Positions 1 to 64,000 of a stretch of DNA of 64,000 bases are shown one piece after another (the first letter of the stretch is position 1; each line of letters starts with the position of its first letter). The DNA is from Nitrosomonas sp. (GTDB taxonomy: Bacteria; Pseudomonadota; Gammaproteobacteria; Burkholderiales; Nitrosomonadaceae): the NCBI RefSeq assembly GCF_019635155.1, contig NZ_JAHBZY010000012.1:1-64000 (forward strand), written 5' to 3'. The translations under genes and the position numbers were made by a program. The notes below the pieces were generated by a model that was not told the origin of the DNA, made no database searches, and saw nothing but the letters and a program-made list of their open reading frames with translations.

Positions 1-391
1 CCAAGGATTAATAATTGCAATGCCGCAACCGGTAAAATCCTTGACATTTCGTGTGGCAATCGCTGCTCGCCTGCTGCTGGCGATGGCGGCAATCATCAGA
101 TCCACGGCATCGGTATTGATTCCATCGATTTCGCACGCCGCGGCAATTTCGCCGTAACGATAAGCGGCTTCTTCGTCGAAGGGGAAAATTCTGCCGCTGA
201 AAGCTTCGGCGATAAAATCCGAAAAGCTCGCAGTTAATTGGATCCGGCGCTTACCCACGCTGGATCTCTGCGATGGTGATTGCGGTGATAGCAAGATGTA
301 TCGGTTTTTGCGCTTTGATCCATTTTCTAACATTCGCATCGGATTGTTCGCGCATCAGCTCCGAAATAACGTTGGTATCCAGGACGATCAT
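1..391 (-). pseudogene. fitB: FitB/VapC-type PIN-domain toxin, frameshifted, 3' end cut by window edge
   Basis: The reading begins at an ATG overlapping the stop codon of the upstream antitoxin (ATGA) and gives MIVLDTNVISELM, the acidic N-terminus of PIN ribonucleases, then AITIAEIQRG. A TAA follows at once. Homology resumes in another frame (FSDFIAEAFSGRIFPF, then AVDLMIAAIA and TRNVKDFTGCGI, the conserved C-terminal block ending INPW). About ten codons normally found after the AEI-RG motif are missing, so a short out-of-frame deletion near position 250 has inactivated the toxin. In an intact system this would be a Mg-dependent tRNA/RNA-cleaving toxin neutralised by FitA. The gene runs to the window edge, so its stop is not seen. 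Confidence 0.85.
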
Positions 392-544
392 ACGTCAAAA
401 TCAACGACCTGACGTTTCGTGCCGCGCTTCGGCAAGTCAAGCGATACACCATGCTCCGAGCCGAAATACTTTTCCGCGATTTGTGCAATATCGGCGGACG
501 TGAATTCGTTGGCAAGCGATGCTTTCTGCAAAATATGGCGTACA
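337..544. repeat. 208-bp direct repeat, copy 1 (fitA 3' half plus fitB start)
   Basis: This segment matches 9347-9554 without gaps. I count about eight or nine differences, all transitions, concentrated in the toxin side; the last 110 or so bases are identical. Copy 1 lies inside the intact antitoxin and broken toxin genes. The two copies are in the same orientation, 9010 bp apart, and bracket the TIR-MoxR-FGE operon, so homologous recombination between them could delete or amplify that block. Confidence 0.85.
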
Positions 545-636
545 TAAGCTTCCAGTGAAACGCCCGCTTGCGCCGCACGCATGCACAGCAGTTCTTTGGT
601 TTTTTTGGGTAAATCCCGGATCGTGATGCTCGCCAT
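388..636 (-). CDS. fitA: FitA-type ribbon-helix-helix antitoxin
   Basis: The 82-residue protein begins with MASITIRDLPKKTKELL, the ribbon-helix-helix DNA-binding start typical of FitA/Phd-like antitoxins, followed by a helix (AGVSLEAYVRHILQ) and a C-terminal arm that would bind the toxin. Its TGA overlaps the toxin ATG, the usual toxin-antitoxin arrangement. It should bind its own promoter and neutralise the PIN toxin downstream, but that toxin is frameshifted here, so this is an orphan antitoxin in practice. A second, truncated copy of its 3' half lies at 9347-9554. Confidence 0.85.
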   Translation of the reverse strand: MASITIRDLPKKTKELLCMRAAQAGVSLEAYVRHILQKASLANEFTSADIAQIAEKYFGSEHGVSLDLPKRGTKRQVVDFDV

Positions 637-875
637 GCTTTTCTCTTATTGAGTGCCTATAAGTGCAATCAATGATGTCAAACTCAAGCGATAAAATCAA
701 TGGCAGGGCGGAAGTATTACAAGTTTTTGCATTAAACCTGGTTTGCTCGGCTGGAGTCGGCGTATCTGATGTTGGTTGCTGAGAGGGTTTGTTTTTTGTA
801 GAGTGAATCAGAAAGCGTCATCCACCGTGATACAGTTTCATGCGATGCCGCTTGGTGCATTGTGTTGTACTGCGC

Positions 876-953
876 TTAACGGCGCCTACAAGACCGCAGA
901 TGGTGTACCGGATTATTGTTCCAGGAACCGCCGCGCACCACGCGGGCCTCATC
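876..953 (-). pseudogene. Fragment of an FGE-domain C-terminus, possibly a relic DGR template repeat
   Basis: Read on the minus strand, this gives ARVVRGGSWNNNP, the block that precedes the variable end of the three full-length FGE-domain genes in this window. The 27 bases coding for ARVVRGGSW (947 down to 921) match those in the genes at 1100 and 9645 exactly. The next codons are AAC AAT AAT CCG G, after which similarity fades and a TAA follows at 878-876; a TGA lies just upstream in frame. It is either a decayed FGE paralogue or a relic template, because unmutated templates carry such AAC/AAT runs. The rest of 637-1009 shows no gene I can support. Confidence 0.6.
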
Positions 954-1033
954 TCAGAGAATCCTGCAGAACAGCACTCTGCGTTGTCAGTATGCCAATA
1001 GGAACCGCAAAAATAAAGCAAAATTTGCGCGCG

Positions 1034-1050
1034 GCGCCGCTTCGCGGCGC
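1034..1050 (-). terminator. Rho-independent terminator of the TIR-MoxR-FGE operon
   Basis: A perfect 7-bp GC stem (GCGCCGC / GCGGCGC) closes a TTC loop. On the minus strand it is followed by a T-rich stretch (positions 1027 to 1010). It lies 50 bases past the stop of the FGE gene at 1100. The same hairpin with its flank recurs behind the gene at 9645. Confidence 0.7.
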
Positions 1051-1099
1051 ACAGTGGGCAGTACCTCAGCGCATCAGCGTTCAGCGCGCCAGCGAACCG

Positions 1100-3832
1100 T
1101 TATTCGATGGGGGACTCACATAACACCCGGAAGCCGAGACGGAAGTCCGGATGGTAGTCGTAGCGCACCGACGAGCGCACGATGTCCGGATTACTGCCCC
1201 AGGAACCGCCGCGCACCACGCGGGCAAAACTATCGGAAGCACATTGTTGCGGAGCATTATTCTGTGAATCATTGGAATAATCAGAACAAGTCCATTCCCA
1301 GACATTGCCTGACATATCGTGCAGTTTCCAGGGATTGGCTTTGAATTGACCGACCGGCGCAGCCTGCTGATTATCCCAGCGGCTGCCGCAACCATCGCAA
1401 TTGGCGTTATTTTTGCCCACATCACCGCCCCAATAATATTTTGTGGGAGTTCCGGCTCGCGCGGCGTATTCCCATTCAAATTCGGTCGGCAGGCGACAGC
1501 TTAACTTCGTACGTTCACTCAACCACGCGGCATAGTCCACTGCGTCTTTGTAATCCACATAAACGACCGGCTGATTGCCACGGCCGCCGGTTGCCGTATC
1601 GGGACTTTTTACCTGTATCCCTTTTTGTTGCTGCGCTTGGATATAGTCATCGTATTGCGCGTAAGTTACTTCATATTTCCCCAGGTAGAAAGGTTTTGCA
1701 ATTTGCACGGATTTACCGGGAGGGTCGCCGAAGTTGAAGGAGCCGGAGGGAATCAGTACCAGCGTGACCGGTATCGCAGGATCGCCTGGAGGCGCACTGA
1801 CCGGATCAATCAGGATCGATTCGCCTTTCCATCCCAACAACCCGAACAACAGACCCGCAGGCAGTAGCCACAGTAGCCCTTTGGCTATTCCGTAGGCAGG
1901 CATGCCTTGATGAAACAACCGTTTGCGCAAAACTTCCGGCAACCGCTGCGCAAGCCGCACCAACGGGCCACGGTGCAGAAAATCCACCAGTACCACATCG
2001 CGCGCCGGACCGCGGCGGCGGTGTAACCATGCCGCCAGCAATCGCTTGTGGCGGGCTAGTGTCAGCAATGGCGCGCCTTTGCCTTTGTCAATCGCATGTA
2101 TCAATCGTTTTTCGATGATTTGGCGGAAATGCGCTTCGCTGGTGGAATTGAGGCGATGAACCAATTGCAGCCGCAGCCAGGCGGGCATGAATGCATGACG
2201 GAACCAAGGCAAAGCGCCGATCGCGGCCATACCCAGCATTAAATCGCGGGAATCAGCATTTATTTCACGGCCGAGCACCAGCGTCATCGCAGGCGAAATT
2301 GCCGGAAAAATCGAGCAGGCACACAGCCATTGAAAGCGCTGTGCACCGAGATAATCGCGCAATTGAAACAGCAATTCTTCCTGAACCGTGTCAGGCGGTG
2401 CGTTACGTTGAATCACCCAGGCCAGCGCATTGTCGCGCAACAGAGATGGGTAATTCAGCGGCCAATCGGCGCCGACCGCCAAGCCGAGTTGCCCTGCTGA
2501 GAACCAACCCGCTGCGGTAGCGAGCGATTCGGGTTGCATCGGCAGCACCAGAAAACCCTGCTCGTCTGCAGCCTGTTCCGCCCAACTCCAAGCGTTCAAT
2601 GGCATGGGTGTCAGCCAGGCGCGCTGCGGAAAAGCATTCAAGAACGTGACCCAATGACGCGGCAAACCGGTAACTTCATCCACTAACGCCAATGCTTCGG
2701 CAAACATCAGCAAACGGTGCCCGGCGTAACGTGCAGCCAGCTCGGCGAAGGTGGTTTGTCCAAAACGTTCGCGTCCTTGCGCACCTGTGCGCATGCGCCA
2801 GCAACCGGTCTGAGGAGCGCCTTCGAAGTACAGTACGTCCGCGGCAACGCCGTTTTGCATCAAAGCGGCGATCAATGCATCGCTATAAGCGGCATGATGA
2901 TCGGCCGGGTGCCGTTGATCGATCAGCACCAGATATTCGGGTGTCTGTTTCAACAGCCGATAACGGAGCGACAATACGCCGCCAGCCTGCAGGGTAGCCC
3001 GGATGGTGGTTAGCGAATCCAGCGCAGTACGTTGTCCGGCATAAGGCTGACGCATTAACCGCGCAGCACTTCGGATAATAGTTGGTGCTGGTTCTAGCGG
3101 TACGGGATTGGGGTCGGTGAGGAAAAACTGTTCTATTTCCCGATCGGTGCGGGTGTTTTGTAGGTAAAGTTGACGCCGCCAATGCGCCCAGAGCAGCCAT
3201 AGCAGCATCAGCAGCGAAGCACCGCCAACCGTCAACAGAGTGGGTCGGGCTGCGGAAAACCATTCGGGTATTGCAGGTGCAACAGGAATTGAGGGTTGCG
3301 CAAATTCAAAAGTTAGTTCGGGTGGAGGCGGTTCTGGTGTTAATGGCGGCGAAGGCAGGGATTGCGCTGAATCACCGTTTGTTGCACTGAATCCTCCTTT
3401 ACTGGGGTCGATAGGTGGTTGAAAGGGGTTCCAAATCCCCAGTGCGATGATTGTCAGCAATACCAGCGCTCCTATAAGCAAGACTGCATGCCAGCGCTTG
3501 AATTTGCGTGATTCTGGGTCAGTCTGAGGGGAATTCCGATTCGCCGGATTTGGATCACTCGAATGATCATCGGCGCGCTGTTGTGTGGTGAATTGCGCCA
3601 GTAATGACGCATATTGGCGTTGTTGTTCCGGCTTGGTACAAAGTAATGGCCTGATGAATGCCAGAACCTCCGTTGCTGAGCGGTGTTGCACCAGCTCGCC
3701 ACGCACGGAAAGCTGTACCAGAAGTCTTTGCACTTGCAAGCGTTCGCGCACACCTATTTTGAATCCTGCTTGATCCAAATAGCTTAGCCAGGCATCGAGC
3801 ATGGCGCCCAAGCTGGGATCATTAAACGACAT
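1100..3832 (-). CDS. Membrane protein with EAD-like N-terminus, vWA-like middle and C-terminal FGE/C-type-lectin domain
   Basis: The 910-residue protein starts with a small helical domain (about 1-85) like the effector-associated domains of conflict systems, followed by transmembrane segments at about 115-133 and 198-216 with a proline-rich linker between. A region near 285-340 (YLVLIDQRHPADHH, then a helix) resembles a von Willebrand A fold; this is tentative. Residues from about 680 to the end form a formylglycine-generating-enzyme-like domain (IPSGSFNFGD, RLPTEFEWEYAARAG, SGNVWEWTCSD, RVVRGGSW, LGFRVLCES). Such domains often act as C-type-lectin-fold binding modules rather than enzymes. 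The gene starts 8 bases after the MoxR gene stop, so it is the last gene of the TIR-MoxR operon. Its last codons form a variable region. Confidence 0.8.
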   Translation of the reverse strand: MSFNDPSLGAMLDAWLSYLDQAGFKIGVRERLQVQRLLVQLSVRGELVQHRSATEVLAFIRPLLCTKPEQQRQYASLLAQFTTQQRADDHSSDPNPANRNSPQTDPESRKFKRWHAVLLIGALVLLTIIALGIWNPFQPPIDPSKGGFSATNGDSAQSLPSPPLTPEPPPPELTFEFAQPSIPVAPAIPEWFSAARPTLLTVGGASLLMLLWLLWAHWRRQLYLQNTRTDREIEQFFLTDPNPVPLEPAPTIIRSAARLMRQPYAGQRTALDSLTTIRATLQAGGVLSLRYRLLKQTPEYLVLIDQRHPADHHAAYSDALIAALMQNGVAADVLYFEGAPQTGCWRMRTGAQGRERFGQTTFAELAARYAGHRLLMFAEALALVDEVTGLPRHWVTFLNAFPQRAWLTPMPLNAWSWAEQAADEQGFLVLPMQPESLATAAGWFSAGQLGLAVGADWPLNYPSLLRDNALAWVIQRNAPPDTVQEELLFQLRDYLGAQRFQWLCACSIFPAISPAMTLVLGREINADSRDLMLGMAAIGALPWFRHAFMPAWLRLQLVHRLNSTSEAHFRQIIEKRLIHAIDKGKGAPLLTLARHKRLLAAWLHRRRGPARDVVLVDFLHRGPLVRLAQRLPEVLRKRLFHQGMPAYGIAKGLLWLLPAGLLFGLLGWKGESILIDPVSAPPGDPAIPVTLVLIPSGSFNFGDPPGKSVQIAKPFYLGKYEVTYAQYDDYIQAQQQKGIQVKSPDTATGGRGNQPVVYVDYKDAVDYAAWLSERTKLSCRLPTEFEWEYAARAGTPTKYYWGGDVGKNNANCDGCGSRWDNQQAAPVGQFKANPWKLHDMSGNVWEWTCSDYSNDSQNNAPQQCASDSFARVVRGGSWGSNPDIVRSSVRYDYHPDFRLGFRVLCESPIE
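1139..1198 (-). other. DGR-like variable region VR1 of the FGE domain
   Basis: These 20 codons lie between the constant RGGSW block and the constant LGFRVLC block. Against the equivalent segment at 9684-9752 there are 15 substitutions in 20 aligned codons; 14 are at codon positions 1 or 2 and 8 of the 9 changed codons keep their third base. The 27 bases before the region are identical, and the 30-odd after it differ at one base. This fits adenine-directed mutagenesis of AAC/AAT codons and does not fit ordinary divergence. Confidence 0.7.
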
Positions 3833-3840
3833 ATCGCTTG

Positions 3841-4818
3841 TCAGGTAAGCAGTGATTTTGCAATCTTGATGTCATCGCTGGTTTTGACCAGCGCACCCAA
3901 ACACATCGTCAATATTTCCTGTTGCTGCGCTAGCGGCTTATCCCACTCTAGCTTCGCTTTGGACAATGCTAACAACCAGTCGAGCAATTCGGATGTGGAA
4001 GGCTTTTTTGCCAATGCGGCCTGATTCCGCAATGCGAAGAAAAGTGCCAATGCGTCACGGTACGCCAGTTCGTCGAGTTGCAGTTGCTGCAATCGGCTGC
4101 CGAGAATTTCTTCAATTTCTGTTTGACTCTCGGGGAATTCGATATGGTGGTATACGCAGCGACGCAAGAAAGGTTCGGGCAATTGCTTCTCGGAATTACT
4201 GGTGATGATTACAATCGGATTGAATTCTCGATCTGCTTTGAAGCTGACACTCAACTCCGGGATGGAAAATTCCAAATTTTCGATCTGATTGAGTAAATCA
4301 TTAGGGAAATCCCGAGGGGCTTTGTCGATTTCATCAATGACGACGATCGAGGCGGTGGGTTTCTCATGCTGCCATTCAGGACCAAGACGTGCTTCCACAA
4401 CATGCGGATCGAGTGTACGCAAAATCGCCAGCCCCATTGCGGCAATTCGCACGAATTCCTTGTTTTGCGGCAATGGTTTACCGGCGGCTGCATTCAGTTG
4501 CGATTGGCCGAATTGACGGATGTTGTCGAAGTGATAAAAGAGATCGTTTGCCTGACTGGACGACTTGGTATCAAAACGCAATACTTCCGTCTTTTTCAGC
4601 TCTGTCGCCAGCCGGTAAGCGAGTTGCGTTTTGCCGGTCCCAGGCTCGCCGGTTAGCAGTAATGGCATTTTCAGCGCCAGAGCGACATTGACCGCATTGA
4701 CCAGATCAGTACCGGCCCGATACCCGCGTGGGTCATGAAAGGAGTCGACTTCACTTACCAGCGGATTGTTTGATGCGCCTTCGATCGGTCCTTGTCCCCG
4801 GAATTGATGGAATGTCAT
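3841..4818 (-). CDS. MoxR-type AAA+ ATPase
   Basis: This 325-residue protein has Walker A GEPGTGKT at 57-64, Walker B IVVIDEIDK near 158-166, a sensor-1 ITSNSEK stretch and the LPEPFLRRC arginine motif of the MoxR family. MoxR ATPases remodel or load partner proteins, usually together with a von Willebrand A protein. It sits 24 bases downstream of the TIR gene and 8 bases upstream of the FGE membrane protein, so all three are probably made from one transcript. In the TIR/MoxR/vWA conflict systems described by comparative genomics the ATPase is thought to couple sensing to effector release; that role here is inference. Confidence 0.88.
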   Translation of the reverse strand: MTFHQFRGQGPIEGASNNPLVSEVDSFHDPRGYRAGTDLVNAVNVALALKMPLLLTGEPGTGKTQLAYRLATELKKTEVLRFDTKSSSQANDLFYHFDNIRQFGQSQLNAAAGKPLPQNKEFVRIAAMGLAILRTLDPHVVEARLGPEWQHEKPTASIVVIDEIDKAPRDFPNDLLNQIENLEFSIPELSVSFKADREFNPIVIITSNSEKQLPEPFLRRCVYHHIEFPESQTEIEEILGSRLQQLQLDELAYRDALALFFALRNQAALAKKPSTSELLDWLLALSKAKLEWDKPLAQQQEILTMCLGALVKTSDDIKIAKSLLT

Positions 4819-4842
4819 ATGTGCCCTTTTCTTGTTAATCGA

Positions 4843-6213
4843 TTACAAAATTTCGTTAATTTTAGAGGCAAATTTGCGCATGCGTAGCGGCTGGATCAGC
4901 AAATTCGCAAAATTCCGCAGCAAATCTTCTTCACTGATACGTTGTAATTTCTCGACATGAACACGATACCATTGGATGATATCTTCTTTGCCAATGTCTC
5001 TGAGTGGCATGATGTCGACAAGATGCGTCCGTTGATAACCTGATATCTTCAATGTTTTTTGAAGGTCTTTTTCAGTTATCAGTTCGCTGTCTTCCAGCAT
5101 CATTGCAATGACCAACCGGTTTAGCTGTGCTTCCGCCGAGCAATGCTCAAGCAAATCCAGCAATACACGAATACCTGCAGCAGTATTTTTTTTCGGTTCT
5201 TTAGGTAGATCGGTCACCAGCGTAATAACGCCTGACGACGCGGAAAGCCAGCGACTCAGTGTAGCTTCGTCCGTTAGTTGATAGGGATTTCCCGTCAATG
5301 CATCCGACAAAGCGCTCATCATAGTGGCCATCATTTCTTGAGCGTTCGATTTTTCTTCTTTGTTGAATGGCCAAATAAAGCGCTTTGTCTCCAGCAATTG
5401 CGCATTGCGCACGGTTAAATAATCGCTAAGGTTTTTGTGGTGTAAACGCTTCCAGAAATTTGGCAAATCATCATCGTGGATACCCTTTGTCAACACCAGC
5501 AGCGCCGTATTGCTCCAAAGTTTGACTCGTTTGTTGAATTCATTGACCGCAGCGGTTTGATTACAAAAATAGGGTAGTAGTGGAACGAATTTGTGCTGAG
5601 AAGCTGCGGATGTCACCGCTTTTATAGTTTGTGATTGTTCCGGTTGCGTGGGTTGTGCGGATATTGCCGCGGTAATTTCCGCGGTAATTTGTTTGGCGAC
5701 CTCGTTCCATACATGAGCACGATCTTTTCCAATCCAGTCGGAAACCGGTTTGAGTGAAAATTCGATATCCTTGGGCAAAGCTCCCAGTTTGCCAAGATTT
5801 CGCTTTTGGCGATCTCCCGGGATTGGCAATTTTTCCCAAGGGCAAGGATTTAGTATTACTTGGATGATGGGTAACGATCGACTAACTGCAAAGGCGAGCT
5901 CACGTAAATAGCAAAATTCTGAATTAAGTGAATTAACGCTCACCAGAAAAATAAAATATTCCGCTTGATCAAGTGCAGATTGAATTGATTCGTCCCAATC
6001 TTTACCGGCGCGTAGTTTATTGCGGTCAAAAAACACTTGATCCGGTGAGATAAACAATTCTGGCAAACCTTGCAGTTGCAACTTAAAATGATCCATAAAC
6101 TGCCGGGCATCATCAGAATCTTTATGCGAATACGACACAAAAATCCGGCAACTCTTGTTTTCCGGTTTAACTGAATCGGCCGTTTGTTGAGTTGTCAGAA
6201 TCGGTAGTGCCAT
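4843..6213 (-). CDS. TIR-domain protein, first gene of the TIR-MoxR-FGE operon
   Basis: The N-terminal domain, about residues 20-165, is a TIR fold: CRIFVSYSHKDSDDA forms the first strand and loop, FFDRNKLRAGKDWDESI the second, and SEFCYLRELAFAV carries the glutamate (about E105) in the position of the NADase catalytic residue. The C-terminal 250 residues contain helical blocks with strands such as SNTALLVLTKG and SGVITLVTDLP but no P-loop. They could be an inactive STAND-like module, though I do not recognise it firmly. The likely role is an NAD-cleaving effector triggered by the downstream MoxR and FGE proteins. It is read from the 6214-6430 intergenic region. Confidence 0.85.
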   Translation of the reverse strand: MALPILTTQQTADSVKPENKSCRIFVSYSHKDSDDARQFMDHFKLQLQGLPELFISPDQVFFDRNKLRAGKDWDESIQSALDQAEYFIFLVSVNSLNSEFCYLRELAFAVSRSLPIIQVILNPCPWEKLPIPGDRQKRNLGKLGALPKDIEFSLKPVSDWIGKDRAHVWNEVAKQITAEITAAISAQPTQPEQSQTIKAVTSAASQHKFVPLLPYFCNQTAAVNEFNKRVKLWSNTALLVLTKGIHDDDLPNFWKRLHHKNLSDYLTVRNAQLLETKRFIWPFNKEEKSNAQEMMATMMSALSDALTGNPYQLTDEATLSRWLSASSGVITLVTDLPKEPKKNTAAGIRVLLDLLEHCSAEAQLNRLVIAMMLEDSELITEKDLQKTLKISGYQRTHLVDIMPLRDIGKEDIIQWYRVHVEKLQRISEEDLLRNFANLLIQPLRMRKFASKINEIL

Positions 6214-6430
6214 TCAAATTTGAAAATCATAATCAGGGAATATTCTTTTGTTATCAAATACGGCACAAAAAACTGCATGATCGTCGTTAATATCAATGCT
6301 TACAAACGATAGCTATTGCTCGGATTTTAGCGTATTTTCTACAAGAATCTCTACTTCAAAAATTTCTGCAATCATCCTGACTTGCTGTGAATGGGATTGG
6401 GATATACCTATGATTGGGCATCCGCATAGC

Positions 6431-6600
6431 CGCACCGGTGAGCGCTCGGCGGTGCAGGAAGTGCAACAGATGCACGGTTTGACGGTTACGCCGATGATTT
6501 GGTCGCCTATTTGCACCATCACCCGGAACTGTCGCAACATTTGCATGCGGTGCAACAGTACCGGGACCGGTATGGCGTGAATGCATGCGCAAACGATTTG
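6431..6600 (+). pseudogene. pyrE: 3' fragment of orotate phosphoribosyltransferase
   Basis: In one frame the sequence reads TGERSAVQEVQQMHGLTVTPM and in the next DDLVAYLHHHPELSQHLHAV then QQYRDRYGV. Together these match the C-terminal end of PyrE (SAVQEVE, then a DDLIAYL helix and YREEYGV). The two parts are joined by a frameshifting deletion at a GATGAT repeat near 6496. No upstream part of the gene is present. It is a stranded remnant, suggesting a rearrangement breakpoint between the TIR operon and the redox cassette. The rest of 6214-6696 has no supported gene. Confidence 0.75.
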
Positions 6601-6696
6601 CTGCGTCGGGCGGTGCTCAGAAAATCTCTTATCCTATTGATATTCCTGGTTTTCTGTACTCCATCTGAAACGCTGATGAAAATTGATTAACCGTTT

Positions 6697-7668
6697 TTAT
6701 TTCATATGTTTATCAAAAAACGGGATTATTTTTTCAGGGTGTTTTCCGAAATAATTGTATCCATCCTTAAATCGCCGGGTGGTTCCTTCAATCCAGAGCA
6801 GCTCCTTCTTTTTGCTTCCTAAAAGATCGAAGGTTTTTTGCGCGTCCTCAGGATTTTTCGTCCACGCATCGTCTTTGACTTGAACCATCAATACCGGCAT
6901 TTTTACGCCATGAGCCGATAAATGCGGTGTCATTTCATCCATCAGAAAAGCGCCTGCTTTCAGCAATTCGAAATCCAGTAAGTCCAGATACTGGTCAACA
7001 CCTTGCAGTTCGGAAAATGCCTGATAAATGGCTCTCATGGACACCACCATCGGACTGCATAAACACCGTACATTTTCGAATAACTCCGGATGCCTGTTGA
7101 TAGCTTCATACTGTGAATTGCCACCCATGCATTGGCTGTATAAGCCGACCTTCATTTTGCCCAATCTCGGATGGTGATCGACATACCTCTTTACCCCCAC
7201 GCAGTCGCGCCATTCGATCTGTCCGATACCGCTCACGCCATTATTGGAAGCGCCGCTTCGTCCGTGATTCCGGATATCGTACGCAAGCACGTTATACCCA
7301 GCATCGGTCAGGTGTTTCATCTGGATGACGAAATCAATTTCCACGGCATCGTATGTGCTCCAAGGTTCTCCGAAGTGGCCTTGGAAGCCTGCGCGGCACA
7401 TCGGAAGGGCATGGTTAAAAATAACCAATTTATCGCTTTCACCGCCTTTGGCAGGAATATACCAGCCTTCCAATGGTACGCCGTCTTCGGCAGGGAAGAA
7501 AATATCTTCCCATCCCGTCATGCCATAATCGTCCGGCGTTTTATGAAGAACGCTTCTGAAAGGCTTCACTACATTGACCATGCCTTTGATCTTCGCATAA
7601 TCCGCGTCGGAGATTGTCTTTAATTGCGCCAAGGCGTTGGACATTCTTTCTTCTGACATTCTACTCAT
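6697..7668 (-). CDS. Alpha/beta hydrolase with a probable cysteine nucleophile
   Basis: The 323-residue protein has the alpha/beta-hydrolase pattern: a first strand VIFNHALPMCRAG with an oxyanion-hole HxxP-like turn, YDIRNHGRSG, and a nucleophile elbow GLYSQCMGGNS in which cysteine holds the usual serine position. An aspartate candidate lies in MVQVKDDAW. The terminal histidine is less clear; FGKHPEK is a candidate. The start is chosen for the AAGGAG six bases upstream. It lies 20 bases downstream of the flavodoxin gene, so the two form an operon opposite an AraC regulator. The substrate is unknown. Confidence 0.8.
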   Translation of the reverse strand: MSRMSEERMSNALAQLKTISDADYAKIKGMVNVVKPFRSVLHKTPDDYGMTGWEDIFFPAEDGVPLEGWYIPAKGGESDKLVIFNHALPMCRAGFQGHFGEPWSTYDAVEIDFVIQMKHLTDAGYNVLAYDIRNHGRSGASNNGVSGIGQIEWRDCVGVKRYVDHHPRLGKMKVGLYSQCMGGNSQYEAINRHPELFENVRCLCSPMVVSMRAIYQAFSELQGVDQYLDLLDFELLKAGAFLMDEMTPHLSAHGVKMPVLMVQVKDDAWTKNPEDAQKTFDLLGSKKKELLWIEGTTRRFKDGYNYFGKHPEKIIPFFDKHMK

Positions 7669-7688
7669 GGCTTTCTCCTTGTTAGGGG

Positions 7689-8309
7689 TTAGTTTTCTGC
7701 AAACAATGCTGCAACTTCGCTCAAAAATTCTTCGGTCGATAGTTGACTGCCCATACGTCCTCGAATGACTGCTTTATGCTCAAATGATTTGGCGCCATTT
7801 CTCATGACGAGGGATTTGAATTCATCAATGTAGTCCTGCCCGTAATTGCTGTTGTAAGAATTGAAAAACACCACATCCTTGCCATCGAAGCGATTATTTT
7901 CTGCAAATTTCCAGATAGGAGGGGAAGGCCGATAGAACCATATCGGCGAACCCAGATAGATTTTGTTGTATTTGGAAAGATCGATAGTTTGTGGCGTAAT
8001 TTCAACTTCATGATCCTGAAAAGACATGGCGGCGTTTGCTAATCCTGTCAAGCCGATTTCATATTTGGGCGCTTCTATAGCGATGAGCTCCGCATCGAAC
8101 ATTTCAGCGATCTTGTTCGCCATAATCGCGGTATTGCCCGAGCGTGAAAAATAAATGACGGCGACATCCGATTGCTTCGATGATTGTGATTTCGCAAGCA
8201 AATCGCTGTTCTTATCAAACTGGCTTCTTTCTATCGAAGTAATGATTACAGGTGCAATGATTGCAGCCAGAATCAGAATGGAGATCGTATAAAACAGCAC
8301 TTTTTTCAT
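7689..8309 (-). CDS. Membrane-anchored flavodoxin
   Basis: This 206-residue protein has an N-terminal transmembrane anchor (about 5-26) and then a flavodoxin-like domain. The phosphate-binding loop is YFSRSGNTAIMA at about 54-65 and the flavin-stacking loops contain GSPIWFYRPSPP and NSYNSNYGQDY. Similar small flavodoxins bind FMN and act as electron carriers or quinone reductases. The anchor is unusual for a flavodoxin and would tether it to the membrane. It precedes the hydrolase gene and is divergent from an araC-family gene at 8451, which probably controls both. Confidence 0.85.
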   Translation of the reverse strand: MKKVLFYTISILILAAIIAPVIITSIERSQFDKNSDLLAKSQSSKQSDVAVIYFSRSGNTAIMANKIAEMFDAELIAIEAPKYEIGLTGLANAAMSFQDHEVEITPQTIDLSKYNKIYLGSPIWFYRPSPPIWKFAENNRFDGKDVVFFNSYNSNYGQDYIDEFKSLVMRNGAKSFEHKAVIRGRMGSQLSTEEFLSEVAALFAEN

Positions 8310-8450
8310 TTTTCCTTCAGGTTCCTGATTTTGAGTAGCTTATTTCGTTTATCAAAACTCTCCTATCATAAAACTCTGAGATTCTTGCCTAAAAGTCTAT
8401 GAATCAGGAAGAGTGCATTCTTTTGTGCAATATCCGGTTACACTTTATCT

Positions 8451-9329
8451 ATGAAAGAAAACCTGAAAGAGCTTATTGAAATCGTAGATAAACTGAATCT
8501 GTCCGAGGGAATCAATGAAACAGCGATTCCTATCTTAACGATTCGCAAACATTCGGAGTCAATCACTGCGCACAGCATCTTCACACCGTTATTCTGTCTT
8601 AATTTGCAGGGTAACAAAGAAATCGATTTAGGCGATGAACATTATTTTTATGGCCCCGGACAATTCATTCTAGTATCGGCTGAGCTTGCCTTGACGGGTC
8701 GAGTAACAAACGTCAGCAAGAAGAATCCATTCTACGGAATAATCATTGAAATCGATCCGCTCTTGATCATCGATGTTTTAAAAGACATGCCTTTTTATAA
8801 AAAGGACAAATCGACGCCAAAGCGGGCATTGGTCGTCAACACGGCTGACAATAAAATCTTCGATGCCACGAAACGTTTATTGCTGACTCTCAATGCAAAA
8901 GATGAAATCCCTATTCTTTCCAAACTCTACATCAAGGAGATATTATTTCGGCTGCTACAGATAGATAGCGGACAAACGTTGGCACAGTTAGGATTGATGG
9001 GTAGTCAATTTCAAAGAATTAAAAACTCGATTTCTTTTATCACCAATAATTTCAAAGATAAACTCAATGTCGATGAATTGGCGCATGCGGCTGGCATGAG
9101 CACGGCATCATTTCATAAATTTTTTAAAGAAGTCACGGGCTTTAGCCCCATCCAGTTTCAGAAAAAAATAAGACTGATAGAAGCCAGAGGATTAATATTG
9201 TCCAACTCAAAAGGCATTTCCGATATTGCGTTCAGTGTGGGCTATGAAAGCCCCTCGCAATTCAGCAGGGAATATTCCAGAAAGTTTGGTATCTCGCCGA
9301 ATGAAGAGCGCTTATTAAAAAAACATTAG
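8451..9329 (+). CDS. AraC-family transcriptional regulator
   Basis: This 292-residue protein has an N-terminal AraC_N-type ligand domain (FTPLFCLNLQGNKEI, HYFYGPGQFILVS) and a C-terminal double helix-turn-helix (LNVDELAHAAGMSTASFHKF and ISDIAFSVGYESPSQFSREY). It is divergent from the flavodoxin-hydrolase pair with a 141-base gap that should carry both promoters. Regulators of this type respond to small molecules, often aldehydes or other reactive compounds; the inducer cannot be read from the sequence. No strong ribosome binding site precedes the ATG. Confidence 0.9.
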   Translation: MKENLKELIEIVDKLNLSEGINETAIPILTIRKHSESITAHSIFTPLFCLNLQGNKEIDLGDEHYFYGPGQFILVSAELALTGRVTNVSKKNPFYGIIIEIDPLLIIDVLKDMPFYKKDKSTPKRALVVNTADNKIFDATKRLLLTLNAKDEIPILSKLYIKEILFRLLQIDSGQTLAQLGLMGSQFQRIKNSISFITNNFKDKLNVDELAHAAGMSTASFHKFFKEVTGFSPIQFQKKIRLIEARGLILSNSKGISDIAFSVGYESPSQFSREYSRKFGISPNEERLLKKH

Positions 9330-9346
9330 CGCTTCCAAGACTTTTG

Positions 9347-9554
9347 CGTCGGATTGTTCGCGCATCAGTTCCGAGATAACGCTGGCATCCAGGGCGATCA
9401 TACGCCAAAATCAACGGCCTGACGTTTCGTGCCGCGCCTCGGCAAGTCAAGCGATACACCATGCTCCGAGCCGAAATACTTTTCCGCGATTTGTGCAATA
9501 TCGGCGGACGTGAATTCGTTGGCAAGCGATGCTTTCTGCAAAATATGGCGTACA
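9347..9554 (-). pseudogene. fitA/fitB remnant, copy 2 of the 208-bp repeat
   Basis: The minus strand codes for the last 50 or so residues of a FitA antitoxin (RHILQKASLANEFTSADIAQ onward, stop at 9398), then an ATGA-overlapping toxin start, MIALDASVISELM, which runs only 28 codons. The antitoxin N-terminus and almost all of the toxin are gone. Its upstream edge is fused directly to the terminator region of the next FGE gene. It is the partner of the 337-544 segment, and the join marks a deletion breakpoint at about 9555. Confidence 0.8.
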
Positions 9555-9578
9555 CGAAAATAAAGCAAAAATCGCGCG

Positions 9579-9595
9579 GCGCCGCTTCGCGGCGC
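9579..9595 (-). terminator. Rho-independent terminator of the first TIR-STAND-FGE gene
   Basis: The same 7-bp GCGCCGC/GCGGCGC hairpin with TTC loop as at 1034-1050, followed on the minus strand by a T-rich tract (TTTTTGCTTTATTTTC). It sits 50 bases after the stop codon at 9645. Homology to the other copy runs on through the stop codon into the coding end of the gene. Confidence 0.7.
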
Positions 9596-9644
9596 ACAGT
9601 GAACAGCATTGCAGCGCATCAGCGTTCAGCGCGCCAGCGAACCG

Positions 9645-12440
9645 TTATTCGATAGGGGACTCACATAACACCCGGAAGCCGAGAAGGTTGCTACGATTGA
9701 CCGGATGGATGAGGTCGCGCACCGACGAGCGCACGTTGACCGGATTAAAGTACCAGGAACCGCCGCGCACCACGCGGGCCTGAGTATCGGTTACTTCACT
9801 GTTGCAATGCTGCTCATTTTCGTCAAACCGATCACGCCAGTTCGAACAGGTCCATTCCCAAACGTTACCTGACATATCGTGCAAACCGTATTTGTTGGCG
9901 GAGAAACTGCCCACCGGTGCCGCTTCTTGGTTATCCCAGGAACTGCCGCAGCCGTCACAATTGGCATTGTTGCTGCCGGGTTCGTCACCCCAATGGTAAG
10001 CGCTCGTGGTACCGGCGCGTGCCGCAAATTCCCATTCCGCTTCGGTCGGCAAGCGGCATTGCTTGCCTGTTTGTTCACTTAACCAGCGTGTATAGGCCAT
10101 TGCGTCAAACCAATTGACATTGACGACCGGCCGGTCGCCACGCCCGCCTTTGGCGGTATTCGGAAAAGTAATCGCCGTATTACCCGAGCGATGTTGCTGC
10201 CAAACGTAATAATCGTATTGCTCGTAGGTGATTTCGGTTATACCCAGGTAAAAAGGTTGCTCAATGGAAACTGATTTACCGGGCACCCCAAAGTGTTTTT
10301 CAGCTTCGTCGAGTTGAGCGATAAATGCCGCATCTTGTTCGCCCATGTTGAAGGAACCGGAAGGAACGGTGGTTAAAGCTGGCAGTATGGGGTCTCCAAA
10401 ACGGAAGCGCTGCAACGTCCAGATCATATCCGGGGATAGGTCATGCCGCTGCACCCAGGCAATCGATTCCATGGCATATCCAGCTATCATCGCGAGCATG
10501 GAGATCAATCCAAGCTGCACTCGCCGGCTCCAAGCCAGAAAACGCCCCTCGATCGAATGTTTGGGAATGCGTAATTGGCGAAATTTATTGAGTCCGAACC
10601 AGCGCAAGTTCCAGATGCGCCCAAAGCCTTTGCTGTGCTGCCATTGTTGGCTTTCATGAATCAATAGCTGACGGTAGTGGTCACGATCGCGGTTATTGTC
10701 GATGTAATCGAATAGCGTCGGCCAATAACCAACCCATTTCCCGGTTGCGGTATCTTTGCTACGTGCGCGGATCAATGTTTCGTGGATCAGATCGGCATAC
10801 TGCCGGTCTTGTTCTTGATTGATCGTAATCAAACGTAGTACATCGTGATGTTCGGTATGCATGACTGCGTGGTCGCGTTGACCGGAAAGCATGCCGACGA
10901 CTTTGCGGCCGGTTTTATCGTCGCCATTGCCTGCGACAAAGACTGCTTCTTCCAAGGCAACACGTTGACGGGTATGGCGGCCTTCGTCGTTGATTCGCGT
11001 CAGGCGCAGCAGTAATTCCAACGCGGCCAATTTTCCTTGCGGCACCGCCTGATCGATGCGGGCCAGCAATGCATCGGCTTGGTTGCTCAGCATGCCGGCG
11101 ATGCCGCCTTGTTGTTGATACAACTTACCACTGAGCTTGTGGTCTTGCCGCTGCTGCCACAGCAACAACAACGCATTTTCCACCAGCGGCAACGCGCCGA
11201 TTTCGTCTTGGGTGTCCTTCAGGATCGCGGTGGTGATTTCGCTGACATCGAGACCTGCCAGCTTGGCGGGTTGTTCAATACAGTCTTGCAAGCCTTGCGC
11301 GGAAATCAACGGCAGGAAATAGCGCTTGCAGCAGTCGTTATAAACCGTTTGTAGTTTCGGCAGATATTCGAACCGGTCGAGAAAGTCCGCGCGCACGGTG
11401 TTGATCAGAAACAAGGGGCATTCCGGATCGGCCAGCGCATGGGCGAGCAATGCATCGAACTGTTTGCGTTCGGTTTCATCGGCGAAAGTGAACAGTTCTT
11501 CGAATTGGTCGACGATCAGAAGATAAGCGGTTTGCGTCGATGAAGTGCGATAGGCTTTGATCGCATCAGCGAGAGAGGCCGGTTTTTCGAGCTGAATCAT
11601 TTCCGCCAGCTTAAGGCGTTCTAACGGTTCATCGGTCAGCCCAAAGATGAGCGCATCCCGCAGGCTTTTCACTGGATTTTTACCGGGCATCATCGGCCTA
11701 AGGATGCGCCATTTCGCAAAACCGGTGCGCTCCAGCAAGAAACCTTGCTCGATCAGCGGTAGCATGCCGGCGTTCACCAGCGACGATTTGCCGGAACCGC
11801 TGTTGCCTTCGATCTGCAGCCAGCGAAAGTATTTCTCGCCGTGGCTACGCTGCGTTCTTTGCGGATCGATGCGATGTTGATCGCCCAAACCTTCCAAGGC
11901 TCTCAGCGTTTCCTGGCGGCGCCCGAAAAATAAAGGTGCATGTTGCCTGCCAAAAGCGCTCAAACCCAGAAAAGGGCGACCTTCAAATGTTATGGCATTT
12001 CCGTTGCGGGTGGCGCGGCTTTGGATCGCTGCAATTAACTGAGGTGGCAGTGGTTCGGATATATCCCAACGAACCGATTGGAACGACGACAGAAATGCGG
12101 GCAATGGTATCGATTGCGTATCCTCCAGCAGAACCGGAAAAATCGGTAGTGATTCCGATTCTCCAGCCTTGGCGTAATGCCGCCGCAGCGCCACATGATA
12201 TTCCGCACCTACCCAACGCTGCACGCCGTCTTTGCCGATCAGCAACACGAACGCTGCGCATTGTTCCAGTGCTTTCTCCAATTCGGTAATCCATTCATCG
12301 CCGGGTTGAATGTTGTCTTCATCGCGAAACGCGCTTAAACCGGCTTTTTCCAATTCGGTGCGTAATTGCACGCAAGCTGCACGATCGGCTCGGCTGTAGC
12401 TGATGAATACCTGAGAGGTAGTTTGTGTTTCAGGCGGCAT
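9645..12440 (-). CDS. TIR-STAND NTPase-FGE sensor/effector protein, copy A
   Basis: The 931-residue protein contains a TIR domain (about 8-140; VFISYSRADRAACVQL, with W76 and the likely catalytic E80 in RWVGAEYHVAL). A STAND-type NTPase follows: LSAFGRQHAPLFFGR entry motif, Walker A GNSGSGKSS at 212-220, Walker B LLIVDQFEEL near 307-316. There is one transmembrane segment near 655 and a C-terminal FGE/C-type-lectin-like domain from about 690. A single chain thus joins ligand sensor, switch and NADase-type effector, as in antiphage STAND proteins. Its paralogue lies 3.1 kb upstream as a tandem copy. The last codons form VR2. Confidence 0.88.
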   Translation of the reverse strand: MPPETQTTSQVFISYSRADRAACVQLRTELEKAGLSAFRDEDNIQPGDEWITELEKALEQCAAFVLLIGKDGVQRWVGAEYHVALRRHYAKAGESESLPIFPVLLEDTQSIPLPAFLSSFQSVRWDISEPLPPQLIAAIQSRATRNGNAITFEGRPFLGLSAFGRQHAPLFFGRRQETLRALEGLGDQHRIDPQRTQRSHGEKYFRWLQIEGNSGSGKSSLVNAGMLPLIEQGFLLERTGFAKWRILRPMMPGKNPVKSLRDALIFGLTDEPLERLKLAEMIQLEKPASLADAIKAYRTSSTQTAYLLIVDQFEELFTFADETERKQFDALLAHALADPECPLFLINTVRADFLDRFEYLPKLQTVYNDCCKRYFLPLISAQGLQDCIEQPAKLAGLDVSEITTAILKDTQDEIGALPLVENALLLLWQQRQDHKLSGKLYQQQGGIAGMLSNQADALLARIDQAVPQGKLAALELLLRLTRINDEGRHTRQRVALEEAVFVAGNGDDKTGRKVVGMLSGQRDHAVMHTEHHDVLRLITINQEQDRQYADLIHETLIRARSKDTATGKWVGYWPTLFDYIDNNRDRDHYRQLLIHESQQWQHSKGFGRIWNLRWFGLNKFRQLRIPKHSIEGRFLAWSRRVQLGLISMLAMIAGYAMESIAWVQRHDLSPDMIWTLQRFRFGDPILPALTTVPSGSFNMGEQDAAFIAQLDEAEKHFGVPGKSVSIEQPFYLGITEITYEQYDYYVWQQHRSGNTAITFPNTAKGGRGDRPVVNVNWFDAMAYTRWLSEQTGKQCRLPTEAEWEFAARAGTTSAYHWGDEPGSNNANCDGCGSSWDNQEAAPVGSFSANKYGLHDMSGNVWEWTCSNWRDRFDENEQHCNSEVTDTQARVVRGGSWYFNPVNVRSSVRDLIHPVNRSNLLGFRVLCESPIE
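9684..9752 (-). other. DGR-like variable region VR2 of the FGE domain
   Basis: These 23 codons lie between RGGSW and LGFRVLC. Compared with VR1 there are 14 first/second-position changes and one third-position change; three extra codons (AGC AAC CTT) are inserted. The invariant codons (AAT CCG, GTG CGC TCG TCG GTG CGC, CAT CCG, CGT) are mostly adenine-free. The flanks are almost the same as in VR1, although the rest of the two FGE domains differ at many synonymous sites. Confidence 0.7.
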
Positions 12441-12660
12441 AATGGAAGTTTGCGATGTCTTGATCTCGCGATTATAAGTCGATCATAAATTTCTCACTAT
12501 ACTCGGAATGACAGTTTCTTAGCGCTTACTTAGACTTCGGTGTCGTTGTTTGATTGTTTGACGCACGTTGTCCGGGGAAGCCGGTATGATACGAGATCGG
12601 GAGGTGGGAATGTCAAAGGTTTTGGTGATCGGCGCGACCGGTCAGATTGGCGCGGGGTTG
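12441..12660. repeat. Duplicated upstream segment of TIR-STAND-FGE genes, copy A
   Basis: This segment (gene start, intergenic promoter region and first codons of tdh) is nearly identical to 15562-15782, offset by about 3121 bp, with a single-base indel in a T run. It shows that the unit [TIR-STAND-FGE gene + intergenic + start of tdh] was tandemly duplicated. The region includes the likely promoter of the minus-strand gene. I see nothing else in 12697-12762. Confidence 0.85.
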
Positions 12661-12696
12661 ATGCTGCCGCAAATGGCGAGCCGCGTGACCGCGTGA
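12610..12696 (+). pseudogene. Truncated 5' copy of tdh left by tandem duplication
   Basis: A GGGAGGTGGGA ribosome binding site and 28 codons starting MSKVLVIGATGQIGAG copy the beginning of the tdh gene at 15732 and then leave the homology, ending at a TGA. Only the start of the NAD-binding motif (GATGQIG) remains. It is non-functional but may still be transcribed from the duplicated promoter. Confidence 0.85.
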
Positions 12697-12762
12697 GTGA
12701 CTTTGCGTGATTTCACTTTGCGAAGTGCGGGGTAAACCACAAAGCCCGGCCACGATATGCCG

Positions 12763-15561
<2,799 letters not shown>

Positions 15562-15782
15562 AATGAATGCTTGCGATGTCTTGATCTTGCGATTATAAGT
15601 CGATCATAAATTTCCCGCTGCATTCGGAATGACAGTTTTTTTAGCGCTTACTTAGACTTCGGCATTGTTGCTTGATTGTTTGACGCACATTGTCCGGGGA
15701 AGCCGGTATGATACGAGATCGGGAGGTGGGAATGTCAAAGATTTTGGTGACCGGCGCGACCGGTCAGATTGGCACCGAGTTG
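15562..15782. repeat. Duplicated upstream segment of TIR-STAND-FGE genes, copy B
   Basis: Partner of 12441-12660. It holds the divergent promoter region between the TIR-STAND-FGE gene and tdh, and the first 50 or so bases of the intact tdh. Because here it joins a complete tdh, this is likely the ancestral arrangement and the 12.4-kb copy the derived one. Confidence 0.85.
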
Positions 15783-16688
15783 ACGCTGGCGCTGCGTGAG
15801 CGCTATGGAGCTGACAACGTGATCGCTGCCGGGCATCGCCGCGAACCGTCCGGCGTTCTGGCGCAGACCGGATCGTATTGCAGCCTCGATGTGCGCGATG
15901 CTGCGGCGCTCGAAGCAGTGGTGGCCGGGCATGGCATTACAGCGATTTATCATCTGGCGGCGTTGCTTTCGGCGGTGGCGGAAGAACAGCCGTTGCGCGC
16001 TTGGGATATCAATATGAATGGTTTGCTCAATGTGCTCGAATGTGCGCGGCAGCACGGCTGCCAAGTGTTTTTCCCGAGCTCGATCGCTGCATTCGGTCCC
16101 GGCACGCCGCCGTTCGATACGCCGCAAGATACCGTGCAGCATCCGTCGACGATCTATGGTATTACCAAAGTGACCGGTGAATTATTATGTGATTATTACT
16201 ACCATCGCTATGGCGTTGATGCGCGTGGTGTGCGCTATCCGGGATTAATTTCGAACCAGGTGCTGCCGGGCGGTGGCACCACCGACTATGCCGTCGATAT
16301 TTTTTATGCAGCGGTGAAGCTGCGGCATTACGATTGTTTTTTGCGCGCGGATACGCAACTCGACATGATGTACATGCCCGATGCCATTGCGGCGGCGATG
16401 CAATTGATGGCAGCCGATGCCGGCCGGTTGACGCACCGCAACGGTTTTAACGTCACTGCGATGAGTTTTACCCCGGCGCAATTGGCGGCAGCGATTCAGC
16501 AGCACTGGCCGGATTTCACTATCGGTTATACGATCGATCCGCTGCGGCAGGCGATCGCCGATTCCTGGCCGCGCCACATGGATGACAGTGCCGCCCGCGC
16601 CGAATGGGGTTGGCAGCCGCGCTACGATTTGGCGGCGATGGTGGACGATATGCTGCAGCATATTGCGGCGAAATTGCGTAATGAATAA
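15732..16688 (+). CDS. tdh: L-threonine 3-dehydrogenase, SDR type (NAD-dependent epimerase family)
   Basis: I start the protein at the ATG at 15732, because GGGAGGTGGGA lies just upstream and MSKILVTGATGQIG then gives the Rossmann start; an earlier ATG at 15690 has no such support. Other marks are the HLAALLSAVAE stretch, PSSIAAFGP and the catalytic YGITK. The fold is that of extended SDR epimerases, and the SDR-type threonine dehydrogenases belong here. The next gene, 12 bases on, is a 2-amino-3-ketobutyrate CoA ligase, so the pair converts threonine to 2-amino-3-ketobutyrate and then to glycine and acetyl-CoA. That neighbour is the main reason for the specific name. Confidence 0.85.
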   Translation: MSKILVTGATGQIGTELTLALRERYGADNVIAAGHRREPSGVLAQTGSYCSLDVRDAAALEAVVAGHGITAIYHLAALLSAVAEEQPLRAWDINMNGLLNVLECARQHGCQVFFPSSIAAFGPGTPPFDTPQDTVQHPSTIYGITKVTGELLCDYYYHRYGVDARGVRYPGLISNQVLPGGGTTDYAVDIFYAAVKLRHYDCFLRADTQLDMMYMPDAIAAAMQLMAADAGRLTHRNGFNVTAMSFTPAQLAAAIQQHWPDFTIGYTIDPLRQAIADSWPRHMDDSAARAEWGWQPRYDLAAMVDDMLQHIAAKLRNE

Positions 16689-16700
16689 CCGGAGGGTGTC

Positions 16701-17930
16701 ATGACACTTGCAAAAATAGAACCGCTGTTTCAAGCAAGACTCAATCAATTGCAGCAACAAGGTGTGCGCAAGGGGGACGAGAAGATTATCAGCGGCGTGC
16801 TGCCACCATCCGAAGGTCTCGGGTCGCGTTACCGGCTGCAAGGCTATGAGAATCGCGCGTTTTTGCGCATGAATTCGAATTCTTATCTGGGATTGGCGCG
16901 GCACCCGGCGGTGATCGAAGCGGAAACGCGGGCAGCCGAAGAGTTTGGCGCCGGGCCCGGCGCAGTGCGCTTTATCAGCGGTACGTATGCGCCGCATGTC
17001 GAATTGGAGCGGCGGCTGGCGGCGTTTCATGGGCGCGAAGCGGCGATGTTGTTTAGCGCCGCGTATGCCACGATGGCCGGAGTGTTGCCGCAGTTGATTT
17101 CCGAGCAGACTTTGGTGGTCAGCGATGCGCTCAATCACAACTGCATCATCAACGCGATCCGGCTCGCGCACCCCGCCGGTAAAGCGATTTATAAGCATGG
17201 CGATATGCGCGAACTGGAAATTCTCTTGAGCGCCAATCGCGATCGCTATCAGCGTGTGTGTGTCGTGACTGACGGGATTTTTAGCATGCGTGGCGATCAT
17301 GCGCCGCTTGCCGAGCTCGAAGCTTGCTGCGCCAATCATCAGAGCGATTATCCGGAAGGGATCGTAACTCTGGTCGACGATTCGCACGGCATCGGCGCAT
17401 TTGGCAAAACCGGGCGCGGCACCGAGGAAGTGGCCGGTGTTCAGGCGGATGTGATGGTTGCCACGCTCGGCAAAGCGTTCGGCGTCAACGGCGGTTATGC
17501 CGTAGCCAGCGCGACGGCCATTGCCTACTTACGCGAGAACGCGCCGCTGTATATTTATTCGAATCCGATCACACCCGCCGAAGCGGCTGCGGCACTGGCG
17601 GCGTTGGATATTCTGGAAAGCGCCGAAGGCTTGCGCCTGCTCGAACGATTACGTCATTTCAGCCACAAACTGCGAACCGGTTTGCAACAACTCGGCTTCG
17701 AAACATTAACCGGCGAACATCCGATTGTGCCGGTTTTTATCCGCGACACCGCCAAAACCGCCGCGCTGGTTATGCATTTATTCGATCACAACATTCTCGC
17801 CACCGGTCTGAATTATCCGGTCGTGCCGCAAGGCGAGCAGGAAATTCGCTTGCAAGTTTCCGCCGAGCATACCGAGAAAGATTTGGATTATTTGCTGGAG
17901 GTGCTGGGAAGTTTTAACCCCGGTAATTGA
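16701..17930 (+). CDS. kbl: 2-amino-3-ketobutyrate CoA ligase (glycine C-acetyltransferase)
   Basis: This 409-residue protein is an alpha-oxoamine synthase: SNSYLGLARHP and GPGAVRFISGTYAPHVELE in the N-terminal half, VDDSHGIGAFG for PLP binding, and ATLGKAFGVNGGY carrying the Schiff-base lysine. The family also includes BioF and HemA, but pairing with tdh favours Kbl, which splits 2-amino-3-ketobutyrate with CoA into glycine and acetyl-CoA. An N-terminal extension of about 40 residues precedes the core. It has a strong GGAGG site and is co-transcribed with tdh. Confidence 0.85.
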   Translation: MTLAKIEPLFQARLNQLQQQGVRKGDEKIISGVLPPSEGLGSRYRLQGYENRAFLRMNSNSYLGLARHPAVIEAETRAAEEFGAGPGAVRFISGTYAPHVELERRLAAFHGREAAMLFSAAYATMAGVLPQLISEQTLVVSDALNHNCIINAIRLAHPAGKAIYKHGDMRELEILLSANRDRYQRVCVVTDGIFSMRGDHAPLAELEACCANHQSDYPEGIVTLVDDSHGIGAFGKTGRGTEEVAGVQADVMVATLGKAFGVNGGYAVASATAIAYLRENAPLYIYSNPITPAEAAAALAALDILESAEGLRLLERLRHFSHKLRTGLQQLGFETLTGEHPIVPVFIRDTAKTAALVMHLFDHNILATGLNYPVVPQGEQEIRLQVSAEHTEKDLDYLLEVLGSFNPGN

Positions 17931-17940
17931 GGTTAAGGTA

Positions 17941-17970
17941 ATAATGATAACGGTATCAAGAACTATTATC
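17941..17970 (+). promoter_or_regulatory. Possible Fur-like operator upstream of the ferritin gene
   Basis: The AT-rich sequence ATAATGATAACGGTATC followed by an inverted GATAATAG-like half (CTATTATC) resembles Fur hexamer arrays. It lies 146 bases upstream of the ferritin start and just past kbl. The match is imperfect, and ferritin genes may be activated rather than repressed by Fur, so this is tentative. The remainder of 17971-18115 ends in a GAGGAG ribosome binding site. Confidence 0.35.
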
Positions 17971-18115
17971 GTTTGTAATCAATAATTTGTTGTTGTTTTT
18001 ATCATTTCTGGCTCGTATAATGCCGGATGTCTGCACAATACTTTACGGCTCTTGTGTGCCTGGATAGGCAACATCAAGGGCTGCCTGTCATCCTATAGAT
18101 TAGAGGAGCACCATC

Positions 18116-18583
18116 ATGAAAGGCAATCCAAAAATTATCGATTTGCTGAACAAACTGCTAGCCGAAGAACTGACCGCCATGGATCAATATTTCGCGCATT
18201 CGCGTATGTACGAGGATTGGGGTTTCAACAAACTGTACGAACGTATCAATCACGAAATGGACGATGAAAAGCAGCATGCCGATCATTTGATCAAACGGAT
18301 TCTGCTGCTTGAAGGCGTACCGGTGATCGGTAACCGCAGTCCATTGCGAATTGGCCGGGACGTGCCGGAAATGCTGCAAAACGACTTGGCGCTGGAGCGT
18401 TCCGTTGTTACCGCGCTACGCGATGCCATCGCGATTTGTGAACAGGAACGCGATTATCAAACGCGGGAGATTCTTGAAGGTATGTTGGCAGAAACCGAAG
18501 AAGATCACGCGCATTGGCTGGAACAGCAATTGGGGTTGATTAACAGGGTCGGACTGCAAAATTATCTGCAATCGCAGATGTGA
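18116..18583 (+). CDS. ftnA: Bacterial ferritin, FtnA/bacterioferritin-like, lacking the haem-ligand methionine
   Basis: This 155-residue four-helix ferritin has ferroxidase residues E18, E51 and H54, with further acidic residues and histidine in AETEEDHAHW near 128-134. The methionine at position 52 that binds haem in true bacterioferritins is lysine here (HEMDDEKQHADHL), matching the FtnA-type proteins once named BfrA in Pseudomonas. It should therefore form a 24-subunit iron store without its own haem or act as the non-haem subunit of a mixed shell. A GAGGAG site precedes the ATG. It stands alone, with a possible Fur site upstream. Confidence 0.85.
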   Translation: MKGNPKIIDLLNKLLAEELTAMDQYFAHSRMYEDWGFNKLYERINHEMDDEKQHADHLIKRILLLEGVPVIGNRSPLRIGRDVPEMLQNDLALERSVVTALRDAIAICEQERDYQTREILEGMLAETEEDHAHWLEQQLGLINRVGLQNYLQSQM

Positions 18584-18593
18584 TTGGGAATGC

Positions 18594-18626
18594 ATCGCTC
18601 ATGAAGCAAGGATAGTCATGAGCGAT
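18594..18626 (+). terminator. Hairpin after the ferritin gene
   Basis: A perfect 11-bp inverted repeat (ATCGCTCATGA ... TCATGAGCGAT) with an 11-base loop begins 11 bases after the ferritin stop. There is no T run after it, so it may be a weak or Rho-assisted terminator or an RNA-stabilising element. The remaining 18627-18909 holds no gene I can support. Confidence 0.5.
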
Positions 18627-18909
18627 CGCTTCAAACCGATCTCGCATTCATGAAATTACGATCAATCCGGATTCGCCAAATGGTCTGAGAAATAACCCCC
18701 AATTAACCGCCGTACTTGTTGTTTTAAAGCGCATCCGCTGAATCTATCATTGCTTCCGGCATCAGAAAAATCCATAGCCATCACTTCAAGGCTATGTTTC
18801 CGAATATAATCACAGCATCTGCACAGCCTAGTCCGCTATTGGTTGCGAAAATTCCTTTTTATAACAGTTTGTTATTTTCATATTGGATCAGACCCAAACA
18901 TTCATTGGA

Positions 18910-21723
18910 ATGACTTTTAGAATCATACAACACAATGCTTATGCGGCTGCCGGTTATTTCCTGCTAGGTTTCCTCGGATTATTGCTTGCAATCCCGCCGG
19001 GGTACGCGAGTCCGGTGTTTCCTGCGGCGGGCTTGGCGCTTACACTGGTTCTGGTATCGGGGTATCGCTTATTACCGGGCATCTGGATCGGGTCATTGGG
19101 GCTCAATAGTTGGGTTGCTTGGAACCTAAACGATCTCACGCAGGAGAGTATCCTGATTGCGGTGTTCTTAGGTATGGGTGCGATACTGCAAGCGGCCATC
19201 GGTGCTTGGCTTGTTCGTAGATTCATCAAAGATCGCTGGCAGACGTTGATGCGGGAACAAGAGATCTTCATTTTTTTTCTGCTGGGCGGTCCGGTATCCT
19301 GCGTGATTTCAGCCAGTGTCGCGCATCTGACGCTCTTTTTTTCCGGAGCCATTAATGCGAATGATATCTCATGGTCCTGGTGGAATTGGTGGGCCGGCGA
19401 TACCTTCGGCGTGCTGGTCTTTGCGCCGCTGCTGCTGGCTTTCTTCGGTAAACAATCCTGCTGGAAAACGCGAAAAACCATTATTGCACCGATTACGTTG
19501 ATTCTGGTGGTATTGATCGTTGCGGGATTCGTCAACACATCGAGACTCGAAAGCAAGCAACAGCAAACCGAAATTCAAAGTATCGGACAAAGCATTGCTT
19601 TTCTGTTACAAGAACGTTTCAACGCCTACAATGAAATGCTATCGGCATTGCGGCGTCTGGTAGAGTTGAATCCGGATATGAGCTACTGGCAATTCGATTA
19701 CTTTACTCAGGAAATATTGCAGGAATTCGAGGGTATCGCAGGGCTAAGCTACAACTATCTTGTCCGCGATAGGGATCGTGCGTTATTCGAGCGGACCCAA
19801 TCGGAAGGTATCTCCGGGAAGCCGTTCCGGATAACCGAAATGGACGCGCAGGGTGAGTTGACGGTTGCAAGCAAGCGGCCGGAGTATATGGTCGTAACCT
19901 ATATTACGCCGCTTGGAAGCAATCAAAGAGCAATCGGTTACGATATTTACTCCAATCCCGTTCGAGCTGAGGCCATTGACCGCGCTCGGCATTCCGGCCA
20001 GCCGGCTGCGACGGGTTTGATCAATCTGGTGCAGGATCAGCATAATAAAACGGGCATCTTGGTATTACATCCTGTTCATCGCCAGAATTTTGATCAAAGT
20101 GGTCCGAAACATCCGGAATTTATCGGTTTTGTGGTAGGCGCATTGAAAATTCCTGATATGGTTAATTCGGCCGTTGGGAATTTTGCTGCACCGGGTATCG
20201 TTTTCCAATTACGGGATTCTATAGTTCAGGGTGACGGACAACTGTTGTTCAGTTCAGCGCCGGAATTTTCCGGACAACCCCATTTCGATTGGTGGACAAA
20301 ACTGGTGATGGCCGATCGTAGTTGGGAGTTAATCATTTTTCCGGATACGGCATGGTTGAATGCGCATCGGCCATGGCATGCCTGGGCGCTTAGTTTTGCC
20401 GGGCTGCTCGTGGCAAGCATGTTGCAGATGCTGATGTTGGTTACGACGGGCCGAACCATGCTGATTCAGGAAACTGTCGATGAACAGACGGCGCAATTGC
20501 GCGCAAACAGTGAAGCGCTTCAGCTTGCCAAGCATGCGGCGGAATCGGCGAATCTGGCCAAGAGTCAGTTTCTGGCGACCATGTCTCATGAAATTCGAAC
20601 GCCGCTGAATGGCATTCTGGGTATGGCTTACCTGCTCCAGACGCCGGACATCAAAGATAGCGAACGGCTGGATTATGCCCGGGTGATCATCACTTCCGGC
20701 AACAACCTGCTGGTTATCCTCAACGATATCCTTGATTTGTCCAAAATTGAAGCGGGGCAGATCAAATTGGAGAGTCATGTTTTTGATCCCGAACAACTAA
20801 TGCTGGAAACGGCGGAGCTCTTTGCCGAAAGCGCGAATGCGAAAGGGTTGGTGCTTGATGTATCGTGGCATGGAAAGCCGCGAATGCGGTATTGCTCGGA
20901 TTCGGTCAGAGTGAGTCAAATGTTGGCTAATCTGGTTAATAATGCCATTAAGTTTACGCCGCAAGGTTTCATACGGATCGAGGCGCGCGCAATTGAAAAT
21001 CCGCCTGCGGAAACTTTGCTGGAGTTTACGGTCACCGATAGCGGTATTGGCATTCCCGCAGACAAGCGCGACAGGCTGTTTAAACCTTTTTCCCAAGTGG
21101 ATGCCTCGACAACTCGCCGATACGGCGGTACCGGCCTTGGTTTATCCATCGTGCACAATTTGGCTAAGCTGTTGGGAGGGCGTGTCGGCATCGAAAGCCA
21201 CGAGGGCAAAGGCACGAGAATATGGTTTCAGATTCGCGCGAACCCCGTCAGTGTCGATAGTGCGGGTAATTTAATCACGGACGATGCCATTACCGGTGAA
21301 ATAGCGATCAGGAAAGCTTCTCTGGATGCCGGATTGATTTTGGTGGTCGAGGATAATGCAATCAGTCGCGCGGTAATCATCGCTTTGCTGGAAAAACAGG
21401 GATTCCGCTGCGAAGTGGTTGAGAATGGCCAGGAAGCGGTAACTGCGATCATGCAGGGAATGCGGCCGGCGCTTGTGCTGATGGATTGCGAGATGCCGGT
21501 GATGAATGGTTATCAAGCGACAGAAACCATTCGTCAATGGGAACGGGAAACCGGAAACGCGCACCTGCCGATCATCGCCTTGACTGCGAACGCCTTTGAG
21601 GACAATCGTCAGCGCTGCTTTGCAGCGGGCATGGATGATTTTATTTCCAAACCCGTCAATATGAATATTCTGGTGGCGGCGCTCAACAAATGGGCCAATC
21701 GGCATATCGGCTCCAATCGCTAA
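18910..21723 (+). CDS. MASE1-CHASE hybrid sensor histidine kinase with receiver domain
   Basis: The protein has an N-terminal MASE1 multi-helix membrane domain (about 1-210, including [20 protein letters not shown]), a CHASE-like periplasmic sensor (about 230-480), then HisKA with [17 protein letters not shown]. The HATPase follows with the N box ([15 protein letters not shown]), G1 (DSGIGIP) and G2 ([10 protein letters not shown]). A C-terminal receiver has the phospho-acceptor aspartate in [13 protein letters not shown] and lysine in DFISKPVN. I use the ATG at 18910; a TTG at 18883 is in frame, and neither has a clear ribosome site. The signal is unknown. It has no cognate output regulator beside it, so phosphotransfer must go elsewhere. 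Confidence 0.88.
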
Positions 21724-21846
21724 GGTCGTTGGGAAATGATCCGGGTTTTACCGGTATTGTTGCGTATCTTTTTTACCTGTGTTTGCCGTGCACCGGCTTT
21801 CTCAAAAACGTTCTTCGATAACCTGCCGGAAAAGCCGGCTAATCTG

Positions 21847-22440
21847 CTACCAAAAGCGCACGCGTCCGGAATCGATATGGATAAAGTTGGAGGAGGGGTA
21901 ATAGCCGACGCCGCCCATTTGCAAGGACAATGCGGCAGTCCGTAGATCGGATAACTTGCGGCCCGGCAAACGAATGTCGATGGCTTTTCCCAGAGTATGC
22001 AAACTGTTTTTGGCAACACCGCTGCTTTGTTCGGCTAGTTTTGCGTTGGTCGCAGGGGAACGGTAAGCGGAAATGACGTGGAATTCCTGGTTGATTCTGA
22101 GGCGGTACTGCAATTGATGCAGAAAATCGAATAAATAAGGATCGATCGTCGAACGTTCATTGGTGCGATGGTCGCGCAGTACATGATTAATCGCGCGTAA
22201 ACCTTCAGGAATATAGCGGCCGTTCGCCCAGTATGTCGCACGGGTGCGTTCACCGGTATGCAAATTCAAGAAGCTTAATTTTTTCTCATAGGGTTTTCTG
22301 ATCGCGGCATGTACCGAAGTGGCCGTCATCGGCAACGCCAGCATGGCGCAAGCACCGAGTCCTGCTTGTATCAACCGGCGGCGGCTTGGCACAGGTTCTG
22401 TTTCTGATAAATAGTGTTGCCCTAATAGTTTTCGTATCAT
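21847..22440 (-). CDS. DUF882/YcbK-type murein endopeptidase (MepK-like)
   Basis: The 197-residue protein has a Tat-like signal (SRRRLIQAGLGACAML) and a peptidase M15-type zinc fold: SAYRSPATNAKL, then SLHTLGKAIDIRLPG, which carries the H...D zinc ligands, and a final FIHIDSGRVRFW with the last histidine. MepK cleaves cross-links in peptidoglycan, including the 3-3 bridges made by L,D-transpeptidases. It lies 47 bases downstream of the L,D-transpeptidase gene, as in the ycbB-ycbK pair of enterobacteria, so the two are probably co-transcribed. Confidence 0.88.
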   Translation of the reverse strand: MIRKLLGQHYLSETEPVPSRRRLIQAGLGACAMLALPMTATSVHAAIRKPYEKKLSFLNLHTGERTRATYWANGRYIPEGLRAINHVLRDHRTNERSTIDPYLFDFLHQLQYRLRINQEFHVISAYRSPATNAKLAEQSSGVAKNSLHTLGKAIDIRLPGRKLSDLRTAALSLQMGGVGYYPSSNFIHIDSGRVRFW

Positions 22441-22487
22441 CGTATTCTTTCTCCTGAAAATCTCCGATTGTGTGCGAAAAAAATAAT

Positions 22488-24152
22488 TTACCAGCGAGCA
22501 TAGCGCAATGCGCGTAAATCACGGTCATAAATATCGGGTGAAAAATGCACCATTTCGTGCTCATCGGCCCAGGCGGTAATATACACTAAGAAAATAGGTA
22601 ATGGCTTGGGTAAATGTATGGTTTTAGTATTGTCACTATCCAAATCGGTTATGAATTTTTCCGGAAGGCTTTGTTCTTTAAGCGCAAAGGCCGCCAATTC
22701 CAATGGTTTTTCCAAGCGGATGCAACCCGAGCTGAAGGTGCGGATGTCTCTCCGGAATAGCGATTTCGACGGCGTATCGTGCAGATAAATGCTGAAAGAA
22801 TTCGGAAACATGAACTTGATCCGGCCCAGCGCATTGTGTTTGCCGGGGTCCTGGCGCAGGAAATAGGGGAATCCGCCTTTCAGATCATGCCAGTCAATTT
22901 CGTCCGGATCAATCGGTTCGGCATTGCGGTTGTTGCCGGGAAAAATCTTGAAACCGCCGCTGGAAAAAAAATCAGGATCGCTTTTCTGCTTCGGCAGTAA
23001 ATCCTTGGTGGCGATGCTGTGCGGCACATTCCAGTAGGGATTCAGCACCATGTGCGACATCGCGCTGTTGAAGGTCGGCGTCGAGCGGTAATCGCGCCCG
23101 ACAATAATGCGCATCGACAAGACTTCCTGATCCTGTTCGGCGGCGGTCAGCATGAATCCGGCGGTATTCACCAGCAAATAGCGATCCCCCAGCTTCTTCG
23201 GTAACCAGCGCAAACGCTCCATGTTGATGCGTAACTGGCGGATTTTCCACGCCAGCGTCCTGTTCAATGCACGCAAAGTGTTTTTGCCGATCACGCCGTC
23301 GGTATTGAGATTATGCTGCGCTTGAAATGCTTTGACCGCGCTGACCAATTCCGCGTCGTAATGCTCGCTTTGAGAAGGCCCAGCCTGGAATTCGGCGATG
23401 CCGTCGGCATCAAACGCTTGCGCGATGCGTTGACGAATCAATGGTATATGCGGATGCGTATCGCCCGGATGGATCGACGGTGCATCCGGAATTTTCAGCC
23501 ATTCCACCGGTTCGTCCGCCAGCTTGCGGTAGCGCGCCAAAGTTTGCTTCAACAGCCGGTAATGCAGCTTGGTTGGCGGCAATTCGTCGAACGCCTGCGG
23601 CAACCGGCCGGATTGCACCGCGGCCTGCAAAAATGCCACCGCGTCAAAATCCGGTTGCGCGATATGCCAATCCGGGTCGGCTGCGGTCGCGGTCAACCGT
23701 CCGCGCGACACATCCCGTGCCAAATTCAGCACCGCCAGCGTGGTGCGCAGCTCCAATGCCACCGCCGCAGCATCCGATGGATCCGCCTGCTGCCGCAATT
23801 GCTGCAACTCCGGCAAACCGTAATCGCGGCTATCCAATCCCTCGGCATCGGCGCTGGCAATAAACGTCATCGCGGATTCGAACAACGACAGCCCGGGATC
23901 ATCCGTCAGCCAAACCGGCTGATAACCGCGCTGCGCATAGAATTTTTGCAAATCGGCGGCTTCGGTTTTGTTCAATCCGAGCGTAGCGGGATTCGAGAGC
24001 TGCTGTTCGATGGTTTTGATATCCACCCGCGCAGCACGGCTGACCGATGCATCAAGTAACAAAAAAGTGCAACAAAATAGCTGGATAAACCATAAAGAAA
24101 CGCTCGGTCGATAACAGGTCACGCGGAAATTCCTTGATTGATTGGTTTTCAT
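22488..24152 (-). CDS. ldtD: L,D-transpeptidase of the YcbB/LdtD family
   Basis: The 554-residue protein has a signal peptide, an N-terminal scaffold domain, a PG_binding_1 repeat (VSAVKAFQAQHNLNTDGVIG) and a C-terminal YkuD catalytic domain. The YkuD motif reads HDTPSKSLF followed by SSGCIRLEKP, whose cysteine is the nucleophile; MVLNPYWNVPHSI is also typical of LdtD. It would make 3-3 cross-links in the periplasm. Its length is close to the E. coli protein (about 615), with a shorter N-terminus. A MepK-type endopeptidase follows on the same strand. Confidence 0.9.
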   Translation of the reverse strand: MKTNQSRNFRVTCYRPSVSLWFIQLFCCTFLLLDASVSRAARVDIKTIEQQLSNPATLGLNKTEAADLQKFYAQRGYQPVWLTDDPGLSLFESAMTFIASADAEGLDSRDYGLPELQQLRQQADPSDAAAVALELRTTLAVLNLARDVSRGRLTATAADPDWHIAQPDFDAVAFLQAAVQSGRLPQAFDELPPTKLHYRLLKQTLARYRKLADEPVEWLKIPDAPSIHPGDTHPHIPLIRQRIAQAFDADGIAEFQAGPSQSEHYDAELVSAVKAFQAQHNLNTDGVIGKNTLRALNRTLAWKIRQLRINMERLRWLPKKLGDRYLLVNTAGFMLTAAEQDQEVLSMRIIVGRDYRSTPTFNSAMSHMVLNPYWNVPHSIATKDLLPKQKSDPDFFSSGGFKIFPGNNRNAEPIDPDEIDWHDLKGGFPYFLRQDPGKHNALGRIKFMFPNSFSIYLHDTPSKSLFRRDIRTFSSGCIRLEKPLELAAFALKEQSLPEKFITDLDSDNTKTIHLPKPLPIFLVYITAWADEHEMVHFSPDIYDRDLRALRYARW

Positions 24153-24464
24153 ATTGTTTCGGTCGGGATTTTAACATTAATGACTGAATACCAGGCTAGT
24201 AGCGGCTTCTCAAACGATCAACGTCGGTACACGACTCCTCGTCTTGCTACGCAAAATGGATTCTGTTTCACTACGGTATAATCCTGGAGAAACTGAAAGG
24301 GAATGGAATGAAGGAACTATGGCGCAGTATCGGTGCCAGCGCCGGGAGGTGGTTATGGCGATTTCAACTCCGAAACCGGAGTTCTGACCGGAATACGCAA
24401 GTAAGCTGAAATATCGCCGGATGACTTTATTGCGGCTTTACGCGCCTAGATTGTCTACTAGACG

Positions 24465-24495
24465 CAACAACACCTGATTGAATCAGGCGTTGTTG
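24465..24495. terminator. Long hairpin in the 24.15-24.53 kb intergenic region
   Basis: A 15-bp stem (CAACAACACCTGATT paired with AATCAGGCGTTGTTG, one mismatch) with a 1-base spacer. It lies 40 bases beyond the stop of the minus-strand lipase gene and may terminate it, but there is no T run on either side. The rest of 24153-24535 has a short open frame at 24308 (about 33 codons) that I do not support as a gene. Confidence 0.45.
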
Positions 24496-24535
24496 ATGCT
24501 TATTAGGGAGTGCAAATACTTAAAGTTAAGTGACT

Positions 24536-25513
24536 TCATTTTGAAGATGATGCTTCAAATTCTTTAATGTTGTCTAAAACCCGATAGAAAACTTTTTTCC
24601 AGATTGGCTTACCTTTATACCAAGGATCGTCCTCAGAGATTGCTATGTGATCTCCATCAAAAGTTTCGACATATTGACCATAAGTTGCAGATTCTATTGG
24701 TACTAAACCGTCATTTTCTCCGTATTTATTAACCATCATATCGTGCCAGCACATCAAAACCTCAGAAAAATTTTCTTTTCTATCGTGGAATTCTGATCTG
24801 CACGCAGCATCGCAATCCAAATTCGCACCGAAACTAAAGATGCGTCCAGTCATTTTTGGATCGTCTTTAATTCTTAGCGCACTGGAGTAGGTTGTTATGT
24901 CATTGCCAGCTGCATCAAATCCAAAACCATCTTCATTATTAAAGAATTTCCCAAGAGGAGAGAAAAACATCAATAGTTTTCCTGCAAATGTGCAAGCTTC
25001 CCCCCGCATAAGCATATCGGCCACCGGCGAACCTTTATGGGGCGTCGAGATGGTTGTGAAAGTGATGATTTGATCGGATAGTGGCTTAATTTCCGAATTC
25101 CACTCACTTTCTCTGAAAGAATCTGACAAAGCTTTGCGAACAGCGAGCCCTCCCATGCTTTTTGCAACTATATGAAATTTCCTGCCTTGATCAGCAGGAA
25201 ATTCACGTCGAATAAATTTCTCAAGCGCAGTCGATAACTTCTCTATAGATGCCAGGGCAGGAATTTCCGCTACCTTGAGATTAAATCCTTTTTCCTCGAA
25301 TAATTGATTGAATTCTTCCCATTCCGTATAATTCTTGGCTTGGGGTGTTTTGGGTCTCATAAATGCTTGAAACCCCATACCCATGCCTGGTACAAAAAGC
25401 ACGTCAATTTTTTGTTCACCGGTAACCAAGCTCTCATCCTTTTGAGATTTGGCAGGGTTTGCGCTGCATCCGGATAGAATCAGTGTTAATAATACGATTA
25501 TTTTAAGCATCAT
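24536..25513 (-). CDS. Lipoprotein with alpha/beta-hydrolase (lipase-like) domain
   Basis: The 325-residue protein has a lipoprotein signal (LTLILSGCSANP, lipidated cysteine about 16), then an alpha/beta-hydrolase domain of the PGAP1/triacylglycerol-lipase type. The marks are LFVPGMGMGFQAF for the oxyanion loop, IVAKSMGGLAVRKAL for the serine nucleophile, ISTPHKGSPVADML, an aspartate candidate in YGENDGLVP and a histidine in DGDHIAISEDDP. It should be anchored at the outer membrane. The ATG overlaps the TGA of the upstream lipoprotein gene, so translation is coupled. The substrate is unknown. Confidence 0.8.
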   Translation of the reverse strand: MMLKIIVLLTLILSGCSANPAKSQKDESLVTGEQKIDVLFVPGMGMGFQAFMRPKTPQAKNYTEWEEFNQLFEEKGFNLKVAEIPALASIEKLSTALEKFIRREFPADQGRKFHIVAKSMGGLAVRKALSDSFRESEWNSEIKPLSDQIITFTTISTPHKGSPVADMLMRGEACTFAGKLLMFFSPLGKFFNNEDGFGFDAAGNDITTYSSALRIKDDPKMTGRIFSFGANLDCDAACRSEFHDRKENFSEVLMCWHDMMVNKYGENDGLVPIESATYGQYVETFDGDHIAISEDDPWYKGKPIWKKVFYRVLDNIKEFEASSSK

Positions 25514-26880
25514 GGAGTTACCTGTTTTTTGATGGTATTCAGTAGATCGGCCAGTTCTTTTTCTTTGTTTACAGCGTCAATTGCTTTCGAGGAATAATTG
25601 AATTTTAGCTGCAAGAAATTGGTTAGTGCATTGATATAACCTTCGGCAACTCTAGCAGGCAGATTGGCAAGCGCTAACGCAGAACTCGGTTGGTTTGTAT
25701 CGTAAGAAACCAGCATACCGTTTTCAAACGCTGCATTGTTTTTTGTAGTTACCAATGAGAGATACTCAAACGGAACTAGTGTCACAGGACTCAAATTCGG
25801 CATGGAAATTTGCTTGCTTGTGATTATTGTGTCTACTCCATCTATAGTAGCCCAAAGATTGGTTAAATACGTTGTATCCCTTCTGTAAAGAATTCCATAA
25901 TGGCCTTTTAGTGGATAGGAAGCCTCTTTCAATCCTTCATCGGTCTCAAAGATAGATTTTAAGTTTTTAGCATTTTTGGGAGTAACTATCTTCATTTTCA
26001 GATTTGGTGGTAAGACATACTGATCTGCTTTAACTGCAAAACCGCTGCTATCCCTAAAGACAATCGGCATATCATCAGCTGAGCCAAAATCAACAATTGC
26101 ATCATGCTTCATAGTGGATGGATAGCATTCTTTCATTAAATTCGTCGACTCGCCGGTGGTTTTTTTATCTATTCCAATGAAAGGACTTACTGGGGATTTA
26201 ACTGGAGCTGGAAATCCGCCGATTCCAAACATGGCTACTGCTTTGGCGATTTCCACTGCTATGTCTCCGGTTCTGTCCGAACTGATGGCATCGGTACTCG
26301 TCAATAATCCGGACTGAGTGGTTTTTATTTTGAGCTCATCGTCTCTTAAAGGGGAGTTATTGAACTTCAATAGAAATGGATATTGTGTGTCCGGTTCGAG
26401 TGCCTGGGGGGTAATACTCATCGCAATAAAGTAATTGCAGTGTTTTGAATCTTTTTTAGCTTTGACTTGATCGTATCGGTTCTTCGATGTATCCATATCA
26501 TTCTTTGCTTTATCGGCGATCTCTTTAGCCGCTAAATAAATACCTTCGGCTTTTTGTGCCGCTTCCACTGCTGTCTTTTTGGCTTTTTCATCTCCGGGCG
26601 TATTGGCAGCAATAGATTTAAGATTTTTCATTTTAGTTTCTAGCTGCTTTGCCTCTTTATTGGCTGTAACAAAATTTTCTTCTGCTTCTTTAAATTTCTT
26701 AAGTTCTTCTTCGGCATTAAGATTCTCAGCAGTTACTATCAGGCGATGCATCCTTTTAGGGAGATAATATGAAATACCCGTGTTGATGCTATCGTAACTT
26801 GCATGCTTAGTTTGTATAAAACTTGCACAACCGGTTAACGTGCTTGCCGTGACAAGCAGGACAAGAAGAAGCTTTTTCAT
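25510..26880 (-). CDS. Lipoprotein of unknown function with a coiled-coil segment
   Basis: The 456-residue protein has a lipoprotein signal (VTASTLTGCASF, cysteine about 18). A lysine/alanine/glutamate-rich coiled coil spans about 55-140, followed by beta-rich sequence with repeated phrases such as YPLKGHYGILYRRDTTYLT. I do not recognise the family. It overlaps the following lipase-like lipoprotein by 4 bases and lies 117 bases below a small hypothetical gene. The pair looks like a surface or periplasmic system, perhaps a scaffold and an enzyme; that is inference. Confidence 0.75.
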   Translation of the reverse strand: MKKLLLVLLVTASTLTGCASFIQTKHASYDSINTGISYYLPKRMHRLIVTAENLNAEEELKKFKEAEENFVTANKEAKQLETKMKNLKSIAANTPGDEKAKKTAVEAAQKAEGIYLAAKEIADKAKNDMDTSKNRYDQVKAKKDSKHCNYFIAMSITPQALEPDTQYPFLLKFNNSPLRDDELKIKTTQSGLLTSTDAISSDRTGDIAVEIAKAVAMFGIGGFPAPVKSPVSPFIGIDKKTTGESTNLMKECYPSTMKHDAIVDFGSADDMPIVFRDSSGFAVKADQYVLPPNLKMKIVTPKNAKNLKSIFETDEGLKEASYPLKGHYGILYRRDTTYLTNLWATIDGVDTIITSKQISMPNLSPVTLVPFEYLSLVTTKNNAAFENGMLVSYDTNQPSSALALANLPARVAEGYINALTNFLQLKFNYSSKAIDAVNKEKELADLLNTIKKQVTP

Positions 26881-26997
26881 TTTGTTTCCCCCTTAAATAA
26901 ATTTAATCGCAGCAAGTTGATTTACTTGCTGCATAATTTGTTGTATTTATTTGATGAATCCGGTACCTGTTGATCTTATATCCTGCTGGCAATATTG

Positions 26998-27327
26998 TTA
27001 CTCGACGATAGAAACATCAATCTGCGCAATCTGCTTTCCATCCGAGTAAATTTCAACTGAGGTGTAATCTGGAGCACTCGGCGGCATAACTCTGTCAAAC
27101 CGCGCAGGGGCGCACACTCTTACATCAGGCCATATTCCCGGTTGCTGAATCAAGAAAAGATCGAGTATCAGAGCTACCGGGTTAGATCCTTGTGGATTGC
27201 GCATGGTTAGCATCGGCCGTACTCCTGGGTTGCCAACCATGACATCTCCAACCACATTAAGCTCATCGGGTTTCGGCGGCATTTTGTCTAACCAAGCCTG
27301 CCAGTCTTTACATTGAGTGATCATCAT
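26998..27327 (-). CDS. Conserved-looking small protein of unknown function
   Basis: The 109-residue protein has no signal peptide or membrane segment. It is rich in proline and beta-branched residues (ELNVVGDVMVGNPGVRPM, ALILDLFLIQQPG) and ends with two strands (YTSVEIYSDGKQIAQIDVSI), which suggests a small beta-sandwich. A GGAGG site precedes its ATG. It is upstream of the two lipoprotein genes in the same direction and divergent from the LuxR-type regulator, so the three may form one regulated unit. No function can be named. Confidence 0.65.
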   Translation of the reverse strand: MMITQCKDWQAWLDKMPPKPDELNVVGDVMVGNPGVRPMLTMRNPQGSNPVALILDLFLIQQPGIWPDVRVCAPARFDRVMPPSAPDYTSVEIYSDGKQIAQIDVSIVE

Positions 27328-27517
27328 TTATATCCTCCTTTGTTGGTTGCGAACAAATTGACAAGTAAAAACAGCGTATGGAATTTCACAGATTAATGAT
27401 TCGGAAAACTTAAGTGATTTATCCCACAGCAAAACCATTCTCTCAATACTATGATATGCTTGGCATCATCAATTCTGATGTTGTGCTGCGGGAAGATTTG
27501 TGATACGGGGAGTCACG

Positions 27518-28654
27518 ATGAATAACAACAAGCCTACGCATGATGCACTGGTTGATGCTATTTATGATTCAGCGCTTGATCCGGTCAAATGGAAAGACAC
27601 GCTCAATCAGTTGAGTACTTATCTCAATGCCAGTGCGATTAATCTGATCGGTTTGCAGGTGCAAAATTACGATAATCCTTTTTTGCTCAGTCAAAATATT
27701 CCAAGTGACTACGGCAAAGATTATCAAAGTTACTGGCGGGAGCATGATATTTGGGTCCAAGCGGGTATCGATAAAGGTTTGAATGGGGGCGGCAAGACGC
27801 TTACCGGCGACATGCTGGTGGATCGGCGCAGTTTTCTGAAAAGCACTTTTTATAATGAATGGTTAGCGGAACAGAACATCAGCGATGTGCTTTCCACCAA
27901 TCTATGGGATGACAATCCCAATACACCGAAAGTCATACTTTGTTTTTTCCGTGGTGTCGGTCAGGATAGTTTCCATGAAAGCGACCGGTTGAATTTACAC
28001 TATCTTGCGCAACATCTTAATCGCGCGTTTAGCATCACTTCTCAGCTCAAGCTTTCGGAGCAGAAAAACGTACTGGAAGAATCTATTTTCGACTCAATTG
28101 GTCATGCCCTGTTCGTTCTGAATGAAGATCGAAAAATTATCAAACACAACGCTGCCGCAACGCGGCTTTTGAGTGGCTTTCCGGGGTTAATCAAGATCAG
28201 GCATGAACGGCTTGTGGCGCTTGGGTATCAAGCCAATCCCAGCATTGATGAAGCCATTGCGTTGGTCGATCGCGGGCATCACGCAGAAATAGTGTTTACC
28301 TCCAATCATCTTGGTGCAATTAGAGAAACGCACCATGCACGGTTGACACCACTTAATGAAGTGGTAGTTTGGCCATTAGCGAATCAGGCGCATTATTTAC
28401 TATTGATTGAAAAAAACGGTGAAATCAAACAAGAGACCCTCCGTGCATTTTGTGCATTGTTTAACATGACGGCGTCCGAGCAACAGGTTTTACTTGGTTT
28501 GATGCAAGATGCCACGCCGGAAGAAATTGCATTAACGTTGAATGTGAGTCTCACAACAATACGGTCCCACATCCAGCATATCCGGCAGAAATCAGGAGTT
28601 CGCCGCATTACCGAGTTGGTGCGAATGGCGCTGATAGCTACCCGCTCTCTATAG
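27518..28654 (+). CDS. LuxR-type helix-turn-helix transcriptional regulator
   Basis: I choose the ATG at 27518 because GGGGAG sits six bases before it; a GTG at 27500 is in frame. The protein of about 378 residues has an N-terminal sensor region (about 1-280) without a recognised cofactor motif, including a PAS-like block (DSIGHALFVLNEDRKIIKHN). A C-terminal LuxR HTH reads MTASEQQVLLGLMQDATPEE then IALTLNVSLTTIRSHIQHIR. It is not a quorum-sensing type by domain. It is divergent from the hypothetical/lipoprotein genes and upstream of the 28.8-kb operon, either of which may be its target. Confidence 0.85.
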   Translation: MNNNKPTHDALVDAIYDSALDPVKWKDTLNQLSTYLNASAINLIGLQVQNYDNPFLLSQNIPSDYGKDYQSYWREHDIWVQAGIDKGLNGGGKTLTGDMLVDRRSFLKSTFYNEWLAEQNISDVLSTNLWDDNPNTPKVILCFFRGVGQDSFHESDRLNLHYLAQHLNRAFSITSQLKLSEQKNVLEESIFDSIGHALFVLNEDRKIIKHNAAATRLLSGFPGLIKIRHERLVALGYQANPSIDEAIALVDRGHHAEIVFTSNHLGAIRETHHARLTPLNEVVVWPLANQAHYLLLIEKNGEIKQETLRAFCALFNMTASEQQVLLGLMQDATPEEIALTLNVSLTTIRSHIQHIRQKSGVRRITELVRMALIATRSL

Positions 28655-28829
28655 GAAAGAAAGTTTCTTTGAAACATCATCCTGGTGGCAACCCGGGCAC
28701 TTAGCCTTTTGATAGGATGAAGGAGATATGGTGGTTACTGTTTGACGTCTCCATTACATTTCCCTATAGTCACCCGCAGAGATTTCTCTCCATCGCAATG
28801 ACAATCGTCAACCATAAGGAGTGCCGGTT

Positions 28830-31649
28830 ATGAAAAAAATCAGCGACTATTCCAAGTATCAGAATATCCTTCCCTACGACAGCGAGATTTTTGGCGTTTA
28901 TCAGCCGATGATCGGGTGGAAATCGAAGCGCATTCAGCAACGCATCGCTAAAGGTTTCAGTGCGGATTTAAGCAAGGTGCGCGATCAATTGTTCAAGGGT
29001 TATCGCGGCAATTTTGAGATGGTGCTGAACGAACGCGGCATGCTCGACAAGATTTCGCAGTTGAACATCGGTAGCAACGAGGTGCCGCGCAAGGGGGCGA
29101 TGGGGAGTTTCGTGATCGAGAATCTGGCGCGCGGGTTGCCGCCGCTGGAAAATTACGACGAACGCATTTGGGACCGGTTGATCGATGAGGAGCGCATTAA
29201 GACCGCATTGGATCGCGAGGTGATTCCGAACGTGATGGAGTGGTATCGCGGCGCGCAAGATGCGCGTGCGGATAGCCGCGCGGAGCAGACCAACGCACTG
29301 GCGGCCGAGCAGTTACAGCGCGAATCGGCGGTGGCGGGTTATGTGCTGCACCTGAAGCAAACCAAACAGTTTGACGCGTTGAAACAGTTGTTCTATAAAC
29401 CGGATAATCACTGGGCCAATTTGCAAAAGCTGCTGAGTTTCAAGGACCCGCTCGATTACATCGACCCGTTTAAGGACCTTGGCCGCGCCGGGTTGTCGCC
29501 GATCGGTATCGTGCATTTGTTCCGTCAGTATTTTTTCGAGTTCGATACCTTTCTCGGTCCGGCGGTCGGACATGTGTGGTTGAGTCCCGGCAGCAGCGTC
29601 GAATTGGTCGAAGTCAGTACGCGCCGCACCTTGGTTGAGCGCACGTTGGAGACCTCGCTGGAAACGACGATCAAAACCGAGAAATCGTTGACCGAGGAAG
29701 ACGAATTGTCGCAAGCGGTAAAGGAGGACAACAAATCCGATACCAAATTCGGCATGAACGCCACCGCCAACCAAAGCTGGATCGGCGGCAGCGCTAGCGC
29801 GTCCAGCAGTATCGATATGGCCAATACGCAATCGAAGGCGCGCGAAGTGTCGCACAAGCACATGCGCCAGCAGACCGAGAAAATTTCCACCGAAATCCGC
29901 AAAAATTACAAATCCACCTTTCGCACCGTCACCGAAACCACCGATACGTCGAGTAAGCGTTATGTATTGAACAATACCACCGCCGATCTGCTCAATTACG
30001 AGATGCGCCGCAAGATGCGCCAGGTCGGCGTGCAAGTGCAGGATATCGGCACGTATTTATGCTGGCAGACGTATGTCGACGATCCGGGCCGGCAATTAGG
30101 CATTTCCAAGCTGGTGCATTTGGCCAAAGGACCGGAAGTCGGCGAAACACCGCCTCCGGAAGCGATTCCGATGCCGCAAGCGGTCACGACCGAGTTGAAC
30201 ATGGATATTCCGTTCGTGCCCAGAACCGAAGACACGTTGCCGGAAGACGATATGGATGAAGTCTACGCCGAAGGCAAAGAAGTGAATCTGGACACCAACG
30301 AAGGCGAACCGGAGAAAATTCAATGGCATTTCGGCGGTTTCAAGGCGCAGTGCGATCAACCGGGTTACGAATACGGCGAGGACGGTTTTATTACCTTCGA
30401 TTATGGCGGCAATGACATTCGCTTGCAGATCGATGGCGTGGAGGAGGTCTCAGCCGGTTCGATCCGCTTCTCGGTCAAGGTCAAGCACGTCAATTTCCGC
30501 AACGTGTCACCGTTGCGCGTGATCGCCAAGATCACCTGGCAGCCGACCAAGAAACTGCGCGACGATATCACCGCGCAGAACGATCAGAAAATTGCCGAAT
30601 TCAACGAGAAAACGCGAATGGAATTCGAGCAGGCCTTCGTCGAAGCGGCGCGCGATCGCATCAACAAAATGTCGCGCATCGAGTCGCGTAAGTACGAGGA
30701 TTTGCGCGAGGAAGAACGCATCGTGGTTTACCGCTGCCTGATTCAGGACATGCTGACCAAGGGTTTGCCGATGCCGGACGATCGCACGCGGCATGTGGTG
30801 TCGGAATTGCTCAGCACGATTTTCGATATCGACAAAATGCTGTATTTCGTCGCGCCGGAATGGTGGCGTCCGCGCTTGCATAAAAGCCACCAAGGATTGG
30901 GTGGTATCCGCAAACCTTCTACCGTTGAGCCCGCGCCGGTAAACACGACGGCTGTCAGCGTTTCGGTTTTTTCGCAAATCAAAGGCAAACTGAACAAAAA
31001 TCTGGTGACGTCCGCTGCGATCAAAACCGAGGATACACAGATTGCGGTAACCGATACCGTCACTTGGGGCGGCTTGCACGATAATCGCGTCGATAATTAT
31101 TACATCACCGAGGAATCCGCCCCCGCCAAGCTCGGCGCGTCGCTCGGCTGGTTGATGCAACTTGACGGCGACAACATGCGCAATGCCTTTTTGAACGCGC
31201 CGTGGGTCAAAGCGGTGATTCCGATCCGGCCCGGTCAGGAACACGCGGCGATGAATTGGCTGCAACGCTTGCACGTCGAGGGTACCGACGGTCTGGACGA
31301 TGATTACGTCGCGCCGGCGGAAGAGCTCGCCGGAATTCCGCACGGCGGTCCGAACGTAACGATTCGCGACGCCATCAATCATTTGTGCGATATGGTCGCG
31401 GACAAACATGCCAAGTCGATGCAAGTCGGGCGTTATCCCGGCGACGAAATCAACGACGATAACCGTGTGTCGGCGACACCGGTCGACAAGGTGTACGAAC
31501 ACGGTTTTTATCCGCTGCAGGGTGGTTTCCGTGCGTTGCAGGGCGGCGAGGATTTTGAAGTATTCGATCAATGGGTGGAAGTACTGCCGACCGATCAAGT
31601 CGTGCCGGTACCGGTTGCTTACGATCCGAAAACCGGACGGCAGTTGTAG
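28830..31649 (+). CDS. Large unrecognised protein (about 939 residues)
   Basis: I start at ATG 28830, nine bases after AAGGA; an upstream GTG at 28821 is in frame. The protein has no signal peptide and no clear membrane segment. A glutamine/glutamate-rich coiled region (about 110-190) is followed by a serine/threonine/glutamate-rich stretch (about 255-380: TLETSLETTIKTEKSLTEED, then alternating polar residues). An Ig-like beta region (IQWHFGGFKAQCDQPGYEYG) and a helical segment with many arginines come next. I do not recognise a family. The next gene begins 2 bases after its stop, so the two are translationally coupled; together they suggest a large cytosolic or exported particle component, but that is a guess. 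Confidence 0.75.
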   Translation: MKKISDYSKYQNILPYDSEIFGVYQPMIGWKSKRIQQRIAKGFSADLSKVRDQLFKGYRGNFEMVLNERGMLDKISQLNIGSNEVPRKGAMGSFVIENLARGLPPLENYDERIWDRLIDEERIKTALDREVIPNVMEWYRGAQDARADSRAEQTNALAAEQLQRESAVAGYVLHLKQTKQFDALKQLFYKPDNHWANLQKLLSFKDPLDYIDPFKDLGRAGLSPIGIVHLFRQYFFEFDTFLGPAVGHVWLSPGSSVELVEVSTRRTLVERTLETSLETTIKTEKSLTEEDELSQAVKEDNKSDTKFGMNATANQSWIGGSASASSSIDMANTQSKAREVSHKHMRQQTEKISTEIRKNYKSTFRTVTETTDTSSKRYVLNNTTADLLNYEMRRKMRQVGVQVQDIGTYLCWQTYVDDPGRQLGISKLVHLAKGPEVGETPPPEAIPMPQAVTTELNMDIPFVPRTEDTLPEDDMDEVYAEGKEVNLDTNEGEPEKIQWHFGGFKAQCDQPGYEYGEDGFITFDYGGNDIRLQIDGVEEVSAGSIRFSVKVKHVNFRNVSPLRVIAKITWQPTKKLRDDITAQNDQKIAEFNEKTRMEFEQAFVEAARDRINKMSRIESRKYEDLREEERIVVYRCLIQDMLTKGLPMPDDRTRHVVSELLSTIFDIDKMLYFVAPEWWRPRLHKSHQGLGGIRKPSTVEPAPVNTTAVSVSVFSQIKGKLNKNLVTSAAIKTEDTQIAVTDTVTWGGLHDNRVDNYYITEESAPAKLGASLGWLMQLDGDNMRNAFLNAPWVKAVIPIRPGQEHAAMNWLQRLHVEGTDGLDDDYVAPAEELAGIPHGGPNVTIRDAINHLCDMVADKHAKSMQVGRYPGDEINDDNRVSATPVDKVYEHGFYPLQGGFRALQGGEDFEVFDQWVEVLPTDQVVPVPVAYDPKTGRQL

Positions 31650-31651
31650 GC

Positions 31652-33130
31652 ATGGCGGATTTCGAGGTTCAATTTACCGATCCGTCATTTATTGAACCGT
31701 CGGCAAAGGAATCGGCGTTCGGCTGGAAGAACAGCGAAGTCGTGGTGTTTCGCGGCGCCGATGAATCCCAGGTTTTACAACCGGATTCGAGTGGTTCCTG
31801 CAAATGGTCGAGCGATAAAGCCGATTCCTGGAGCATCTCCGATATCCGCCGGCGTGTGCAGAATGTACCGTATGCATGGCGCATGGATGGTCAATCGGCG
31901 CTGATTCCCAAGGTCGAAGCCGGTGCGCCGCTGCGTGCCGTCGTATCGGCGCGCGCCCGGTTGTCGTTGTGGACCGGTCTGGCGAACTTCACCAAGCGCG
32001 TTGCGGTTTTCCACAAAATCGACGGAAAGATCCCATCGGCGCAGCAATTCGAAGCATTCATGAGCAAATTTTGCGGCGGCATGGACGATCTTTCGCTGAT
32101 CGCGACAATCAGCCGGCGAGCGGATGGTTCGGTGGATCTGTCGCCGGAACTGGCGGTGTTCGGTCACAGAGTCGGTAAGTCGGCAAGCAAGGACCGGGCT
32201 TTTGTCGAGCAAGTGCTGAAGAATTTGATCAGCGCGTGCCATTCGCAAGGTATTCAGGTTACTGCGGGCTACGAAGTGCGCGACGACTACGATAAACAGA
32301 CGCAAGGTGATTTTGTCTCGTTCATTACCTCGCGAAATTCCGATATGACCGACCATGCCACGCGAATCCGCGATGTGCTCGATAACTGGAGTTTTGATGG
32401 TGTCGGCTTCGATATCGAAGTGAACGGTATCGGGCCGAGCGATCAAAGCGATACCATGAAAGCTTGGTTCAAGCAGGGAAAAACCATCAAGGATTGGGTG
32501 ACCGCAAGGCCAACTTCATCCGATCCGGTTGCAAAAAAAGAGCAGGCCGCTGCGGATAATCTGCAGAAACTGTATCAAACGCTGGCGCAACTGCTGATCA
32601 CCAAGGGGCGTTTCGTATCGTATGCGACCGCTGCTTTTGTCGATGCTAAATCCGGTAATTTCGACGACGGTGTTTATATTTTCGGGCATACCCGGGTGCA
32701 GCCGATCGGTTTGGCTGCCGGGCGTGCCAACATGATCGCCCGGATTATGGCTTACGACGAAGGATTCCAAGCCGGTGGCGGAGAAAAAAGCGGAAAGCCA
32801 TCCACAGCGCAGGATTCGTTGACGAAACGGCATGTGCAAATTCTGAAATCGATCACCAGCGCGGGTATTCATCCTTCCATCGTGCAGCTTGGAATCAAAA
32901 TGGAAAGCTTGAAGGATTTTGGCATGAAAAGCGGTCACATGACCGTAGATCAAGCGGTGAGTCGTTGTGCCGATTTGCGCCGTTTCCGCACCGGACTGAT
33001 TACGTTTTCCGGCAGTAATGGTTCACCGGCTGATGAGGTCGCTGCATTTGCTCGCTACGACAAAGCATTGAACGAATCCGAATTCACCCGGCGCCATTTT
33101 CTCGGCGTGCCGTTTCAGGCGCCGCATTGA
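31652..33130 (+). CDS. GH18-like TIM-barrel protein of unknown function
   Basis: The protein of about 493 residues starts at ATG 31652, two bases past the preceding stop. Its middle resembles a glycoside hydrolase 18 barrel: FVSFITSRNSDMTDHATRI, then WSFDGVGFDIEVNG, which matches the DGxxxDxE catalytic strand with the glutamate retained. The N-terminal 110 residues form another domain, and there is no signal peptide. GH18 proteins cleave chitin or peptidoglycan-like sugars or act as lectins. Without a secretion signal it may be carried by its neighbour or act inside the cell. The family call is moderately secure, the substrate unknown. Confidence 0.65.
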   Translation: MADFEVQFTDPSFIEPSAKESAFGWKNSEVVVFRGADESQVLQPDSSGSCKWSSDKADSWSISDIRRRVQNVPYAWRMDGQSALIPKVEAGAPLRAVVSARARLSLWTGLANFTKRVAVFHKIDGKIPSAQQFEAFMSKFCGGMDDLSLIATISRRADGSVDLSPELAVFGHRVGKSASKDRAFVEQVLKNLISACHSQGIQVTAGYEVRDDYDKQTQGDFVSFITSRNSDMTDHATRIRDVLDNWSFDGVGFDIEVNGIGPSDQSDTMKAWFKQGKTIKDWVTARPTSSDPVAKKEQAAADNLQKLYQTLAQLLITKGRFVSYATAAFVDAKSGNFDDGVYIFGHTRVQPIGLAAGRANMIARIMAYDEGFQAGGGEKSGKPSTAQDSLTKRHVQILKSITSAGIHPSIVQLGIKMESLKDFGMKSGHMTVDQAVSRCADLRRFRTGLITFSGSNGSPADEVAAFARYDKALNESEFTRRHFLGVPFQAPH

Positions 33131-33199
33131 TTGTTTCTTGCAAGCGACCTCTGTCAGTATGAAGCTGCGCCGGAGCTTTTCGGAACTTTCGTTGCGCGA

Positions 33200-36100
33200 T
33201 TATACCCAGCCTTCCTGTAACAGGACGCTACCAATTAAATGGACCGCAGCTTCGGTGCTACTTGCAATTTCAACCGAGAGTTCACTGCGATCCACTTGAT
33301 TGTTTTCCAGCCGGGATAGTTGCAAATTGAGCTCATCGTCCGTGGCGGAGCGTCCTAGTGTGCGGGTATAAATCGCTTGCACATAATCGCTATCGGATGC
33401 GGCGCTCAGGTCGGTATTTTGCTGAAACCAAGCGAGGATCGTATCAAGACCGGTTTCAGCCTGTAATACCTCCTGTCCCAATTGCCACTCATCGGCCGTG
33501 GCGTCGCGGTCAAAGAAGCTGTGCACCAGGCGCGCCACGATCGCTTCGGTTTGGTTATGCGCGATCACCACCGTTTTGGCGCTATCAAAAGCAATGGTTT
33601 CGGCGTTTTTTAGACTCAGCATGGCGCCGTCATCCAGGCGCGTCAATTCCAGCCGGTCGTTGACAAACTCCAAATGAAAATTGTCACGCTGGCCCGGCAT
33701 GCGCAGAGTATCATGACCCGCGCCGCCATCGACATTCAAAGCCAATCCCAAGGGCACGGAACCGATGTCATTGCCGACAGTACCGGTTATGTCGCGTAAT
33801 GTATCCAGCCGGATAATGTAGGGATTGGTATCCAGCCCGGCCAGTAATTCTTCACTGGTTTTATCCTGAAACGCTGCGGCTTCGGGCAAGTTGCGAAAAG
33901 CCGCTAAAATATCATCGGTTGTCGCACCCGCCCAGTTTTGCACGGCATTGCCTTCAGCAGCCGTCAAGTCGCGCCCCAGCCAGTTTTTTACCAGATGATG
34001 CGCAACCGCTTCACGCTCGGAGTAAGCAATAGCGATTGCGGGGCCTGTGGCGAATTGGATCAGCTCGATATCCGTGAGCGTATCGGTTTCGCCGTCGTCA
34101 CGTGTCAAGGTGATTTCGTTGCCTGCAATGGTGATGCGATAATCCGTCAGTTGTCCTTCCTGTACGGCAGTATCAAAACCCAATCCGCCATTCAGGCGAT
34201 CATTTCCGCTCCCACCGCTTAACCGGTCGTCACCGGCACCGCCGAAAACGATGTCATTGCCGGCATCACCGGAAGTTTGATCGTCGCCGCCAAGACTGCC
34301 GATCGTATCGTTGCCGCCGCCGCCGGACAAGGTGTCGTCACCGGGTCCCAGTACGATAAACTGATTCTGATCGTCTCCCGCGGCGAAATTGTCGCCGGCG
34401 CCGCCTACTACGCGGATGGCGCCGATAATGGAGGCAAAAGCTATGTTGTCCATCTGAATGATCGTACCGGACGGCAGGTGTGTGGCATCAATGACCAGCA
34501 TGACCCTGGTATCGCCTGCGATTTCCGGGCCGCTGATGATAATTGGTGCCGCAGGCGCCTGATCGCTTGCGATAACCGGGGTTATTGTGCGAATGCCGAT
34601 TCGATCGCCCGCGTTCAGTTGCGTTAAGAAAAGCTGCGCTTGAGCGTTCAACGGCGTTGCAGCATTGTTATTTTCCCCGGTTATTTGTTTAATTGCCGCC
34701 AGCATGTTCGATTTGGCGTCTTCCGGATTCAATTCCCGTGTTTGGCCTGTAACCGTCAATCCGGCTCCAACCGGTAAACTGACTGTCAGTAGGGCATTGC
34801 CTTGCGAATTGGTGATGACGGGTATATCTGCATAATTGCCGAATAATGAATTCGGATCATCTTTTCTTGACGATTCGATCGTTGAGACGATCGTAACGAC
34901 AGTGCCGTCGGATTGCGTTGTGGTGGTGGTCGTCGCGCCATCGGTGGTTGTGGTAGTGGTATTACCTTCACTATTGTTACCGCCGCCTCCGCTTCCTGTT
35001 GAAGTGGTGGGAAGCGTAACCGTAATACCATTGCCGCTGGCGTCAACGACGGTCACGGCCGGATCGGCGCCCGCCGCCCAATCTTCCGCAGCGGCCAGGT
35101 TATAGGTTGTGGCATCGTTCGATGCCGTACCGTTCTTGTTCAAAAGAGCATTCACAGCGGTTTTGTCGGTCGAGCTTAATGTTAATGTAAACGCTGTGCC
35201 GGAAGTGATCTCGACATTGGCGGAATCGGTCAACGTATACGTTGCGCCACCTTCACCGGTAAACGTAAATTTATTGGCGACAATGTCATTGGTTGCGCCG
35301 CTCAGCTTGAGCAAGTTGGACCCGGTGACTACCAGTATTCCCGTGCCGGCATTGTAGGTAGCCGATGTAATGGCAGGGGGCGCTACGTTGGAGACGGTGA
35401 TGCCGTTTCCACTCAAATCGGCTACGCTGACCGCCGCATCGGCGCCGGTGGCCCAATCTTCCGCCGCCGCTAGATTATAAGTAGTGGCACCGGTCGAGCT
35501 GGTGCCGTTTTTGTTGGCGATCTGATTAATCGCCGCTTTGTCGGTCGTGCTGAGTGTAACTGTAAATGCGGTGCCGGAGGTAATCTCGACATCGGCGGAG
35601 TCGGTGAGTGTGTAGGTGGCGCCGCCCTCGCCGGTGAACGTGAATTTGGAAACGTCGATATCGTTGGTTGCGCCGCTTAACTTCAGGAAATCGCTGCCGG
35701 TGACCACCAATGCACCGGTGCTGGCATCGTACGTGGCGGATGTGATCGCGGGTACGGCAACATTGGAAGCGGTGATACCGTTGCCGCTGGTATCCGAGGT
35801 GTCGCCGGTAGTGACATTGGTGTTCCAATCATCCGCAGCGGCCAGATTATAGGTGGTGCCGCCGGTGGATGCCGTGCCGTTTTTGTTGACGATCTGATTG
35901 ATGGCCGCTTTGTCGGTCGCGCTGAGCGTGACAGTGAATGCTGTGCTGGAGGTGATTTCGACATCGGCGGAGTCGGTCAACGTATAGGTTGTGCCGCCTT
36001 CGCCGGTGAGAGTTAGTTTGGATGCGTCGATGTCAAAACCACCGCCATTAGCTTGCAGATTGGTGCCGGTAACGACGAGGGTGCCGGATGACGCATCGTA

Positions 36101-39100
36101 GGTCGCTGAAGTAATGCGCGGATTGATTGAAACCGTGATCGCATTGGTTGTATCGCTGATATCGGGGGTTGAATCGGCGCCCGATAGCCAGTTATCTGCG
36201 GCAGCCAGATTGTACGTAGAGCCACCGGAAGAGACGGTGCCGGTTTGGTCCAGCAAAGCATCGATATTGGTTTTGTCAGCGCCGGATAGCGTGACGCTGA
36301 AAGACGTCGCCGAAGTGATTTCCACATCGGAGGAACTGGTAATGGTATAGGTTGCGTTTGCGGTTCCGCCGGTGAATGTCAGCGTTGAGATGTCAATATC
36401 GTTATTGGTGCCGACCTTGTTGAATAAATTGGTGCCCGTGACAACCAATATACCGGTATCGGAATCGTAAGTGGCTGAAGTGATGGTCGAGGTTTGAACA
36501 TTACTTACCGTGATTGCGTTGCCTGTCAGATCGGCGACAGCGGTCGAAGTGGCGCTGCCAGCCATCCAGTCTTCCGCCGCCGCGATATTGTAGGTGGTTG
36601 CGCCGGAAGAAGTCGTGCCGTTCTTGTTCAGCAATCCGTGCACCACTAACTGGTCGGCGGCGTTCAGCGTGACGCTGAAGGAAGTTGCCGAGGTGATATC
36701 CACGTTTGATGATGTTAATGTGTAACTGCCGCCTTCACCTGTGATCGTCAACAAAGAAACAGCAACATCGTTGGCGCCGCCGCTATTGGAAACGAGGTCG
36801 GTCCCGGTAACCGTCAGTACGTTAGTGCTGGCGTCAAAAGTAGCGGAAGTAATGGTGGGTGCCGCATAGTTACTGACCGTAATACCATTGCCGGTCAAAT
36901 CGGCAACGGCTACAGCGGCATCGGCGCCGGCTGCCCAATCTTCTGCGCCGGCCAGGTTATAGGTCGTACTATTGACCGATGATGTGCCGTTTTTATTGAG
37001 TAATGCTTCGACATTGGTTAAATCTGCGCCGGTCAGCGTCACCGAGAAAGAGGCTCCCGAGGTGATTTCTACATCCGTAGCGCTGGTCAGCGTGTAGGTT
37101 GCGCCACTTTCTCCGGTGATGGTCAGTTTGGAAAGATCGATGTCATTGCTGGCGCCGCTTTTTTGCAGGAAGCCGGTTCCGGTAACCGTTAGCACATTGC
37201 TGTTGTAGTCATACGTGGCGGATGTTATGGTTGGTACCGCGACATTGGAAACCGTAATGCCGTTACCGGTGGTGTCCGCCACAACAACGGCCGCATCGGC
37301 ACCGGCGGCCCAATCTTCCGCTGCGGCTAGATTGTAGGTGGTGCCGCTGGTTGAAGACGTACCGTTCTTGTTGATGATTTGATTGACGGCGGCTTTGTCG
37401 GTGCTGCTCAAGGTGACGGTGAACGCGGTACCGGAAGTGATTTCGACATCGGCGGAATCGGTGAGCGTGTAGGTGCTACCACCTTCGCCGGTGAACGTGA
37501 ATTTGGAGGCGTCGATATCGTTGGTTGCGCCGCTTAACTTCAAGAAACCGGTGCCGGTGACCACCAATGCACCGGTGCTGGCATCGTACGTGGCGGATGT
37601 TATGGTTGGTACCGCGACATTGGAAACCGTAATGCCGTTACCGGTGGTGTCCGCCACAACAACGGCCGCATCGGCACCGGCGGCCCAATCTTCCGCAGCC
37701 GCTAAATTATAAGTAGTGGCGCCGGTCGAACTGGTGCCATTCTTGTTGATGATTTGATTGACGGCGGTTTTATCGGTACTGCTCAAAGTGACGGTGAACG
37801 CGGTACCGGAAGTAATTTCGACATCGGCGGAATCGGTCAACGTGTAGGTGGTGCCGCCTTCGCCGGTGAACGTGAATTTGGAGGCGTCGATATCGTTGGT
37901 TGCGCCGCTTAACTTCAAGAAACCGGTACCGGTTACCACCAATGCACCGGTGCTGGCATCGTACGTGGCGGATGTGATTGCGGGTATGGCTACGTTACTG
38001 ACGGTAATGCCGTTGCCGGTCGTATCCGAGATATCGGTATTACCGATGACGGTGTTCCAATCATCGGCGGCGGCTAGGTTATAGGTGGTGCTGCCGGTGG
38101 AACTGGTGCCGTTTTTGTTGATGATTTGACTGACAGCGGCTGTGTCGGTGCTGCTCAAAGTGACGGTGAACGCGGTGCCGGAAGTAATCTCAACGTCGGC
38201 GGAATCGGTCAGTGTATAGGTGGCGCCGCCTTCACCGGTGAACGTGAGCTTGGAAGCATCAATATCATTGGCCGCACCGCTGGCTTTAACAAAGTTTGAT
38301 CCGGTGACGGTCAATGTGCCAGTGCTGGCATCGTAAGTGGCCGACGTAATAGTGGGTGTTTGCACATTGCTGACAGTGATTGCGTTGCCGGTCGTGTCGG
38401 CATTGCCGCTTTGTGCCGGATTCCAGTCAGCCGCTGCAGCGATGTTATAAGTAGTCGAATCAACTGAGGAAGTACCGTTTTTATTTAGCAATCCTTCAAT
38501 ATTGATCTGATCGGCGGTATTCAGGGAAACGGTAAATTGCGTTGCTGAATCAATTTCAACATTTGACGAGGTCAATGTATAGGTTGCACCGCCCTGTCCG
38601 GTCAACGTCAGTTTGGATACATTAATATCGTTGGTTGCGCCGCCAGTAGCGACCATATTAGTGCCAGTGACTACCAGTGAATTCGTGCCGGCGTCGTAAG
38701 TGGCCGAGGTGATCGTGGTGGGAACGACCGCTGCCGAGGTGTCGATATCATCGATGGTCAGTTCTACCGCACTGCTAAAAGAAAAACGTATTTCGTCAAC
38801 ATTGTTGAATGCGGAGTTAAACGTCAGCAGTCCGCTATAGAGTAGTCCGAGGACGCCTTCCTGCGTATAGCTGATATTTCCAGCCGTATCGTTGATGCTT
38901 AAATCGACTGATTCCGCCGAAACGACCAGAACGCCATCCCGGTAACCGGTGATGGATAAAGAACTTGAATTACCATTCGGACCGTTGTCAATTCTGAATG
39001 AATTGAGCTTGAAATCGGAGCCATCCGAAGATTTGAAATAGAAATCAGTGACATTGGCGCCATTATAATTGGAAACAATGGATCGTCCGCTGAATTGATT

Positions 39101-39241
39101 CAGAAGCACGGTAAACTCTATGCTGTTGGGATTTGCGAAATCAACTGCGCTGTTGGCGCCAAATTCCCATCCGCTGTAGGTGGCTGAGGTAACACCATTG
39201 TAAGTGACGAGCGAACCGCTGTCGAAATTTGTAGTCGTCAT
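33200..39241 (-). CDS. Giant repeat protein with RTX calcium-binding repeats and DUF4214-like C-terminus
   Basis: The 2013-residue protein begins with a beta-rich domain (about 1-170) without a signal peptide. Ten repeats of about 110-125 residues follow, each starting with ITSATYDAS-like sequence and ending near GNGITVSN. After a threonine-rich linker come RTX nonapeptides (GDDTLSGGGGNDTIG, GGAGDDRLSGGSGNDRLNGG) at about 1630-1690. The end carries two DUF4214-like helical units (HHLVKNWLGRDLTAAEG; ARLVHSFFDRDATADEW). RTX repeats and the lack of an N-terminal signal point to type I secretion and a calcium-folded surface adhesin or S-layer-like protein. No type I transporter genes are in the window. 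Confidence 0.85.
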   Translation of the reverse strand: MTTTNFDSGSLVTYNGVTSATYSGWEFGANSAVDFANPNSIEFTVLLNQFSGRSIVSNYNGANVTDFYFKSSDGSDFKLNSFRIDNGPNGNSSSLSITGYRDGVLVVSAESVDLSINDTAGNISYTQEGVLGLLYSGLLTFNSAFNNVDEIRFSFSSAVELTIDDIDTSAAVVPTTITSATYDAGTNSLVVTGTNMVATGGATNDINVSKLTLTGQGGATYTLTSSNVEIDSATQFTVSLNTADQINIEGLLNKNGTSSVDSTTYNIAAAADWNPAQSGNADTTGNAITVSNVQTPTITSATYDASTGTLTVTGSNFVKASGAANDIDASKLTFTGEGGATYTLTDSADVEITSGTAFTVTLSSTDTAAVSQIINKNGTSSTGSTTYNLAAADDWNTVIGNTDISDTTGNGITVSNVAIPAITSATYDASTGALVVTGTGFLKLSGATNDIDASKFTFTGEGGTTYTLTDSADVEITSGTAFTVTLSSTDKTAVNQIINKNGTSSTGATTYNLAAAEDWAAGADAAVVVADTTGNGITVSNVAVPTITSATYDASTGALVVTGTGFLKLSGATNDIDASKFTFTGEGGSTYTLTDSADVEITSGTAFTVTLSSTDKAAVNQIINKNGTSSTSGTTYNLAAAEDWAAGADAAVVVADTTGNGITVSNVAVPTITSATYDYNSNVLTVTGTGFLQKSGASNDIDLSKLTITGESGATYTLTSATDVEITSGASFSVTLTGADLTNVEALLNKNGTSSVNSTTYNLAGAEDWAAGADAAVAVADLTGNGITVSNYAAPTITSATFDASTNVLTVTGTDLVSNSGGANDVAVSLLTITGEGGSYTLTSSNVDITSATSFSVTLNAADQLVVHGLLNKNGTTSSGATTYNIAAAEDWMAGSATSTAVADLTGNAITVSNVQTSTITSATYDSDTGILVVTGTNLFNKVGTNNDIDISTLTFTGGTANATYTITSSSDVEITSATSFSVTLSGADKTNIDALLDQTGTVSSGGSTYNLAAADNWLSGADSTPDISDTTNAITVSINPRITSATYDASSGTLVVTGTNLQANGGGFDIDASKLTLTGEGGTTYTLTDSADVEITSSTAFTVTLSATDKAAINQIVNKNGTASTGGTTYNLAAADDWNTNVTTGDTSDTSGNGITASNVAVPAITSATYDASTGALVVTGSDFLKLSGATNDIDVSKFTFTGEGGATYTLTDSADVEITSGTAFTVTLSTTDKAAINQIANKNGTSSTGATTYNLAAAEDWATGADAAVSVADLSGNGITVSNVAPPAITSATYNAGTGILVVTGSNLLKLSGATNDIVANKFTFTGEGGATYTLTDSANVEITSGTAFTLTLSSTDKTAVNALLNKNGTASNDATTYNLAAAEDWAAGADPAVTVVDASGNGITVTLPTTSTGSGGGGNNSEGNTTTTTTDGATTTTTTQSDGTVVTIVSTIESSRKDDPNSLFGNYADIPVITNSQGNALLTVSLPVGAGLTVTGQTRELNPEDAKSNMLAAIKQITGENNNAATPLNAQAQLFLTQLNAGDRIGIRTITPVIASDQAPAAPIIISGPEIAGDTRVMLVIDATHLPSGTIIQMDNIAFASIIGAIRVVGGAGDNFAAGDDQNQFIVLGPGDDTLSGGGGNDTIGSLGGDDQTSGDAGNDIVFGGAGDDRLSGGSGNDRLNGGLGFDTAVQEGQLTDYRITIAGNEITLTRDDGETDTLTDIELIQFATGPAIAIAYSEREAVAHHLVKNWLGRDLTAAEGNAVQNWAGATTDDILAAFRNLPEAAAFQDKTSEELLAGLDTNPYIIRLDTLRDITGTVGNDIGSVPLGLALNVDGGAGHDTLRMPGQRDNFHLEFVNDRLELTRLDDGAMLSLKNAETIAFDSAKTVVIAHNQTEAIVARLVHSFFDRDATADEWQLGQEVLQAETGLDTILAWFQQNTDLSAASDSDYVQAIYTRTLGRSATDDELNLQLSRLENNQVDRSELSVEIASSTEAAVHLIGSVLLQEGWV
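35012..38722 (-). repeat. Ten tandem coding repeats within the giant RTX protein
   Basis: Ten imperfect units of about 330-380 bp code for the ITSATYD...GNGITVSN modules. Two neighbouring units around 37290-37990 are nearly identical at the DNA level, with a period close to 375 bp, while the first and last units are much more divergent. This pattern indicates recent unit duplication or conversion and makes the gene prone to copy-number change. Confidence 0.85.
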
Positions 39242-39354
39242 TGTGTAACTCCTGTAAGTGCTTTAGAACTCAGGTCAGTCGTTGCTTCGGGAAATACTTC
39301 ACGTAAGCGTAACCGCTGCCGGGAAAATCGTTTTGCTGCTGTGACCGGATTTCA

Positions 39355-40335
39355 TCAGCGGTTTTCCGCTTGCTTTCGCTGTAGATGCTGTGCAATTTTC
39401 TGGTCGAGTTCGACTAACCAGGTTTCCGGCATAATGGCGAGTATTTGCTGCCGAATTGATCGGGCGGCAAGAATTTCTTCAGCATCTTCGGATCGTTGTA
39501 TTGCCGTGGATAGCCACAAATATGCTTTGGCCAGGTGTTCTGCCGGGAGTCGGTTGGTTTCCGGATCGGGTTCTGCCGCGAAGAAATGTTTGCCCGCTTG
39601 AAAATAGGCTGGCACATAATGTAACGCAGCGGCCTGCTCAAACATTTGCCGGGTTTTTTCCGCCGTCTGTTCATTCGGCGGCTCTTGTTGCATGAGCATA
39701 CCTAAATAATAGAAGCCCTCAGGGACTTGTTTTTCCGCGGCGGCTGTAAACCAGCGATAAGCTTCCTGTTTATCCCGAATGGATGGATCGCCTTGCAGAT
39801 AAAACTTTCCCAGCCATAGCTGTGCCGGAATCGAACCTTGCTGTGCGGCGGGGCGGCAAAGTTCGAGTGCTTTTATAGGGTCTTTGGGAATGCCCTTACC
39901 GGTCATTAGCAGATTGCCGAGATGGCAGTAGGAATGAAAATGTCCTGCTTGCCCCGCTTTTTGGAACCAACTGGCTGCCGCGGTTGGATCGGCCGGGCGG
40001 TGCGTGCCTTCCTCATAGCAAATTCCGGTCAAATGTTGCGCAGCAGGAATGCCGCCTTGCGCGGCTTTTTCAAACCATTGGCAGGCAATCATCTTGTCGA
40101 TGGGCCGTCCCCAACCATTCTGATGAAAAAGACCCAGGGAAAATTGCGCCAGCGTATTTTGATCATTCCTGACGGCGCTATCATATCCGGCAAAGGCTTT
40201 TTCGTATTCCCCGGCTGCCAGCGCTACTTGCGCATCCTTGATAACCTGGTTGTTATTCGGTTGCGTATTTGCGCTGCCCGGGCTGCTTTCGGACAACAGT
40301 ACAGCAGATAAAAATATCAGTAACGCTCTTCTCAT
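39355..40335 (-). CDS. Sel1-repeat (TPR-like) periplasmic protein
   Basis: The 326-residue protein has a signal peptide (ALLIFLSAVLLSESSPGSA) and a chain of Sel1-type repeats: FSLGLFHQNGWGRPIDKMIA, AQHLTGICYEEGTHRPADPT, CHLGNLLMTGKGIPKDPIKA and LWLGKFYLQGDPSIRDKQEA among them. Sel1 repeats mediate protein-protein contacts in the envelope. It lies 114 bases upstream of the giant RTX gene, on the same strand, and could share its transcription. The exact partner is unknown. Confidence 0.85.
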   Translation of the reverse strand: MRRALLIFLSAVLLSESSPGSANTQPNNNQVIKDAQVALAAGEYEKAFAGYDSAVRNDQNTLAQFSLGLFHQNGWGRPIDKMIACQWFEKAAQGGIPAAQHLTGICYEEGTHRPADPTAAASWFQKAGQAGHFHSYCHLGNLLMTGKGIPKDPIKALELCRPAAQQGSIPAQLWLGKFYLQGDPSIRDKQEAYRWFTAAAEKQVPEGFYYLGMLMQQEPPNEQTAEKTRQMFEQAAALHYVPAYFQAGKHFFAAEPDPETNRLPAEHLAKAYLWLSTAIQRSEDAEEILAARSIRQQILAIMPETWLVELDQKIAQHLQRKQAENR

Positions 40336-40441
40336 CTTTGTTGATAGGAATCACGCGGAGTGACCGTCAATGATGCGTGTATTCACCGATTGCCCGTTAA
40401 TCCGGCGCTTCCGTATTTCATGTTTAAAATATCCCCGCAGT

Positions 40442-41167
40442 TTAAGGTCGTGACGGAAAGATGCCTTGCCATGCAATGATGCAGTTAACCGTGGTGTAGG
40501 GTTGCATGATTGAAAATGGCTGGGATCCTCCGGCATTACCCACCGTGACCGTGGTGGTTGTCGCGGTATTTACATTCACACCGTTGAGGGTTGTTTCGAT
40601 GGAAGCCGGGCTCATGCTGACATTGGGTGCAGCAGCGGAATACGCGCTGTTTAACCCTTTTGCATTGGCCAATGAATTGCCTTCCGCGGTTTTTTTATCG
40701 GCGTCACTATTGACCGCCTTTAGTGTCGACGTGGCGGTGGCGCCCGGTGCAACGGTAGAGGTCGATACCGATACGGCTGTCGCGGAGTGATTATGGACAG
40801 GCATATTATTAATGGTCAGGGTCATGTTTTCCGAGCCGCTGCTTTGTCCCATGGTGAAGACTGAACCGCCCGGATGTTGTCCTTGATGAACAGGTACTCT
40901 TCCGCGCATGTCAGGCAATTTGAAGTTAGTCACGCCATCTCCGCCGTATGTAGTGCCGATCAAGGAAAAGAGAGCGGCATACTGATTAACGGGTAGCGTT
41001 TGCCCGTTACATTGAAACCATCCTTCCGGTGCAAAATTAAATGCTACGTAGCTTATTTCCCCTATAAACGGATCCGCGCCGGCGGTGACACTGTCCGGTG
41101 CTGCAGTCCAGAGTGCCAGAGCAGCGGTAACCGATAAAATGTTCTGTGCTTTTTTTGTGCATCGCAT
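40442..41167 (-). CDS. Tail-collar-domain (microcystin-dependent-protein-like) secreted protein
   Basis: The 241-residue protein has a signal peptide ending near TAGADP and then a phage tail collar domain: FIGEISYVAFNFAPEGWFQC, NGQTLPVNQYAALFSLIGTT, YGGDGVTNFKLPDMRGRVPV. A Ser/Thr/Ala-rich region follows, and it ends SIMQPYTTVNCIIAWQGIFP. Such proteins occur in bacteria apart from phages, often in small arrays. No phage genes are nearby, so it is probably a chromosomal surface protein. Its role is unknown. It precedes the Sel1 gene on the same strand. Confidence 0.85.
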   Translation of the reverse strand: MRCTKKAQNILSVTAALALWTAAPDSVTAGADPFIGEISYVAFNFAPEGWFQCNGQTLPVNQYAALFSLIGTTYGGDGVTNFKLPDMRGRVPVHQGQHPGGSVFTMGQSSGSENMTLTINNMPVHNHSATAVSVSTSTVAPGATATSTLKAVNSDADKKTAEGNSLANAKGLNSAYSAAAPNVSMSPASIETTLNGVNVNTATTTTVTVGNAGGSQPFSIMQPYTTVNCIIAWQGIFPSRP

Positions 41168-41329
41168 AAATAATTTCCTTTGTACTCAAATGAAGTGATT
41201 GATTTTTCGTGTAGCCTTCCTTTACTGACTACTATCGTAGCAGTCCGCCCATCTATTCATAGCGTTGGAATAAGATGCTTTATGCCTTCTATTCATAAAT
41301 CCACGGTGTACTGATGGTAAGATGACAGA

Positions 41330-42559
41330 ATGATAAAACTGAGCGATGTGAAAAACTGGACGGGGTACTGGGAGCAGCTCAGGACGGCATTGCTCGAACC
41401 CAAAGTCGATCCGACGTTGCTGGAAGCTTCGCTGCGCGATGCGCGCGCGAAGATGCCGGTGCCGGTGATATGGTTGTTGGGTAAAACCCAATCGGGCAAG
41501 ACTTCGATCATTCGCGCATTGACCGGTAGCGAAACCGCCGAGATCGGCAACGGTTTTCAGCCGTGCACGCGCAGTTCACGGTTTTATGATTTTCCTGCGG
41601 AAACGCCCATTGTTAAATTTCTCGATACGCCGGGTTTGGGCGTGGTGTCGTACGATCCGGGCGACGATATGCAATATTGCGAAGCACAGGCGCATTTGCT
41701 GGTGGCGGTAATGAAGGTGGCGGATTTCGATCAAGCTGTGATATTCGACGTGCTGCATGCGATCCGTAAGCGTCAGCCGGAATGGCCGGTGTTGCTGGTG
41801 CAAACCGGTCTGCACGATCTTTATCCGGATGGTTGTGAACATCTGCAGCCATGGCCTTACGGTTCTGAACCGCTGCCGGAAACGATACCGCTGGATTTGC
41901 GCCGTGCGATCCAGGCGCAACGCGCAATCTTGAAGCCGCTGCCGGGTTTCGGCACCGTGAACTGGGTGGCGGTCGATCTGACCTTGCCAGAGGATGGTTT
42001 CGAGCCGCCGGATTACGGTTTGGAAGCCTTATGGCAAGCGATCGAGTCGATGACATCGCTCGGTTTGCAGCACCAATTGGGCGGTGATCAGGATGTGCAG
42101 GATTTATACGCGCGTACCGCGCATTCGCATATCGTCGGTTTTGCATTGGCGGCGGCTGGCCTGGGTGCTTTGCCGGTGGTCGATTTGGTCGCGGTATCAG
42201 CGGTGCAGGCGAAATTATTGCATAGCCTGGCTTCGCTCTATGGGCAGCGCTGGGATCGCAGCACGGTTACCGAGTTTCTCGGTCTGGCGGGCGCCGGGAT
42301 CGCTTCCGGTTATGTGGCGCGATGGCTCAGCCGGGCGGTGATCAAGGTGATTCCATTTTGGGGGCAAACGGCAGGCGCGGTGTGGGGCGCGAGCTCCAGC
42401 GGTGCGACCACCTATGCATTGGGTAAAATCGCGATTTATTTTTTCGAGCGGCGTAAAGATGGCTTGAACGTCGATGCCGATACCTTGCGCCATATTTATG
42501 CCGAGGAACTGAAACGTGGCGCTGCCGTGCTGAAAAGCCGGTTACGGGAACAAGTCTAG
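41330..42559 (+). CDS. GTPase with C-terminal membrane-associated DUF697-like domain
   Basis: The 409-residue protein has a P-loop (LLGKTQSGKTSIIRAL), a switch region and G3 motif (FLDTPGLGVVS). The base-recognition motif is non-canonical (QTGLHDLYP region). The C-terminal half (HIVGFALAAAGLGALPVVDL and IPFWGQTAGAVWGASSSGAT) is a hydrophobic helical DUF697-like domain that should associate with the inner membrane. Its stop touches the ATG of a second GTPase, so both are co-translated. Relatives such as YcjF/YcjX-linked proteins act in envelope stress, but the function here is unknown. Confidence 0.8.
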   Translation: MIKLSDVKNWTGYWEQLRTALLEPKVDPTLLEASLRDARAKMPVPVIWLLGKTQSGKTSIIRALTGSETAEIGNGFQPCTRSSRFYDFPAETPIVKFLDTPGLGVVSYDPGDDMQYCEAQAHLLVAVMKVADFDQAVIFDVLHAIRKRQPEWPVLLVQTGLHDLYPDGCEHLQPWPYGSEPLPETIPLDLRRAIQAQRAILKPLPGFGTVNWVAVDLTLPEDGFEPPDYGLEALWQAIESMTSLGLQHQLGGDQDVQDLYARTAHSHIVGFALAAAGLGALPVVDLVAVSAVQAKLLHSLASLYGQRWDRSTVTEFLGLAGAGIASGYVARWLSRAVIKVIPFWGQTAGAVWGASSSGATTYALGKIAIYFFERRKDGLNVDADTLRHIYAEELKRGAAVLKSRLREQV

Positions 42560-44125
42560 ATGAAGCCGGCGCTCGCGCGAATCAATGCATTATGGTTGCT
42601 GGTATTCGTTTTGATGCTGTTGCCGGTGCTGGTTTTATTCGGTTTTGGCTTTTTCTGGTTGTGGCAAAGCGGCAACCTGCAATATTGGCTGATTGCCTTG
42701 GTACTATGCGGTGGTTTGGGCTATGGCTTACAGCAGTGGTTGGTGCGGCAACAGCGGCAACTGCTGAACGCACCCGTGACGGAGCCGAATCCGCAGTGGC
42801 CGCCGAGTGCGGATGCGGTATGGCAGCGGGTGGAGGCGCTCGCCGAGACTTGTGATCCGCAGGATTGGCCACTCGAAGACGGTACTTGGATGCTGGCATT
42901 GGGACAGAAGACTTTGGAGACGGTCGCGCATTGCTATCACCCGGATGTCGAAAAACCGCTGTTGGAACTGACGTTCCCGCATACCTTATTGATCATCGAG
43001 CGCGCGAGCCGTGATCTGCGCCGCGATTTCGCCGAGAAAATACCGTTCAGCACGCGCCTGACCATCGGTGATTTTTTCCGGATTCAACGCTGGAAGGCGA
43101 AAGCGGAGCGAATTGTCGACATCTATCGCGCCGGCAGTATGCTCATCAATCCGCTCAATGCGTTGCTGGGTGAGGCGTGGCGGCATATGCGCGAGCGCAG
43201 TTTCGATCAAGCCAGGGATGAGCTGCATCGCTGGCTATTGCGGGCATATGTGTGCAAGGTCGGTTATTACGCAGTCGATTTGTATAGCGGCCGCTTGACG
43301 TTGACGGATGAAGCATTGATGGAATCGACCACGCCGGAATCCAAAACGGATTTGGAACAGGCTCAAGAAGCGGCTCAGGAAACGGCCGCAGCGGCGGCGG
43401 AACCGTTGCGGATTTTGGTGCTCGGCAGAACGAATGCGGGCAAATCGAGCCTGATCAACGCGTTGTTTGGCAATCTAGCAGCCACTACCGAGCAATTACC
43501 GGACGGCAAGCAGACCTTTAAACCGTCTGTGCTGACGCGCGAGGGATTCACCCAGGCTCTGATTTTCGATAGTCCGGGATGCGATAGCGCCGGATTCGAT
43601 CAGGCGAAAATGCTGGCGGCTGCAAAGAACGCCGACTTGATCTTATGGGTCAGCGCGGCCAATCGTCCGGACCGGCAGAGCGAACGCGAGTGTCTGGATC
43701 AATTGCGATCCGCGCAAGCGGCGTGGACCGACCGGCATTCACCGCCACTGCTGGTTGCCGCCAGTTTTATCGACCGCTTGCGTCCGGTGAATGAATGGCA
43801 GCCGCCGTATGATTTGACGCAACCGGAAAATACTAAGGCATTGAATATCAAAGCGGCAGTGCAGGCGATCGCCGGTGATCTGGCAGTGCCGGTTGAAAAG
43901 GTGATCCCGGTCTGTTTATTGAAAGGTAAAGTTTATAATGTCGACGACACCTTGTGGGCGGCGATCCTGAATCATCAGAATGAAGCCCTGCGGGTGCGCA
44001 TGATGCGTTGCATGGATGCCAGGAAACGCGCCGAGGACTGGGAACTGCTGCGGCGGCAGATGCTGGATGCCGGCCGGTTTTTGCGCAATTTACCGGAGAT
44101 ATTGGGGAAGCATACCGGACTGTAA
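42560..44125 (+). CDS. Membrane-anchored GTPase
   Basis: The 521-residue protein starts immediately after the preceding stop. Two N-terminal transmembrane helices (about 8-65; LLVFVLMLLPVLVLFGFGFF and YWLIALVLCGGLGYGLQQWL) precede a helical region. A GTPase domain follows from about 285: GRTNAGKSSLINALFG, DSPGCDSAG for G3, LILWVSAANRPDRQS, and a SFIDRL stretch in the G4 position. It resembles the dynamin-like/HSR1 GTPases paired with DUF697 proteins. The two GTPases probably work as one membrane complex; their job is unknown. Confidence 0.8.
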   Translation: MKPALARINALWLLVFVLMLLPVLVLFGFGFFWLWQSGNLQYWLIALVLCGGLGYGLQQWLVRQQRQLLNAPVTEPNPQWPPSADAVWQRVEALAETCDPQDWPLEDGTWMLALGQKTLETVAHCYHPDVEKPLLELTFPHTLLIIERASRDLRRDFAEKIPFSTRLTIGDFFRIQRWKAKAERIVDIYRAGSMLINPLNALLGEAWRHMRERSFDQARDELHRWLLRAYVCKVGYYAVDLYSGRLTLTDEALMESTTPESKTDLEQAQEAAQETAAAAAEPLRILVLGRTNAGKSSLINALFGNLAATTEQLPDGKQTFKPSVLTREGFTQALIFDSPGCDSAGFDQAKMLAAAKNADLILWVSAANRPDRQSERECLDQLRSAQAAWTDRHSPPLLVAASFIDRLRPVNEWQPPYDLTQPENTKALNIKAAVQAIAGDLAVPVEKVIPVCLLKGKVYNVDDTLWAAILNHQNEALRVRMMRCMDARKRAEDWELLRRQMLDAGRFLRNLPEILGKHTGL

Positions 44126-44145
44126 AACAGTTCAACAATAATTGA

Positions 44146-44907
44146 ATGAAACGGATCGTTATCTTTTTTTCTATACTACTGGCATTAGGATTAGTGCTGA
44201 TTGCCGCGACGCCGCATCAAGCGCAGGCGCAATATTGGTGGAATGCCAGCCGCGAACCGGCCGGCATTGCGCCGGATCCGGCCACAACGCCGGAAGCGAT
44301 CATACAGGTTTACGGCGCGCGTGCATTTAGCTGGCGCGGCTATTTTGGGATTCATACCTGGATTGCGGTGAAACCCACTGCAGCGCCGTCGTACACGATT
44401 TATGAAGTCATCGGCTGGATGCAACGCCGCAAATTGCCGGTTCTGGTGATTTATGACAACGTACCGGACCGCCGCTGGTACGGCAATATACCGGAAATAT
44501 TGTTGGAGAAGCGGGGTGAAGGGGTGGATGCGTTGATTGCGAAAATTGACGAAGCCGCGCGTCACTATCCTTATGCAAAGAATTATACGATCTGGCCGGG
44601 GCCGAACTCCAATACCTTTACCGCCTGGGTTTCCCGCGCGGTGCCGGAATTACGGTTGGATTTGCCGCCGACGGCGATCGGCAAAGATTACCTCGGCTAC
44701 CGGATTTTCGGGCAAGCGCCCAGCGGCAGCGGTTTCCAAATTTCCTTATTTGGTTTGATGGGGATATTGATCAGTGAAGTCGAAGGTATCGAGTTTAATT
44801 TTCTTGGTCTGTCTTTCGGCGTCGACTGGGATCCGTTGGCAGTGAAGTTGCCGCTGATCGGGCGCAAGAATTTCAATACCTGGTTTCAGCCGGTAACGGA
44901 TAATTGA
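44146..44907 (+). CDS. DUF3750 family protein
   Basis: The 253-residue protein has an N-terminal signal or anchor helix (IVIFFSILLALGLVLIA) and the DUF3750 features RAFSWRGYFGIHTWIAVKP, YTIYEVIGW, and YPYAKNYTIWPGPNSNTFTA. The HTWIA...SNTF arrangement resembles thiol/NlpC-like folds, but I cannot assign an enzymatic role. It follows the GTPase pair by 20 bases and may belong to that operon. Its stop codon lies inside the Fur-box-like sequence that precedes the iron transporter. Confidence 0.75.
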   Translation: MKRIVIFFSILLALGLVLIAATPHQAQAQYWWNASREPAGIAPDPATTPEAIIQVYGARAFSWRGYFGIHTWIAVKPTAAPSYTIYEVIGWMQRRKLPVLVIYDNVPDRRWYGNIPEILLEKRGEGVDALIAKIDEAARHYPYAKNYTIWPGPNSNTFTAWVSRAVPELRLDLPPTAIGKDYLGYRIFGQAPSGSGFQISLFGLMGILISEVEGIEFNFLGLSFGVDWDPLAVKLPLIGRKNFNTWFQPVTDN

Positions 44908-44919
44908 TAATTATTCTTA
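44899..44919 (+). promoter_or_regulatory. Fur box upstream of the ferric iron transporter
   Basis: GATAATTGATAATTATTCT is close to the 19-bp Fur consensus of GATAAT hexamers. It lies about 70-85 bases before the fbpA start and overlaps the end of the DUF3750 gene. It predicts iron-dependent repression of fbpABC. Confidence 0.65.
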
Positions 44920-44984
44920 TTCGTACTATAGTACCGTTCGTAGGTTAATCCGGTATCTCAACATTTTTTGCTTGGAAGCTTCTC

Positions 44985-45998
44985 ATGTCCCGTTCTATTA
45001 AATGCCGTTTCTTGGCTGCGTTTTTTTCTCTGTTTACACTCGTTGCTATTCATTCGGCTCATGCGGAGGAAGTGGTCGTTTATTCCGCGCGTATCGAGCA
45101 GTTGATTAAACCGATGTTCGATGCTTTTACCAAGGAAACCGGCATTAAAGTCAAATATACGACTGATAATGAAGGCGCATTGCTGGCTCGGCTCGAAGCT
45201 GAGGGGAAAAATACGCCGGCTGATATGTTGATTACCGCCGATGCCGGTAATCTTTGGGCGGCAGCGCAGGCGGGACTGTTGAAACCGGTTAAATCGGATG
45301 TGCTGGAGAGCAATATTCCGGCGCATTTGCGTGATCCCGCTAACGAATGGTTCGGCTTGTCGATCCGGGCGCGGACTTTGATTTATAACACCAAGAAAGT
45401 GAAACCTGAGGAGTTATCGACTTACGAAGATTTGGCGAATCCGAAATGGCGCAAGCGCTTATGTTTGCGCACGTCTAAAAAAGTCTATAACCAATCGCTG
45501 GTTGCGATGATGATTGCCGAACACGGCGAAGCCAAGACTGAAGAAATTGTAAAAGGCTGGGTGGCGAATCTGGCAACCGATCCTTTATCCGACGACACGC
45601 GCGCTTTGGAATTCGTGGCCGCCGGTAAATGCGATGTCACGATCGTCAATACCTATTACTTTGGCCGGTTGATGAGTAAGGATCCCAAGTTACCGCTGGC
45701 GGTTTTCTGGCCTAATCAGAATAACGGTGGTGTGCATGTCAACATTTCCGGTGCCGGTGTGACGCGTTACGGCCGTAACGAAGCTGCTGCGATTAAGCTG
45801 CTGGAATTTTTATCGTCGGACAAAGCGCAAAATCTTTTTGCTGATGTGAACATGGAATATCCGGTCAATCCAAGGATTGCAGCGGATCCGTTTGTTGCAT
45901 CATGGGGCGAATTTAAGCAGAATCCGATGAATCTGGCGAAAGCGGGTGAATTGCAAACAACTGCCGTAAAACTGATGGATCGCGCAGGTTATCGCTAA
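44985..45998 (+). CDS. fbpA: Ferric iron ABC transporter substrate-binding protein
   Basis: The 337-residue protein has a signal peptide (FLAAFFSLFTLVAIHSAHA) and the FutA/FbpA solute-binding fold: VVVYSARIEQLIKPMFDAFT, LLARLEAEGKNTPADMLITA, and IVNTYYFGRL with the paired tyrosines that hold Fe(III) in the family. It captures ferric iron in the periplasm and delivers it to the permease encoded next. A Fur box precedes it. Confidence 0.9.
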   Translation: MSRSIKCRFLAAFFSLFTLVAIHSAHAEEVVVYSARIEQLIKPMFDAFTKETGIKVKYTTDNEGALLARLEAEGKNTPADMLITADAGNLWAAAQAGLLKPVKSDVLESNIPAHLRDPANEWFGLSIRARTLIYNTKKVKPEELSTYEDLANPKWRKRLCLRTSKKVYNQSLVAMMIAEHGEAKTEEIVKGWVANLATDPLSDDTRALEFVAAGKCDVTIVNTYYFGRLMSKDPKLPLAVFWPNQNNGGVHVNISGAGVTRYGRNEAAAIKLLEFLSSDKAQNLFADVNMEYPVNPRIAADPFVASWGEFKQNPMNLAKAGELQTTAVKLMDRAGYR

Positions 45999-46036
45999 AC
46001 AATCGGCAATTCACCGCGTTATCAGCCAGTTGTAGC

Positions 46037-47701
46037 GTGTTCAATCATAATGTTTTTTCCGGTGAGAAGCTGGCCGCACTGTCTCCTCGCTATCGTTTTT
46101 TAACTTTTTGGCGCTTGGTGCCTTTTATTGCAGCCGCGTTGGTTTTGGCGCCGGTTGCTGTGGTTGTGTCGTCATTGCTGGCGCCTGCCGGTGATATCTG
46201 GCGGCATCTGCTTGAAACCACGCTACCCGATTTACTGGTCAACACCTTTTGGCTCGCCGCAGGTGTGATCAGCGGTACCGCGGTGATTGGTATCGGTTTG
46301 GCTTGGTTTATTTCGGTTTATGAATTTCCCGGGCGGCGATTCTTCGCTTGGGCATTGTTGTTACCAATGGCAATGCCGGCCTACGTGACAGCCTTCGTCG
46401 CATTGGGTTTGTTTGATTTTACCGGGCCGGTGCAAACGGCGTTGCGCGCATGGTTGGATTCGGATTTGTCGTGGTTTCCGGATATCCGCGGTAGAGCGGG
46501 TGTGATCCTGGTGATGACATTGGCTTTTTATCCCTATGTCTATTTGCTGGCAAAAAATGCTTTTTTAAGTCAGGGCAAGCGTTCGTTGGAAGTCGCGCAA
46601 TCTCTGGGTTTAAACAAAATACAAGGCTTTTTCAAAGTGGCGTTGCCGATGGCGCGCCCTTGGATAGCCGGTGGTTTGATGCTGGTGTTAATGGAAACAC
46701 TGGCGGATTTTGGCACGGTGGCGGTGTTTAATTACAATACTTTCACCACGGCTATTTACAAAGCATGGTTTAGCATGTTTTCCTTGCAAGCAGCTTCGCA
46801 ACTTGCTTCTCTGTTGATTATTATCGTCTTTGTGGTGATTGTGCTGGAGCAGCAATTTCGTTCACGCATGCGTTATGCAGAATCCAAACGAAGCGCGCGC
46901 GGGCAACGCATCACGCTCAGCGGATGGCGCGGAGGATTGGTGAGTGGGTTTATGTTCAGCGTGCTGTTCTTGGCTTTTTTGTTACCAGTCTTGCAGTTAA
47001 GCTATTGGGCGGTCGATTCGTTGACGCATGATTATGATTTTTCCCGCTATCTGGATTTTCTGTGGCGCTCGCTGTCGTTGTCCGGCATGGCGGCATTGTT
47101 GATTTGTACACTGGTGACTGCCATGGTCTACGCGGCGCGGCGCTATCCGAACGCTGCGACAAGAAATGCCGTGCGCGTTGCTACCATCGGCTATGCATTA
47201 CCCGGTGCGGTTCTGGCGATCGGTGTTTATCTGCCGCTAACCTGGCTGGATGCGCAATTGAGTGAATTGGCGTTGAACTGGTTTCAGATCGATACCGGTC
47301 AGATTTTACAGGGCACGCTGATCGCCATGCTGGTAGCCTATATCATCCGCTTCATGGCGGTCAGTCACTATCCGATAGATAGCGCGATGCAGCGGATAAC
47401 ACCGAGCATTGATGAAGCGGCGATGAGTCTGAGCGTGCACGGTTGGGCTATGATCAAGAAAGTACACGTGCCGATCTTGAAACCGGGTATTTTTACCGCG
47501 GCTGCTCTGGTGTTTGTCGATGTCATGAAAGAGATGCCGATCACGCTGATGACCCGGCCGTTCGGGTGGGATACGCTGGCGGTCCGTATTTACGAAATGA
47601 CATCCGAAGGCCAGTGGGAGCAAGCGGCTTTTCCGGCTGTTACTTTGGTATTGGCGGGTTTAATACCGATTTTCTTATTGATGCGCCAAACTGAAAAGTA
47701 A
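46037..47701 (+). CDS. fbpB: Ferric iron ABC transporter permease (two fused permease halves)
   Basis: The 554-residue membrane protein starts with GTG and has two homologous binding-protein-dependent permease halves with about 12 helices. The EAA loops contain SLEVAQSLGLNKIQGFFKV (first half) and IDEAAMSLSVHGWAMIKKVH (second half). It conducts Fe(III) across the inner membrane, powered by FbpC. It lies 38 bases after fbpA and 4 bases before fbpC. Confidence 0.9.
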   Translation: MFNHNVFSGEKLAALSPRYRFLTFWRLVPFIAAALVLAPVAVVVSSLLAPAGDIWRHLLETTLPDLLVNTFWLAAGVISGTAVIGIGLAWFISVYEFPGRRFFAWALLLPMAMPAYVTAFVALGLFDFTGPVQTALRAWLDSDLSWFPDIRGRAGVILVMTLAFYPYVYLLAKNAFLSQGKRSLEVAQSLGLNKIQGFFKVALPMARPWIAGGLMLVLMETLADFGTVAVFNYNTFTTAIYKAWFSMFSLQAASQLASLLIIIVFVVIVLEQQFRSRMRYAESKRSARGQRITLSGWRGGLVSGFMFSVLFLAFLLPVLQLSYWAVDSLTHDYDFSRYLDFLWRSLSLSGMAALLICTLVTAMVYAARRYPNAATRNAVRVATIGYALPGAVLAIGVYLPLTWLDAQLSELALNWFQIDTGQILQGTLIAMLVAYIIRFMAVSHYPIDSAMQRITPSIDEAAMSLSVHGWAMIKKVHVPILKPGIFTAAALVFVDVMKEMPITLMTRPFGWDTLAVRIYEMTSEGQWEQAAFPAVTLVLAGLIPIFLLMRQTEK

Positions 47702-47705
47702 TCGT

Positions 47706-48761
47706 ATGGGTAACGTTCTGTTGCAGTTGAATCATGTGCACCAGGCCTATGGGTCGCAGGCTGTGATTCAGGATTTGTCGCTGACCTTGCAACAGGGGCA
47801 AATCGGTTGCCTGCTGGGTCCGAGCGGGTGCGGAAAAACCACGGCGTTGCGCTGTATTGCCGGATTTGAACCGGTTTCTGATGGCGAGATTTTGCTGAAT
47901 GGCGTGTGTGTCAGTAATCCGAAAGTCTTAGTGCCGCCGGAACGCAGGCGAATCGGCATGGTTTTTCAAGATTATGCGTTGTTTCCGCATCTCGATGTCG
48001 CGGCAAATATCGGTTTTGGCCTGCATCAGTTAACCAAAAACGAACGCGAACAGCGTGTTGAAGAGTTGCTGCATGTTGTTCATCTCGCCACGGTCGCGAA
48101 AAAATATCCTCATGAGCTATCGGGTGGCCAGCAACAACGCGTGGCGCTGGCGCGAGCGTTAGCGCCCAAGCCGGAGTTATTGCTACTGGACGAGCCTTTT
48201 TCCAATCTGGATGTCAGCTTGCGTGAACGCCTGAGCATGGAAGTTCGTGAAATTCTGAAGCATCAGAAGATAACCGCAATTTTGGTAACGCATGACCAAG
48301 CCGAAGCGTTTGCGATCGCGGATGAGATCGGCGTGATGAGCCACGGCGCAATGCAACAATGGGATACGGCTTTTAATTTATACCACCGTCCGGCCAATCG
48401 GTTTGTCGCTGATTTTATTGGTCAAGGAGCCTTTATTACCGGCAAGGTGCGGAATTCACGGCAAATTGAAATCGAACTCGGGGTGATTGACGGTGAAATT
48501 CCGTTCCGCTGCGCAGCGGGTGATATCGTCGAGGTCTTGTTAAGACCGGATGATATTATCCACGATGATGCCAGTCCGTTACAGGCAATCATTATCAGCA
48601 AGACATTCCGAGGTGCGGAGATTTTGTATACCTTACGTCTTGCCGGAGGCGCATGGATTCTGGCGTTGGTTCCCAGTCATCATAATCATCAAGTTGGTGA
48701 GAAAATCGGTATCAGACTTGAAACGCATCATCTGGTGGTTTTTCCGCAGCCGATATTGTGA
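47706..48761 (+). CDS. fbpC: Ferric iron ABC transporter ATP-binding protein
   Basis: The 351-residue ATPase has Walker A (LLGPSGCGKTTALRCIAGFE), the Q-loop FQDYALFPHL, the signature LSGGQQQRVALARAL, Walker B LLLLDEPFSNLD and the H-loop VTHDQAEA, then a C-terminal TOBE domain. It energises FbpB. With fbpA and fbpB it forms a complete iron uptake operon. Confidence 0.92.
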   Translation: MGNVLLQLNHVHQAYGSQAVIQDLSLTLQQGQIGCLLGPSGCGKTTALRCIAGFEPVSDGEILLNGVCVSNPKVLVPPERRRIGMVFQDYALFPHLDVAANIGFGLHQLTKNEREQRVEELLHVVHLATVAKKYPHELSGGQQQRVALARALAPKPELLLLDEPFSNLDVSLRERLSMEVREILKHQKITAILVTHDQAEAFAIADEIGVMSHGAMQQWDTAFNLYHRPANRFVADFIGQGAFITGKVRNSRQIEIELGVIDGEIPFRCAAGDIVEVLLRPDDIIHDDASPLQAIIISKTFRGAEILYTLRLAGGAWILALVPSHHNHQVGEKIGIRLETHHLVVFPQPIL

Positions 48762-48987
48762 TTATCAGTCGGTTTCGTCAGAAATATCGACAATTTTGGC
48801 ATATTTGATCACCAGATTGAATTTTTAAGGGGAATCGCTTCCCTTTTTGCAAATTTTTCTATAGCATTGCCAATTCGTGTTAATACCTTTCTTTTATAGC
48901 TTTTTTCCAAGCAATCAAGTAAACCCATCTCAGCGATAATGGCTGAGTTAGCTATTCCTGAAACTAATAATTTAAAAGAGGATTTTT

Positions 48988-49314
48988 ATGAGTCAGCATA
49001 TTCATTATGTAACCGATGCGAATTTTGAAGTGGAAGTTTTGCAATCGACAACTCCTGTATTAGTGGATTACTGGGCGGAGTGGTGCGGTCCTTGCAAGAT
49101 GATAGCGCCGATTCTTGACGAGATTGCGAATGAATACGGTGAACGCTTGAAGGTTGCCAAGCTTAATATAGATGAGAATCAATTGACGCCACCCAAATAT
49201 GGCATTCGTGGAATTCCGACTTTGATGTTATTCAAGAACGGTAATATCGAGGCGACAAAGGTGGGAGCACTCTCTAAATCGCAGTTAACCGCGTTTATTG
49301 ATAGCCATATTTAG
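48988..49314 (+). CDS. trxA: Thioredoxin
   Basis: This 108-residue protein has the active site [15 protein letters not shown] and the cis-proline loop [11 protein letters not shown]. It reduces protein disulfides in the cytosol. A GAGG ribosome site precedes the ATG. The order trxA-rho-rpmE is a common betaproteobacterial cluster. The 226-base stretch 48762-48987 before it is AT-rich and should hold its promoter. Confidence 0.95.
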
Positions 49315-49457
49315 TTCATTGAACGGAACGCAACAATGAGTTTTGTGGGCTCGATGTAGGCCACGATCATAAATGATTCTCTCCCGTCTGTAATAGTTTT
49401 TCTTCCAGTACTTTTATCTTTTGATACGTAAATCCCCCTTTTTTTACGAGCTTTTTC

Positions 49458-50717
49458 ATGCGCTTATCTGATCTTAAAAACTTACATGTCACCGAATTAG
49501 TAAAAATGGCCATCGAAAACGAAATTGACGGGGCCAATCGAATGCGAAAGCAGGATTTGATTTTCGCGTTGCTGAAGAATCAAGCTAAAAAAGGCGAGAA
49601 TATCTACGGACATGGAACTTTGGAAGTGCTCCAGGATGGCTTCGGTTTTTTACGTTCCCCGGATACTTCTTATTTAGCCGGCCCTGATGATATTTATATT
49701 TCTCCAAGCCAGATCCGGCGATTTAATTTGCATACCGGAGATTCGATCGACGGTGAGATTCGTCCGCCGAAAGACGGCGAACGCTATTTCGCATTGGTCA
49801 AGGTGGATAAAGTCAATAACGAGCCGCCGGAAAATTCCAAACAGAAAATTCTTTTTGAAAATCTGACGCCGCTTTTTCCGGATGAACGGTTGTTGCTGGA
49901 ACGCGATATTAAAGCGGAAGAAAATATTACCGGCCGGATCATTGATTTGATTGCGCCCATCGGCAAAGGTCAGCGCGGTTTGCTGGTTGCCAGCCCCAAG
50001 TCCGGTAAAACCGTCATGCTGCAGCATATTGCGCATGCCATTGCGGCCAATTATCCGGATGTGATCCTGATCGTATTGCTGATCGATGAGCGGCCCGAAG
50101 AGGTGACCGATATGATTCGCTCTGTCAGGGGCGAAGTGATTTCTTCGACGTTTGATGAGGCTGCGACACGGCATGTGCAGGTCGCTGAGATGGTCATCGA
50201 GAAAGCCAAGCGCCTGGTTGAGCATAAAAAGGATGTGGTGATTTTGCTGGATTCGATTACCCGCTTGGCACGCGCCTATAACACCGTAGTGCCGGCTTCG
50301 GGCAAAGTATTAACCGGTGGTGTCGATGCCAACGCCTTGCAGCGGCCTAAGCGTTTTTTCGGTGCGGCCCGTAATGTTGAAGAAGGCGGTTCACTGACCA
50401 TCATCGCTACTGCGCTAATCGATACCGGCTCGCGCATGGACGATGTGATTTATGAAGAATTCAAAGGCACCGGCAATATGGAGATCCATCTTGACCGGCG
50501 CATGGCTGAGAAACGCATTTATCCGGCGATCAATGTCAACCGTTCCGGTACTCGCCGTGAAGAGTTATTGATTTCCCCCGAGGTATTACAAAAAATATGG
50601 GTATTGCGTAAATTACTGCATCCGATGGATGATATGGATGCAATGTCGTTCTTGCTTGATAAGATCAAGGCGACGAAGAACAATTCGGATTTCTTTGACT
50701 CCATGCGGCGGGTGTGA
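49458..50717 (+). CDS. rho: Transcription termination factor Rho
   Basis: The 419-residue protein has the N-terminal helix bundle and cold-shock-like RNA-binding domain ([20 protein letters not shown]), Walker [17 protein letters not shown], Walker [17 protein letters not shown], and the Q/R-loop region [20 protein letters not shown]. It is the hexameric RNA helicase that ends transcription. The length is that of the E. coli protein. It sits between trxA and rpmE. Confidence 0.97.
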
Positions 50718-50814
50718 GTTTGGATTGCTATAGTTGCACCAGTCTCCGCAATAAAGGATAATGCACGATTTTTTAATCTTCCCTTTTGGGGATTAATCAT
50801 TGAGGAAGTAGTAA

Positions 50815-51024
50815 ATGAAAGCAGAAATTCATCCAGACTATCAAGAGATTACTGTTACTTGCAGTTGTGGAAATGTGTTTAAAACGCGCTCTACCATGAA
50901 CAAACCTTTAAGTATCGAGGTATGTTCACAATGTCATCCGTTTTATACTGGAAAACAGAAAATTGTGGATACAGCCGGCAGGGTTGAGAAATTCCGCCAA
51001 AAATATGGCCAGGCGCGCAAGTAA
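50815..51024 (+). CDS. rpmE: 50S ribosomal protein L31 (zinc-binding form)
   Basis: The 69-residue protein keeps the zinc-binding cysteines (C16, C18, C37, C40; TCSCGN and [13 protein letters not shown]). It is a small subunit of the 50S particle. A GAGGAAG site precedes the ATG. The zinc form suggests that a zinc-free paralogue may exist elsewhere. Confidence 0.95.
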
Positions 51025-51040
51025 TTTCTATTTTTAATCA

Positions 51041-51060
51041 CCGCTGAATTAAATCAGCGG
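51041..51060. terminator. Hairpin between convergent rpmE and the cupin gene
   Basis: A perfect 7-bp stem CCGCTGA/TCAGCGG with a 6-base loop lies 17 bases after the rpmE stop and 22 bases from the cupin stop on the other strand. It is AT-flanked on the rpmE side and could serve both directions. Confidence 0.5.
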
Positions 51061-51081
51061 AAACAGAGGTTGACTTCCCGT

Positions 51082-51390
51082 TTAATAATGGATGGCCAGC
51101 CAAATTGTTTCCTGATCGGGGTTTGTCCAAGAAACCCGGTGTTTTTTATGAGAGGGGATGTTGATGAAGTCTCCCTCTTTGAGCTGTACCGATGTTTGAT
51201 CGTCAAACGATAATACAGCTTGTCCTTTCAGAATCATAACCCACTCGTTTTGCGCCTGATCATACCAAGGCGTCTGCTGACCTTTTGAAACGATGCGCTC
51301 AATTTTGATCGAATCATTTTCGATCAATGTCTCAAAAGCTTCACCGGATAAGTCGCTCGGAATCGCTGAAAAAATGTTTTGCAGTGCCAT
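51082..51390 (-). CDS. Small cupin-domain protein
   Basis: This 102-residue single-domain cupin has the two metal-loop motifs in reduced form: WYDQAQNEWVMILKGQAVL and the second block EGDFINIPSHKKHRVSW with two histidines. Its C-terminal strand ends IWLAIHY. Such cupins may be isomerases, dioxygenases or ligand-binding proteins; the ligand cannot be read here. It is convergent with rpmE and transcribed alone. Confidence 0.8.
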   Translation of the reverse strand: MALQNIFSAIPSDLSGEAFETLIENDSIKIERIVSKGQQTPWYDQAQNEWVMILKGQAVLSFDDQTSVQLKEGDFINIPSHKKHRVSWTNPDQETIWLAIHY

Positions 51391-51484
51391 AAAATATTTA
51401 CCCGAATTGCTGAATTAAAAGGCATCGGCGTATTGTATCCCGGTTTTTTCCGGAAAGATGAACAACTCATATTGAAAAAAACAA

Positions 51485-52300
51485 ATGATACAGCGAATTG
51501 CATTGGTGACCGGCGCCTCGAGCGGAATCGGTAAAGCGACTGCGGAATTGTTAGCGCAGCATGGCTATTACGTGTTTGCGATGGCGCGCCGGGAAGAGCA
51601 GCTGGAACAGATTCGGTCCGACCGTATCGAACCGCTCCCGTTGGATGTTACCGATATCGCGGCGGTCAATGCGGCAGTGGCGCATGCAATCGCAACCAGA
51701 GGCCGTATCGATGTGCTGGTGAATAATGCCGGTTACGGTCAACTGGGTGCGCTCGAATGTGTTTCGATGGAGGCCGCACATCGCCAATTCGAAGTGAATG
51801 TATTCGGCTACGCCTATTTCATCCAGGCTGTCCTGCCACACATGCGCAAACAGCGCTCGGGGTGCATCGTCAATATCTCCTCGATCCTTGGAAAAGTATC
51901 ATTGCCCGGTTTCGGTTGGTATGCTGCATCGAAACATGCAGTTGAAGCATTATCGGAATCGCTGCGCGGCGAAGTCAAAGCACTAGGAATCGATGTCGTT
52001 GTTATCGCTCCCGGCCTGATTAAAACGGAATTTGCCGAGAAGGAATTTGCGCTGCTCGAGACCGTTAAGCACCCGCCAGTGTACCGCAAAATCGTCGATG
52101 GCCTGCATCTGCTTTTGGCCGGAGAACCGCAGGCCCCCAGCCCGGAGATCATCGCTAAGGCGATTCTGAAAGCAGTGACCCGATCAATCCCGCCTGTTCG
52201 GCATGCATTACCTTGGGACTCAAAAACCGCCGTGATTTTCCGCTGGTTGCTGGGCGGACGGCTATTCGCCTGGGCGGTACGGAAACAGATGAAGATTTAG
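51485..52300 (+). CDS. Short-chain dehydrogenase/reductase
   Basis: The 271-residue protein is a classical SDR: TGASSGIGKATAELL for the cofactor loop, NNAGYGQLGA, the serine in VNISSILGK and the catalytic YAASKHAVEALSESL. It should use NAD(P)H to reduce a carbonyl or oxidise an alcohol; the substrate is unknown. There is no partner gene. The region right after its stop is the left end of an insertion element at 52355. Confidence 0.9.
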   Translation: MIQRIALVTGASSGIGKATAELLAQHGYYVFAMARREEQLEQIRSDRIEPLPLDVTDIAAVNAAVAHAIATRGRIDVLVNNAGYGQLGALECVSMEAAHRQFEVNVFGYAYFIQAVLPHMRKQRSGCIVNISSILGKVSLPGFGWYAASKHAVEALSESLRGEVKALGIDVVVIAPGLIKTEFAEKEFALLETVKHPPVYRKIVDGLHLLLAGEPQAPSPEIIAKAILKAVTRSIPPVRHALPWDSKTAVIFRWLLGGRLFAWAVRKQMKI

Positions 52301-52354
52301 AGTTTTTCCAATGGACAATCGAAGAACTGAATGAGAAAGATTGCAATATTCCAT

Positions 52355-53594
52355 GAGACCTTTGCAAAACTATCCACTTCTGCTGCAGATTCTTAAAAAT
52401 CCGGCTCAATGTTGAAATTCTGGGGAATTTCGGTGAATTTTTTTGCAAAAACCAAGAGATAAAGACATTATTACGCCATTTCTTTATTAGAAGACACAAC
52501 TAGCTTGTGGTTGTCGTGGTAGAAACCTCTCAACATACAATCTTGGTAACCTTTTCAGGTTATACGCCATAGCCTGCAGGATATGCCAGGCATGTACTTT
52601 GGCTCGACCGTAGTAACGTAGGATCTTGCTACCAAACCAGCGTGCCTGATTGCCAAAGGTACGTTCCACGACATACCGGGCTTGGGTAATCAAACGATTA
52701 CGCTGTATTTGCTGCGCAGTCAGCGGTTTGTTCTTCAAGGACTTATCCTGAGCCATTTTTGATGCCGCGCGATCTCAAGGCTTCACGATGTTTCTGACTA
52801 CAACAGGCTTTATCGAGCAGCGTTAGCAGCAACTTGCGTCATGGCAATTAGCGGCTGTTGTTTCAACGGCCATCACCAAACCATTGTGATCAACCAGCGT
52901 ATGCTGTTTATAACCAAAAACCGACTGGCTGCCTTTCTTAACCCAACGTGCCTCAATATCGACACCAGGTTGAGTCACTGTAATGACCCGCGTGGATGTT
53001 TGTGCGTCTTGTTTCGTCATTCGCTCTTCGCGATCACTAACTACTTCATAGGCAGACCGGGTCTTGGGCTTACGTGGGCTATGCGTGATGCTGGCGTCAA
53101 CGTGACATCCAGTGGCTACAGTAACATTGAGCAGCTGAATTTGGTGATTGATTCGCTCCAATAAGCCATTCCACGTATGCGTTGCCGTCAAATGGGTTCT
53201 GAAACGTGACAGCACAGAATGATCCGGTACTTCATCTTCCAGTGACAATCCTAGAAATCGCATCACGTACAAATTAGAATTAGCCATGTCTTCAACCGCT
53301 TCATCACTTAAACCACCATTCCAGATTCCTTCCAACAGCATTTTGAAAAGCAGCAACCCAGGATAGGCAGGACACCCTGTTACGTTCGATGTCGATGCAT
53401 AATGAACTGACATCGCCTTCTCTATCGAATCCCAGTCTATCAATTCATCGATTTGCTTCAAGAAATTCCCTTTCCGGGTTCGGCGGGTTACATCATGTTC
53501 AGAGAAACTCATTAGATTGGTTCAACACCATGATTCAAAAACAAATTATATCATCTCGTTCAGCTAAGTCTGCTTTTGGTCGTGCAAAGGTCTC
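52355..53594 (-). mobile_element. IS5-family insertion element with matching terminal inverted repeats
   Basis: Both ends begin GAGACCTTTGCA when read inwards (52355 on the plus strand, 53594 on the minus strand), and the inside carries an IS5-type transposase. I see no target duplication: flanks read CCAT on the left and GGTT on the right. The element interrupts the transposase of the next element, so it inserted later or the region underwent a later deletion. Confidence 0.8.
52487..53512 (-). pseudogene. IS5-family DDE transposase, frameshifted with an internal deletion
   Basis: The N-terminal part (from 53512) reads FLKQIDELIDWDSIEKAMSV, then VPDHSVLSRFRTHL and HVDASITHSPRKPKT with the first DDE aspartate. 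It stops at 52823. The C-terminal part resumes in another frame as LLDKACCSQKHREALRSRGI and later as RYVVERTFGNQARWFG with the catalytic glutamate, ending 52487. A loss of sequence between the two, plus at least two frame changes, makes it inactive. Confidence 0.85.
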
Positions 53595-54508
53595 GGTTTG
53601 TCATGCATGTTTTGATCACGGCTGACCACATCGACGATTAAATTGCTTTTCGCGGTACTGGTAATTGATGCCTTACTGCCGTATTTGTATTGTTTGCGGT
53701 CTTTCCCTTTGGCAATACAGTATACTTGCGCCTCGTGCAATAAATAGATCTTGTTGGCATCTTTAGGCGATTGCTTTAGCATGCGCTCATGCAGCAGAAA
53801 ATTCTGTTGGAAGCATTCGAACAAGCAGTGTTGTGGCAATTCCCGTATTAAGATACCCGCAATAGTTCTCAGTCGCTTGAGTGCACGTTTGGCCTTTGCT
53901 CTTTTGGTAACGTGACGAAAATGCCGGATGCCCAAGCGCAACGATTTGACTTCTTTGATGAACGTGTGTCGCTGCTGAATGTCATGCACTTCCGCCAGCT
54001 TGTTAAGCCGATTGATGATTTTGATCGCCAATTTGCTGTCAGTCGGATAGGTGATGTTTTTCTCTTGCACTGTCGTATCAATGTGTACCGTATCTTCCAG
54101 TGCAGCTTTTCCGTGTAAATCAACACTCACTCGGAAAATCCGATCAACACCTTCAGCGCCAATACGATCGTGAAAATGTACTAATTCTGTACTATGGCAT
54201 GGCAATTGGTGCTGAAACCCTTTCATGCCGCAAAAAGCTTGATAGTAGTAAGGATTTTTCCATTGCAACACTATCGCTTCATCGCTCAGATTCTCCATTT
54301 GTTTGAGAATTAACAATTCAACCATCAACCGGATCGGTTTGCTGGGAGCGCCAATCCCCTTCGTATAATGAACCGAAAATGCGTCATCAAACTCATGCCA
54401 CGGCATTTCCGCCGCAAGACGCAATAATGGATCAGTAGCGTCGAGCTGCAATAAAAGATCCGTTTCAAACAAACTCGGTTGATGGAAAGTTTTACTTGGC
54501 GTGAGCAT
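53595..54508 (-). pseudogene. Truncated IS5-type transposase interrupted by the neighbouring element
   Basis: From the ATG at 54508 the protein reads MLTPSKTFHQPSLFETDLLL and continues with transposase motifs (PCHSTELVHFHDRIGAEGV, DTTVQEKNITYPTDSKLAIK) until VVSRDQNMHDKP, where the other element begins at 53594. The last 100 or so residues expected of this family, with the later catalytic positions, are missing and do not reappear beyond the element at 52355. It is a dead remnant. Confidence 0.8.
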
Positions 54509-55309
54509 CTGTAATCACCATTTCGGCCAGGAGATTAACTGTAATTTCACTACCCCCTGGTCGATGCGATCAGCTTGTATAACAGTATATTTATTAACTA
54601 TCAATTAGTTGTGTTGTTTTTCAAGGGCGACTATTTAAACAGAATGGATTCAGACAGTCGGGTTGCTGCTATTTCATACTGCAATGCTTGTCGTTTGAGC
54701 TGCAGTAAATTCTTGTTTGTCTAAGCTACTCGGTGATTTTTCCGACTTGGATGAAGAATCAACTGATGCATGTTGCCCCGGCAACGACGTCTCTGCGCTG
54801 CTGTCGAAGTCGCATTCGATTTCGTTATCAATCATTGTTTTGGATACGGATATCTTTGATATTATCGCCAAAGACGGCTTTAGCAATGTAATTTTAATAA
54901 ATCATATTATGTGATCTCGAATAATTCTCATATACCTTTAAAGTCATCAATACCTGCTATCTTAAAAACTTGTTCACGAGCAACTTCAATCAATTTGCTA
55001 TTTGCATTCAAAGGGTTTTTTCATTGACTTTACCCCTTCTAGCTGCCAATATGTTCTGAAATACGTGACTGCAATAATGATTGCCGCGATCCTAATGGAA
55101 TAATGGAAAATAAGTTTCAATTCTGGTCACTGTTTGGGTGGAGTCATCTTGAGCACATCCGTCACCAGGTGTGGTGTGGCTTTAGTTAAGAAATATGTTA
55201 TTACGGGATAAGGTTAGTAGCGGGTATTGGGTTGCTCATGCGCTTTTCTTCGCATTAAATTACCCAAAATCTAGTATTCACGTATTGAATTGGCTATCGG
55301 ACGGATGAA
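54509..55309. other. 800-base AT-rich intergenic region with no supported gene
   Basis: The stretch holds several short frames on both strands (about 65-70 codons near 54674-54914) with no start-site support and no recognisable motif. Parts are probably the outer end of the older insertion element, for example around 54600. I see no RNA gene. Confidence 0.5.
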
Positions 55310-56848
55310 TTACAACGTTTGCCGTTGGATGAAATCTTTCAGGCGGAATCCGAGCAGCCAGAGTGCGGCGAAATAGCTGATTGCGCCGGCTAAGACTACG
55401 CCGCTGAGTTGCGTGGCGCGGGACAGTGCTGAGCCGTTTAACCACGAGGCATCGCTTCCTGCTGTAAACCATAGAACAACGCCCATTGCCGCTAATGCCA
55501 GTAGTATTTTGGAAAAGAAAATCAGCCAACCGGGTTGCGGCTGGTAAATTGCTTGCTTGCGCAGTTGGTAAAACAATAATCCGGCATTCAAGCAAGCGCC
55601 GAGCCCGATCGCCAACGCCAACCCTGCGTGCTGGAGCGGAAAAATGAAGGCGAGGTTCATCAGTTGTGTGGCAATCAACGTGATGATGGCGATTTTAACC
55701 GGTGTTTTGATGTTCTGACGGGCGTAGAATCCCGGCGCGAGTACTTTCACCAAAATGATACCGAGCAAGCCGACGCTATATGCAACCAACGCTTCGCGTG
55801 TCATCCAGACGTCGTGTTCCGTGAATGCGCCGTGATGAAACAGCGTGGTGATCAGAGGCACTGATAATAGGGCGAGTGCGAGTGCGGCCGGAAGCGTCAG
55901 CAGTATGGTCATGCGCAGGCCCCAGTCGAGCAGGCGGGAATATTCCTCGGTGCTATTGGTGCTGTAGTGTTTTGCCAGCGACGGCAACAAAATGGTGCCA
56001 AGCGCGACGCCGAGCAGACCGGCGGGGAATTCCATCAACCGGTCGGCATAGTACATCCAGGATACGCTGCCGGTAACCAGCAACGAAGCGAATATCGTGT
56101 TGATCAGCAAACTGAGCTGGCTGACCGAGACGCCAAAAATCGCCGGTCCCATCAATTTGATTACGCGCCAGGCGCCGGTGTCCGGGTTGCGAAAATGGAG
56201 CCGCGGCATTAATTTGAGTTTCAACAGAAATGGAATTTGAAACACCAGTTGCAAAATGCCGCCGATAAAAACCGCCCAGGCTAGTGCCAGAACCGGTGGA
56301 TCTATTAAGGGGGTTAGCCATAATGCGCAACCGATAAACGATAAGTTCAAAAACGCCGGTGTGATGGCCGGCACGTTGAATTTTCCATATGTGTTAAGGA
56401 TGCCGCCGGCTAACGCTACCAACGAAATAAACAAAATATAAGGGAACGTGATTTGCAGCAGTTGCACAGTTAAATCGAATTTTTCCGGTTCTGTGGTGAA
56501 TCCCGGGGCGCTGGCGTAAATGATGAACGGCGCCGCGATAATGCCGAGGGCAGTTACGAAGAACAGCACGACACCAAGCAGCGTCGCGATGTGATCGATC
56601 AAATTGCGAGTTTCTTCATGTGTGCGAGTATTCTTATATTCAGCAAGGATCGGAACAAAAGCCTGTGAAAATGCACCTTCGGCGAATAGCCGCCGCAACA
56701 GATTGGGGATGCGAAATGCGACAAAAAAAGCATCGGTTGCCATTCCTGCACCAAAAATTCGCGCGATCATGATGTCACGCAAGAAACCGAGAATGCGCGA
56801 CACAAAAGTCATGCTGCTGACTGCAGCGAGGGCTTTAAGTAGATTCAA
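55310..56848 (-). CDS. murJ: Lipid II flippase MurJ
   Basis: The 512-residue membrane protein has about 14 helices and MurJ/MviN features: [54 protein letters not shown]. It moves lipid II across the inner membrane for peptidoglycan synthesis and is normally essential. It lies alone, with the gene end facing the insertion-element region. Confidence 0.93.
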
Positions 56849-56971
56849 TGGTTTGAGATATTAATGCGATGAATGGCAGCGGTGTGAGATGGTGCAGACT
56901 GGATTTTTCAATCCAGTCTGATGCGTTTGGTTTAATTTTGCCACGATATTATGCGTGAGCAGCATCACAGC

Positions 56972-57694
56972 CTAAAAAAGACAGCTGACTTTCTTAAGCA
57001 GGCCTTCTTCCTCCCAATTCCATTGCAGACAGTATTCCGCTCCTCTTCTTGGATTATCGATTTCGGCATCGATTTTTGTGTTTCCGGAGATGACCGGAGG
57101 CAGTAGTGCTTCTTCTTTGCCATTGTGGATGCAAAAAAAGCGGGCGGTCGATAGTGCGCGTCCTGCAGGCAGCACGACGGATAGATGGAGTCGGCGTGTG
57201 TCATCATCGATGACATGGGTGAGAATGCCTTCATTTTGGGTGAAGGCACCTTCATATTCGTATGTAAGCGTTAAGTCGGTGCCATCAGTGGCTTTTAGCT
57301 CAGGAGGAAACTGTACGCAAATCTGATAATTTTCGCCTTCTTTTCTTTGTTCAGCAGGTTCGTTGTTATTGATGCGGAAATTGCTGATACCGCCGATTGC
57401 ACGGATATTTTTGAACCAGTATTTTGAATTATCGCTATGACATGCGGTAGTCATTTGTGTTTGTGTTACCGTCGCTTTTTTTCCGCAGGTGTCATGCACG
57501 GTCAATAGTTTTCTTAAATCCGGGATGGAAAATTCAAACCTGTTTTGTCTGATTTGATCGGCAATCAGCAGTGCGGCGCAGATAGCAAAGATCGCTCCGA
57601 TCACTATGAAATCGGTCAGTAACGCGACTAACACGCCAAAGACGAGCATGACGACATTGAGGTAAAAAATAATCTGGTTAGGTTTGTCAAACAT
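56972..57694 (-). CDS. Membrane protein of unknown function with an Ig-like outer domain
   Basis: The 240-residue protein starts with two closely spaced transmembrane helices (IIFYLNVVMLVFGVLVALLT and VIGAIFAICAALLIADQIRQ). A short linker and about 180 residues of beta-rich sequence (TDLTLTYEYEGAFTQNEG, LHLSVVLPAGRALSTARFFC) with several cysteines follow. I do not recognise a family. It is divergent from the hvfA operon with a 278-base gap. It could be an envelope sensor, but that is a guess. Confidence 0.65.
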   Translation of the reverse strand: MFDKPNQIIFYLNVVMLVFGVLVALLTDFIVIGAIFAICAALLIADQIRQNRFEFSIPDLRKLLTVHDTCGKKATVTQTQMTTACHSDNSKYWFKNIRAIGGISNFRINNNEPAEQRKEGENYQICVQFPPELKATDGTDLTLTYEYEGAFTQNEGILTHVIDDDTRRLHLSVVLPAGRALSTARFFCIHNGKEEALLPPVISGNTKIDAEIDNPRRGAEYCLQWNWEEEGLLKKVSCLF

Positions 57695-57972
57695 TCGGAA
57701 CTCCTTAGTTAACAGGCATATTTTTATAATATTTTCGAAGCACTGAGTTTATCAGAGAGGCGCAGTCAAAAAAAGGAAGATAGTTTAGAAAGCTGTCAAT
57801 CAGCAGGGAAAAATTGCTCGGAGCTTAAAAGACTGTGGCTTCGCTGTCGCAGATTGATACAATACTGTGTTAGCGCAGGAATGGTACAGTTACAGAAGAA
57901 ATAACACAGTTCGTTTTGATCCGGCGTTATCATATCAGTTTGATGTTTTATTAATTTTATGGAGATCTTAAG

Positions 57973-58311
57973 ATGTCGAAAAAATTAGTTAAGCCTGTTT
58001 CACTTGCTGTGAGTGCCGCGCTGGTTACCACTCTCGGTGCCGGCGATTTGTTAGCAGATAGCGGCGACAATCCGTTTGCGATGAATGAATTATCCGGCGG
58101 CTATATGCAATTGGCCGATGCCAGCAGCGCCAATAAACCAGCGCAAGAAGGCGGTAAAGAGTCCAAACAAAATATGGAAGGTAAATGCGGTGAAGGCAAG
58201 TGTGGCGGTAAAACTGAGATGAAGCAGAATATGGAAGGCAAATGCGGCGGTAAGAAGGCCGAAAAAGAAGGTAAATGCGGCGAAGGCAAATGCGGTTCCT
58301 CTAAAAAATAA
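57973..58311 (+). CDS. hvfA: HvfA-like RiPP precursor with EGKC repeats
   Basis: This 112-residue protein has a signal peptide (VSLAVSAALVTTLGAGDLLA) and a low-complexity end with five EGKCG motifs spaced by Lys/Gly/Gln/Met residues. The EGKC cysteines of such precursors are oxidised by an MNIO enzyme to oxazolone-thioamide or related groups that bind copper or other metals. The following two genes are exactly that modifying pair. A GGAGA site precedes the ATG. It is predicted to be exported and to buffer or bind metal in the envelope. Confidence 0.88.
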   Translation: MSKKLVKPVSLAVSAALVTTLGAGDLLADSGDNPFAMNELSGGYMQLADASSANKPAQEGGKESKQNMEGKCGEGKCGGKTEMKQNMEGKCGGKKAEKEGKCGEGKCGSSKK

Positions 58312-58323
58312 GTGATGTAAACC

Positions 58324-59181
58324 ATGAGCAGTCAATCATTCCCTGTTCATGGCGCGGGTCTGGGCCTGCGGCGCCCGATGTTGAGTTCGCTGACGGGTCA
58401 GGCCACGCAATGCGTCGATTTCTGGGAAGTTGCACCCGAAAATTGGATTGGCGTGGGTGGCCGGTACGGTCACAGATTTCGAGAGCTGACTGAACAATTT
58501 CCCTTTATCTGCCACGGACTATCCTTATCGATTGGCGGTCCATCACCGCTCGATGAGGCGTTTTTGCACAAGCTTAAGCGTTTCCTGAAAGATCATCATA
58601 TCCGCTATTACAGTGAACATTTGAGTTATTGCAGCGATGACGGTCATTTGTACGATTTACTGCCAATCCCGTTTACCGAAGAAGCTGTGCACTATGTAGC
58701 GGACCGTATTCGCAGAGTTCAGGAAATTCTCGAACAACGAATCGCAGTTGAAAATGTTTCCTACTATGCCGCACCCGGGAAACAGCTGGAAGAAATTGAT
58801 TTTATTAACGCTGTATTACTGGAAGCTGATTGTGATTTGCTTCTGGACGTCAATAATATTTACGTCAATAGTATCAACCATCGCTACGATGCCGGGATAT
58901 TTTTGCAGCATTTACCGGCTGAACGCATCCGGTATATTCATGTGGCCGGGCATTATCAGGAAGCGGTCGATTTGATTGTCGATACGCACGGCACCGATGT
59001 TATCGATCCGGTGTGGCAATTGCTTGATAAAACCTATCAACAATTTGGTGTTATTCCGACATTGCTTGAGCGGGATTTCAATTTTCCCCCGTTTGCTGAA
59101 TTGCTACATGAAGTGAAAACAATCCATTCGCTTCAAACCAAATGGCGAGATGAAACAGGTGGTTACCTACAACACGCCTGA
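58324..59181 (+). CDS. hvfB: MNIO (DUF692) multinuclear iron oxidase
   Basis: The 285-residue TIM-barrel protein keeps the metal ligands of the DUF692 family: [13 protein letters not shown] (His), [19 protein letters not shown] (Glu), [12 protein letters not shown] (Asp), [11 protein letters not shown] (His) and [10 protein letters not shown] (Glu). It uses a multi-iron centre and O2 to modify cysteines in the precursor from the preceding gene. It lies 12 bases after hvfA, and its end overlaps the next gene by 32 bases. Confidence 0.9.
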
Positions 59182-59935
59182 TCGCCCGGGTTTTGTACGG
59201 CAACAATATGAGTTTGCGGCGCATATCCGTAATCCTGAAAAGAACCCCCATCCGTCAACAATCGAAAAACGGCGCATGAATATCTATTGCGAGCTGTTTT
59301 ATAACAATGTGGAGGATTTAATTGCCAATACTTTTCCAGTATTGCGGAAAATTATGCCGGATAGTCATTGGCATGCGTTAATCCGGGATTATTTTGCCGA
59401 TCATTTGTCGCATACTCCGTTGTTTCCCGAGATACCCAGAGAGTTTCTAAGATACATCGAGTCTGAACGAAAATCGTGTGCCTATGATCCACCTTTTCTG
59501 TTTGAATTGGCTCATTATGAATGGGTGGAACTGGCGCTCTCGATTTTTGATGAGAGCCAGACAGAGATGGCAGTTGATACTGAAGGTGATTTGTTTGATG
59601 GAATTCCGGCCATTTCACCGTTAGCGTGGTTGCTCAGTTACTCGTTTCCCGTTCATAAAATCAGTGAGAGTTTCCAGCCCGAAGTGCCCGGAGGCCTGGA
59701 AACGAATCTGATCGTTTACCGGGATAAGCATTTCAACGTGCAGTTTATTGAAGTCAACAAGATAACAGCGCGATTAGTGCATCTGGTGGGTGAAAATAGT
59801 TTGAAATCCGGATTTGCCTTGTTGCGACAAATAGCCGCGGAAATGGGGCATCCGCAGCCCGATGCCGTTATGCACGGCGGAGTTCAAATTTTGAACGATC
59901 TGAGAAAACGCGGAGTGGTTTATCGATTGTCTTAG
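59150..59935 (+). CDS. hvfC: DUF2063 partner protein of the MNIO enzyme
   Basis: The 261-residue protein has the DUF2063 N-terminus ([68 protein letters not shown]) and a C-terminal winged/helical part that recognises the precursor. In the studied systems this protein binds the leader and presents the core peptide to the oxidase. Its start lies inside the end of hvfB, so production is coupled. Confidence 0.9.
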
Positions 59936-60036
59936 AACTCTCTGATTATGATCGTAAAAACTACAGATTCATTATGCGTTGCCGTTAAGAGGCGTAATGA
60001 AAATGATGAGAACGTAGGCTATACGGCATATCCACA

Positions 60037-60759
60037 ATGGGAATATCTGAGAACCACAATCCGACTACCGGTCACTCTTCCGTTGAGCCAAATCTGGTAA
60101 ATTTCCTGATTTCTTCGGTTCATGATACGAAGAATTCGTTGTGTATGTTATTGAGTAGCTTGGATAAAACACTGACCAATACCGATGTTGAAAAACTCTC
60201 TACGCATACTGAGCTCGTGCGAGTCAATGAAGAGGCAAGGCGTATTAACAATCACTTAGCTCAGCTATTAACTCTCTATAAATTAGGGCAAAGAATATAT
60301 CCTTTTGATGCGCAATATATTTGTCTGAGTGATTTTCTATCCGGAATCGCTGCGCAATATTCCGAATTACTGAGATTTCGTAAGATTACGCTAGAAACCC
60401 ACGTAAGCCCGGAGCTGCATTGGTATTTTGACGAAGATCTGATCAATGCGGTTATCGGTAATGCAATCAATAATGCAATTCGTTATACGCGAGATCGTAT
60501 TTGCATTTTCGCCGAAGAGAAGGAAAATCTATTGCTATTGCGTGTGGAAGATAACGGATGCGGTTATCCGGCTGCTATGCTTCGGAATAACAATGATTTT
60601 ATGTACCGTATCGATCCCTTAAGCGATAACACTGGATTGGGTTTTTATTTTTCAACCATGGTTGTCCGGATGCATCAAAACCGTGGAGATTGCGGAAAGT
60701 TGGCGCTGGAAAACGGCGGTTTTATGAATGGTGCTTGTTTTGTCGTATCTCTTCCATAA
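60037..60759 (+). CDS. Soluble histidine kinase without a sensor domain
   Basis: This 240-residue protein has an H-box-like motif (SSVHDTKNSLCMLLSSLDK), an N box (NAVIGNAINNAIRYTRD), G1 (EDNGCGYP) and G2 (NTGLGFYFSTMV) but no membrane or input domain. It should act in the cytosol with the receiver-TPR protein encoded 21 bases downstream. Its trigger is unknown; the sensor may be a separate protein. It follows the hvfABC genes by 101 bases with no clear terminator between. Confidence 0.8.
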   Translation: MGISENHNPTTGHSSVEPNLVNFLISSVHDTKNSLCMLLSSLDKTLTNTDVEKLSTHTELVRVNEEARRINNHLAQLLTLYKLGQRIYPFDAQYICLSDFLSGIAAQYSELLRFRKITLETHVSPELHWYFDEDLINAVIGNAINNAIRYTRDRICIFAEEKENLLLLRVEDNGCGYPAAMLRNNNDFMYRIDPLSDNTGLGFYFSTMVVRMHQNRGDCGKLALENGGFMNGACFVVSLP

Positions 60760-60780
60760 TAAATTTCAAGATTTAACGCC

Positions 60781-62421
60781 ATGATAACGAACCCGACTAA
60801 ATTTTCTCCGGTTAGCATCAACCTTTCAGGGAAAAATATCCTGATTATCGATGATTACCAAGAAATGCGTACAATTTTGCGTGATATGTTACGCGCGCTA
60901 GGTGCGGATGTTAAGAAAATGCACATGGTTGCAACGGGAGAAGACGCGATTGCAATCCTGAAGAAAGTGGAATTTGATGTTGTTTTATGTGATCTCGTTT
61001 TAGGTACGGGGAAAAGTGGTCAACAAGTGCTTGAAGAAGCAAAGTATCTTTCGCTTGTTGGGCCTTCCTGTTTGTGGATAATGATTTCCGCTGAAAAAGC
61101 CGCAGAGTCTGTTTCAGGTACCGCAGAATATCAGCCCGATGCTTATTTGATAAAACCGGTTACAGAGGTAAGCTTATGCACACGGCTGGAAAAGATCTGG
61201 TTAAAAAAGAAAGCGTTTGCTGAGATTCATCAAGCGATTAAGCGGTCGGATTATAGCGAAGCATTGAATTTATGCGATCAAAGGTTAGCATCCGATAAGA
61301 CCAATATGTCCGATTTGCTTCGTACGAAATGCAATCTATTATGGATAACGGGAGAACTTGATCGAGCACAAGATTTATTGAAAGATATTCTTTCAAAACG
61401 TGAGTTGCCGTGGGCCAAAGTTGCGTTGGCTAGAATATTTTTCAAGAAAAACGATTTTAAGTTGGTGAAAACGTTGCTTGAGGAGACAATTGCGGTGAAT
61501 GCGACGTATATAGAAACGCATGACTTATTGGCTCAGACTCTGCAAGTTATGGATGATTTAGCAGGAGCCGGTGATGTGCTGGAGCGTGCGGTGAAACTGT
61601 CGCCCAATTCTGCTATGCGGCAGCAGACACTCGGTAGTTTATCTCTAAAAATTGGTAAGCTGGAGAACGCCGAGCGAGCTTTCCGGAAGAGTATTGCATT
61701 GAGCGAGAATTCAGTGTTAAAAAAAGCGGATACTTATCTAGGGCTCGTCAAAGTATGCAGTGCAAGAAATAATTCTGATGAAGCAATGAAAGTGTTAGGT
61801 CAACTTACCAAAAATTTTAACGGTGATGACGTGCGTCTCAGGGTTTTAGCCGCAACGGGATTGGTTCATCATCAGCGTGGTGAGGCGGAGAAAGCCGCAC
61901 AACTTGCTATTGAACTGGATCAGTCATTGAGCAAAAAAGATGAACGGTCTTTAACCAGCGAAGAATCATTGGAAATAGCACACTTGCTGCTAGTCGCAGG
62001 AGATAAGGAGAAAGCGATTTGCTTGCTGCAAAGCGAAATCAAGAATAATCCTGAGAGTCCTATGTTGCATAAAGTTGTTGCAGATATTTTTGAACAAGCT
62101 GGAATGCGTGAGGAAGGCAATCGCTTGATCGAGGCTACGCGCCAGGAAGCGATTCTTATGATGAATCGCGGTGTGTTGCTGGTTAGTAAAGGACAATATG
62201 AAGAGGCAGTCTGCGCAATGCGCGAAGCTCGCGCCGCCATGCCAACGAATGTTCGGGTGTTATTGAACCTGGCGCATGTGTTTATTGCGTATATACAGAA
62301 AAAAGGCTCAGTGCCCGGTCTGATAGATGAAGCTCGTAACAGTCTGCTAGCGGCAAACGAGCTGTCGCCTGGAGAACCGCGTTTTAAACGATTGATGACA
62401 ACATTGAATGAGCTTGTTTGA
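60781..62421 (+). CDS. Response regulator with C-terminal TPR repeats
   Basis: The 546-residue protein has a receiver domain (ILIIDDYQEMRTILRDMLRA, phospho-acceptor aspartate in VLCDLVLGTG, lysine in YLIKPV), then a long series of TPR helices (ILKDILSKRELPWAKVALAR, LAQTLQVMDDLAGAGDVLER, TLGSLSLKIGKLENAERAFR). It has no DNA-binding or enzymatic output, so it probably works by phosphorylation-controlled protein binding. The kinase gene just upstream is its likely partner. Confidence 0.85.
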   Translation: MITNPTKFSPVSINLSGKNILIIDDYQEMRTILRDMLRALGADVKKMHMVATGEDAIAILKKVEFDVVLCDLVLGTGKSGQQVLEEAKYLSLVGPSCLWIMISAEKAAESVSGTAEYQPDAYLIKPVTEVSLCTRLEKIWLKKKAFAEIHQAIKRSDYSEALNLCDQRLASDKTNMSDLLRTKCNLLWITGELDRAQDLLKDILSKRELPWAKVALARIFFKKNDFKLVKTLLEETIAVNATYIETHDLLAQTLQVMDDLAGAGDVLERAVKLSPNSAMRQQTLGSLSLKIGKLENAERAFRKSIALSENSVLKKADTYLGLVKVCSARNNSDEAMKVLGQLTKNFNGDDVRLRVLAATGLVHHQRGEAEKAAQLAIELDQSLSKKDERSLTSEESLEIAHLLLVAGDKEKAICLLQSEIKNNPESPMLHKVVADIFEQAGMREEGNRLIEATRQEAILMMNRGVLLVSKGQYEEAVCAMREARAAMPTNVRVLLNLAHVFIAYIQKKGSVPGLIDEARNSLLAANELSPGEPRFKRLMTTLNELV

Positions 62422-62441
62422 GTTTTTTTCGCGGTTAGTTC

Positions 62442-64000
62442 TCAACTAACAAAGAAGTTACGCATCATGCCCATATCTTCATGTTCAAGATTATGGCAAT
62501 GATAGAGAAATAATCCTTTGAAGTCATTGAATGGTTTTATGATTTCTATTTCTTCCCCCGGCATAACTAATACAGTATCCTTCCAGCCGCTGTTAATAAA
62601 GCCATGTTTGACAGTATCGTATCCGTTATCCTGATGAACTTGCGTTCGCGATAAGATTTGAAACTGTTGACCATGTAAATGGATGGGGTGCGGTACCGAC
62701 ATCATCATTCCCATACCACCACCGCGTCCGCCGCGGCGCATGCCACCGCTCATTCCCGGATTGTGGTGAAATATCTTGATTCTCTGAATGGTATTTACCG
62801 GGATTTGCTCAGCTTCTGTGTAATCATACATATCGAATGTCCTGCCGTTTAACTGGAAAGACATGTGTCGCATGCCGATGGCGATTGGAACAACTTTGTC
62901 AGGGTGCGTAACATTCTGAAGCGTTAAACGCGACATAGGCACTAGCGTATCCGGTAATTTTGGGGAATCACTGATATGCTCGGTAATTTGGAATTTTGCG
63001 ATGGTGATTTCTCCATCCTGACCAAAGGCGGTGCCCATCATTCCCATACCACCCCCCATACCGCGACGCATTCCGCCACGCATGGCATCTCCTCCATGCG
63101 AAGTTGTGCCGTAAGCCAAGCTTTGTAATGTGACGTCAGAACCTGGCTTACGGCCGCTAAAATCAATCCACAATTCAATGCGCTCCGCGGGAGCAAGCAT
63201 GACGTAAGGTAAGTCTTGCGGTCTTTCCAGCAGTCCGCCATCGGTTCCGATTGCGGTGATCGGAGTGCCATCGCTCCATCCGAGCTTATAAATTCGTGCA
63301 TTCGATCCGTTCAAGATGCGCAAGCGATAGGCCCTGGTTTTCACCGGGATGGTATAGTCTTTTTGACCGTTCGCTAGAATGACATCACCAAGGAATCCCC
63401 TCATTCTTTGGTGCATGCCAAGAATGTAGCGAAGTTGATTGCTGCTGGAAAAACTGCGATCCTGAATGATCAATGGGAGATCGAACTCGCCGCTGGGTAG
63501 GTCTAATTTCCGTTCAAATTCATCGGATACCGTGATAAGGCCCGCCAAGCCCTGATAGACTTGCGGTGCGGTTAATTCGTGGGTATGCGCATGGTACCAG
63601 TTGGTTCCGGCGGGATTGGTTACTTCGAATTCATATAAGTACTGCTCGCCCCGAGAAATGGCATACATCGGATGTCCATCCATCGGTTGGGGAACATGCA
63701 TGCCATGCCAATGTGTGATGCAAGGCTCTGGCAATTGATTATTGAAATAGATTCGGACTTTCTGACCTCGCTCAAAATTGAGGATAGGGCCTAAATAACC
63801 CGGCAACTCTTTAAGCGTTGATGAGGGGCCTTTAAGCAGTTTGCCAATGTATTTAAAAACATGTGTATGCGGGCCGGGCAAAATGGGAACATCGGCAGTT
63901 TGAGCATCCAGTGCGATTTCTACATCGGCCTTGAACGAAGGATTGGGTGTCCTGTTACCTTCCTGTCCTTTTGCAAAACTCAAACCGGGAATTGCCGCGG
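62442..64000 (-). CDS. Multicopper oxidase, 5' end cut by window edge
   Basis: The frame stays open to the window end, where AAIPGLSFAKGQEG suggests the tail of a signal peptide, so the true start lies outside. The copper ligands are present: THWHGMHVP, NWYHAHTHELT, HPIHLHGQQF and YHCHNLEHEDMGMM. Two glycine-methionine-arginine-rich inserts (around MRGGMRRGMGGGMGMM and MSGGMRRGGRGGGMGMM) resemble the methionine-rich segments of copper-resistance oxidases. It is probably a periplasmic cuprous oxidase. It is convergent with the kinase-TPR operon and near the hvfABC genes, which fits a copper theme. Confidence 0.88.
   Translation of the reverse strand, partial: AAIPGLSFAKGQEGNRTPNPSFKADVEIALDAQTADVPILPGPHTHVFKYIGKLLKGPSSTLKELPGYLGPILNFERGQKVRIYFNNQLPEPCITHWHGMHVPQPMDGHPMYAISRGEQYLYEFEVTNPAGTNWYHAHTHELTAPQVYQGLAGLITVSDEFERKLDLPSGEFDLPLIIQDRSFSSSNQLRYILGMHQRMRGFLGDVILANGQKDYTIPVKTRAYRLRILNGSNARIYKLGWSDGTPITAIGTDGGLLERPQDLPYVMLAPAERIELWIDFSGRKPGSDVTLQSLAYGTTSHGGDAMRGGMRRGMGGGMGMMGTAFGQDGEITIAKFQITEHISDSPKLPDTLVPMSRLTLQNVTHPDKVVPIAIGMRHMSFQLNGRTFDMYDYTEAEQIPVNTIQRIKIFHHNPGMSGGMRRGGRGGGMGMMMSVPHPIHLHGQQFQILSRTQVHQDNGYDTVKHGFINSGWKDTVLVMPGEEIEIIKPFNDFKGLFLYHCHNLEHEDMGMMRNFFVS

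What the first reader, a model, noticed from the sequence alone, without database searches (positions are those of the whole stretch)
1100..15561. Three FGE-domain genes carry variable C-termini with the mutation pattern of a diversity-generating retroelement
Between constant RGGSW and (L/V)GFRVLC blocks, VR1 (1139-1198) and VR2 (9684-9752) differ by 15 substitutions over 20 aligned codons; 14 are at positions 1 or 2, and 8 of 9 changed codons keep their third base C or T. All changed codons are NNC/NNT, as expected if the template had AAC/AAT. The flanks are near-identical (27 bases before the same, one difference in the 30-odd after), although the rest of the two FGE domains differ at synonymous sites. 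FGE-like C-type-lectin domains are known DGR targets. The combination here is TIR-STAND and TIR-MoxR conflict proteins with hypervariable sensors.
Basis: partly seen in the sequence, partly recalled or inferred. Interest (0 to 1): 0.88.

Follow-up and report, generated by a model that had tools for sequence, protein, structure and literature searches.

The report
Orphaned targets of a lost retroelement
Immune-sensor-like genes in this ammonia-oxidising bacterium carry end regions that were scrambled by a mutation-making retroelement, but in the assembled genome that retroelement is in pieces, so the sensors look frozen as it left them.

Summary
VR1 and VR2 differ at 15 bases, all at codon positions 1 or 2 and all where a relative's template repeat (TR) has adenine. 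Other genomes of the genus (Nitrosomonas) hold complete cassettes; in 6 within-genome TR-VR pairs, 87 of 98 differences are at TR adenines (Fisher 5e-44). A 40-base TR remnant lies at 908-947; VR1, VR2 and a fourth VR on contig C47 match it at every non-A base, VR3 does not. The machinery is dismantled here: TR truncated, RT left only as 3'-end fragments (window 791-851 and 12678-12773; contig C3), Avd not found. The assembly has 49 contigs, so an RT in a gap or on an unassembled plasmid is not excluded. Of 85 genomes of the genus, 31 hold VR-like DNA but 4 a full-length type-A RT. One single-contig genome (G020) has three VRs and only a 42-residue RT scar. The same VR type is fused to TIR-nSTAND1, DUF4062-nSTAND1, SEFIR/TIR-NACHT and KAP proteins. 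DGR-diversified conflict sensors, in Nitrosomonas too, are published; repeated RT loss with targets retained is the newer part.

The parts
1100..3832 (-). VP1: 910-aa protein with C-terminal FGE domain; no other Pfam family found in the rest
1127..1213 (-). VR1 core (RGGSW to GFR), 87 nt, 9 nt shorter than VR2
1034..1050 (-). 7-bp stem, 3-nt loop hairpin 49 nt after the VP1 stop
   Evidence: position worked out
908..947 (-). truncated template repeat, including AACAATAATCCGG
791..851 (-). scar of the RT 3' end, homologous to the RT-end fragment on contig C3
   Evidence: score 56, best of 200 shuffles 34
394..636 (-). FitA-like antitoxin gene (vapB/fitA type) that follows the RT in genome G011
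254..391 (-). start of a PIN toxin gene, frame stops early
3841..4818 (-). MoxR-like AAA ATPase upstream of VP1
4843..6213 (-). TIR-domain protein upstream of VP1
9645..12440 (-). VP2: TIR-nSTAND1-FGE, 931 aa
9672..9767 (-). VR2 core, 96 nt
9579..9595 (-). hairpin 49 nt after the VP2 stop
9339..9589 (-). partial second copy of the antitoxin/PIN pair after VP2
12763..15561 (-). VP3: TIR-nSTAND1-FGE, 932 aa
12790..12894 (-). VR3 core, 105 nt, diverged at non-adenine positions too
12678..12773 (-). RT fragment (residues 243-274 of the G033 RT) directly after VP3

Best explanation
VR1, VR2 and VR4 are target regions of a type-A DGR. When it was active, RNA of an A-rich template (TR) was copied by an error-prone RT with Avd, random bases entered opposite template adenines, and the cDNA replaced the 3' end of FGE (C-type-lectin fold) sensor genes. 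One template served targets at different places, including targets whose N-terminal parts belong to different conflict systems (TIR-nSTAND1, DUF4062-nSTAND1, and a MoxR/TIR-linked protein). In this genome the cassettes were then broken by deletions: TR 3' half, Avd and most of the RT are gone, and the target genes stayed open. The sensors are therefore probably fixed. Shown: adenine-specific pattern, complete cassettes in other genomes of the genus, template remnant, RT fragments, open target genes. Inferred: RT activity in the past, absence of any RT in the living strain, and the sensor/antiphage role of the proteins.
For: Adenine bias: 6 within-genome TR-VR pairs, 87 of 165 A sites changed against 11 of 411 non-A sites; VR1-VR2 differences 15 of 15 at template A. 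Local remnant: VR1 3, VR2 3, VR4 4 differences, all at A, none at 34 non-A bases. Column diversity over 36 VRs: mean entropy 1.67 bits at A columns, 0.45 at never-A columns. Cassettes in G033, G062 and G088: VR, TR about 285 bp further on, RT; Avd tested in G033 and G088, bAvd E 5e-19 and 5e-22. Dismantling: RT query in own genome finds only residues 261-336 on C3 and 243-274 after VP3; RT 3'-end scar and G011-like vapB flank after the TR remnant; no Avd (best E 0.08). VP2-VP3 dN/dS 0.21 over 927 codons.
Against: Draft assembly; the C3 RT fragment lies next to a repeat that ends the contig, so a gap could hide more. VR3 has 5 non-A differences. Against other genomes' TRs, VR1, VR2 and VR4 also show 3 to 13 non-A differences, as expected of diverged templates but not clean. 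Base spectrum fits published BPP-1 data only in part: T over G at the first A of AAC agrees, raised C at the second A is not seen. The hairpin was found after 19 of 44 target genes. The structure model was too poor to place the variable residues. No reads were available to see whether VRs still vary.
Confidence: 0.8

Rival explanations
1. The DGR is alive: an intact RT-Avd-TR cassette lies in an assembly gap or on an unassembled plasmid and diversifies the VRs in trans.
For: 49 contigs; an RT fragment sits 87 bp from the end of contig C3, next to a pyrE repeat. Trans action of one RT on other loci is reported in Thiohalocapsa (section read). VR1, VR2 and VR4 show no non-A change against the local remnant, so the last homing could be recent.
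Against: The RT fragment on C3 is fused to the pyrE repeat, so it is truncated, not merely cut by the contig end. RVT_1 finds nothing in the genome at E 0.001, RT residues 1-220 are found nowhere at E 10, and a VR-DNA search finds no second TR although it does find the 40-base remnant. Plasmid hits of the RT are at most 46.5% identical.
Confidence: 0.15
2. The target genes were imported already mutated from another strain and were never diversified in this lineage.
For: The VR type is patchy: 31 of 85 genomes; targets occur with many different N-terminal parts.
Against: The genome keeps a TR remnant that matches VR1, VR2 and VR4 at all non-A bases, and fragments of RT after VP1 and VP3 and on C3: whole cassettes were once here. 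They may themselves have been imported.
Confidence: 0.1
3. Ordinary positive selection or gene conversion between paralogues, no retroelement.
For: VP1 and VP2 share a near-identical 3' block that reaches beyond the VR into the flank, so recombination between them has also happened.
Against: Restriction of differences to template adenines, with actual templates, RT and Avd in other genomes of the genus.
Confidence: 0.02
4. The genes are decaying leftovers without function.
For: Several orphan targets elsewhere are short or broken, for example 42 aa in G029, 70 aa in G063 and 142 and 148 aa in G008.
Against: All four targets in this genome are open over 907-932 aa and VP2-VP3 dN/dS is 0.21, though that average includes the time before RT loss.
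Confidence: 0.15

Closest known systems
DGRs of conflict-system sensors in Thiohalocapsa PB-PSB1 and other multicellular bacteria (Dore et al. 2024, PMC10907252; passages and one section seen)
   Same: FGE/CLec C-termini diversified at codon positions 1 and 2, targets with nSTAND1, NACHT, TIR or a MoxR ATPase next door; incomplete loci with truncated RTs; Nitrosomonas named as a carrier of related DGRs.
   Different: There, 8 of 9 loci still vary in nature and trans-acting RTs are present; here no RT is found in the assembled genome and many genomes of the genus hold targets without RT.
Cyanobacterial remote variable proteins, e.g. all3226 with remnant TR-VR homology and no RT nearby (Vallota-Eastman et al. 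2020, PMC7517822; passages seen)
   Same: Target kept after the diversifying parts are gone; authors suggest removal once a good variant is selected.
   Different: Here the scars of the lost RT and the cut template are still readable, and the loss recurs across a genus.
Treponema denticola TvpA (PDB 2y3c)
   Same: FGE-type C-type-lectin variable protein; matches the VP2 FGE domain at E 1e-16.
   Different: Not fused to TIR or STAND domains (recalled).
Type-B DGRs of the same genus (G006, G009, G022), MoxR next to an FGE target
   Same: MoxR gene about 40% identical to the window's, target with distant similarity to the N-terminal part of VP1 (24-26%), A-rich TR and RT.
   Different: RT only 38-40% identical to type A; VP1 carries a type-A VR, and its FGE domain is closer to VP2/VP3 (55-57%) than to type-B targets (38-43%).

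Membership tests
Diversity-generating retroelement (type A of this genus, as seen in G033, G062, G088) | VR-TR near-repeat pair with differences at TR adenines | tested here: met
   87 of 98 differences at adenines in 6 pairs from 4 genomes
Diversity-generating retroelement (type A of this genus, as seen in G033, G062, G088) | Reverse transcriptase next to the TR | tested here: met
   G033, G062 and G088; RVT_1 over cut-off in G033 and G088. The sequence LPIGNLTSQ, recalled as typical of DGR RTs, is in both; no library used here names a DGR RT family.
Diversity-generating retroelement (type A of this genus, as seen in G033, G062, G088) | Accessory protein Avd | tested here: met
   bAvd PF22296 over cut-off in G033 and G088; not looked for in the others
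Diversity-generating retroelement, window locus itself | Intact RT in the genome | tested here: not met
   only RT 3'-end fragments; draft assembly
Diversity-generating retroelement, window locus itself | Intact TR | tested here: not met
   40-base remnant only
Diversity-generating retroelement, window locus itself | Avd | tested here: not met
   best own-genome match E 0.08 with a stop inside
DGR target (variable protein) | VR at the 3' end of a gene with a C-type-lectin-like (FGE) domain | tested here: met
DGR target (variable protein) | Homing signals: 3' end differing between VR and TR, hairpin after the VR | tested here: inconclusive
   4 of 4 TRs read TCCCACAT where most VRs read TCCCCCAT; hairpin after VR1 and VR2, in 19 of 44 targets against 32 of 880 mononucleotide shuffles, after 0 of 4 TRs. 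It may also be a transcription terminator.
DGR target (variable protein) | Ongoing A-site variation in a population | not testable with these tools
   needs reads of the strain
MoxR-vWA ternary conflict system (Kaur et al. 2020) | MoxR ATPase, vWA protein and a third component | tested here: inconclusive
   MoxR-like ATPase, TIR protein and VP1 are adjacent; no vWA domain was reported by Pfam in these three

The most novel reading that the evidence does not exclude
Nitrosomonas treats a DGR as a passing sensor-maker: a cassette arrives, one template randomises the lectin ends of several unrelated conflict proteins, and the RT is then lost, leaving a fixed, selected set of sensors. Hypermutation would be a temporary phase, and genomes of the genus would be snapshots of different stages of it.
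Probability: 0.3. Interest if true: 0.75.

Novelty: new variant of a known kind. Interest (0 to 1): 0.52.

Why it matters
Why hypermutation systems are kept or dropped is open. This genus offers a natural comparison: genomes with target plus RT, genomes with target plus RT scar, and a single-contig genome with three open target genes and no RT. It makes testable whether diversified sensors are fixed after use. It also shows that one template type served sensors of several defence architectures, so the lectin end behaves as an exchangeable part.

Tried and rejected
AlphaFold2 on an alignment of 15 FGE domains gave mean pLDDT 61.8 with residues 177-239, which include the VR, under 50; I did not use it or search with it. 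The RT 3'-end comparison was negative for the RT ends of G033 (score 22, best shuffle 30) and G062 (29, best shuffle 37), where no vapBC follows; only C3 and G011 matched. A TR in G011 was not found by my pattern, though its RT is intact. G010 has a TR, but its contig ends soon after, so its RT status is unknown. The G026 and G085 hits in the count of 31 cover only the 3' part of the query and may not be VRs. Rows dropped: from 46 VR/TR-like rows I left out 4 TRs, one G086 TR-like row, 2 rows of L102 and 3 rows not 96 nt long (VR1, VR3, one of G063) for the 36-row column analysis. In one search, rows with 20 or more A in the core or under 100 nt of flank were left out. No NCBIfam or PHROGs model names a DGR RT; the best NCBIfam hit, group II RT, is far under its cut-off. 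PADLOC gives no family for VP1; the TIR proteins and the ATPase have partial matches only. Literature searches that bear on novelty: (open-access PMC only).

Full report
OBSERVATION. The window is the first 64 kb of contig C4 of a 3.09-Mb, 49-contig genome. Its genus is inferred to be Nitrosomonas: six of seven named contigs found with a VR-flank pattern have the same lengths as contigs of same-genus genomes (G008, G010, G022, G033, G062, G088), and all seven are titled Nitrosomonas. Three genes end in an FGE-sulfatase domain. VR1 and VR2 differ at 15 bases, 6/9/0 over codon positions, all at positions where the G062 template has A. VR2 and VR3 share more of the FGE body (510 of 608 bases) than VR1 and VR2 do (342 of 551), yet around the VR it is VR1 and VR2 that agree best (35 of 36 from GFRV to stop; VR2-VR3 29 of 36). 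The VP1-VP2 likeness goes on past the stop (93 of 114), so plain recombination between the two genes has also taken place.

TEMPLATES AND MACHINERY IN THE GENUS. A DNA search with VR1 led to other genomes in which an A-rich near-copy lies about 285 bp beyond the VR (G033, G062, G010; G088). In G033, G062 and G088 an RT follows, and in G033 and G088 an Avd gene lies between TR and RT on the opposite strand. In six TR-VR pairs from G033, G062, G010 and G088, 87 of 165 adenines and 11 of 411 other bases differ. Over 36 VRs the columns that are A in at least 3 of 4 TRs have mean entropy 1.67 bits, those that are A in none 0.45. Changed bases at sites that are A in all four TRs are G 215, T 202, C 67, with A kept 344 times. 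AAC codons became Tyr most often, 46 of 198. Against published BPP-1 results (passages) the T excess at the first A of AAC fits and the raised C before a cytosine does not.

WHAT IS LEFT IN THIS GENOME. RVT_1 gives no match at E 0.001. The G033 RT finds two places at E up to 10: residues 261-336 on C3 (71% identical) and 243-274 right after VP3 (63%). The C3 fragment starts where an 89-bp copy of the pyrE 3' end stops, and the contig ends with that copy. After VP1 comes a 40-base TR remnant (908-947); then, after an unassigned 56 bp, a 61-base stretch (791-851) like the RT 3' end of C3 (score 56, best of 200 shuffles 34); then a stretch and antitoxin gene like those after the RT of G011 (score 66, best shuffle 35). 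This is the order target-TR-RT-antitoxin with the middle removed. Avd is not found. After VP2 the flank runs into a partial second antitoxin/PIN copy. VR1, VR2 and VR4 (contig C47, a DUF4062-nSTAND1-FGE protein) match the local remnant at all 34 non-A bases and differ at 3, 3 and 4 of 6 A bases; VR3 differs at 2 A and 5 non-A bases. So the template that left this remnant, or one very like it, probably served at least VR1, VR2 and VR4; VR3 is older or belonged elsewhere.

HOW GENERAL. Of 85 genomes of the genus searched, 31 have VR-like DNA at E 1e-10 (G026 and G085 match only in part). Four of the 31 hold a full-length type-A RT (G011, G033, G062, G088; 78-100% identical); five more hold another RT aligned over at least 290 residues at 34-40% (G006, G019, G022, G104, G106); 22 hold neither by these limits. 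In six genomes (G002, G008, G016, G019, G020, G101) an RT 3'-end fragment lies within 60 bp of a VR and in convergent orientation, the same geometry as the second target in the complete cassettes of G033 and G088. G020 is a single contig; it has three VRs in open genes of 934, 990 and 1201 aa, no RVT_1 match and a 42-residue RT scar. So RT loss is not only a matter of draft assemblies. Against this, several orphan targets elsewhere are short or broken.

TARGETS. In this genome the four target genes are open over 907-932 aa and VP2-VP3 dN/dS is 0.21. Among the 18 relatives' and C47 targets scanned, the FGE end is joined to TIR-nSTAND1, DUF4062-nSTAND1, nSTAND1 alone, SEFIR/TIR-NACHT, TIR-NACHT, NACHT or KAP. 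VP1 has no named N-terminal domain, sits after MoxR and TIR genes, and its N-terminal part distantly resembles type-B targets beside MoxR (24-26%), while its FGE domain is closer to VP2 and VP3 (55-57%). An exchange of the lectin end between systems is the simplest reading. The VP2 FGE domain matches the solved DGR protein TvpA at E 1e-16.

HOW IT PROBABLY WORKS. Known for DGRs: error-prone copying of TR RNA and replacement of the VR. Inferred here by homology: past DGR action; the FGE end binds an invader molecule, the STAND or MoxR ATPase acts as switch, and TIR is the effector (compare Dore et al. 2024, passages). Not shown: any activity, ligand or protection.

KNOWN OR NEW. Dore et al. describe such sensors, incomplete loci and trans action, and name Nitrosomonas. 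Vallota-Eastman et al. describe a target with remnant homology and no RT nearby. In my searches I did not see a report of genus-wide retention of targets after RT loss; only open-access papers are covered. Outside the genus, the nearest RT in 399 sampled genomes of the order is 57% identical; plasmid and phage records reach 46.5% and 36% among the rows shown.

Noticed in passing
window 6429-6582 and G000:C3:112458-112546: Copies of the 3' end of pyrE lie near VP1's operon and at the end of contig C3 beside the RT fragment; the intact pyrE is on C3. In single-contig genome G029 a VR lies at the matching pyrE locus. pyrE may be an insertion hot spot for these modules.
   Followed up: partly
window 12201-12670 and 15322-15792: VP2 and VP3 look like a tandem duplication of about 3.12 kb that includes a 156-bp upstream stretch 92% identical.
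   Followed up: no
window 330-544 and 9340-9554: Antitoxin/PIN gene pieces, 95% identical, follow both VP1 and VP2; the PIN frame after VP1 stops early.
   Followed up: partly
L068:5352-5450 (G022): The second copy after the target, where a TR is expected, has non-A bases at the variable codons: perhaps a TR replaced by a VR sequence, then truncated.
   Followed up: no
L167 (G086:C113), about 4454: A TR-like row with an in-frame stop at the SW codon, in a genome with an RT broken by a stop: another cassette in decay.
   Followed up: no
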